Below are positions 1 through 36,205 of a stretch of DNA of 36,205 nt, piece after piece. Below the pieces are notes generated by a model, which did no database searches, was not told where the DNA came from, and saw only the letters and a list, made by a program, of their open reading frames with translations. The stretch covers positions 1-36,205 of the forward strand of contig JAUIFC010000018.1 of assembly GCA_030429455.1 (NCBI GenBank), in the 5' to 3' direction. How positions within the stretch are numbered: position 1 is the stretch's first letter; the number at the start of each line of letters is the position of its first letter. The position numbers were made by a program, and so were the translations under genes. Source of the DNA: Bacteroidia bacterium (GTDB lineage: Bacteria > Bacteroidota > Bacteroidia > Flavobacteriales > Flavobacteriaceae).

Positions 1-20
1 AAAAGCCCCCTTCGGGGGTT
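1..20 (-). terminator. Intrinsic terminator of the acr3-like gene
   Basis: Read on the minus strand, this is a stem of five C and five G (CCCCC-GAA-GGGGG) followed by C and TTTT. It begins 11 bases after the stop of the minus-strand arsenite exporter gene, which is the expected place and orientation for a rho-independent terminator. Confidence 0.8.
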
Positions 21-30
21 TGGGGGATTA

Positions 31-1017
31 CTACCGCCACTTATTCGCCAAATACACCAAAGACAACATCACCGGGCCTTCGATCAACACGCCAACTACG
101 GTTGCCAGCGATGCTCCTGAATTTAATCCAAACAACGAAATAGCTACAGCCACTGCTAATTCAAAAAAATTGCTCGCCCCGATCATCGCTGCCGGCGCGC
201 AGATGTTGTGTTTCAATTTTAAATACTTTCCAATAAACCACGCCAAAAAGAAAATAAAATACGTCTGGATGGTTAGTGGCACAGCAATCAATACAATGTC
301 TAAAGGCTGCTCTACGATCTTTTCACCTTGAAAGGCAAACAACAAGACTAGTGTCGTTAAGAGCGCAATGATCGAAATGGGTTTGAGTTTGGCTAAGAAT
401 TGCGTTTTAAACCAGTCTTCTCCTTTGTGTTGAATCAAATAGCGGTTGGACAGATAGCCTGTTAAGAGTGGTATCACCACAAAAACTACAACCGAAATGA
501 CTAAAGTGTCATAAGGGATTTCGATATTGGTAACGCCTAAAAGGAGTTTTACTATTGGAATGAAAGCCACAAGTAAAACCAAGTCGTTTATCGACACCTG
601 AACCAAGGTATAATTGGCATCGCCTTTAGTCAAGTAAGACCAGACAAAGACCATTGCTGTACAGGGTGCCGCACCTAAAATAATGGCTCCCGCAATGTAT
701 TCACTGGCTTGCTCCGGCGTTAAAAATGCCTGAAAAATCTGGCTAAAAAACAACCAGGCAAAAAAGGCCATGCTAAACGGCTTAATCAGCCAATTGATGA
801 CCAAGGTTAACCCCAAACCTTTCTTTTCTTTGGTAATGTGCCGAAGTGACGAAAAATCGATTTGAACCATCATTGGGTAAATCATCAACCACACCAGAAT
901 AGCTACGGGAATATTGACGTTGGCAACAGTTAGATCGCCTATGGCATATCCTAACAGTACGCCAACCACAATACATAAAAACACCCAAAGGCTCAGATAT
1001 TTTTCAAATACGCCCAT
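31..1017 (-). CDS. acr3: Acr3-type arsenite efflux permease (BASS superfamily)
   Basis: The protein has 328 residues and about ten hydrophobic segments, the usual size and layout of the ACR3 family within the bile acid/sodium symporter superfamily. The segment GAAPCTAMVFVWSYL holds the conserved cysteine of Acr3 exporters, and the late ICAPAAMIGASNFFELAVA segment also fits the family. Known members extrude As(III) through the inner membrane by proton antiport. Start: the ATG at 1017 opens directly into a charged stretch and the first membrane segment. No arsR or arsC is visible, but the gene reads out of the upstream side of the window's left block, so other ars genes would lie outside what can be seen. 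A strong terminator follows the stop. It is not related to the uronate locus. Confidence 0.85.
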   Translation of the reverse strand: MGVFEKYLSLWVFLCIVVGVLLGYAIGDLTVANVNIPVAILVWLMIYPMMVQIDFSSLRHITKEKKGLGLTLVINWLIKPFSMAFFAWLFFSQIFQAFLTPEQASEYIAGAIILGAAPCTAMVFVWSYLTKGDANYTLVQVSINDLVLLVAFIPIVKLLLGVTNIEIPYDTLVISVVVFVVIPLLTGYLSNRYLIQHKGEDWFKTQFLAKLKPISIIALLTTLVLLFAFQGEKIVEQPLDIVLIAVPLTIQTYFIFFLAWFIGKYLKLKHNICAPAAMIGASNFFELAVAVAISLFGLNSGASLATVVGVLIEGPVMLSLVYLANKWR

Positions 1018-1092
1018 CGAAGAATTTAATTTGTAATGTTACTTAAATTACAAATCCAAAATAAAACCCAGCCTTTAAGAAATTGTAAAGAA

Positions 1093-2520
1093 TCATTTTC
1101 TTTCCCAAAGCTCTACCCTGACACCCAGTTGCTTAAAAGACTTGATTAGTGTATATTCATTATGAATGGTATTGTATTCTAAATCTTTTATGTTGTATAC
1201 ATTAGAATACAGCACATAAGGTTCAACACCTGTGAAATCTGTAAAACTTCTTTTATCTCCATTAAGATCTACAGCATCGATGGTAGTATTGTTTGGAAAA
1301 AAAGTTGCCGTTTGCTCGATTTCAATGCCACTCTCATCAATATATGAAATGGCTTGATGTCGTAAATCAAAATAATGAACATGCGCCAAAGATGCATCCC
1401 AACCTTGAGATATTTTATCGGGGTAAATCCAAAAGTTTCCTAATAATAAACTCATAATTAAAAACGAATAGGCTAACCACTTGCTAGGTTTATTTTTATT
1501 TGACTGCTTGTGTGTGTGTGTGTGTGTGTTGAACAGCATTATAAAAGAAATTAATGCCAAACAAAGGTAAGACGGTATAAAATAACGATGCCCCATAGGA
1601 TTATTAATACCTAAACTCGTAATTATTATAATTATTACTGAAAAAACGGATATGACAATCAAGGGTTTAATTTTTGAAAAGTCGATTTTCTTTCTCAGAA
1701 GAAGTAGAACCAAAAGAATAACTACAAATACTGAGACCCTGCCAAAGTCTATATAGCGATGAATTAATACAGCAATATTTCTGAAAAAGTTTAGTAGAAA
1801 ACCTGATTTATCGCTGTAATCTGTTGCCTTTCCCCATGGTTGAAGTGGATTCGATATTATCCATCCCTTATAAATTAAGCGCCAGGCTATATAGCATAAT
1901 GCCGGAATAGCACTTAAGATATAAGTGATCATGTTCTTAGCTTTGAAAAATGACATAAATCTTTCCTTACGGTAAAAAACATGTAATAATAGGTCTGTCA
2001 TAAAAAGACCAACACCTAACATCATTCCTCTATAAGAGATAATGCTTAAAAACACTAATCCCAGTAATTTGTAGGTGTTATTCTTATAGAGTATTCCATT
2101 TAAAGCTAAAAAAAAGAAGCATAATAAGGGGACTTCTGGATTAATTGAAACCAATTGAGCCATTAATGTTGGATCTACAAAAACCAATAGAAAAGCCCCT
2201 AGCAATAAGGCCTTATCTTTTACAAAATAATCAATGCATAAGTGGAGTTGTAACAAAAAACCATAAATAAACGGAAACATGATAAGGTGAGTAACCCAAA
2301 GTGATTTTCCAAAAATGGTCCATGTAAAAGCCACAAGAACAGCCATGAATGGCGGATGTCCTGGATCAATATCAGGGGTAATGCTCATCCAATTAAAAAT
2401 CCCATTTTCATATAGGGTATTACCCATATCTGATATAAAGGTAATATTGTCCCAGAAAATTCCAAACTCCAGACGTGCAATAGTGATAATAAAACCTAGA
2501 ATGAAGATGGTAATTCTCAA
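1093..2520 (-). CDS. Multi-span membrane glycosyltransferase, PMT/ArnT-like (GT-C fold)
   Basis: The protein has 475 residues and about ten to twelve hydrophobic helices. An early acidic pair followed by DPGHPPFMAVLVAFTW resembles the first periplasmic loop of GT-C enzymes, such as protein mannosyltransferases and ArnT, which take sugars from polyprenyl-phosphate donors. The C-terminal 100 residues are soluble, also as in that group. Donor and acceptor cannot be read from the sequence. A (TG)10 dinucleotide run on the + strand encodes an alternating Thr-His stretch near residues 331-338 in a cytoplasmic or periplasmic loop, so slippage would shift the frame and remove the C-terminal third. 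The gene lies 75 bp from the acr3-like gene and reads the same way. Confidence 0.6.
   Translation of the reverse strand: MRITIFILGFIITIARLEFGIFWDNITFISDMGNTLYENGIFNWMSITPDIDPGHPPFMAVLVAFTWTIFGKSLWVTHLIMFPFIYGFLLQLHLCIDYFVKDKALLLGAFLLVFVDPTLMAQLVSINPEVPLLCFFFLALNGILYKNNTYKLLGLVFLSIISYRGMMLGVGLFMTDLLLHVFYRKERFMSFFKAKNMITYILSAIPALCYIAWRLIYKGWIISNPLQPWGKATDYSDKSGFLLNFFRNIAVLIHRYIDFGRVSVFVVILLVLLLLRKKIDFSKIKPLIVISVFSVIIIIITSLGINNPMGHRYFIPSYLCLALISFIMLFNTHTHTHKQSNKNKPSKWLAYSFLIMSLLLGNFWIYPDKISQGWDASLAHVHYFDLRHQAISYIDESGIEIEQTATFFPNNTTIDAVDLNGDKRSFTDFTGVEPYVLYSNVYNIKDLEYNTIHNEYTLIKSFKQLGVRVELWERK
1509..1528. repeat. (TG)10 dinucleotide microsatellite inside the glycosyltransferase gene
   Basis: Ten perfect TG units lie in the coding sequence, read as CA on the coding (minus) strand. 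They encode alternating Thr and His. One unit gained or lost would put the gene out of frame. Confidence 0.95.
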
Positions 2521-2633
2521 TAAATTAGTCTAAAAGTTATTTTCAAATATAAGATTAAAAGAAAACAACGGTAGGTTTATATTCAATTTAAATTAAAGTA
2601 ATTCATCCCAATTAAAAAATGTAATTTTACGAG

Positions 2634-3719
2634 ATGAAACGTAAACTTCGCATTAACGGCCATTCGCATTTACTTCCTTACCCGGAAGAAATCCCAACAT
2701 TTATGAAAGAAAAAGGGATTTTCTGGGTGGATGAAGAGAGAAAATTCATGCTTCAGAAAAACTGGAAACGACCAGTTACCGACTCTAGTTTTTTCTTAAA
2801 TGAAAAACTCGAATGGATGGAGCGCTTTAACATCGACCATGCTGTGGTTTTAAACCTTTCTCAACTCTACGGCAATGGCTTGAGAGTGGAAGAAATGAAA
2901 CAGGCGTTACGTTTTCAAAACGACTTTAATGCTAGAATCCAGCATGATAACCCTAAAAAGTTTACTTGTGGTTTTGTGGTTCATCCTGGATTTGTAAGAG
3001 GTGCTTTATGGGAAATTGAACGATGCGTAGAAGAATTGGACATGAAATTGTTGTGTTTGCCTACCCATTTTATGGATTCTATTGGCGTTTGGCGATGTGT
3101 GTTTGATGAAGAAAACGAACCTATTTTCGAATTGGCAGACAAGTATAACTTGGCGGTAGAAATTCATCCTTATGATGGTGATAAATTCATCAAACTCGAA
3201 AATACTGCGTGGCGTTTTCATTTAATTTGGATGTTAGCCCAATGTGCTGATGCTTATCACTTTTTAACCTTAAATGGGTACGCACATAAGTATAAAAATA
3301 TGCGAATTTGTTTTGCGCATGGTGGGCAATTGGCTCAAATGAATTTAGGAAGACGCATCCAAGGCTTTGATGGTAGACCAGATTTATTTGAAGGCAAAGT
3401 TCATCCTAGAAAATCCGTTGGGCACAAAAATATTTTCTTTGACACTTTGGTTCATGACACCAGATCATTTCAACTCTTGTTAGAAAATCAAAAGAGCAAA
3501 CAAATTCTTGCCGGCCTGGATGATCCTTATCCTTTGGGTGAAATGGAAAGTGAACCGCAATCCTCGTATCCTGGAAAACTATTGGACTTAGCCGTTGACG
3601 AAAACATCATTACGTCGGACGAACGTGATGAAATTTGGAACGACAATGTCGTCACTTGGTTATTTGGTGAAGATGAACATGAAAAAAATAAATTTTATAA
3701 GCGATTAGGAGTTGTCTAA
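2634..3719 (+). CDS. ACMSD-like amidohydrolase (amidohydrolase-2 family)
   Basis: The protein has 361 residues. It starts with the metal-binding N-x-H-x-H of the family (NGHSHLLP) and later shows EIHPYD, CFAHGG and LAGLDDPYPLG, which match the His, His and Asp ligand positions of 2-amino-3-carboxymuconate-6-semialdehyde decarboxylase (ACMSD). ACMSD is a zinc enzyme of tryptophan/kynurenine breakdown that removes CO2 from its unstable substrate. In Flavobacteriia similar proteins occur in kynurenine-pathway clusters, but no other gene of that pathway is visible here, so the substrate is inferred from family only. An O-methyltransferase gene follows after 19 bp and probably shares the transcript. 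The start ATG at 2634 leads straight into the metal-binding motif. Confidence 0.7.
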   Translation: MKRKLRINGHSHLLPYPEEIPTFMKEKGIFWVDEERKFMLQKNWKRPVTDSSFFLNEKLEWMERFNIDHAVVLNLSQLYGNGLRVEEMKQALRFQNDFNARIQHDNPKKFTCGFVVHPGFVRGALWEIERCVEELDMKLLCLPTHFMDSIGVWRCVFDEENEPIFELADKYNLAVEIHPYDGDKFIKLENTAWRFHLIWMLAQCADAYHFLTLNGYAHKYKNMRICFAHGGQLAQMNLGRRIQGFDGRPDLFEGKVHPRKSVGHKNIFFDTLVHDTRSFQLLLENQKSKQILAGLDDPYPLGEMESEPQSSYPGKLLDLAVDENIITSDERDEIWNDNVVTWLFGEDEHEKNKFYKRLGVV

Positions 3720-3738
3720 AAATATTTAAAACAATTGA

Positions 3739-4380
3739 ATGGAATTTATAGATAAACATCTTGACGATTATTGTGTAAATCACTCTCAGAAAGAACCAGA
3801 ACTTTTAAAAGCCTTATCCAAAGAAACCTGGCAGAAAATACTCATTCCCAGAATGCTGAGCGGTCATTTTCAAGGGCGATTATTAAGTTTGATTTCAAAA
3901 CTTATCGCTCCAAAAACAATTTTAGAAATTGGCACGTACACAGGTTATTCTACTTTATGTTTGGCAGAAGGCTTGGTGAATGATGGTAAAATCCATACCA
4001 TCGACATCAATGAAGAACTTGCAGATATCCAACAGAAATATTTCCAAAAGTCAGACTATAAAAACCAAATCATAAGCCATGTTGGGGAAGCAAAACACAT
4101 CATTCCTGATATTGATGCTAAATTTGACCTCGTCTTTATCGATGCGGACAAAAGTAATTACGGCTTATATTTGGATTTAGTCATACCAAAACTCAACCCT
4201 AAAGCCGTTATTTTGTCGGACAATGTCCTCTGGAGCGGCAAAGTGATTGATAAAAACGCTGATGACACAGACACGGTAGCGTTGAGAGCCTATAATAAAA
4301 AGATAAACGAACATCCTGATTTTGAAACCGTTCTTCTTCCCGTTCGAGATGGGTTGAGTATTAGTCGGTATAAAGGTTGA
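3739..4380 (+). CDS. SAM-dependent O-methyltransferase, family 3 (caffeoyl-CoA type)
   Basis: The protein has 213 residues, the usual length for bacterial family-3 O-methyltransferases. The SAM-binding motif I is ILEIGTYTGYSTLCLAEG, followed by an acidic residue at HTIDIN for the ribose. The metal-binding region is DLVFIDADKSNY and the later LSDNVLWSGKV segment is also typical. Known relatives methylate catechol-like hydroxyls using a divalent metal. The true acceptor is unknown. The gene follows the ACMSD-like gene at 19 bp on the same strand. No terminator is obvious after the stop. Confidence 0.85.
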   Translation: MEFIDKHLDDYCVNHSQKEPELLKALSKETWQKILIPRMLSGHFQGRLLSLISKLIAPKTILEIGTYTGYSTLCLAEGLVNDGKIHTIDINEELADIQQKYFQKSDYKNQIISHVGEAKHIIPDIDAKFDLVFIDADKSNYGLYLDLVIPKLNPKAVILSDNVLWSGKVIDKNADDTDTVALRAYNKKINEHPDFETVLLPVRDGLSISRYKG

Positions 4381-4762
4381 TACCATAATTTATGTCCTGT
4401 TGTCCGGACACTTCAGCAGTTGCTGGTGAAAATAAGTACATTATTCAAGCCACTGATACACGAATGGATTTCTATTAAATTAGAACATTCATGGCTAATT
4501 TCAAGGAATATATATTTTGTTGATTGATACAAGTTCCAATCATTAGAATTAAATCTAAACTGATAGCACATGACAACAAATCTAGCTCTTAAGAATCATT
4601 AAAATCAATTTAGCATACCCGAATTTGTCTGGACAAAACAGTGTTATATTATTCTATATTTTCATAAAATAACTTTAAGATTTAAACTTCTGCATTTACC
4701 TTCAATACATTTGTTTTCTATCGAATTCAAAATTTATAATTTAAAATTCTTAATTCATAAAA
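4381..4762. other. 382-bp intergenic region with two TGTCnGGACA palindromes
   Basis: No open reading frame of note is seen and the stretch is AT-rich. Two related 10-mer palindromes stand out: TGTCCGGACA at 4401-4410 and TGTCTGGACA (one mismatch) at 4626-4635. They could be binding sites of a regulator for the gene that starts at 4763, but nothing else supports this. Confidence 0.35.
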
Positions 4763-4924
4763 ATGAAATATACAACGCTTCCCCATACAGATATTAAAGT
4801 CAGCAAAATCTGCCTAGGCACGATGACTTGGGGTAATCAAAACACCCAGGAGGAAGGTTTTGCGCAAATGGATTTAGCACTGGACAAAGGCATTAATTTC
4901 TTTGATACAGCAGAACTGTATCCA
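4763..4924 (+). pseudogene. Aldo/keto reductase, 5' fragment cut by the IS
   Basis: The first 54 codons read as a Tas-type NADP(H)-dependent aldo/keto reductase. MKYTTLPHTDIKVSKICLG is the usual N-terminus and NFFDTAELYP contains the catalytic Asp of the AKR fold. The match ends at Pro54, exactly where the terminal repeat of the insertion sequence begins. The next eight codons before a stop are IS sequence. A full AKR of this type has about 350 residues, so the catalytic Tyr, Lys and His are partly or wholly missing and the product should be inactive. The rest of the gene is not found on the far side of the IS. Confidence 0.85.
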
Positions 4925-4938
4925 CTTGAGTTTGACAC
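4925..4938 (+). repeat. Left terminal inverted repeat of the IS
   Basis: CTTGAGTTTGACAC. It matches 13 of 14 bases of the inward-read right end at 6716-6729. Confidence 0.8.
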
Positions 4939-4999
4939 AATATCCTTATAAGAGTTTGATAATGAGTAATATAATATTTTATGGGTGCTCCACAATATT

Positions 5000-6598
5000 T
5001 TATAAGTATTTGATTATGTGTTTTTTAGATAAAATGTTTGGGATTTGCTTTAAACCTAATTTATTTATAATAGCAGGGATTTCTTTTTTATTTGAAGAAC
5101 GCAGATAGAATTGTTCTTTTTTTTGTTCAACTAAACTTAGCTGCATAAGATCTAAGTTTTTTCTTAGTTGACTCTCACTAATCTTATATCCTCTTTGATT
5201 GAGTTTGCTAAGCAAATAATGTTGTATTGTATATGTCATATAGCATAGGCAGATATGTCCTTCTATACGTTTTGATGTCCAGTGATACATAGGACGTGTT
5301 TCAAGGTGGGTTTTAAAAGTTCTAAAAGTTTGCTCTATTTGAAATAGGTGTCTGTAATGGTCTAAAACTGTTGTTACTTCAAGTGTTTTGTTGTTTGTAG
5401 CGATGCATAGAAATCCATCATATTTTTGGTCATTTTCTATTTTATCTTGATCAATACTGTATTTTGAGTCTCCTTCTTTTTTTAGATAAAATCTGGCGGA
5501 TTTGCGTTCTATTTGTGATGGATTTTTCAATAGTTTTTCTGCTTTTTTGATTTTATCTTCTCTGTCTTTTGTGGCTCGTTTACTACTGTATGTCCCAATA
5601 ATGGTTCTGCCATTGTAGGTTATAGTGGTGTATTTTAAAGAAATGACTTCGCCGTCTTTGCCGTATTCCCATTCTTTACTGTAATTATCTAAATTGGTAA
5701 GTTTTGATTTGATGTGAATAGGGAGTGTTTTTAGGCGTTCACCAACAATAAATTCATAGTTATTTTGATTTTCAACTATATCAATATTGTTCTTTGATAG
5801 CATACCTCTATCGGCTACAATAATGATGTTTTCTATCTGGTAATCTTTCTTTAACGTTGCCACAGCATCTTCAAATGTGTGACCTTAGTACTGGTCGCCT
5901 GCGTATAAACGGTAACCTATTGGGTTCTTGTTTTTATCAATCAATAATCCAAAGACAACTTGTACTTTTCCTGTTTTACCATCTTTTGAGAAGCCCTTCT
6001 TACGCAAATCATCAGCTTTATCAGAATCAAAATAAAATGTCGTTACATCATAAAATACAACATCAAGCTTTTGGTTGAATAGATTAAGACCTTTATTGAA
6101 AATAAATCTTTGGATAGTTTTTGCATGTCTTGATAGCTGGTCTAAACTGCGATAAAGATGGTGTAGCTCTACTGTTGACACACCTAGATATTCTTCTTGG
6201 TCAAGGTAACTAATGCGTTTACTACATGGGTCATGAAGACGTTCAATTAACATCAGTTTGACGGCATTGAGCAGATCATACTTAAGTTTTTTACGCTTTA
6301 CGATATTGCCTAATAATTTGTCTAAACCATAATAAGCTAACGCCTTATCTACTACTTGAGAATAGCCATAATTATAACGGTCTATCTCTTGAACTCCTCC
6401 CCCTAAAAGCTCTTTGGGATCACCGCCTCCAAGCTCATAGAAACGCTCTCCAAAGCGCTTAAGCATTGAAGGGGTATAATCGCTTACTTTTCCTAAGGAG
6501 TATAGGGTCTTCTTGACGTATTTACCATTAATGCGGTGGGAAGAGACTATACGTATATACTGTTCGCCATTTTTATTATCTACCTTCAAGTATGCCAT
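5000..6598 (-). pseudogene. IS1634-family transposase with an in-frame stop (TAA at codon 238)
   Basis: The frame runs 532 codons from the ATG at 6598 to the stop at 5000-5002, with a single internal TAA at 5885-5887. The upstream 237 residues include DVVFYDVTTFYFDS, the first catalytic Asp of the DDE domain, and end at the YAGDQY segment. Directly after the stop the same frame continues GHTFEDAVATLKK and then IIIVADRGMLS, the second catalytic Asp. In related transposases a Glu normally sits at the stop position, so a single nonsense change is the simplest cause. Without readthrough the first part has only one catalytic Asp and the element should not move by itself. Confidence 0.9.
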
Positions 6599-6715
6599 AA
6601 TGCAAAAGTAGAACCAATTATTGGGCTGTCAAATAGAGCTTTCGCTCCACACTTTTGCCAAAACAAAAAACAAACTCAATGTTTATAGGGTACTAGGAAT
6701 AATAATACTGATTTA

Positions 6716-6729
6716 GTGTCAAAGTCAAG
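6716..6729 (-). repeat. Right terminal inverted repeat of the IS
   Basis: Read on the minus strand this is CTTGACTTTGACAC, the partner of 4925-4938. Confidence 0.8.
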
Positions 6730-6884
6730 AGAACCGGTCTTGCAGCAGCTTCATCCAGTTTTTTGTAAATTGTTGTTAGGTCCTTTGCAGAATCTTTACA
6801 AGATGACGAAAATGTAAAAGGAACAGCAGTTGCTAACCCGGAAATAGCAGTGGTTTTGAGAAAATTTCTTCTATTGAGTGGCAT
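6730..6884 (-). pseudogene. Tat-exported, enolase-superfamily-like protein, 5' fragment cut by the IS
   Basis: About 52 codons remain. The N-terminus MPLNRRNFLKTTAISGL is a twin-arginine signal, followed by FTFSSSC, a possible lipobox. The stretch IYKKLDEAAARPVL resembles the start of Bacteroidota mandelate racemase/muconate lactonising-type proteins, which act on sugar acids. That assignment is from pattern memory and is tentative. The sequence then runs into the IS terminal repeat and a stop within the IS. It lies 49 bp after the beta-propeller gene on the same strand, so it was probably the last gene of the uxaB unit. The protein cannot be functional. Confidence 0.6.
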
Positions 6885-6933
6885 TTAGATAAGGTCTTTT
6901 GGACATCACAAATATAAAATATTAATTAATTGG

Positions 6934-8082
6934 TTATTCTCCGTCCATTATTTGTGTTAAATCATAACACCAAACTTTTGATAAACCGTCTTGGGCCATG
7001 CCGTTGAAGTACACCTTCTTCCCATCCCTTGAAAAAGCCGGATGTATGTGAGAATGTACATCCCAGAAGTTTTTGCCATTGACTACATTGGGTTGTTGAA
7101 ACAATACTTTTGTAGGATTTACGCTTCCTTTACGATATAAAAAAACTTGAATAGGATCACTTTGGTACCAGTTATCAGTTACTATCCACTGCCTGTCAGG
7201 AGAAATGCTGCCGTGGTTGCCATGACCGGCAACATCGTCTTCTATGATTTTTCCAAAAAGATCATGACGGTTTAAATGGTGAATATTATTCCCAGTTTCA
7301 AAACCAAAAATGCTTTCATTGTCCCACCATTGTATATGCATAGGCTTAGGCCCCATGAATCTAATATTACTCCCATCAGCATTAGCGAATAAATAGTAAG
7401 CCTCTCGTTTTTTTGTCACTCCTCTTTTTGATTTTATTTTGGCTTTGATTTGAAACATGATTCTTTGTGCATTTGGACTCCAGTAAGGATGATCAAAATT
7501 CCAGCCTTCTAAGGGTATTTTAGTACCCATTTCTTCTGCTAAATGCTTCACATCGTTAATGTTGATTAAAGATGATACTGTCTTGATATTTAAATCTAAT
7601 TCGTAAACGTGTTTCTCCTCCTCTTCGTTGCCTGTAGATTTAAATAAAATTTTGTTGTTTACAGCAGAATAATCACTGAGTTGTGAACCCTCATACTGAT
7701 CAAGTTCTCCGCTATAAATATTATGGACGTAAATAATATTGTCCTGATTGCTGTTGTACGCTAATGTTTCATTATCTATCCAAATCGCATATGTACCGAC
7801 ATGACGCTGTGAGCCATTTACAGTATTTATGGTAAAAAATTGTTCAGTGGCTAAGTCTTTAACCACAACATCCATTTTTTTATTAGGTTTAAAGATTGTA
7901 AATACCAATTTTTTCCCATCGGGACTATCCGGAAATTGATGAAAATAAGATATTACTGCATCTTCTCCGGCTGGTGAGACTAGACTTAAGTTATTATCTT
8001 GACCATAGGCTTTCGTGAGCAAACAGAATGTAAATATTGAGTATATTAATCCGAGTTTTATAATTTTCGATTTCTTCATCAT
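6934..8082 (-). CDS. Secreted beta-propeller, oligogalacturonate-lyase-like (PL22/ulvan-lyase type fold)
   Basis: The protein has 382 residues with an N-terminal signal ending near AYGQD, so it is exported. The body has repeating beta-propeller blades with SPDGKK/SPDRQW/SRDGKK motifs as in TolB-like and PL22-type proteins. The segments FMGPKPMHIQWWDNESIFG, GHGNHGSISPD and HSHIHPAF (His343, 345 and 347) are the likely active-site or metal-binding face by analogy with beta-propeller polysaccharide lyases. The reaction, cleavage of a uronic acid linkage by beta-elimination, is inferred. A paralogue lies at 17103-18269 with two of the three HxHxH histidines changed. The gene follows uxaB by 79 bp in the same direction. 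Which lyase family it belongs to cannot be settled here. Confidence 0.6.
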   Translation of the reverse strand: MMKKSKIIKLGLIYSIFTFCLLTKAYGQDNNLSLVSPAGEDAVISYFHQFPDSPDGKKLVFTIFKPNKKMDVVVKDLATEQFFTINTVNGSQRHVGTYAIWIDNETLAYNSNQDNIIYVHNIYSGELDQYEGSQLSDYSAVNNKILFKSTGNEEEEKHVYELDLNIKTVSSLININDVKHLAEEMGTKIPLEGWNFDHPYWSPNAQRIMFQIKAKIKSKRGVTKKREAYYLFANADGSNIRFMGPKPMHIQWWDNESIFGFETGNNIHHLNRHDLFGKIIEDDVAGHGNHGSISPDRQWIVTDNWYQSDPIQVFLYRKGSVNPTKVLFQQPNVVNGKNFWDVHSHIHPAFSRDGKKVYFNGMAQDGLSKVWCYDLTQIMDGE

Positions 8083-8161
8083 AAAGTCTTATAAATTCTG
8101 TTTTTTATCCCTGGTATTGTTACAGCTTACACCATGATTTTTACTATATTTTCAATTTCAT

Positions 8162-9598
8162 TTACTTGTTTATCAAATGCATCTCTTTGATATCATGAAT
8201 CTTAGATAATAAATAATCTGAGAGGTATTTTACTTCATTTAAATTCAATCCCCATAGACTTTTATTAGACAGGATGGTATTTAGGGATAGTGTTATATCA
8301 CCTAATTGCCAAGTTTTTTGGAAAAAGGCGATGACCTCTTCATCGTCTCTTAAAGTAATTTTTAAATTCCTATACTCACCTCTGTAATAAAGTAAAAGGT
8401 AGGCAAAAGCCGTTGCTAAGCCTTCAGGGATTTTATCAAATTTGTTTATAAAACTGAGTAAACTTGGCAAAACTCTGACTTTAAATTTGGAAATTGAATT
8501 TAATGAAATATCACTTAAATAATGTTGAATAAATGGATTTTGAAAGCGCTCCAGAACATCCTTAGCATAGATTTCCATAGCTTGGTTAGGTGTTTCTAAG
8601 GAAGGAATAATTTCTTTGAAAATGATATCTTTTATAAATTGTCCTGCCGTTTGATCTTCTATAACGTCCCTCACTTTTTGCAAACCATTCATAATACCGT
8701 AGGCGACCATTGCCGTATGAGCTCCGTTGAGTATGCGAACCTTACGGGTTCTGTATGTTTCTAATTGATTTGTGACTATAATATTAAGACCAGATGGATT
8801 AATGTAAAGCTGTTCTTTCAGAATTTCCGGCCCTTCAATAACCCATAAGTGAAAATACTCTGCATTGACAATGAGATGGTCTTTATACCCAAGTACTTCA
8901 TGAAGTTTTTCTATCCTGCTACCTGGAAAGCCGGGCACAATTCTATTTACCAAAGTATTGCAAAACCAAATATCGTGTTCTATCCATTCTTTAAAGCTTT
9001 CTGGCAGAGACCACAACTCTATGTATTGTAAAACACATTCTTTCAGTTTCAGACCATTATTTTCAATAAGCTCACATGGAAGGATGGTCAAACCTTTTGG
9101 AGGACTAGAGTTAAAGTGTCGGAATCTATGATACAATAAGGCTGTAAGTTTACCCGGGAAAGTTTTTGGCGGGATAGAAAAATTCTTATCCTCCGAATTA
9201 AATTCTATTCCTGCTTCAGTAGTATTGGAAATGATAAATTCTAAATCCGGATTTTCACCTAGAGCGAGGTAAGCGCTGTAATCTTCGTAAGGATTTGTAA
9301 CACCATTTACACAGGTGATTAATCTGAAGGTCTGGATTTTTTTTGAATTTTCTATACCTTCTAAAAGCACATGATATAAACCATCCTGAGCATTGATTAA
9401 TTCTCCCATACCATTTTTTATTGGCTGAATGATTTGGATACCCGCATTAAAATCTGTTTTTTCATTGATGATATCTAACATCCAATCGGTAAACGCACGA
9501 AGAAAATTACCTTCACCAAATTGCAAGACTTTTATGGGTTTTTTGGAACTATCAATTACGGTATTTAGTTTTAATTTTTTCATCTTAATTATATTCAC
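8162..9598 (-). CDS. uxaB: Tagaturonate reductase (altronate oxidoreductase)
   Basis: The protein has 478 residues, the usual length of UxaB in the mannitol dehydrogenase superfamily. The N-terminal nucleotide-binding region reads VLQFGEGNFLRAFTDWMLD, and the catalytic region has KVRILNGAHTAMVAYG with the conserved Lys, Asn and His. UxaB reduces D-tagaturonate to D-altronate with NADH in the cytoplasm, the second step of galacturonate breakdown. The next enzyme, UxaA, is encoded at the right end of the window. Two starts are possible, the ATG at 9598 or the internal ATG at 9583 (MKKLKLN), which looks more like other UxaB proteins. A LacI-type palindrome at 9671-9680 lies upstream, so the gene probably has its own promoter after lacI. 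Confidence 0.9.
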   Translation of the reverse strand: MNIIKMKKLKLNTVIDSSKKPIKVLQFGEGNFLRAFTDWMLDIINEKTDFNAGIQIIQPIKNGMGELINAQDGLYHVLLEGIENSKKIQTFRLITCVNGVTNPYEDYSAYLALGENPDLEFIISNTTEAGIEFNSEDKNFSIPPKTFPGKLTALLYHRFRHFNSSPPKGLTILPCELIENNGLKLKECVLQYIELWSLPESFKEWIEHDIWFCNTLVNRIVPGFPGSRIEKLHEVLGYKDHLIVNAEYFHLWVIEGPEILKEQLYINPSGLNIIVTNQLETYRTRKVRILNGAHTAMVAYGIMNGLQKVRDVIEDQTAGQFIKDIIFKEIIPSLETPNQAMEIYAKDVLERFQNPFIQHYLSDISLNSISKFKVRVLPSLLSFINKFDKIPEGLATAFAYLLLYYRGEYRNLKITLRDDEEVIAFFQKTWQLGDITLSLNTILSNKSLWGLNLNEVKYLSDYLLSKIHDIKEMHLINK

Positions 9599-9670
9599 TT
9601 ATGAGTAGGTCTAGAGTTTTCAAATCTTTTACTAATCTATAAACAATACCAAGTCATTTTTAAAACAATA

Positions 9671-9680
9671 CAATCGATTG
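9671..9680 (-). promoter_or_regulatory. LacI-type operator of the uxaB unit
   Basis: CAATCGATTG is a perfect 10-bp palindrome with the central CG typical of LacI-family sites. On the minus strand it directly follows TATAGATG (9688 to 9681), the same register in which TATCTATG is followed by CAAACG or CAATCG at the two rightward promoters. It is 73 to 88 bp upstream of the possible uxaB starts. Confidence 0.7.
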
Positions 9681-9700
9681 CATCTATATTATTGTTAGTC

Positions 9701-9720
9701 ATTTTATTTTATTTTATTTT
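9701..9720. repeat. (ATTTT)4 pentanucleotide repeat in front of the uxaB promoter
   Basis: Four perfect ATTTT units lie between the lacI stop and the putative uxaB -7 element. On the minus strand they form AAAAT runs that cover the place where a -33 element would lie. Confidence 0.9.
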
Positions 9721-9724
9721 TAAA

Positions 9725-10750
9725 TTACTTATTTCTCAAAGATGATTCTCTAATAATAAGTTTTGGTTGAATAACGGTTTTCTTTGGTAAAACATCTTTT
9801 CCAGTATTTAAAGCATCAAAGAAAAGATTAGCCACAGTTTTACCCATTTCTATAGGATACTGATTAACGCTTGAAATGGAAGGCTCTGTAAATGAAGTAA
9901 AAGGCTCGTTAGAGAATCCTACTATAGCAACTTCTTCAGGTATCTTAATACCATTTTCTTTAAGTACTTGCATCGCACCAAGCGCACAAAAGTCACTGGC
10001 AGAAAAAATAGCATCAAAATCAATATTATTTTTTAACAGATTCTCAGCATGCTTACGGCCATCTTCTAATTGAGAGTTTGCACTTAACACTAAACTCTCA
10101 TCTAAGGCTACACCATGATAAGCAAGTGCATCTGCATATCCACGGTAGCGCTCTTTGTAAATACTTAAATCTCTACCGGTTGTAAAATGCACAATACGCT
10201 TACAACCTTGTTCTATAAGATGAGTCGTAGCTTCATAACCACCTTGGTAATCGTCTATTACCACCTGATCGGCTTGAAGTTGAGGTATAGACCTATCAAA
10301 TAGGATTAGCGGAATACCACTTTCTACAACATCTTGTAGGTGACTAATATCTGTAGTGGTCTTAGAGATTGAAACCAAAACACCGTCTACTTGAGTATTT
10401 AAAAACGCCTTTAAAGCTTTTTTTTCATTCTCTAGATTTTCGTAAGACTGACTCACAATAACATGATAATTAAAACCTTCTGCGACTTGCTCGACTCCTC
10501 TAACAATTGATGAAAAAAAGGCTCGATCTATAAGTGGCACGAGTAAACCAATAATTTGTGTTTTACCATTCCTTAAAGCTGAAGCAATGCTATTGGGTTT
10601 ATAATTAAGCTCTTTAGCCATTTTCAAAACCCTTTTCTTGGTCTTATCGCTAATACGTGGATTATTATTAAGCGACCTAGAAACAGTTGAAGCTGTAACG
10701 TTAAGCCTCTTTGCTATGTCATGTATGGTTACTTTTTTTGATTTGTTCAT
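9725..10750 (-). CDS. LacI-family transcriptional regulator, probable master regulator of the uronate locus
   Basis: With the ATG at 10750 the protein has 341 residues, standard for the LacI family. The upstream in-frame ATG at 10780 adds ten residues not expected in the family. The helix-turn-helix reads VTIHDIAKRLNVTASTVSRSLN and is followed by NYKPNSIASALRNGKT, the hinge that inserts into the central CG of operators. The rest is a periplasmic-binding-protein-like effector domain (IIGLLVPLIDRAFFSSIVRG onward, ending RESSLRNK). The effector is probably a uronate or KDG-like intermediate, inferred from the neighbours only. CAAnCGnTT palindromes occur before uxaB, the receptor gene and the T9SS paralogue, which fits a local regulon. 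Confidence 0.9.
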   Translation of the reverse strand: MNKSKKVTIHDIAKRLNVTASTVSRSLNNNPRISDKTKKRVLKMAKELNYKPNSIASALRNGKTQIIGLLVPLIDRAFFSSIVRGVEQVAEGFNYHVIVSQSYENLENEKKALKAFLNTQVDGVLVSISKTTTDISHLQDVVESGIPLILFDRSIPQLQADQVVIDDYQGGYEATTHLIEQGCKRIVHFTTGRDLSIYKERYRGYADALAYHGVALDESLVLSANSQLEDGRKHAENLLKNNIDFDAIFSASDFCALGAMQVLKENGIKIPEEVAIVGFSNEPFTSFTEPSISSVNQYPIEMGKTVANLFFDALNTGKDVLPKKTVIQPKLIIRESSLRNK

Positions 10751-11209
10751 TTTACTTACTTGTAACGGCAATCTGCACATGTAATAAAATCAATATTGAA
10801 TAAAACTATTATAGCTTGTAGACTCTTCTTATCCTTACGCCATTTACAATAAGTGCAAATATTAATTATAATTAAATATTATAAAGAATATGCAATTATA
10901 CAATTTTTTTTGCTCAATGCATTGCACAACTTATAAATTATTTAATAAAAAAAGTATTGAAATAAACTAGCATGCGTTAAAACGACTTCTCAGACGATGT
11001 TTAAAGAAAATCGATATAAAAATCTCAAAAACAAATATGTGCTATAACATTGTTTTTAAACATTTTATATAATTATACCCCAACCATAAACATTAATTAT
11101 TAGTAAAGTCATTTTTTTCAAAATACTATTTTTTTATTGAATTATTCTTTTTTCTAAAAAGTAAAAAACTGACAAATAGCAGTTTTTTAATATTTTTTTA
11201 ATCTTTTAC

Positions 11210-11240
11210 TTGTGCGAATAATATTTCTTTATTATCTATG
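11210..11240 (+). promoter_or_regulatory. Promoter of the TonB-dependent receptor operon
   Basis: TTG at 11210-11212, a 20-nt spacer and TATCTATG at 11233-11240 fit the Bacteroidota sigma-A pattern (TTG, about 19-20 nt, TAnnTTTG with one mismatch). The same elements with the same 20-nt spacer occur at 21523-21553. The -7 element touches the first operator. Confidence 0.65.
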
Positions 11241-11269
11241 CAAACGTTTTCGCTATGCAATCGATTACA
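11239..11269 (+). promoter_or_regulatory. Tandem LacI-type operators of the receptor operon
   Basis: Two sites are seen: CAAACGTTTTCGC with core AAACGTTT at 11242-11249, and GCAATCGATTAC with core AATCGATT at 11259-11266. The centres are 17 bp apart, as at 21555-21579. Both lie just downstream of the -7 element, where a bound repressor would block RNA polymerase. Confidence 0.7.
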
Positions 11270-11292
11270 TCTCATAAATTAAATCACAACTT

Positions 11293-14142
11293 ATGAAAAT
11301 TCTAAAAAGTTTAAACCTTGTATTATTCGCTTTTGTTATTCATCTATCCTGGGGTAACACGTCAAAGAATTTAATCTATGATGTTCTTGCTTATGAAGGG
11401 GTAATAACCGGTCAGGTCTTTGGACAAAGTGACAATCCCTTACCGGGTACATCAATCATCATCAGGGAAATTAATATTGGAACAGTAACTAATCTTGAAG
11501 GAAGGTTTCAACTTACAAATGTTCCGGAAGGTATACATAAATTAGAGATAGTTTATATAGGTTCTGTTACTGAAGCCCTTGAGGTGGAAGTTAAAGCAGG
11601 CGAAGTGTTAGATATTGGTATTATAAGACTAAAAGAAGAGGTAAACGAATTGGGGGAAGTGGTAGTTACAGCTTCAATAGAAGGGCAACAGCGAGCATAC
11701 AACCAGCAAAAGAATTCAGATCAAATTAAAACAATTGTTTCTGCAGATTTAGTTAACCAATTCCCAGATATAAATGTTAGTGAGGCATTACAACGTGTTA
11801 CAGGAGTTAATATAGAACGAAGTAATGGCGAAGGGACAAACATTCGAATTCGAGGTACACCTAACAATTACACAACAATAACAATAGACGGTGCACAACT
11901 ACCAAATACTAATGGAGAAGAGAGAACAGAGGCATTAGATTTAATTCCAGCTGAACTTTTATCTACAATGGAAATCACTAAAGCTTTGTTACCCGAAAAT
12001 GATGGAGATGCTATTGGAGGAACTGTTAACTTAAAAACACCTGTGGCTACAAGTAAAAAAGGAAAACTAAAAGGATCCATCGCTGGTGGATATGCCTCTA
12101 TTGATGAACGAGAAACAGTTAGGTCTAAGCTCAAATATTCAAAACGATTCTTAAATAAAAGAATAGGAATGATTTTAGGCGCTAGTTATTACACAACAGT
12201 AAGTGGAGAAGATAGAATAGATGGAATATGGAATAATAGAATAGAGTCTGGCGATAGTGAAGCGAGTGAGAGAATTACAGCTTTAGCAGAACTTCAAACT
12301 AGACCAAGTTTAAATGTAAGAGAACGTATAGGTGCTAATGCTACATTTGATTACCGTTTTTCTGAAAATTCAAAAATATTAGCAACTGGTTCTTATTACT
12401 CATTAGTCGATCAAGGCGAGCGATACAGAACACGTTATAGATCCCGAGGTGTTTTTCCTGAACTTGGAAATCCCTTGGTAGCTGGGACAGAAAATGGATC
12501 TGCAAGAATACAAAAAGACCTAGCCGATCAAACCAGACGACGAAGTAACTTTACATTTACTATAGGTGGGGAACATCTCATTAATAATTCTGGTAAACTT
12601 GATTATGGGTACAATTATTCTAACTCCGAAAGAGATGAAGAGGCCTTTAGAAGTGTTTTTGTAAGACGAGGTATCGTTTTCGACATAGACTTATCAAACC
12701 CAGATTTCCCTCAGTATAATCCTAGAGATTTTAATGAATCAAATGCTGCTCAGTATGAATTTCTTGGTTACCAAGTTGAAAAACCTATTACTGTTACAGG
12801 TACTAATCAAACATTCTATGCCAACTACGAACAACCCTTTAAACTAGGGAATAAGATAAATTCTACACTTAAATTTGGTGGTAAGTTGCGATTACAGGAA
12901 AACTCAAGACGAAGATTTAATACACAATATGCAAACTATCAGGGAAATTTTACACTAGATCAAGTGGCAGGGCCTGATCAAGGTAGTATTTTTGAAGGAC
13001 GTTACAATCTTGGTGTCTTTCCATCTGCAAGCAGAATGAGAAGACACTTTGAAGCTAATCAAGATTTATACACTTTTGATGCCGATGAAAGTTTTTTAAA
13101 TACAGAATCAAACAAATATGATGCCCAAGAGGATATAGGTGCTTTATATATTCAAGATAAATTGAGTATTGGCAAATTTTCTGCCGTTTTTGGAGTAAGA
13201 TACGAACATACAGATGCTAACTACCAAGCTAACATTGTTGAAAACAATTTTGGTGAGCTAACATCTACACCTGTTGAAGGTGGCCTAGAATTTGATTTCC
13301 TTTTACCAAGTTTAAGTATGAAATATGCTCTCGGTCCAAGAACAAATTTAAGAGCTTCATATTTTGAATCTTTTGCAAGACCAAACTTCATTGATCTTGT
13401 GCCAACAGAAATCATCAATTTTGCCACCTTACAAGTTAGAAGAGGTAATCCTGATCTTCAGCCAGCCTTTTCTAGAAATTTAGATTTTATGTTTGAGCAT
13501 TATTTTAAAAAGGATGGCACTTTTTCTGTTGGGGTGTATTATAAAAGCATAGATAATTTTATTTTTAACCAACAATCTATCATAACCGATAATCCAGCAC
13601 TTGAGAATTTTCAACTTTTACAAGCTGTAAATGGAGATTTGGCTGAAGTATTAGGGGTAGAAATAACAGCTTCAAAAAAGTTTACATTCTTACCAGGCTT
13701 TCTTAATGGATTTGGAGTGTATGCCAATTACACGTACGTAGATAGTAGTAGTTCTTATACTGGATTACTCAGCGATTTTGATACAGGAGAAACAATAGTA
13801 GCTACAAGACAAGATGTTCCTTTTGTAGGACAAGCAGATCATACAGCTAATGCGGCATTGTATTATGACAAAGGAAAATTCAGTATCAGAGCAAGCTTAA
13901 ACTACCAAAGCGAATCCTTATTAAGTTTTGATGTTGATCCATTCTTTGATTTCATTTTAGAAGAACGCTACCAACTAGATGCAAACGCGTCATACAAGTT
14001 TAATAAAAATCTCTCATTGTTTTTTGAAGCACAAAATTTAACAAATGCCCCTGTTATTGAATATTTAGGAACAAGAGAACGTATGTCTAGACGATTGGAG
14101 TTTGGAACATTCGCGCGTTTAGGTCTTAATTTCAAGTTTTAA
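11293..14142 (+). CDS. TonB-dependent receptor, TIGR01782 type, without SusD partner
   Basis: The protein has 949 residues. After a signal peptide there is a carboxypeptidase-like regulatory domain at about residues 36-110 (ITGQVFGQSDNPLPGTSIII, then GRFQLTNVPEG). The plug follows with FPDINVSEALQRVTGVNIER and GTNIRIRGTPNNYTTITIDG, signatures of the TIGR01782 (Xanthomonas/Caulobacter CUT) class. The rest is a 22-strand barrel ending in a terminal Phe. It should import oligosaccharides across the outer membrane with TonB energy. No SusD-like gene is present in the window. The next gene, 23 bp on, is a surface lipoprotein of a different fold that may serve as substrate-binding partner. A LacI-controlled promoter lies directly upstream. 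Confidence 0.88.
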   Translation: MKILKSLNLVLFAFVIHLSWGNTSKNLIYDVLAYEGVITGQVFGQSDNPLPGTSIIIREINIGTVTNLEGRFQLTNVPEGIHKLEIVYIGSVTEALEVEVKAGEVLDIGIIRLKEEVNELGEVVVTASIEGQQRAYNQQKNSDQIKTIVSADLVNQFPDINVSEALQRVTGVNIERSNGEGTNIRIRGTPNNYTTITIDGAQLPNTNGEERTEALDLIPAELLSTMEITKALLPENDGDAIGGTVNLKTPVATSKKGKLKGSIAGGYASIDERETVRSKLKYSKRFLNKRIGMILGASYYTTVSGEDRIDGIWNNRIESGDSEASERITALAELQTRPSLNVRERIGANATFDYRFSENSKILATGSYYSLVDQGERYRTRYRSRGVFPELGNPLVAGTENGSARIQKDLADQTRRRSNFTFTIGGEHLINNSGKLDYGYNYSNSERDEEAFRSVFVRRGIVFDIDLSNPDFPQYNPRDFNESNAAQYEFLGYQVEKPITVTGTNQTFYANYEQPFKLGNKINSTLKFGGKLRLQENSRRRFNTQYANYQGNFTLDQVAGPDQGSIFEGRYNLGVFPSASRMRRHFEANQDLYTFDADESFLNTESNKYDAQEDIGALYIQDKLSIGKFSAVFGVRYEHTDANYQANIVENNFGELTSTPVEGGLEFDFLLPSLSMKYALGPRTNLRASYFESFARPNFIDLVPTEIINFATLQVRRGNPDLQPAFSRNLDFMFEHYFKKDGTFSVGVYYKSIDNFIFNQQSIITDNPALENFQLLQAVNGDLAEVLGVEITASKKFTFLPGFLNGFGVYANYTYVDSSSSYTGLLSDFDTGETIVATRQDVPFVGQADHTANAALYYDKGKFSIRASLNYQSESLLSFDVDPFFDFILEERYQLDANASYKFNKNLSLFFEAQNLTNAPVIEYLGTRERMSRRLEFGTFARLGLNFKF

Positions 14143-14165
14143 TTATATTCAGAAAAAAAATAGTT

Positions 14166-15698
14166 ATGAATACAAAACATATAACATTTAGAATTTTACT
14201 AGTATTGAGTTTTTTTGGAATGATAAGTTGTGAACTTAATGACGATGAAAATCTTCCAGATCCAGAGTATAGTTCGCCAATTATCAACAATGTAGAAGAT
14301 GGTTCTGATTTAGGACTTTTGGTTGGGCAACTTATACTTTTCCCTAATATAAATCTTGTTGGAGATGTAGGACTAACCAATTTTAAAGTTATTTTAGATG
14401 GAAATGTCTTGCAAGACGAAAACTACGATGGTACAACTGGGGATATAACAACATCTTTCGAACTTGAAGTTCCAGAAGAATGGCTTGGGACAACTAGAGA
14501 TTTAAGATTTGAAGTTACAGATATTTTAGGTAACACTACAACAGCTTCAGTCAATGTTATTATCGGAGTGCTCATCCCAGATTATGACATAGAAGATATT
14601 GATTTGAATGGTCAAGCCTTTAAAAGAATTACTGGAAATATTAACGTCAACGAAACTCTTGACAATTCTTCATTATGGATTATAGCAGATAGTGTAACTG
14701 TTGCGCCACAAACAAAACTTAGTATTACGCAAGGTACTCAGATATACGCAGAAAATTCTGAAACTATACTTTATGCCACAGAACTAAGCGAACTTGATTG
14801 GCAGGGTACCGCGACAGAACCTATTGTTTTTAATACGTTATCAAATGCACCAGGACAAGGAGCAGGCGATGATACACCAGGGCAGTGGTTAGGTATTAGA
14901 ATAGATGGTACAGGTGCTGGGTCTAATTCTGGTATCGTAAGATATGTAAGACAAATGTATGCTGGTAGTATAGAGTTTTCAAACGCTTTAAGATTAGAAG
15001 ATGTAGGAAGTGGTACAACAATGGAATATATTCAAATATACAGTAATGCCAACAGAGGTATAAGATTAAATGGAGGGGATGTGAATATCAAATACCTAGT
15101 CTCAACAAATGGTCAAGGTACCGGCGTAAGAATGGATGATGGCTGGAGTGGATTAGGACAGTTTTGGGTTATCAATAAAGATATTGCTGCTGGGACAGCT
15201 CTTGAAGGACGAGAAGGTACTCCAGTAGTTAGTAATGTAACAATTACAGGTCAAGGCTTCAACAACCCTGGTGCAGTACCGGATGGAAATGGCATAAGAT
15301 TACGAGATGGTGGTAATTGCGGTATATACAATACGGTTGTAACAGGTGTCGATAGGAGCTTAAGATATAGTGGTGGCTCTGGACAAGGTGTGATAGATGG
15401 TGTAAGTTTTTTCAGAGATTCTGCAAGTTTTAATAATGGTGAAGATGGAGGAACTGGATTCCACAGCTCAGCAGGATTTTTTAACCCTACAGATGAAGAC
15501 TATGAGCCAATGTTTAATAATACAGTTGATTCATTTACAATAACTGATTCATATGTTGGGGTAAGCACTCTAAACAGTAGTCCAGCGGGTGCTATTGGAC
15601 CGTTCTTTACAGATGTAAATTATATAGGTGCAGTAGAACCGGGCAATGATTGGACGGTTGGCTGGTGCTTAAACCTTGACGGCACGTTAAGACAATAA
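14166..15698 (+). CDS. Surface lipoprotein with Ig-like plus parallel beta-helix-like body, receptor partner
   Basis: The protein has 510 residues with a lipoprotein signal ending at Cys22 (GMISC), followed by acidic residues as in surface-exported Bacteroidota lipoproteins. Residues of about 38-135 look like an Ig-like domain (VEDGSDLGLLVGQ to ASVNVIIGV). The remainder, from DLNGQAFKRITGNINVNET on, is a Gly/Asn/Asp-rich repetitive beta structure typical of right-handed parallel beta-helices. This body is clearly homologous to the protein at 21669-23165, with shared NAPGQGAGDD and NNPG/NSPG...PDGNG segments. No catalytic motif is recognised. Its place directly after a SusD-less receptor suggests glycan capture or a lyase-like role, which is inference. 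Transcribed with the receptor. Confidence 0.6.
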   Translation: MNTKHITFRILLVLSFFGMISCELNDDENLPDPEYSSPIINNVEDGSDLGLLVGQLILFPNINLVGDVGLTNFKVILDGNVLQDENYDGTTGDITTSFELEVPEEWLGTTRDLRFEVTDILGNTTTASVNVIIGVLIPDYDIEDIDLNGQAFKRITGNINVNETLDNSSLWIIADSVTVAPQTKLSITQGTQIYAENSETILYATELSELDWQGTATEPIVFNTLSNAPGQGAGDDTPGQWLGIRIDGTGAGSNSGIVRYVRQMYAGSIEFSNALRLEDVGSGTTMEYIQIYSNANRGIRLNGGDVNIKYLVSTNGQGTGVRMDDGWSGLGQFWVINKDIAAGTALEGREGTPVVSNVTITGQGFNNPGAVPDGNGIRLRDGGNCGIYNTVVTGVDRSLRYSGGSGQGVIDGVSFFRDSASFNNGEDGGTGFHSSAGFFNPTDEDYEPMFNNTVDSFTITDSYVGVSTLNSSPAGAIGPFFTDVNYIGAVEPGNDWTVGWCLNLDGTLRQ

Positions 15699-15721
15699 AA
15701 AATTAGTTAAAATTAATAATA

Positions 15722-15756
15722 AAACACATTCTATATTAAAAAGTAAGGATGTGTTT
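15722..15756 (+). terminator. Weak stem-loop between the surface lipoprotein and the next gene
   Basis: AAACACAT at 15722-15729 can pair with ATGTGTTT at 15749-15756 across a 19-nt loop, followed by ATTTTATAT. It may attenuate read-through. The ATG at 15749 lies in the stem, which favours the ATG at 15773 as the start of the next gene. Confidence 0.35.
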
Positions 15757-15772
15757 ATTTTATATACAACTT

Positions 15773-17071
15773 ATGATTAAACTTAGAAAAAATAGTTTCT
15801 TCGCTAAGAACAGAATTTCTCTTGCTTTGAGTTTCTTTCTTTTGGCATTTACTTTTGTGTCTTGTGAAGCTCAAGAAAAAAAATTAGGAATATCGGATGA
15901 CTATAAGGCCAAAATAGAAAAGTCTTTAAAAAGAGGAATCAAACACGCCTCAACAATTTGTCTTGACGACAATGGCAAATCTACAGGAGATTATGAGCTA
16001 GTCTCTGGAAAGTGGAAAGACTACGAGCCTGCCTGGCATACAGGTCAACTCATCAAAGGATTATTAGATGCTCATGAAGTTACTAAAAGTGAATTGGCAT
16101 TAAAAAGTGCTACAAAAGCTGGCGATTGGTGGGTAACGCTTCAATTTCCAAAAGGGCATATATTGGAAGGCTATATGAATGCTGTTCATGGCGATAAAGT
16201 GGGTAATCTAATCAACACGACCACAATAGCAGATGGCACACCAGGGCTTTTTCAATTGAGCCGAGTTACGGGAGACGACAAATATGCCGATGTGGCAACT
16301 TCTGCTGGTGCTTGGATTTTAGACAATCTGTACGTTAAAGAACACAAATTAAGCTATAATATAGTTGACCCGGAAACTGGCGAAATTTGGAAAGATAAAA
16401 GTCCGCACGAACAGCATCAAGACGATCCTATAACCATAAAACAGGTTGCTCGACCTAATGCTGAAGGCTATCTCTGGAAAGATATGTACGAGCATACCGG
16501 AGAAGAACGCTACAAAGAAGCCTATTTAGAAATATGCGATGGTCTACTTGAAAAACAAAGCGATAATGGCTTTTGGATGGACTTTGAGCCTAACGATCCT
16601 AAAACAGGTAAAATTCATGCGCGGTTTAATACCTGGAATGCAGAAGCATTGCTCGAAGCATACGACTTGACAAAAGACAAGAAATATCTGGAAGGCGCCC
16701 TAAAAACCGGTCGAGGTTTAGTAAGCATTCAGGACAATAATGGGATTATTTACTACACGAGTTTTACCGATGGCAGTGCAGATAAAAAATCACCATGTGG
16801 TTCGGGAACATCCTTTGCCGGAATACTGTGGTTACGATTATATCAACTGGGACATCAGGAATTTAAAGACAACATAAAAAATGCTCTTGATTTTACCCTA
16901 GAAAACCAATTTCCCGAAAATCATGAAGACCGCAATTTGGCTGGCGGTTATTTCGAGATGCGATTAAAAATAAAAAAAGGAAACGTACAAATGATTTATC
17001 GAGACATCGCTACTGCATTTGGATTACGTTTTTTAAGCAAAGTATATAAGTCGGAATTTAATGAACTTTAA
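15773..17071 (+). CDS. Lipoprotein with an alpha/alpha-barrel-like fold, probable carbohydrate-active enzyme of unclear family
   Basis: From the ATG at 15773 the product has 432 residues with a lipobox at Cys31 (FTFVSC). The body alternates helical hairpins (AWHTGQLIKGLLDAHEVT, EAYLEICDGLLEKQSD, FNTWNAEALLEAYDLT, GYFEMRLKIKKGN) like the six-hairpin barrels of GH88, GH105, GH154-type and epimerase C-terminal domains. It does not show the Asp motifs of GH88 or the GH105 motifs, so no known family can be assigned. Polar clusters that may form the active site are WHTG, LEGYMNAVHGD, HEQHQDD and CGSGTSFAG. By context it probably acts on uronic-acid oligosaccharides at the cell surface or periplasm. 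It ends 31 bp before the next gene and is likely in the receptor operon. Confidence 0.55.
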   Translation: MIKLRKNSFFAKNRISLALSFFLLAFTFVSCEAQEKKLGISDDYKAKIEKSLKRGIKHASTICLDDNGKSTGDYELVSGKWKDYEPAWHTGQLIKGLLDAHEVTKSELALKSATKAGDWWVTLQFPKGHILEGYMNAVHGDKVGNLINTTTIADGTPGLFQLSRVTGDDKYADVATSAGAWILDNLYVKEHKLSYNIVDPETGEIWKDKSPHEQHQDDPITIKQVARPNAEGYLWKDMYEHTGEERYKEAYLEICDGLLEKQSDNGFWMDFEPNDPKTGKIHARFNTWNAEALLEAYDLTKDKKYLEGALKTGRGLVSIQDNNGIIYYTSFTDGSADKKSPCGSGTSFAGILWLRLYQLGHQEFKDNIKNALDFTLENQFPENHEDRNLAGGYFEMRLKIKKGNVQMIYRDIATAFGLRFLSKVYKSEFNEL

Positions 17072-17102
17072 ATAATAAGCTAATATCAAATTCTATATTA
17101 AA

Positions 17103-18269
17103 ATGCGACCACTCAAAATTATTGGAATATTTTTTGTCTTTATCCTGTTCGGTTTTGTGCAGTGCGAAGAAGAAGGTACAGAAGGCGGGCAGACCATAAG
17201 AATTTTCTCCCCTGATGTTCCTGTTTTGGTTGGTCCGGAAGGCTTAGATTCAACCTTTAGCTACTACAACACTTCACCGGAAAGCCCGGATGGAAACTTG
17301 ATTTCCTATGTAGTCATTCTCGACGAACAAAATGACCGCTACCAGCGATTAAATGGTGAACTCTGGGTGTGCAATACCAGTTTGCTTGAACATAGAAAAG
17401 TAACAGACCTTAACGATTTTATATCTCATAATGGCGTAAATGCACAATGGATAGACAACAATAGCATTCTGTATTTTGATGAAGGACAAGTTAAAGCCGT
17501 AAATTTAAACGGCGAGCAAATTATTTCACCCTTTGAAGCCTTCAGTTTAGGTCATGAGCCTTTTGGGGATAAGTTTCTGTATTCAAAAATATCTGAAGAG
17601 ACTAATCTTTATACCATTTATGAATTCGATATTTCATCAAACACGCATAGACTAGTTGCAGATGCTTCAGCTTTTAATGGCATTTTAAACGTTTATAGTT
17701 TTTCAGAGTTGAGGCCGATTTGGGATCGTAGGATAAGACATTTAAAATATAGTCCCGACGGTACAAAAATTGCCTTTCGTTTAGATATGGGAGATGAAGG
17801 TGAAACAGATAATCACCTCGTAACCATGACCATGAATGGGGAAGATATTCAGTTTTTTGGGCCTAAACCCATGCACTTTGCCTGGTATGATAACGAAACT
17901 ATCATGGGTCACGATAACCAGATAGATGATGGCATGCCCAATAACAAAAGCACAAGACGCTGGACAAGGGAAGGCGAATTTATGGAAACCATTGCCGGAC
18001 CCGGAAATCACTTATCTTCAAATGAAGACAGAAGCTTATTTGCCACAGAATCCTGGTATGGAGAAAATCCGGTGATTTTAAAAGCTTATAAACGCGGGCA
18101 AACCAATCCGTTCTGGCAAGAAACAGTTTCTTCTGATAATTTTTCGGTATGGGAATTGGGTAACCACATAAACCCGGCCTTTTCAAGAAATGGTAAACGT
18201 TTGTACTATCGAAAAAATTCAGCCTCAGGGCAATCTCAGGCCTATATGGTCGTATTGCCTGATAATTAA
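17103..18269 (+). CDS. Beta-propeller lipoprotein, oligogalacturonate-lyase-like paralogue
   Basis: The protein has 388 residues with a lipobox at Cys21 (GFVQC). It is a paralogue of the protein at 6934-8082: FFGPKPMHFAWYDNETIMG and GPGNHLSSNEDRSLFATE correspond to FMGPKPMHIQWWDNESIFG and GHGNHGSISPDRQWIVTD. The shared blades (SPDGTKIAFRLD, SRNGKRLYYRKN) indicate a seven-bladed propeller of the PL22/ulvan-lyase type. In the C-terminal motif only His355 of the three histidines is kept (GNHIN instead of HSHIH), so substrate or metal use may differ, or the protein may only bind. It is lipid-anchored whereas its paralogue has a cleavable signal. The sulfatase gene follows after 25 bp. Confidence 0.6.
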   Translation: MRPLKIIGIFFVFILFGFVQCEEEGTEGGQTIRIFSPDVPVLVGPEGLDSTFSYYNTSPESPDGNLISYVVILDEQNDRYQRLNGELWVCNTSLLEHRKVTDLNDFISHNGVNAQWIDNNSILYFDEGQVKAVNLNGEQIISPFEAFSLGHEPFGDKFLYSKISEETNLYTIYEFDISSNTHRLVADASAFNGILNVYSFSELRPIWDRRIRHLKYSPDGTKIAFRLDMGDEGETDNHLVTMTMNGEDIQFFGPKPMHFAWYDNETIMGHDNQIDDGMPNNKSTRRWTREGEFMETIAGPGNHLSSNEDRSLFATESWYGENPVILKAYKRGQTNPFWQETVSSDNFSVWELGNHINPAFSRNGKRLYYRKNSASGQSQAYMVVLPDN

Positions 18270-18294
18270 GAGTTGACTTAAAATGTTTTAATTC

Positions 18295-19971
18295 ATGAAA
18301 TTTAAAATATGCATACCCAAAATTCTGTTGTTTTTATTTATCATCATTATAAACCTACATGCCTGTAATAAGCCAGCCGCTAAAAACAATGAAGAAAAAA
18401 ATCCACCAAACATTCTTTGGATAACCAATGAAGACATGAGTCCCAGATTAGGGGCATATGACGATAGCATCGTAAGTACACCTTATTTAGATGCATTTTT
18501 CAACGAATCCTTAAAGTTTACCAATGCTTTTAGCGTGTCGGGAGTATGCGCACCAAGCCGGTCGAGCTTAATCACTGGGCTTTATCCAACCGCTTATGGT
18601 GCTCAACATATGCGTACCTTAAGAAGAACTTCAGCTATTGACAAAATTACAGACCCGGAACTTTTGGCTATACCTACTTACGAGGCGGTACCACCGGTTG
18701 GGGCAACAACTATAGCAGAAATTTTAAGAAGAAATGGGTATTACACCACTAATAACAGTAAGACTGATTATCAATTTGAAACACCAATTACCGCTTGGGA
18801 TGAAAATGGTAAAAAAGCCCACTGGCGGAATAGACCTGATAAAAACCAGCCTTTTTTTTCTGTGTTCAATGCCATGATAACACACGAATCAAGGGTTTGG
18901 AAAAACGCAGATCTACCTCTTATTGTTGATCCTGAAGATATAACTGTGCCTCCCTATTATCCGGATAATGAAGTTGTAAGAAAAGATATGGCCATTCATT
19001 ACAGCAATATCATTAGAATGGACTCTATAGTTGGAAAAATTCTGAATGAATTAAAAGCAGATGGTTTGTCGGAAAATACCATAGTCTTTTACTTTAGCGA
19101 TCATGGCGATGGTTTGCCAAGAATGAAAAGGTGGACTTATGATTCGGGCATTAAAGTCCCTCTGGGCATAAGAATACCAAATTCTAAACAGACTGGTAAA
19201 GAAACCGACCGTCTGGTAAGCTTTGTCGATTTTGCGCCCACAGTATTGTCGCTTACGGGTATAACAATCCCGGAAACCATGCAAGGCCAGGCTTTTTTGG
19301 GTCATCAGGAAAGTGAGCCTCGAGAATACATTTTTGCCAGCCATGATAGAATGGATCCCTCCGTGAATTGTATAAGGACTATAAGAGATAAACGCTATAA
19401 GTACATCAAAAACTTTATGCCGGAAAGACCTTACATTCAGTTTTTACCCTATAGAGATCAAATGCCTATTATGCAGGAAATTTTAAAAATGAAAGCTGAT
19501 GGTACGGCAAACGATGTTCAAAGTCTATGGTTGGCAGAAACCAAACCCAAGGAAGAACTTTATGATTTGGAAACCGACCCTTATGAAATTAACAACTTAG
19601 CTGAAAATCCCGATTATGTTCAAATTAAAAAAAGATTAAAAACAGCACTTGAACAGTGGATAGAAGATAACGACGACCCTTTAACCTTACCGGAAACCGA
19701 ACTCATCAAAAAACTATGGCCACCAAATGGCATTCAGCCACAAACGGAAAAGGTGACCTTTGAGAAAAAAGATGACCTTTTGCACCTTAAAACAAAAACA
19801 ACCGCAGCATCAATAGCTTATCAACAAAATGACTCTATCGGCAAAAAGCATTGGATGCTATATACCAAACCTTTAAAAACTAAAGATTTAGATTCTATAA
19901 AAGCGGTTGCCATTAGAATAGGGTTTAAGCAGAGTGAAGAACAAATTTTTAAAAGAAACTTAGACGAATAA
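18295..19971 (+). CDS. Type I (formylglycine) sulfatase, S1_8-like, lipoprotein
   Basis: The protein has 558 residues with a lipobox at Cys24 (LHAC). The sulfatase signature CAPSRSSLITG has its modifiable cysteine at residue 85, which a maturase (anSME) would convert to formylglycine. Metal-site segments are ITNEDMSPRLGAYDD near the N-terminus and YFSDHGDGLPRMKRWTYDSG in the second half. The start NILWITNEDMSP and the AHMRT-like segment after the signature (GAQHMRTLRR) recall the S1_8 subfamily found in ulvan and other uronate-rich loci. The subfamily call is from memory. It hydrolyses sulfate esters, so the substrate polysaccharide is probably sulfated. The last 100 residues are an extra C-terminal extension. 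No maturase gene is in the window. Confidence 0.8.
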   Translation: MKFKICIPKILLFLFIIIINLHACNKPAAKNNEEKNPPNILWITNEDMSPRLGAYDDSIVSTPYLDAFFNESLKFTNAFSVSGVCAPSRSSLITGLYPTAYGAQHMRTLRRTSAIDKITDPELLAIPTYEAVPPVGATTIAEILRRNGYYTTNNSKTDYQFETPITAWDENGKKAHWRNRPDKNQPFFSVFNAMITHESRVWKNADLPLIVDPEDITVPPYYPDNEVVRKDMAIHYSNIIRMDSIVGKILNELKADGLSENTIVFYFSDHGDGLPRMKRWTYDSGIKVPLGIRIPNSKQTGKETDRLVSFVDFAPTVLSLTGITIPETMQGQAFLGHQESEPREYIFASHDRMDPSVNCIRTIRDKRYKYIKNFMPERPYIQFLPYRDQMPIMQEILKMKADGTANDVQSLWLAETKPKEELYDLETDPYEINNLAENPDYVQIKKRLKTALEQWIEDNDDPLTLPETELIKKLWPPNGIQPQTEKVTFEKKDDLLHLKTKTTAASIAYQQNDSIGKKHWMLYTKPLKTKDLDSIKAVAIRIGFKQSEEQIFKRNLDE

Positions 19972-20051
19972 AAAACAATTTTGTGTAAAAAGTTAATTAG
20001 CCTTACTTATTTGGTAATTGATTTTAACCATAACTTTAAAACATTGAATAA

Positions 20052-21227
20052 ATGAAAAACATTTTCCCCATTATTATTCTATTCCTCTTGAGTTCTTGTC
20101 AGTCCTCTCAAAATAAAAATACAGATAATCAACAAAAAACTACAGCATTAAACTATACCTATGCTAATAGATTTGAAAATTTGTTAAACTATCCAGTAAA
20201 TCCCAACAAAATTCCTAGAGGCATAGACAAGAATTTTAAAAAAATGAAAACCTCGAAATCTCCGACATGGACCAGTGGTTTTTTTGCGGGGAACTTATGG
20301 CTTATTTATGAACTTACAAATGATAAACGATTTAAAGACAGAGCACTGGAATGGACAAAAATTGTTGAAATAGAAAAATACAATGATGAACATCACGACA
20401 TTGGGTTCAAAATTTATAACAGTTTTGGCCATGCCTATAAAAACATTCAAAATGAGGAATATTCCAATGTAATTATAACTGCTGCGAAAACCTTAACAAA
20501 CAGATATGATGACAACATTAAAGCCATTCAATCCTGGAATGCTAAAGAGGGAAAATGGGATTATCCAGTTATCATTGATAATATGATGAATTTAGAATTG
20601 CTGTTTGAGGCAACACGCATTACCCAAGATTCAACCTTTCACCATGTGGCCGTTAATCATGCCAATACGACCCTAAAAAATCATTTCAGAAAAGACCACA
20701 GCACTTATCATGTTGTAGATTATAATCCGGATGGCTCTGTAAAAGCTAAAAAAACACATCAGGGCTATAACGACTCCTCGGCTTGGGCTCGCGGACAAGC
20801 CTGGGCAGTTTATGGTTATACCATGGCTTATAGATATACCAAAAACGAAGCTTACCTAGCTCAAGCAGAACAAACTGCTAGATTTTATTTAAGCCATGAG
20901 AATTTGCCCCAGGATGGCATTCCTTACTGGGATTTTGACGACCCTGATATACCACAAGCACCAAAAGACGTTTCTGCTAGTACAATTATGGCTTCCGGAT
21001 TTTATGAACTTTATGAGTTTACAGATAACAAAACCTATTTAGACTATGCCAACAAGGTTTTAGAAACCTTAAAACAACCAGAATACCTCTTAGATAAATC
21101 TGTTGAAGCACCGTTTATATTAAATAGAAGTACTGGAAACTATAATAAAAACAGCGAGATTGATTGTCCTATTGTTTACGCGGATTATTATTTCTTAGAG
21201 GCTTTAACAAGCAAAGATGAAATCTGA
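20052..21227 (+). CDS. Unsaturated glucuronyl/galacturonyl hydrolase, GH88
   Basis: The protein has 391 residues with a lipobox at Cys16 (LSSC). The two catalytic Asp motifs of GH88 are visible: EHHDIGF with Asp116 and VIIDNMMNLELL with Asp176, as in the Bacillus UGL enzyme. SSAWARGQAWAVYGYTMAYRY is the other family hallmark. The enzyme removes the 4,5-unsaturated uronyl residue left at the non-reducing end by a polysaccharide lyase and releases 5-keto-4-deoxyuronate, the substrate of KduI encoded downstream. Its presence implies that a lyase acts in the same pathway, for which the two beta-propeller proteins are candidates. The gene follows the sulfatase by 80 bp. Confidence 0.92.
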   Translation: MKNIFPIIILFLLSSCQSSQNKNTDNQQKTTALNYTYANRFENLLNYPVNPNKIPRGIDKNFKKMKTSKSPTWTSGFFAGNLWLIYELTNDKRFKDRALEWTKIVEIEKYNDEHHDIGFKIYNSFGHAYKNIQNEEYSNVIITAAKTLTNRYDDNIKAIQSWNAKEGKWDYPVIIDNMMNLELLFEATRITQDSTFHHVAVNHANTTLKNHFRKDHSTYHVVDYNPDGSVKAKKTHQGYNDSSAWARGQAWAVYGYTMAYRYTKNEAYLAQAEQTARFYLSHENLPQDGIPYWDFDDPDIPQAPKDVSASTIMASGFYELYEFTDNKTYLDYANKVLETLKQPEYLLDKSVEAPFILNRSTGNYNKNSEIDCPIVYADYYFLEALTSKDEI

Positions 21228-21522
21228 AAAATAAATCGTTTGAAATTTAAATATTGCCATTATTTGCACAAGTTATCAGAATACTCCAGAGGTATTGGTT
21301 ATTCTAAATCAACATTGAATTTCAATACATAATATTACAAAAGTCTCTCAGTAAAGATATAATTATATATATTTTAAATATGTATTAATAATTTACATAT
21401 GAGACATTAACATCTTTTATGTATGGATAGAGCTCAAAAGCATTTTGTTCTAAAGAAAAGTTGATATTTATCAGAAAATGAAATTTTCAATAAGGATAAG
21501 TGACAATTTTTGATCAAATTAC

Positions 21523-21553
21523 TTGCTTAAATGAATATAAATAACTATCTATG
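21523..21553 (+). promoter_or_regulatory. Promoter of the T9SS beta-helix gene
   Basis: TTG at 21523-21525, 20-nt spacer, TATCTATG at 21546-21553. This repeats the elements and spacing found at the receptor promoter. Confidence 0.65.
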
Positions 21554-21584
21554 CAATCGATTTCGCTGTGCAATCGTTTACACA
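21551..21584 (+). promoter_or_regulatory. Tandem LacI-type operators before the T9SS beta-helix gene
   Basis: Sites are ATGCAATCGATTTCGC with core AATCGATT at 21555-21562, and GTGCAATCGTTTACAC with core AATCGTTT at 21572-21579. Centres are 17 bp apart as at the receptor promoter. Confidence 0.7.
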
Positions 21585-21668
21585 TGCTAATATCAAGATT
21601 TAGTAAGTTGCATATTATCATCAAGTCAATATATAAATTTAGAATAGTAACCTTAAAACAATAAACAT

Positions 21669-23165
21669 ATGAAACGTTTTTACTTTTTAATCACGGCTTT
21701 GTTCGTGTTTTCGTTTATGTCTGCTCAATATACCATTGCAGATGTGAATTTGAATGGCCAGGCTTTTAAAAAACTTACAGGAACCGTTGATGCCAATGAA
21801 ACTTTAGATAATACTAGTCTTTGGATTATTGCAGATAGCGTGCGCGTAGCAACAAATGCTAAACTTACTATTACACAGGGCACACAAATATTTGCTGAAA
21901 CACCACAAACGGTCTTACTTGTTGAAAATCTTGAAGATTTAGATGGTGGTGGTAATCCTATTGGCGTATCTGCTTTTGGTGAAATAGATTGGCAAGGCAC
22001 ATCCACAAATCCTATCGTTTTTAATTCACTTGCCAACGCTCCGGGACAAGGTGCTGGTGATGATTCTGCAGGACAGTGGGACGGAATTCGTATTGAAGGT
22101 GGTGGTCCAGGATCTAATTCGGGAATTATAAGGTATGTAAGAGTAATGTATTCTGGTCTGGGTTCTAATGGTCTTGAATTAAGAAATGTTGGAAACGGAA
22201 CTACTGTGGAATATGTGCAAGTGTACAAAAATGACGGCACAGCCGGAATAAGAGTAAATTCTGGAGATGTTAATTTAAAATATATTGTAGCAACAAACGG
22301 CGCAGACAGGGGATTAAGATTCGATGATGACGGCGATACCGGAGGTGGCGGTTGGTCTGGAGCAGGTCAATTTATTGTTGTTAACAAGGATATTCCGGCA
22401 GGGAATGCCATCGAAGCGAGAGATAATACTTTACCTATACTCAGCAACGTCACCATAACTGGTGTAGGCTTTAATAGTCCTGGCAGTACACCAGATGGAA
22501 ATGGTTTTAGAGTTCGGGATGATGGCGACCTGAAAATATATAATACAGTAGTAACAGGTGTAGACAGATCTGTAAGAATAGATAACAATTCAGGTATTGC
22601 TAACGGTGACAGTGTATTCGCTAATTCTGCGAGTTTTGACAATAATCCTGGCCAAGATAGTGGTACTGGTTTTCACAGTTCTGCAGATGTCTTTAACCCA
22701 ACTAGCGCTAGTTATGATCCTAGCTTTAATAATTCTGTAACCCCTTTCAGTATAGTAGATTCTTATGTAGGAACCAGTACAGCAGACAGTACACCTGCTG
22801 GCGCCTTAGATCCGTTTTTTGACGATGTTAATTATGTTGGTGCCGTACAAGCTGGAGACGGCAATGACTGGACTTTTGGCTGGACTGTTACTTTAGATGG
22901 TACGGTTTTATCAGTAAGCGATAATAGTCTTATGCCGGAAATAGTGGTTTACCCTAACCCTGTTCAGGATAACTTAAAATTAAATACCAATTCTAATATT
23001 TCGGCAGTAGCCCTTTATAACACCTTAGGTAAAAAGGTTTATGAAAATTTATCTTTTGACAATAACAACAAACAAATTGATATGTCTCAATTTGAGCGCG
23101 GTGTATATTTACTAAAAGTCATGTCTGATAATGTACCCCAAACTTTTAAAATTATCAAAAAGTAA
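21669..23165 (+). CDS. T9SS-secreted beta-helix-like protein, paralogue of the receptor-linked lipoprotein
   Basis: The protein has 498 residues. A cleavable signal ends at FMSAQ. The mature part starts directly with DVNLNGQAFKKLTGTVDANET, the body it shares with the lipoprotein at 14166-15698, and lacks that protein's Ig-like domain. The last 75 or so residues (EIVVYPNPVQDNLKLN to PQTFKIIKK) are a type A T9SS C-terminal sorting domain, so the product should be released or attached outside the outer membrane. No catalytic residues are recognised. The body is Gly/Asp/Asn-rich with regular beta turns, as in parallel beta-helices. It has its own LacI-type promoter copied from the receptor operon, which implies joint expression. 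Confidence 0.65.
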   Translation: MKRFYFLITALFVFSFMSAQYTIADVNLNGQAFKKLTGTVDANETLDNTSLWIIADSVRVATNAKLTITQGTQIFAETPQTVLLVENLEDLDGGGNPIGVSAFGEIDWQGTSTNPIVFNSLANAPGQGAGDDSAGQWDGIRIEGGGPGSNSGIIRYVRVMYSGLGSNGLELRNVGNGTTVEYVQVYKNDGTAGIRVNSGDVNLKYIVATNGADRGLRFDDDGDTGGGGWSGAGQFIVVNKDIPAGNAIEARDNTLPILSNVTITGVGFNSPGSTPDGNGFRVRDDGDLKIYNTVVTGVDRSVRIDNNSGIANGDSVFANSASFDNNPGQDSGTGFHSSADVFNPTSASYDPSFNNSVTPFSIVDSYVGTSTADSTPAGALDPFFDDVNYVGAVQAGDGNDWTFGWTVTLDGTVLSVSDNSLMPEIVVYPNPVQDNLKLNTNSNISAVALYNTLGKKVYENLSFDNNNKQIDMSQFERGVYLLKVMSDNVPQTFKIIKK

Positions 23166-23190
23166 TTTTAAGTTCTAATTAGCCCACGGC

Positions 23191-23210
23191 ATAAAATAAT
23201 GCTATTTTAT
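23191..23210 (+). terminator. AT-rich stem-loop after the T9SS beta-helix gene
   Basis: ATAAAATA and TATTTTAT pair around ATGC, 25 bp after the stop. It is a weak terminator candidate. Confidence 0.3.
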
Positions 23211-23222
23211 AGCCCTATACTA

Positions 23223-23260
23223 TTCCTGTCGAACAAACATATAAATTTGTTCGACAGGAA
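23223..23260. repeat. Perfect 15-bp inverted repeat between the T9SS gene and the GH28 gene
   Basis: TTCCTGTCGAACAAA and its exact complement are separated by 8 nt. No T-run follows on either strand, so it may be a processing or stability hairpin, a terminator without U-tract, or a binding site. Confidence 0.8.
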
Positions 23261-23330
23261 ATTGATTTAAAAACATATCTCAAAAAAACATCAATAATAT
23301 TTCAAATCCTGCTTGAATCAATCTTTAATT

Positions 23331-24773
23331 ATGAACCAAAAATTTTTAAAAAAATGTGTTATAAAATTTTTATTGCTATTCATCTTAGTGACCGTGTCAT
23401 GCATTTCGGCAGATAAAACTAAAGCTGAAGGTGAAAGTAAAGAAAAAGAAGAAGACGAGTGGGCAATGGCAGACGAAATTGTGGCAGGCTTAGATCCGGT
23501 CACCTTTCCGGATGTGACATACAACATTAAAGATTTTGGTGCAGTTGCCGATGGCAAAACCGGGAACAAAGAGGCTTTCCAAAAAGCAGTAACTACTTGT
23601 AGCGAAGACGGTGGTGGAAAAATAATTGTTCCGAAAGGTAACTATTACATGGATGGCCCTCTGGTCTTTAAAAGTAATGTCAATATCGAACTTCAAGAAG
23701 GGGCACTTTTAAATTTCAGCCATGACGAAAAAGATTATCTACCAGCAGTACTTGTGCGATGGGAAGGCACAGAGGTATATAACTATTCACCACTTATTTA
23801 TGCTTACAAGGCCAAAAATATTGCACTAACCGGCAAGGGTACTGTTAATGGCAATGGCTCTAAAAATTTCTCAAACTGGAAAACACTTCAACAGCCCGAT
23901 AAAAAAATACTTCGGAAAATGGGCCAAGACCTCACCCCGGTTTACGAACGTGTTTTTGGCGAAGGTCACAAATTGAGACCGAGTTTATTTCAGCCTTATG
24001 GTTGCACCAATGTTCGTTTGGAAGGCGTTACGCTACTAGATTCACCATTTTGGGTCATCCACCCCACCTTTTGTGATAATGTCATCATTAGAGGTGTAAG
24101 CGTAGATAGTTACAACACCAACAACGACGGTGCCGACCCCGAATCTTGCACAAACGTGCTAATTGAAGACTGCGACTTTAGAACTGGTGACGATTCCATT
24201 GCCATAAAGGCCGGCAGAGATAATGATGCCTGGCGGATTGGTCGCCCAACCGAAAATGTAGTGATTAGAAATTGTAATTTTTTCTCAAAAATTAATGGTG
24301 TTTGCATAGGAAGTGAGATGTCTGGCGGGGTTAGAAATGTGTTTATAGAAAACATCAACATGCCCCAATCTTCAAACGCCATTTACTTTAAAGCCAATCT
24401 GGACAGAGGTGGATACATTGAGAATGTTTACGTTAGAAACATAAAAACAGACACCGTAAGAAACGCATTTATCCGTTTTGAACCTAACTACAAAAACCAA
24501 AAATCTTCCTTTAACCCCACTATTTTCAATAACTTCATCATTGAAGACGTGTCCTGTAACCACAATGAAGAGGTGGGTATTTATTTAGCGGGAATTCGGG
24601 AAGACTACCCTATCAAAAATATCACCATCAAAAATGTAAACATCAAAGAAACTCCGGTGCCTTATGTGATGGAAAATGCAGAAAATATCAAATTTTTAAA
24701 TGTTAAAGCAAACGGAAAACTATTAGACGAAAATCCTAAAAAAAAGAAATTAATACCTTTAAAAACCTTATAA
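23331..24773 (+). CDS. GH28-family (polygalacturonase-like) lipoprotein with altered catalytic His site
   Basis: From the ATG at 23331 the protein has 480 residues with a lipobox at Cys24 (TVSC). The start YNIKDFGAVADGKTGNKEAF is typical for GH28. Asp266 (NTNNDGADPES) and Asp287-Asp288 (RTGDDSIAIKAG) are the three catalytic acids. The segment that normally reads GHGG before IGSEMSGGV is KING here, so Ile321 stands where polygalacturonases have their active-site His. Acidic catalysis could remain, and rhamnogalacturonan hydrolases also deviate at this site, so the linkage may not be plain polygalacturonate. The upstream TTG in frame is not needed. The GH2 gene follows after 45 bp. Confidence 0.82.
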   Translation: MNQKFLKKCVIKFLLLFILVTVSCISADKTKAEGESKEKEEDEWAMADEIVAGLDPVTFPDVTYNIKDFGAVADGKTGNKEAFQKAVTTCSEDGGGKIIVPKGNYYMDGPLVFKSNVNIELQEGALLNFSHDEKDYLPAVLVRWEGTEVYNYSPLIYAYKAKNIALTGKGTVNGNGSKNFSNWKTLQQPDKKILRKMGQDLTPVYERVFGEGHKLRPSLFQPYGCTNVRLEGVTLLDSPFWVIHPTFCDNVIIRGVSVDSYNTNNDGADPESCTNVLIEDCDFRTGDDSIAIKAGRDNDAWRIGRPTENVVIRNCNFFSKINGVCIGSEMSGGVRNVFIENINMPQSSNAIYFKANLDRGGYIENVYVRNIKTDTVRNAFIRFEPNYKNQKSSFNPTIFNNFIIEDVSCNHNEEVGIYLAGIREDYPIKNITIKNVNIKETPVPYVMENAENIKFLNVKANGKLLDENPKKKKLIPLKTL

Positions 24774-24818
24774 ATTTTGATAATTCTGAAAAAAATACAA
24801 ACCACAAAACCAGTGTAT

Positions 24819-26648
24819 ATGCACATCAAAAAATCATCGATACTAAAAATGATGCTCGCTTTTCATTTCTTATGGACAGGCTTGTTGTTTGCACAAAATA
24901 ATGTCGCCCAAAACTCCAGAATTATTCAAAACATAGACAGCAGAGAAAAACAAACCCTTGATGGTCTGTGGCAAATTATTATAGACCCTTTAGAAAACGG
25001 CTACTACAATCATCAATACGGCCTGCGAACAAAAAAAGGATTTTTCAACAATAAAAAACCAAAAAAACCTTCAGACCTCATAGAATACGATTTTGACAGC
25101 GACTATCAGCTTAATGTCCCGGGCGACTGGAATACTCAAATGGAGAAACTTTACTATTACGAAGGTACCATTTGGTATAAAAGAAGTTTTGATTTCAAAA
25201 AACAATCCGGACAAAAAGAAATACTTTATTTTGAAGCGGTAAACTACCATGCAATCGTTTACTTGAATGGCCAGAAAATAGGCGAACATAAAGGTGGTTT
25301 TACGCCTTTTCAATTTGATGTCACAGAACAGCTTAAAGAAGGCGAAAACATCTTAATTGTAAAAGTAGATAACCAACGTAAAAAAGAAGGCATCCCAACC
25401 CTAAACATGGACTGGTGGAATTACGGTGGCATTACGCGTTCAGTTCATCTACTTAAAGTTCCGGAGCAGTATATTTCAGATTATAGCATTCAGGTCAATA
25501 AAGACAACCCCAAACTTATTGAAGGCTGGATAAAAGTTGAAAATCACAACGCAGATGAACAAGTTAACCTGGCTATTCCTGAGCTTAAAAAAGAACTGAA
25601 ACTCACAGCAAAAAACGGAATTGCAGAGTTTAGTTTCAAAGCCTCTCCAAAACTGTGGACGCCTGAAAACCCTAAACTGTACAATATTCAAATAAGTACT
25701 AAAACTGATAAAGTTGAAGATGAAATAGGTTTTAGAACCATAGAAACCAAAGGCCATAAAATCCTGCTCAACGGCGAAGAAATTTTTCTCAAAGGCGTTT
25801 GCATTCACGAAGAAGCACCTTACGGCTTAGGAAGAATAACTTCAAACGAACAAAACCAGATTCTACTGGGATGGGCTAAAGAATTAGGAAGTAATTTCGT
25901 GCGATTGGCCCATTACACCCACAATGAAGCCATGGTAAAAGAAGCCGAAAAGATGGGCATTTTGGTTTGGGCCGAAGTACCGGTTTATTGGTCTGTAGAT
26001 TTCGAAAATCCTGAAACACTACAAAACGCCACCACGCAACTCGAAGACATGATTGCCCGAGACAAAAACAGAGCTGGTGTTATCCTGTGGTCTGTAGCCA
26101 ATGAGACTAAAGAAATTGAAGCACGAAATGTTTTTCTCAAAACCCTAACAGAAAAAGCCAGAGCCGCAGATCCTACACGTTTAATCACAGCTGCTCTAAA
26201 TTCCTAAAAGAAAAAAGGCAAAGACCAACCCATAGGAATAGAAGATAAGTTAGGAGAATATGTAGATGTTATCGGCATAAACAATTATTGCGGTTGGTAC
26301 GGTAGTGACCCCAAACCTTGCAGGGATGTAAAATGGACAAACAGCTACAACAAACCCGTCATCATGAGTGAATTTGGTGGTGGTGCTTTACAAGGCATGC
26401 ACGGAGAGCCTAATGAAATTTGGACAGAAGAATACCAAGAGGCCATCTATGAAAATAACATATTAATGTTTGAAAATATCGAGTTTTTAAGCGGTACAGC
26501 GGCCTGGATTTTAAAAGATTTTCGCTCTCCAAGAAGAACCTTGAGGCGCATCCAGAATGACCATAATAGAAAAGGCATTATTTCTGAACATGGGAAAAAG
26601 AAACTGGCATTTTATACTTTACAAGAGTATTATCGCTCAAAAAAATGA
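24819..26648 (+). pseudogene. GH2 beta-glucuronidase-like gene with an in-frame stop at codon 463
   Basis: The frame from the ATG at 24819 codes for 609 residues apart from one TAA at 26205-26207, and after the stop it continues without shift to 26648. The signal peptide ends near LLFAQ. The N-terminal sugar-binding domain (LNVPGDWNTQ, TIWYKRSFDF), the central domain and the TIM barrel are typical of GH2 glucuronidases. The acid/base Glu429 (SVANE) is before the stop but the nucleophile Glu518 (MSEFGGGA) is after it. The truncated product should therefore be inactive, unless the stop is read through or is a sequencing error. Intact enzyme would remove beta-linked glucuronate. An operator-like 13-mer lies inside the gene at 25250-25262. 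Confidence 0.85.
25250..25262 (+). promoter_or_regulatory. Operator-like 13-mer inside the GH2 gene
   Basis: TGCAATCGTTTAC is identical to 21570-21582 in the second operator of the T9SS beta-helix promoter. It lies in coding sequence, so it could be an auxiliary LacI site or chance. Confidence 0.3.
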
Positions 26649-26825
26649 CATCTATAAATCAAAAAACAATGGAGTTATGTTTAAGTAGGAGTAATAAAGT
26701 TGCAAGATGCCCTGATTTTAGTTACATATGCTTTGTAATCTGAAATTGAAAGACTTAACTATGTAAATTATAAATAATATTGTGATTCTATTTTAAGATT
26801 ACAAATAAAAAATTAAACACAAACC

Positions 26826-27653
26826 ATGACAAAAACAATAGTTCTTACAGGCGCAGGTGGTGTACTTTGTAGCACCATGGCAGAAGCTCTAGCAAAGCAA
26901 GGCCATAACATTGCTGTTCTTGATTTACGAAAAGAAGCTGCTTACGCTGTCGCGCAAAAGATTAATGATAATGGTGGAAATGCAATTGGCGTAGAAGCAA
27001 ATGTCTTGGAAAAAGATTCTTTACTAAAAGCTAAAGCTGTAGTGACCAAAACCTTTGGTAAATGTGATATTTTAATCAATGGTGCCGGTGGTAATCATCC
27101 GTTGGGAACGACTAGTAAGCCGTTTTTTCAAATGGAAGATTTAGAAAACACCACAGAAGGTTTTAAGTCTTTCTTTGATTTAGACCCGAAAGGAATTGAA
27201 TTTACCTTCAACCTAAATTTTTTAGGAACCTTATTACCAACCCAGATATTTGCACAAGATATGGTAGGCAGAGAAGGTTGTAGCATACTCAACATTTCGT
27301 CTATGAATGCGTTTACTCCACTGACCAAAATACCGGCATACTCGGGTGCAAAAGCAGCTGTTTCTAATTTCACACAGTGGTTAGCAGTCCATTTTTCTAA
27401 AGTAGGCATTCGTGTTAATGCGTTGGCTCCGGGTTTTTTCTTAACCGACCAAAACAGAAGTTTGCTAACCAATGAAGATGGTAGCCTAACCCAACGCGGA
27501 CAGCAAATCATAGATCAAACGCCTATGGGACGCTATGGCGAACCGGAAGATTTAGTGGGCACTACCCTTTGGTTATGTGGTGAAGGTTCAAAGTTTGTAA
27601 CCGGTGTAGTCATTCCTATCGATGGTGGCTTTGCTGCTTATAGTGGGGTGTAA
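26826..27653 (+). CDS. SDR-type D-mannonate oxidoreductase (fructuronate reductase)
   Basis: The protein has 275 residues. The Rossmann motif is TGAGGVLCSTMAEALA, the NAG-type motif is LINGAGGNHP, and the catalytic Ser-Tyr-Lys appears as ISSMNAF and PAYSGAKAAV. The long insertion after the NAG motif (TTSKPFFQMEDLENTTEGF) and the neighbour uxuA point to the SDR version of the enzyme that reduces D-fructuronate to D-mannonate, the role that an unrelated UxuB fills in E. coli. The assignment to mannonate, not another sugar acid, relies on the family and neighbour. Followed 144 bp on by uxuA. Confidence 0.8.
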   Translation: MTKTIVLTGAGGVLCSTMAEALAKQGHNIAVLDLRKEAAYAVAQKINDNGGNAIGVEANVLEKDSLLKAKAVVTKTFGKCDILINGAGGNHPLGTTSKPFFQMEDLENTTEGFKSFFDLDPKGIEFTFNLNFLGTLLPTQIFAQDMVGREGCSILNISSMNAFTPLTKIPAYSGAKAAVSNFTQWLAVHFSKVGIRVNALAPGFFLTDQNRSLLTNEDGSLTQRGQQIIDQTPMGRYGEPEDLVGTTLWLCGEGSKFVTGVVIPIDGGFAAYSGV

Positions 27654-27797
27654 AAGCCCATCATAACCTACCCAAAGGGAAGGAGTTAAATAATATAATA
27701 GATATAAATGAATGATTTACTTTAAAACATATAACATGAAATATAATACAAAATTAAATACTATTAATAATGTTCTTCCCTCTGGGAAGGATTTAGG
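27654..27797. repeat. AT-rich spacer flanked by two CCC(A/T)nGGG stem-loops in opposite orientation
   Basis: CCTACCCAAAGGGAAGG lies near 27668-27684 and CTTCCC-TCT-GGGAAGG at 27775-27790. The right copy runs straight into TTTAGG and the uxuA ATG. Such short elements are scattered in many flavobacterial intergenic regions, a statement from memory. Confidence 0.5.
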
Positions 27798-28994
27798 ATG
27801 AGCCTTATGCAGTTAGAACAAACCTGGCGATGGTACGGGCCTAATGACCCGGTATCACTTTTAGACATTAAGCAGACAGGTGCCACGGGCATAGTTACTG
27901 CACTGCATCATATACCAAATGGTGAAGTATGGACGGTAGAAGAAATCAACAAACGTAAAGCAGAAATTGAAAGTGTAGGCCTGTGGTGGTCGGTTGTAGA
28001 AAGTGTTCCCGTTCATGAAAACATCAAAACCCGGACAGGAAATTTTCAAACCTATGTAGAAAACTACAAACAAACCTTAGTCAATTTAGGGAAATGTGGC
28101 ATAGATACAGTGTGCTACAATTTTATGCCGGTCTTAGACTGGACAAGAACTAACCTCGATTATGAGGTCGAAGACCAATCCACAGCCTTAAGGTTTGAAG
28201 CCGATGCCTTCGCGGCCTTTGAACTCTATTTACTCAAAAGACCAGGAGCAGAAGACAATTATACCGAAGCACAAAAAGCACGTGCTAAAAGCTACTTAGA
28301 CAACACAACCAAAGCTCAACAGCAAGAGCTCGTCAACAATATTATTGCAGGTTTACCTGGTGCCGAAGAAGGCTACACTTTAGAAGAATTTAATAACATT
28401 TTGGCGACTTACAATCAAATAGATGCCGATGCTCTAAAAAAGCACTTAATTCAATTTTTAGAAGCCATAGTTCCAACCGCAGAACAAGCCGGTGTTCGTC
28501 TTTGTATTCATCCGGACGACCCGCCTTACCCCATTTTAGGATTGCCACGTGTGGTGAGTACCGAAGAGGATATTTCAGACCTTTACGAGGCTGTGCCAAG
28601 TCCATACAATGGTCTTACATTTTGCACTGGTTCCTTTGGTGTAAGAGCAGATAACGATTTGCCGGGTATGGTAGAGCGACTTGGTCACCGCATTCACTTT
28701 ATTCATCTGCGAAGCACAAAGCGTGATGAAGAAGGTAACTTTCATGAAGCCAATCATTTAGATGGAGACGTAGATATGTATGCCGTTATGAAAGCTTTAA
28801 TTCTGGAACAAATACGAAGAAAAAAAGCCGACAGAAAAGACCTGAGAATGCCTTTTAGACCAGACCATGGCCATAAAATGCTGGACGATTTAAAAAAGAA
28901 AACAAACCCGGGCTATTCGGGCATAGGTCGCTTACGTGGTTTAGCCGAACTCCGCGGTTTAGAATTAGGAATAAGAAAATCAATACAATCATAA
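27798..28994 (+). CDS. uxuA: D-mannonate dehydratase
   Basis: The protein has 398 residues, the usual UxuA length. The N-terminus [19 protein letters not shown] and the segment [18 protein letters not shown] are hallmark UxuA sequences. Metal and catalytic regions [55 protein letters not shown] and [11 protein letters not shown] are all present. The enzyme turns D-mannonate into 2-keto-3-deoxygluconate in the cytoplasm. The ATG at 27798 and the one at 27807 (MQLEQTW) are both possible starts. AGG just before 27798 supports the first. KduI follows 10 bp after the stop. Confidence 0.95.
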
Positions 28995-29004
28995 AAAAAA
29001 AAAC

Positions 29005-29847
29005 ATGTCAACCACTTTTGAAACCCGTTATGCCTCAAGCCCCAAAGCTGTAAAGCAGTACGATACACAACAATTAAGAGACGAGTTTTTAGTAGAAAAT
29101 TTATTTGAAGACAATCACATCAAATGGGTGTATGCCCACTACGACCGCTATATGGCCGGTGGAGCAATGCCCGTAAACAAAAGCCTAAAACTTGAAAGCA
29201 TAGACCCGCTAAAAGCTGACTATTTCTGCGAAAGAAGAGAAATAGGTATCATAAATGTTGGCGGAAACGGCACCGTATCTGTTGATGGGCAAGATTTTCA
29301 ACTGGGACATAAAGATGCTTTATACCTCGGTAAAGGTTGCAAAGACGTGCATTTTAAAAGTGAAAGTGCAGACCAGCCGGCAAAATTTTATATGAATTCT
29401 GCGCCTGCACATCGAAGTTTTCCTACCAAAAAAAAAATCCTGGCAGAAGCCAACAAAATAGAATTGGGTAGTTTAGAAACTGCTAATCATCGAACTGTTA
29501 ACCAAATGATTATTGGTGGAATTGTAGAAACATGTCAGTTACAGATGGGCATGACAGAACTTAGAACCGGTAGTGTATGGAATACCATGCCGGCACACGT
29601 ACACGACAGGCGTATGGAAATTTACTTTTACAACGACGTTCCTCAAGACCAGGCAGTCTGCCACTTTATGGGACAACCACAAGAAACAAGACACATCTGG
29701 ATGCACAACCATCAGGCCGTCATTTCGCCACCATGGTCTATTCATTCGGGTTCGGGTACTTCTAATTATACTTTCATATGGGGTATGGCTGGTGAAAATT
29801 TAGATTACAACGATATGGATGTCGCAAAAATCACAGAATTGAGATAA
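29005..29847 (+). CDS. kduI: 5-keto-4-deoxyuronate isomerase
   Basis: The protein has 280 residues, as for KduI. The N-terminal cupin contains INVGGNGTVSVDG and the C-terminal cupin holds the zinc ligands in PAHVHDRRMEIYFYNDV and SPPWSIHSGSG. It isomerises 5-keto-4-deoxyuronate, the product of GH88, to 2,5-diketo-3-deoxygluconate. The uxuA stop is 10 bp before and kduD starts 1 bp after the stop, so the three genes form one transcript. Confidence 0.95.
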   Translation: MSTTFETRYASSPKAVKQYDTQQLRDEFLVENLFEDNHIKWVYAHYDRYMAGGAMPVNKSLKLESIDPLKADYFCERREIGIINVGGNGTVSVDGQDFQLGHKDALYLGKGCKDVHFKSESADQPAKFYMNSAPAHRSFPTKKKILAEANKIELGSLETANHRTVNQMIIGGIVETCQLQMGMTELRTGSVWNTMPAHVHDRRMEIYFYNDVPQDQAVCHFMGQPQETRHIWMHNHQAVISPPWSIHSGSGTSNYTFIWGMAGENLDYNDMDVAKITELR

Positions 29848-29848
29848 A

Positions 29849-30643
29849 ATGAGTGTAGAGTTATTTAATTTAGAAGGCAAAGTAGCCCTGGTCACAGGTA
29901 GCACGCACGGTCTGGGTATGGCCATGGCAAAAGGTCTGGGCAAAGCCGGTGCTACTATTGTAGTGAATGGCAATTCTTCTCAGGAGAAAATAGACAAAGC
30001 CATAGAAACCTACAAAGCTGAAGGCATAAAAGCAGTGGGCTATAAATTTAATGTGGCTAACGAAGCTGAAGTACAACAAAATATTGCAAAAATTGAACCC
30101 GAAGTTGGACCTATTGATATCTTGGTGAATAACGCCGGCATTATCAAAAGAACACCTTTAGCAGAAATGGAAGTTGAAGATTTTAAACAAGTCATAGACA
30201 TCGACTTGGTCAGTCCGTTTATTGTGTCTAAGCATGTTGTAAAAGGCATGATAAAGCGCAAAGCAGGAAAAATCATCAATATTTGTTCAATGATGAGTGA
30301 ATTAGGTCGAAACACCGTAGGCGCCTACGCTTCTGCAAAAGGAGGTTTGGTGATGCTAACCAAAAACATGGCCACCGAATGGGCAAAGCACAACATACAG
30401 GTAAATGGCATTGGCCCCGGCTATTTTGCAACATCTCAAACGGCACCAATTCGTGTAGACGGGCATCCGTTTAACGAGTTTATTATCGGCAGAACACCTG
30501 CCGCAAAATGGGGAGACCCAGACGATTTGGCCGGCGCTGCCATATTTTTAACCGCTAAAGCCAGCGATTTTGTAAACGGACATATTTTGTACGTAGATGG
30601 AGGAATTTTAGCAACAATTGGAAAACCATCTAATGAAGATTAG
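29849..30643 (+). CDS. kduD: 2-keto-3-deoxygluconate 5-dehydrogenase (SDR)
   Basis: The protein has 264 residues. It carries the SDR cofactor motif TGSTHGLGMAMAKGLG, NNAGII and the catalytic Ser-Tyr-Lys as CSMMSELGRNTVGAYASAKGG. It reduces 2,5-diketo-3-deoxygluconate to KDG. Its position after kduI at a 1-bp gap settles the role, since gluconate 5-dehydrogenases look alike. Confidence 0.9.
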   Translation: MSVELFNLEGKVALVTGSTHGLGMAMAKGLGKAGATIVVNGNSSQEKIDKAIETYKAEGIKAVGYKFNVANEAEVQQNIAKIEPEVGPIDILVNNAGIIKRTPLAEMEVEDFKQVIDIDLVSPFIVSKHVVKGMIKRKAGKIINICSMMSELGRNTVGAYASAKGGLVMLTKNMATEWAKHNIQVNGIGPGYFATSQTAPIRVDGHPFNEFIIGRTPAAKWGDPDDLAGAAIFLTAKASDFVNGHILYVDGGILATIGKPSNED

Positions 30644-30649
30644 AGAGAA

Positions 30650-30683
30650 GCCCCTCTAAATCTCCCCTCAGGGGAGACTTTTA
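30650..30683 (+). terminator. Strong stem-loop after kduD (flavobacterial-type intergenic repeat)
   Basis: TCTCCCC-TCA-GGGGAGA at 30661-30677 is followed by CTTTTAAA. It can act as a terminator or attenuator and belongs to the GAAGCCCCTCTAAAT type of repeat found around it. Confidence 0.6.
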
Positions 30684-30748
30684 AAGGGTAAAGTACTTTA
30701 AGCTGATGAGGAATTAATTTAGAACATGAAAGTAGAACAAGTTAGGTT

Positions 30749-31915
30749 ATGAAAAAAATAGTGATTTTATTGTCAGTAGTATTGTTTTGGTCTTGTCAAA
30801 ACGAGAAACCTTCAATTTCAGTACAGGTGAAAAACTCTTTGGATATAGACCGGAGTTTTGAAACAGTTGAAATAAGTGCCACCGATTTAGCTGATTTAAA
30901 TTCTAATGCGTTTCATATTATAGATAAAGCTTTAGGTGATACGCTTGTGTCTCAAACCATTGATTATGATGCTGATGGACAATTTGATGTTTTACTGTTT
31001 CAGCCGGAAGTAAAAGCCAACGAAAATAAAGAGTACAAAATTCTTGCTTCCACACAAAACAATGCCGATACACTCTGTTATTCCAGATTTGTCCCGGAAC
31101 GCACCGACGACTATGCCTGGGAAAACAATCGCGTAGCTTTTAGGACATACGGCCCTAAAGCACAACAAATGGTAGAAGACAGCATAAAAGGAGGCACGCT
31201 CTCCAGTGGTATAGATGCCTGGCTAAAGCGTGTAGAGTATCCTGTTATTAATAAATGGTATGAAAAATACACCTCAGGAAAAGGCAGTTATCACGAAGAT
31301 ACCGGTGAAGGTTTAGATAATTTTCACGTCGGTACCAGTCGTGGTGTTGGAGGTATTGCCTTTAAAAATGATAGCACTTACGCCGTTTCAAAAAACTTTA
31401 AAACTTATAAAACCATAGCAAACGGACCTTTGCGAACGGTTTTTGAATTAGATTATGGGACTTATGAGATTGGTGGCAAAAATATTTCAGAAACTAAGAC
31501 GATTAGCTTAGATTTCGGCCAAAATTTATCTAAAATTTCAATTGATATCAAAGGCACTGATGCCATTTCAGCAGGTCTAACTCTGCATGATAATGCCGGT
31601 GAAACCACTACCAATAAGGCTGAAGGATGGATGAGCTACTGGGAACCTCATGACGGCTCAAAACTTGGGCAAGGTCTGGTTGTAGAAAATATTGGGCAAT
31701 TAATGGCTTTTGACAAATATATTTCTGAAGAAAAAGACCAAAGTAATCTTTTCGCTCAACTCAGATTAAATAATGAAACTGTGACCTATTATGCCGGTTT
31801 TGGCTGGAAAAAAAGTGAGCAATTTACCACTAAATCCGAATGGAACGACTACTTATCAACGTTTTCAAAATGTGTTCAAAATCCTTTAATCTTAAACGTA
31901 TCCAATGAAAATTAA
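30749..31915 (+). CDS. DUF4861-family lipoprotein
   Basis: The protein has 388 residues with a lipobox at Cys16 (FWSC). It resembles DUF4861 proteins of Bacteroidota, which are often found with alginate and pectin degradation genes, a statement from memory. Motifs that may form a binding or catalytic site are FVPERTDDYAWENNRVAFRTYGP and YHEDTGEGLDNFHVGTSRGVGG. No biochemical role can be inferred beyond uronate context. Its stop overlaps the start of the TRAP binding protein gene by 11 bp, so translation is probably coupled. Confidence 0.7.
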   Translation: MKKIVILLSVVLFWSCQNEKPSISVQVKNSLDIDRSFETVEISATDLADLNSNAFHIIDKALGDTLVSQTIDYDADGQFDVLLFQPEVKANENKEYKILASTQNNADTLCYSRFVPERTDDYAWENNRVAFRTYGPKAQQMVEDSIKGGTLSSGIDAWLKRVEYPVINKWYEKYTSGKGSYHEDTGEGLDNFHVGTSRGVGGIAFKNDSTYAVSKNFKTYKTIANGPLRTVFELDYGTYEIGGKNISETKTISLDFGQNLSKISIDIKGTDAISAGLTLHDNAGETTTNKAEGWMSYWEPHDGSKLGQGLVVENIGQLMAFDKYISEEKDQSNLFAQLRLNNETVTYYAGFGWKKSEQFTTKSEWNDYLSTFSKCVQNPLILNVSNEN

Positions 31916-32888
31916 GTTAGTACATATCTTAATTTCTAGCATTTTGTTATGCGGTCTTTGGGGGTGTGATTCTTCCAAACATTCCAAAATTCTCAGGTTG
32001 GGTCATTCGTTAGACACCCAACATCCTGTGCATTTGGCTATGGAAGTATTGGGTGAAAGTTTAGAGGAAAAATCAAATGGACAACTAAAACTGAACATAT
32101 ATCCCAGCTCTCAATTGGGTGGTGAACGCGAGTGCCTGGAGCTCCTTCAAATTGGCAGTTTAGACATTACAAAAGTGTCGGCTGCCGTGCTGGAAAACTT
32201 TATTCCGGAATATAAAGTGCTTAGCCTGCCTTACATTTTTAGAGACAAAACCCACATGTACAATGTCTTCGACAACGAAGTGGGTAAAAGTCTGTTGCTA
32301 AAAGGCGAAAAATTCAGGTTGCGAGGTCTTACCTTTTACGATGCCGGCAGTAGAAGTTTTTATATGAAAGACGGACCTGTAAATACTCCTTCTGATTTAG
32401 AAAACAAAAAAATTAGGGTGCAAAAAAGTAATATGGCCGTTACCATGATTAACGAATTTGGTGGCTCGCCTACCCCCATTTCCTGGGGAGAATTATACAC
32501 GGCCTTGCAACAAGGTGTTGTAGATGGCGCTGAAAACAATCCGCCAAGTTTTTATACCTCCAAACATTATGAAGTTTGTAAACATTATTCCATCAATGAG
32601 CATACTTCTGTACCGGATGTGTTATTGATTGGTATAGAAACCTGGAGCAGGCTTAATGCACAGGAAAAAGAATGGCTCATGGAAGCGGTTAAAGAAAGTT
32701 CAGAAGCACAACGAAAGCTTTGGGTAGCCTCGGAGAAAGAGTCTTTAGAAAAAGTAAAAGCAGAAGGAGTGAAAATCTATTATCCGGACAAATCATTATT
32801 TGAAGCTAAAACTAAATCTATGGAAGATATGTTTAATGATGATGAAAGCGTTAAAGCTCTTATAAATGACATAAAAAAGACGCCATGA
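31905..32888 (+). CDS. dctP: TRAP transporter substrate-binding protein, DctP family
   Basis: The protein has 327 residues and is a lipoprotein with Cys21 (LWGC). The mature start LRLGHSLDTQHPVHLAMEVL and the segments YPSSQLGGERECLELLQIGSLDI and GVVDGAENNPPSFYTSKHYEV are typical DctP. The conserved Arg of the carboxylate-binding site is in KIRVQKS. It captures organic acids in the periplasm, here probably uronates or unsaturated uronates by gene context. The ATG overlaps the DUF4861 end by 11 bp and the next gene by 4 bp. Confidence 0.92.
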   Translation: MKIKLVHILISSILLCGLWGCDSSKHSKILRLGHSLDTQHPVHLAMEVLGESLEEKSNGQLKLNIYPSSQLGGERECLELLQIGSLDITKVSAAVLENFIPEYKVLSLPYIFRDKTHMYNVFDNEVGKSLLLKGEKFRLRGLTFYDAGSRSFYMKDGPVNTPSDLENKKIRVQKSNMAVTMINEFGGSPTPISWGELYTALQQGVVDGAENNPPSFYTSKHYEVCKHYSINEHTSVPDVLLIGIETWSRLNAQEKEWLMEAVKESSEAQRKLWVASEKESLEKVKAEGVKIYYPDKSLFEAKTKSMEDMFNDDESVKALINDIKKTP

Positions 32889-33355
32889 GAAAATTTATAG
32901 ACAAATTTTTAGAACGTGTTGTGCTTGTTGTTTTAAGCATCATGCTTTTGAGTGTTATATGGCAGGTTTTTTCACGATACGTCCTGCAGGCACCAAGCAC
33001 ACTAACCGATGAGATCTCCAGCTATTCACTCATTTGGTTTGGTCTTCTAGGTGCAGCGTACGCCTCGGGTAAACATTTGCACCTGGCCATAGACTTACTT
33101 CCTGAACAACTGGTCGAGGAAAAATCTAAATTATTCTATGGCATTGTGTACCTTTCAGTCATTCTCTTTGCGTTTTTGGTTATGGTTGTAGGTGGCATAA
33201 GATTAGTGCAGTTAAGTTTTCAGTTTGAGCAGACTTCGGCTACTTTAGAAATTCCTTTAGGATTTATCTATATGGTAGTACCCTTATCGGGCATCATTAT
33301 TTGCTATTATAACTTAGACAGTTTCATTTCAACATTAAAAGCAAAACAACACTAA
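32885..33355 (+). CDS. dctQ: TRAP transporter small membrane subunit, DctQ family
   Basis: The protein has 156 residues and four hydrophobic segments. The motif FSRYVLQAPSTLTDEISSYSLIWFGLLGAA is characteristic for DctQ. It joins DctM to form the sodium-driven uptake unit. It overlaps dctP by 4 bp and is 2 bp from dctM. Confidence 0.92.
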   Translation: MRKFIDKFLERVVLVVLSIMLLSVIWQVFSRYVLQAPSTLTDEISSYSLIWFGLLGAAYASGKHLHLAIDLLPEQLVEEKSKLFYGIVYLSVILFAFLVMVVGGIRLVQLSFQFEQTSATLEIPLGFIYMVVPLSGIIICYYNLDSFISTLKAKQH

Positions 33356-33357
33356 TT

Positions 33358-34656
33358 ATGGCGTTTACAGAAGTGCTTATACTTGTACTCAGCTTTTTGA
33401 TATTTTTATCATTACGGGTGCCTATTGCCTGGGCTATTGGTTTGGCAGGATTATTTACGCTATTAGTCAGTATGCCGTTTTTGCCTTCGGTAACCACTAT
33501 GGCCCAGCGTATGGCAACGTCGCTGGATAGTTTTACCCTCACAGCCATTCCCTTTTTTATATTGGCAGGTCAAATCATGAACCGGGGTGGTATCGCCGTG
33601 CGGCTTATCAACTTTGCCAAGGCTGTTGTTGGTCCACTTCCCGGCGGTTTAGCTTTTGTAAATATCATTTCCTGTATGTTATTTGGCGCTATTTCCGGCT
33701 CTGCGGTGGCAGCAGCATCGGCTATTGGGGGTTTTATGAATCCTATGATGGAAAAAGATGGCTATTCCAAACCTTTTAGTGCGGCCATAAATATCACCAG
33801 TGCCACAACCGGACTTATTATTCCGCCAAGTAATGTACTCATTGTGTATTCTTTAGCCAGTGGAGGTGTATCTATCGCCGCTTTGTTTATTGCAGGATAT
33901 ATGCCGGGTCTGCTTTTAGGATTGGCGCTCATGATTGTGGCTGCGGTATATTCCATCATCAAAAAATATCCAACGGATAAATTGGTGAGTGTTAGAGAGT
34001 TTTTAAGACGATTTATAGCAGCCTTCCCGAGTTTAATGTTGCTTGTGGTGGTTATTGGTGGTATTGTTGCCGGTATTTTTACCGCTACAGAAGCCTCGGC
34101 AATTGCGGTGGTATATACGCTGGTGTTGGGATTTGTTTACAAAGAAATCAGCTTTAAAGATATTGTTCCTATCCTTTTAGAAACCACTAAAACTTCGGCC
34201 ATAGTATTATTGTTAGTGGCCACTTCTATTGCCATGTCTTGGGTGATGAGTTATGAAAATATTCCGCAGGAAATAAGCAGTGCGCTACTCGGCATAAGCG
34301 AAAATCCTATCGTCATACTTATTTTAATTAACCTCATCTTACTTTTTGTAGGTGTTTTTATGGACATGACACCGGCTGTTTTGATTTTTACGCCTATATT
34401 CTTACCCATTGTGACCAGTTTGGGTATGGATCCTATTCACTTCGGCATCATTATGATTTTAAACTTGTGCATAGGTTTATGTACCCCTCCGGTGGGCTCG
34501 GTCTTGTTTGTAGGATGTAGTGTGGCACAGCTAAAAATTCAGCAGGTGGTCAAACCACTAATTCCATTATTTTTGGTGATGATTTTAGTGTTGATGATCA
34601 TTACCTATTTCCCGAGCATTACACTCTGGTTACCAGATGTTTTTGATTTGTTATAA
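33358..34656 (+). CDS. dctM: TRAP transporter large membrane subunit, DctM family
   Basis: The protein has 432 residues and about twelve membrane segments, full length for DctM. Typical sequence includes FILAGQIMNRGGIAVRLINFA, LFGAISGSAVAAASAIGG, IIPPSNVLIVYS and GLCTPPVGSVLFVG. It moves the substrate bound by DctP into the cytoplasm with a sodium gradient. The uxaA gene starts 4 bp on, which links uptake to uronate catabolism. Confidence 0.93.
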   Translation: MAFTEVLILVLSFLIFLSLRVPIAWAIGLAGLFTLLVSMPFLPSVTTMAQRMATSLDSFTLTAIPFFILAGQIMNRGGIAVRLINFAKAVVGPLPGGLAFVNIISCMLFGAISGSAVAAASAIGGFMNPMMEKDGYSKPFSAAINITSATTGLIIPPSNVLIVYSLASGGVSIAALFIAGYMPGLLLGLALMIVAAVYSIIKKYPTDKLVSVREFLRRFIAAFPSLMLLVVVIGGIVAGIFTATEASAIAVVYTLVLGFVYKEISFKDIVPILLETTKTSAIVLLLVATSIAMSWVMSYENIPQEISSALLGISENPIVILILINLILLFVGVFMDMTPAVLIFTPIFLPIVTSLGMDPIHFGIIMILNLCIGLCTPPVGSVLFVGCSVAQLKIQQVVKPLIPLFLVMILVLMIITYFPSITLWLPDVFDLL

Positions 34657-34660
34657 ACTC

Positions 34661-36205
34661 ATGAAAAAAAATTATTTAAAAATACACCCTGAAGACAATG
34701 TGTTTGTCGCTTTAAAAGATTTGCCAAAAGGCGAAAAAATTAAGGTAAATGCTACCGAAATTACCTTACTTAATCCTGTAAAAGCTAAACACAAATTTCT
34801 AATATCCAACCTAAACCAAGGAGAGGCTGTAAAAATGTACGGGGTGACCATTGGGATTTGCAAAAGTAATTTGAAAGCCGGTGAAGTACTCACCACTGAA
34901 AATATATCTCATAAAACCGACCAGATTTTTGAAAGAAAAGCTAATCTTGATTGGCAAAAACCAGATATCTCAAAATTTGAAGGCAAAACTTTTGATGGCT
35001 TTAACCGTTCGTGTGGCCAGGTAGGTACGGCCAATTATTGGATAGTTATGCCCTTGGTATTTTGTGAAAATGCCAACGTAGAAAAGATGAAAGATGCCTT
35101 TTTAGAAGAACTGGGCTTTGAAAGTAAAAATAAATACCGAAGCATAGTTCGACAATTGGTGGCCAAGAGTTTTTCTCATTCCTCTTCGATGCAAATGGGT
35201 GAAGAAACCTCTACGGGTTCGCCTTATTTTAAAAACTTAGACGGCATAAAATTTTTAACCCATCAGGGCGGTTGTGGTGGTACGAGAGAAGATTCTGAAA
35301 TGCTTTGCGGACTCATAGCCGGCTATCTTAATCATCCAAATGTGGCAGGAGGCACCATACTAAGTTTAGGTTGTCAAAATGCTCAAATTGAAATTTTAGA
35401 ACGAAAAATAAAGGAAGTAAATCCAAATTTTGATAAGCCTTTACATATTTTGGAGCAACAGCAGGAAGGCACCGAAGAAGCTCTGCTCAACAAAGCCATT
35501 ACCAAAACCTTTGAAGGTCTTTTGAAAGCCGATAAACAAACCCGCCAACCGGCTGGATTAGACAAGTTAAGTATTGGCTTAGAATGTGGTGGCTCCGATG
35601 GTTTTTCGGGTATTTCTGCCAATCCGGCTGTAGGCTATGTTTCAGATCTGGTTGTAGCGCTTGGTGGCAAAAGTATTTTATCAGAATTTCCTGAGCTCTG
35701 TGGCGTTGAGCAAGAACTCATAAACCGTTGTACCACTGATGCGAATGCAGAGAAGTTCAAAAAAATCATCAGCGATTACGCACAGGCGGCCGTTAATGCA
35801 GGCTCTGGTTTTGACATGAATCCCAGTCCCGGAAATATTAAGGACGGATTGATTACTGATGCCATGAAAAGTGCCGGCGCAGCTAAAAAAGGGGGGACTT
35901 CTCCAATTACAGACGTTTTAGATTATACCGAGTATGCACGAAAACCCGGTTTAAATTTACTGTGTACTCCAGGTAACGATGTAGAAAGCACAACGGGTTT
36001 AGCGGGTTCCGGTGCGAACATTATCTTGTTCACCACGGGGTTAGGTACACCAACGGGCAATCCGGTGGCGCCGGTAATTAAAATTTCGTCTAATACAGAT
36101 TTGGCCGAACGTATGCCGGATATTATTGATGTGAATGCCGGTGAAATTATAGATGGCACCAAAAGCATTGAAAGATTAGCAGAAGAGCTTCTTGAATTCA
36201 TTATT
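34661..36205 (+). CDS. uxaA: Altronate dehydratase, 3' end beyond the window
   Basis: The open frame from the ATG at 34661 runs 515 codons without stop to the window end. It begins MKKNYLKIHPEDNVFVALKD, with the small SAF-type N-terminal domain, then the catalytic part: FDGFNRSCGQVGTANYW, FLTHQGGCGGTREDSEML, LECGGSDGFSGISANPAVGY and CTPGNDVESTTGLAGSGAN. Bacteroidota UxaA proteins of one chain have about 540 residues, so only the last 25 or so should be missing. The enzyme dehydrates D-altronate, made by UxaB, to KDG. The gap of 4 bp to dctM shows co-transcription. Confidence 0.93.
   Translation, partial: MKKNYLKIHPEDNVFVALKDLPKGEKIKVNATEITLLNPVKAKHKFLISNLNQGEAVKMYGVTIGICKSNLKAGEVLTTENISHKTDQIFERKANLDWQKPDISKFEGKTFDGFNRSCGQVGTANYWIVMPLVFCENANVEKMKDAFLEELGFESKNKYRSIVRQLVAKSFSHSSSMQMGEETSTGSPYFKNLDGIKFLTHQGGCGGTREDSEMLCGLIAGYLNHPNVAGGTILSLGCQNAQIEILERKIKEVNPNFDKPLHILEQQQEGTEEALLNKAITKTFEGLLKADKQTRQPAGLDKLSIGLECGGSDGFSGISANPAVGYVSDLVVALGGKSILSEFPELCGVEQELINRCTTDANAEKFKKIISDYAQAAVNAGSGFDMNPSPGNIKDGLITDAMKSAGAAKKGGTSPITDVLDYTEYARKPGLNLLCTPGNDVESTTGLAGSGANIILFTTGLGTPTGNPVAPVIKISSNTDLAERMPDIIDVNAGEIIDGTKSIERLAEELLEFII

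Follow-up and report, generated by a model that had tools for sequence, protein, structure and literature searches.

A local uronate/pectin-type regulon under repression by the LacI-family product of the gene at 9725-10780 is the probable reading (roughly 0.83, judged from the sequence) of the DNA analysed here, hereafter the window, which is one whole contig of 36,205 bases from a 4.13-Mb assembly of 310 contigs that is about 86% complete. In the proposed mechanism, each of the tandem palindromes would be bound by a repressor dimer, one centred where transcription is predicted to begin and the other near +18, and RNA polymerase would be blocked; uronate or a uronate breakdown product would release the dimers, whereupon the operon of the receptor would be induced jointly with uxaB and the gene of the secreted paralogue. 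A shared LacI regulon had already been proposed in a sequence-only reading of this DNA, and the proposal is supported by the co-occurrence of motif and LacI relatives, by the uronate/pectin-type promoters that carry the motif, and by the placement of the -7 box. The regulon is of a known type, with a distance of 17 bp between the paired sites that is slightly unusual; through it, a single predicted repressor links the breakdown of uronates inside the cell with a receptor and a secreted protein of the polysaccharide cluster.

The gene cluster and its predicted operators

Gene content and promoter type suggest that the DNA comes from a member of the Flavobacteriaceae or of a near family. The features on which the argument draws are listed below; operator scores refer to a position weight matrix (PWM) built from 40 sites of relatives, with a maximum of 24.7.

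8162-9598, minus strand: uxaB, tagaturonate reductase gene preceded by the single site (NCBIfam NF002969, 595.9 bits, cut-off 359)
9668-9683, minus strand: single predicted operator before uxaB, ATACAATCGATTGCAT (PWM 16.4 of 24.7)
9725-10780, minus strand: LacI-family regulator, candidate repressor, 351 aa, with relatives in genomes of the family
11210-11212, plus strand: TTG, -33-like element of the receptor promoter, followed by a 20-nt spacer
11233-11240, plus strand: TATCTATG, -7-like element of the receptor promoter, one mismatch to the consensus TAnnTTTG (PMC9723704)
11239-11252, plus strand: O1 of the receptor promoter, TGCAAACGTTTTCG, predicted operator, weak match (PWM 2.4)
11256-11269, plus strand: O2 of the receptor promoter, TGCAATCGATTACA, predicted operator, near-best match (PWM 24.5)
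11293-14142, plus strand: TonB-dependent receptor, whose gene directly follows the doublet (NCBIfam TIGR01782, 504 bits, cut-off 310; also Pfam)
14166-15698, plus strand: protein without an assigned family whose start looks lipoprotein-like by eye; paralogue of 21669-23165
21523-21525, plus strand: TTG of the second module, followed by a 20-nt spacer
21546-21553, plus strand: TATCTATG, -7-like element of the second module
21552-21565, plus strand: O1 of the second module, TGCAATCGATTTCG, predicted operator (PWM 11.2)
21569-21582, plus strand: O2 of the second module, TGCAATCGTTTACA, predicted operator (PWM 20.1)
21669-23165, plus strand: T9SS-sorted paralogue behind the second doublet (Por_Secre_tail, 52.4 bits; TIGR04183, 48.9 bits)

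The protein encoded at 9725-10780 has the domain structure of a LacI/GalR regulator, an N-terminal helix-turn-helix (Pfam PF00356, LacI HTH, 64.3 bits, cut-off 27) combined with a periplasmic-binding-type ligand domain (PF00532, Peripla_BP_1, 117.1 bits, cut-off 22.2). Profile searches of the further cluster genes identified a sulfatase, GH88-type and GH28 proteins, a GH2 fragment, UxuA, KduI and a DctPQM transporter; two short-chain dehydrogenases are also encoded, one of which is presumably KduD-like, judging by its position. Taken together, these genes make up a pectin-type cluster for uronate polysaccharides; given the sulfatase gene, the natural substrate may perhaps be a sulfated, possibly algal, uronan. 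A scan of 20 window proteins revealed no SusD, and Pfam and NCBIfam searches of the 14166-15698 protein returned no match; this protein and its paralogue at 21669-23165, with which it shares 58% identity (234 of 405 columns), might, as a guess, form a surface glycan-binding pair in place of SusD. The plus-strand GH2 gene is apparently broken: its first open reading frame (24777-26207) stops within the TIM-barrel domain, and the same frame, GH2-like by eye, reopens right after the stop (about 26208-26645); a pseudogene or an assembly error could account for this. Upstream of the uronate cluster, two adjoining open reading frames on the minus strand (5000-6598) look like the two halves of an insertion-sequence transposase.

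In a repeat search, 11206-11269 was paired with 21519-21582, a direct repeat of 64 nt that is 73% identical. The promoter elements that the sequence-only reading had placed at 11210-11269 and in a second copy were recovered within two bases of the positions given; the second repeat ends at 21582, not at 21584. The palindromes have their central CG at 11245-11246 and 11262-11263 in copy 1 and at 21558-21559 and 21575-21576 in copy 2, each pair 17 bp apart. Compared in register, the modules agree at 33 of 37 positions over the core that starts with TATCTATG and closes with the second palindrome; outside this core, identity amounts to 7/20 in the spacer, 26/60 in the 60 bases upstream and 22/60 in the 60 bases downstream. 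Since identity is concentrated in the 37-bp core, the part common to the modules is the -7-like box with the two palindromes, and TTACTTG stands at the -33 position. The mirrored change reported earlier for the first core is there, AAACGTTT in copy 1 versus AATCGATT in copy 2, and the palindrome is kept; a one-sided change in the second palindrome of copy 2, AATCGTTT, was absent from the earlier account. The mirrored change shifts the receptor O1 away from the core common among relatives, where the left position is T in 38 of 40 sites and the right position A in 39 of 40, and O1 of both modules has the same non-consensus right half. By the matrix, O2 is the strong site in both promoters (24.5 and 20.1) and O1 the weak one (2.4 and 11.2); the poor match of the receptor O1 to the relatives' motif, 2.4 of 24.7, counts against the regulon reading. 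A third copy in the same register had been claimed before uxaB; the palindrome is present there, preceded on the minus strand by TATAGATG, and a TTG at the matching distance is absent.

Single copies of CAANCGNTT carry little weight, since the count observed in the window (12 against 5.39 expected) is reached in 3 of 100 shuffles; with two mismatches, GCAANCGNTTNC is not above chance in the window (79 vs 85.57). Paired copies 14-21 bp apart, on the other hand, occur twice in the window and in none of 500 dinucleotide shuffles, and the 4.13-Mb assembly holds two matches to the paired palindromes, both in this window (control 0). The motif TGYAAWCGWTTRCA was found at 26 places in the assembly, comprising four strict places (the two O2 sites and two inside ORFs elsewhere) and 22 with one mismatch (the uxaB site, one in a GH2 coding region, 19 in ORFs elsewhere, and one outside ORFs that does not have the central CG). 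Beyond the window lie 22 of these places (2 strict, 20 with one mismatch), all in ORFs except the one without the central CG; apart from the uxaB site, only the distal palindromes (the two O2 sites) keep the CG outside ORFs at up to one mismatch. From these locations, good predicted operators outside ORFs are restricted to this cluster, and an even spread of the motif over unrelated promoters, which the sequence-only reading had regarded as refuting evidence, is not what the assembly search found. The site at 25250 (TGCAATCGTTTACT) was set aside as lying within the GH2 coding region. At up to two mismatches, 278 places in the genome compare with 218 for the control; weak sites are therefore not callable, the count being only slightly above the control.

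Regulator and motif among relatives

Searches with the LacI protein were run in 60 and then in 397 genomes, and 20 stretches around its relatives were fetched from 19 genomes; a comparison with the genome collection gave seven loci, the best 46% identical in Hymenobacter, and these seven are left out of the counts below. In the regions around the relatives (43-71% identical), a perfect TGYAANCGNTTRCA was present in 13 of the 19 genomes, and three others had only one-mismatch sites that keep AATCGATT (L079, L086, L090); neither was found in the remaining three, L071 (where the contig is cut inside the gene), L074 and L089. At least one homologue of uxaB, DctPQM, GH28, UxuA, KduI or KduD lies nearby in 18 of 19, the exception being L074. 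The DNA-reading helix of the window protein is TASTVSR; among 19 relatives that show the helix, twelve have TAATVSR, three SAATVSR and one (G259, 59-61% identical) TASTVSR, and the three deviating helices, SVATVSR in L074 and TPSAVSK and STSAISK in L089, belong to two stretches without a good site. The L071 stretch, from the same genus (G018:C112), carries homologues of KduI, KduD, DUF4861 and DctPQM and, after them, a LacI gene (71% identical) truncated where the contig stops; this gene order differs from that of the window.

Genome-wide counts point in the same direction. Twelve genomes with a close LacI relative, namely 11 of the best 13 from the 397-genome search (own genome excluded) together with G018 from the 60-genome search, contain 38 strict sites distributed over ten genomes, and the reversed control gave none. 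Against the regulon reading, no strict site was found in two of the twelve, G018, whose LacI gene (71% identical) is truncated and whose assembly is 79% complete, and G157, in which a one-mismatch site is present (L079). Twelve genomes without a match at E 1e-88, which do encode more distant LacI proteins, yielded two strict sites in two genomes, both with the AAACGTTT core (control 1). The 43 stretches examined contain 42 strict sites, 39 of them outside ORFs. Thirty neighbouring proteins, hand-chosen among those flanking the sites, include nine TonB receptors, seven Pectate_lyase_4 proteins, one Pel9A-like protein, two pectinesterases and two UxaC, as well as one each of KduI, GH28, GH106, GH10, PfkB, a short-chain dehydrogenase, LacI, Laminin_G_3 and a protein with no match; the AAACGTTT-type site at L152 accounts for the LacI gene and for one of the receptors. 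Predicted sites precede uxaB here and uxaC and kduI in relatives (sites only). The even palindrome with a central CG is seen in the window sites and in the 40 relatives' sites, which were picked by a strict pattern that itself includes the central CG. That the operator motif tracks the LacI relatives across genera is well supported by these sequence comparisons, and the motif should be usable for reading pectin-type regulons across the bacterial family.

Some or all of the sites could instead be read by a different LacI protein, with the receptor O1 and its AAACGTTT core serving another regulator and the promoter receiving two inputs. The strict sites in the 12 genomes without a close relative, all of the AAACGTTT type, would fit this explanation, as would the AAACGTTT-core site that adjoins another LacI gene in G334 and the presence of at least two further LacI-like proteins in the own genome, with the helices SISTVSK and SVSTVSK. 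Yet the AATCGATT core occupies the same position in copy 2, the receptor O2 and the uxaB site keep AATCGATT, and no CG-centred palindromes were found near the two other LacI genes (4.0 and 3.5 kb scanned); a second reader of these sites is considered unlikely.

Marginally less likely again is a recent copying of one module, in which case the bases common to both would be inherited, not selected. The genes at 14166 and 21669 are indeed paralogous (58% identical), and both O1 sites show TTTCG where relatives have TTRCA, along with a common TTTCGCTnTGC linker; but identity falls to 35-43% just outside the 37-bp core, the palindromes are largely intact despite four differences within this core, and the motif stands at fitting promoters in other genera. 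Common descent and function of the modules are compatible and can both hold.

Promoter placement and the 17-bp doublet

Flavobacterial sigma-A promoters carry a TTG about 19-21 nt upstream of the -7 box. Transcript-start mapping in Flavobacterium psychrophilum places this box, TAnnTTTG, at -12 to -5 (PMC9723704). Each of the 40 relatives' sites was oriented towards the closest ORF downstream that begins with ATG and has 90 codons or more; the ORF-internal L153 and L154 were left out, L140, about 50 bases into an ORF with a doubtful start, was kept, and L152, with its AAACGTTT core beside another LacI gene, was included. TAnnTTTG lies at offset -8 exactly in 14 of these sites and within one mismatch in 26; between offsets -20 and +7, the only other position with exact matches is -6 (2 exact, 14 within one mismatch), where the operator's own TG contributes to the match. 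TTG is commonest at offset -30 (12 of 40). The window modules have TATCTATG, one mismatch from the box that 14 of the 40 relatives' sites match exactly, with TTG 20 nt upstream. The last base of the -7 box stands one position ahead of the operator in relatives; in the window the box overlaps the operator by two bases, so that the register differs. By the rule of the published start map (PMC9723704), the operator is predicted to cover the transcript start in relatives; in the window, transcription would begin at the C in the middle of O1 (11245 and 21558), and the centre of O2 would lie near +18. Since the operator lies directly behind TAnnTTTG, occlusion of the promoter by a repressor is likely. 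A scan of 9500-11400 for sigma-70-type promoters, a type not expected in this phylum, gave 7 against 10.9 expected.

Repression is preferred because a protein bound over the predicted start should block initiation, and it is very improbable that the LacI protein is an activator or that the palindromes are the catabolite-control site of a global regulator: the motif resembles the CcpA cre consensus WTGNAANCGNWNNCWW (PMC9598941) and among solved structures CcpA chains come closest in sequence, but the sites lie over the predicted start, where any bound protein should be in the way, the protein reaches 202.8 bits against the NCBIfam ccpA cut-off of 442.35, and the good outside-ORF sites of the own assembly are those of this cluster, which does not resemble a global regulon.

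Within the window and 46 stretches, four site pairs 10-45 bp apart were found at up to two mismatches each, three of them at exactly 17 bp (two here, one in G203) and one at 12 bp (L152) adjoining a different LacI gene. The G203 doublet, two perfect predicted operators before a pectate lyase gene in another genus, was first met in a search with the spacing fixed at 17 bp, and the spacing-free search also returned it. The control motif TGYAAWGCWTTRCA is not independent: it lies two mismatches from a perfect operator, and the single pair that it formed was the G203 doublet; a second control motif gave no pairs. At three mismatches, the operator formed 19 pairs (3 at 17 bp, the others scattered) and the controls 15 and 5. 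A genus-wide tandem module was considered and rejected, none being found in the other 59 of the 60 genomes (17 bp fixed, two mismatches). In the 397 genomes, two mismatches gave 17 tandem matches in 14 genomes, against 9 for the reversed control, and only the two of the window and the G203 doublet (listed on both strands) are operator-like by their letters. Orthologues of the receptor were not found beyond the own genome at E 1e-150 in the 397 genomes (two candidates scored per listed genome); at E 1e-60, with all candidates in four genomes, the only match was in G259, 31% identical. The T9SS paralogue likewise had no match outside the own genome at E 1e-40 in the 397 genomes (no more than three candidates scored per listed genome). 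With no orthologous receptor or paralogue found, the two target promoters are not comparable across species.

In the available text of a survey of the LacI family, tandem sites are reported for about 20% of regulated operons, with spacing peaks at 13, 22 and 32 bp (PMC4052901). The window sites resemble these tandem operators in being even palindromes with a central CG arranged in tandem; their 17-bp spacing differs from all three peaks, although 17 bp may occur in the published histogram. A spacing of 17 bp would place two dimers on nearly opposite faces of the helix at 10.5 bp per turn, which makes direct dimer contact unlikely. A distinct LacI architecture is a tentative and rather doubtful proposal: dimers 17 bp apart on opposite faces, the strong +18 site loading the weak start site by DNA bending and not by protein contact, with the doublet serving surface genes here (the receptor and the secreted paralogue) and a single site serving uxaB. 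Against such a role at surface genes, the sites before TonB receptors and pectinases in relatives are single, except in G203. The 17-bp doublet offers a simple test case for cooperation of LacI dimers outside the published spacing peaks. In G334 (L152:3021-3046), two overlapping TGCAAACGTTTGCA-type palindromes 12 bp apart lie between a LacI gene and a divergent TonB receptor; this spacing is near the unexplained 13-bp class of the survey (PMC4052901).

Comparison with known systems

The Staphylococcus aureus CcpA site ATTGTAATCGATTACATT contains the same 14 bases as the operators of the relatives (PMC9598941). A member of the LacI family can therefore read such a palindrome, which is not an identification of the window protein as CcpA; unlike CcpA, it falls below the curated model, and its predicted regulon is local. 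A literature search of partial coverage, which is no proof of absence, returned no description of this operator in flavobacteria. The pectin utilization locus of Gramella flava encodes a pectinesterase, a polygalacturonase, pectate lyases, kduI/kduD, uxaB and uxaC, together with a TRAP-type transporter, a TonB receptor and an annotated repressor, exuR, for which the available text describes no operator (PMC5306329); it differs from the window cluster, which includes a sulfatase gene and in which a scan of 20 proteins revealed no SusD. Compared by description, the closest regulatory parallels are the Bacteroides thetaiotaomicron regulators UxaR (BT0824), KdgR (BT0487) and UxuR (BT1434), which also belong to the LacI family and are predicted to control galacturonate/glucuronate catabolism; the KdgR regulon also includes a few periplasmic or extracellular proteins (PMC3878776, PMC4052901). 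According to the accessible parts of these sources, the large rhamnogalacturonan and pectin loci of B. thetaiotaomicron are governed by hybrid two-component systems (PMC3878776, PMC4052901), whereas in the system described here a single LacI motif also stands before genes for receptors and for secreted pectinases.
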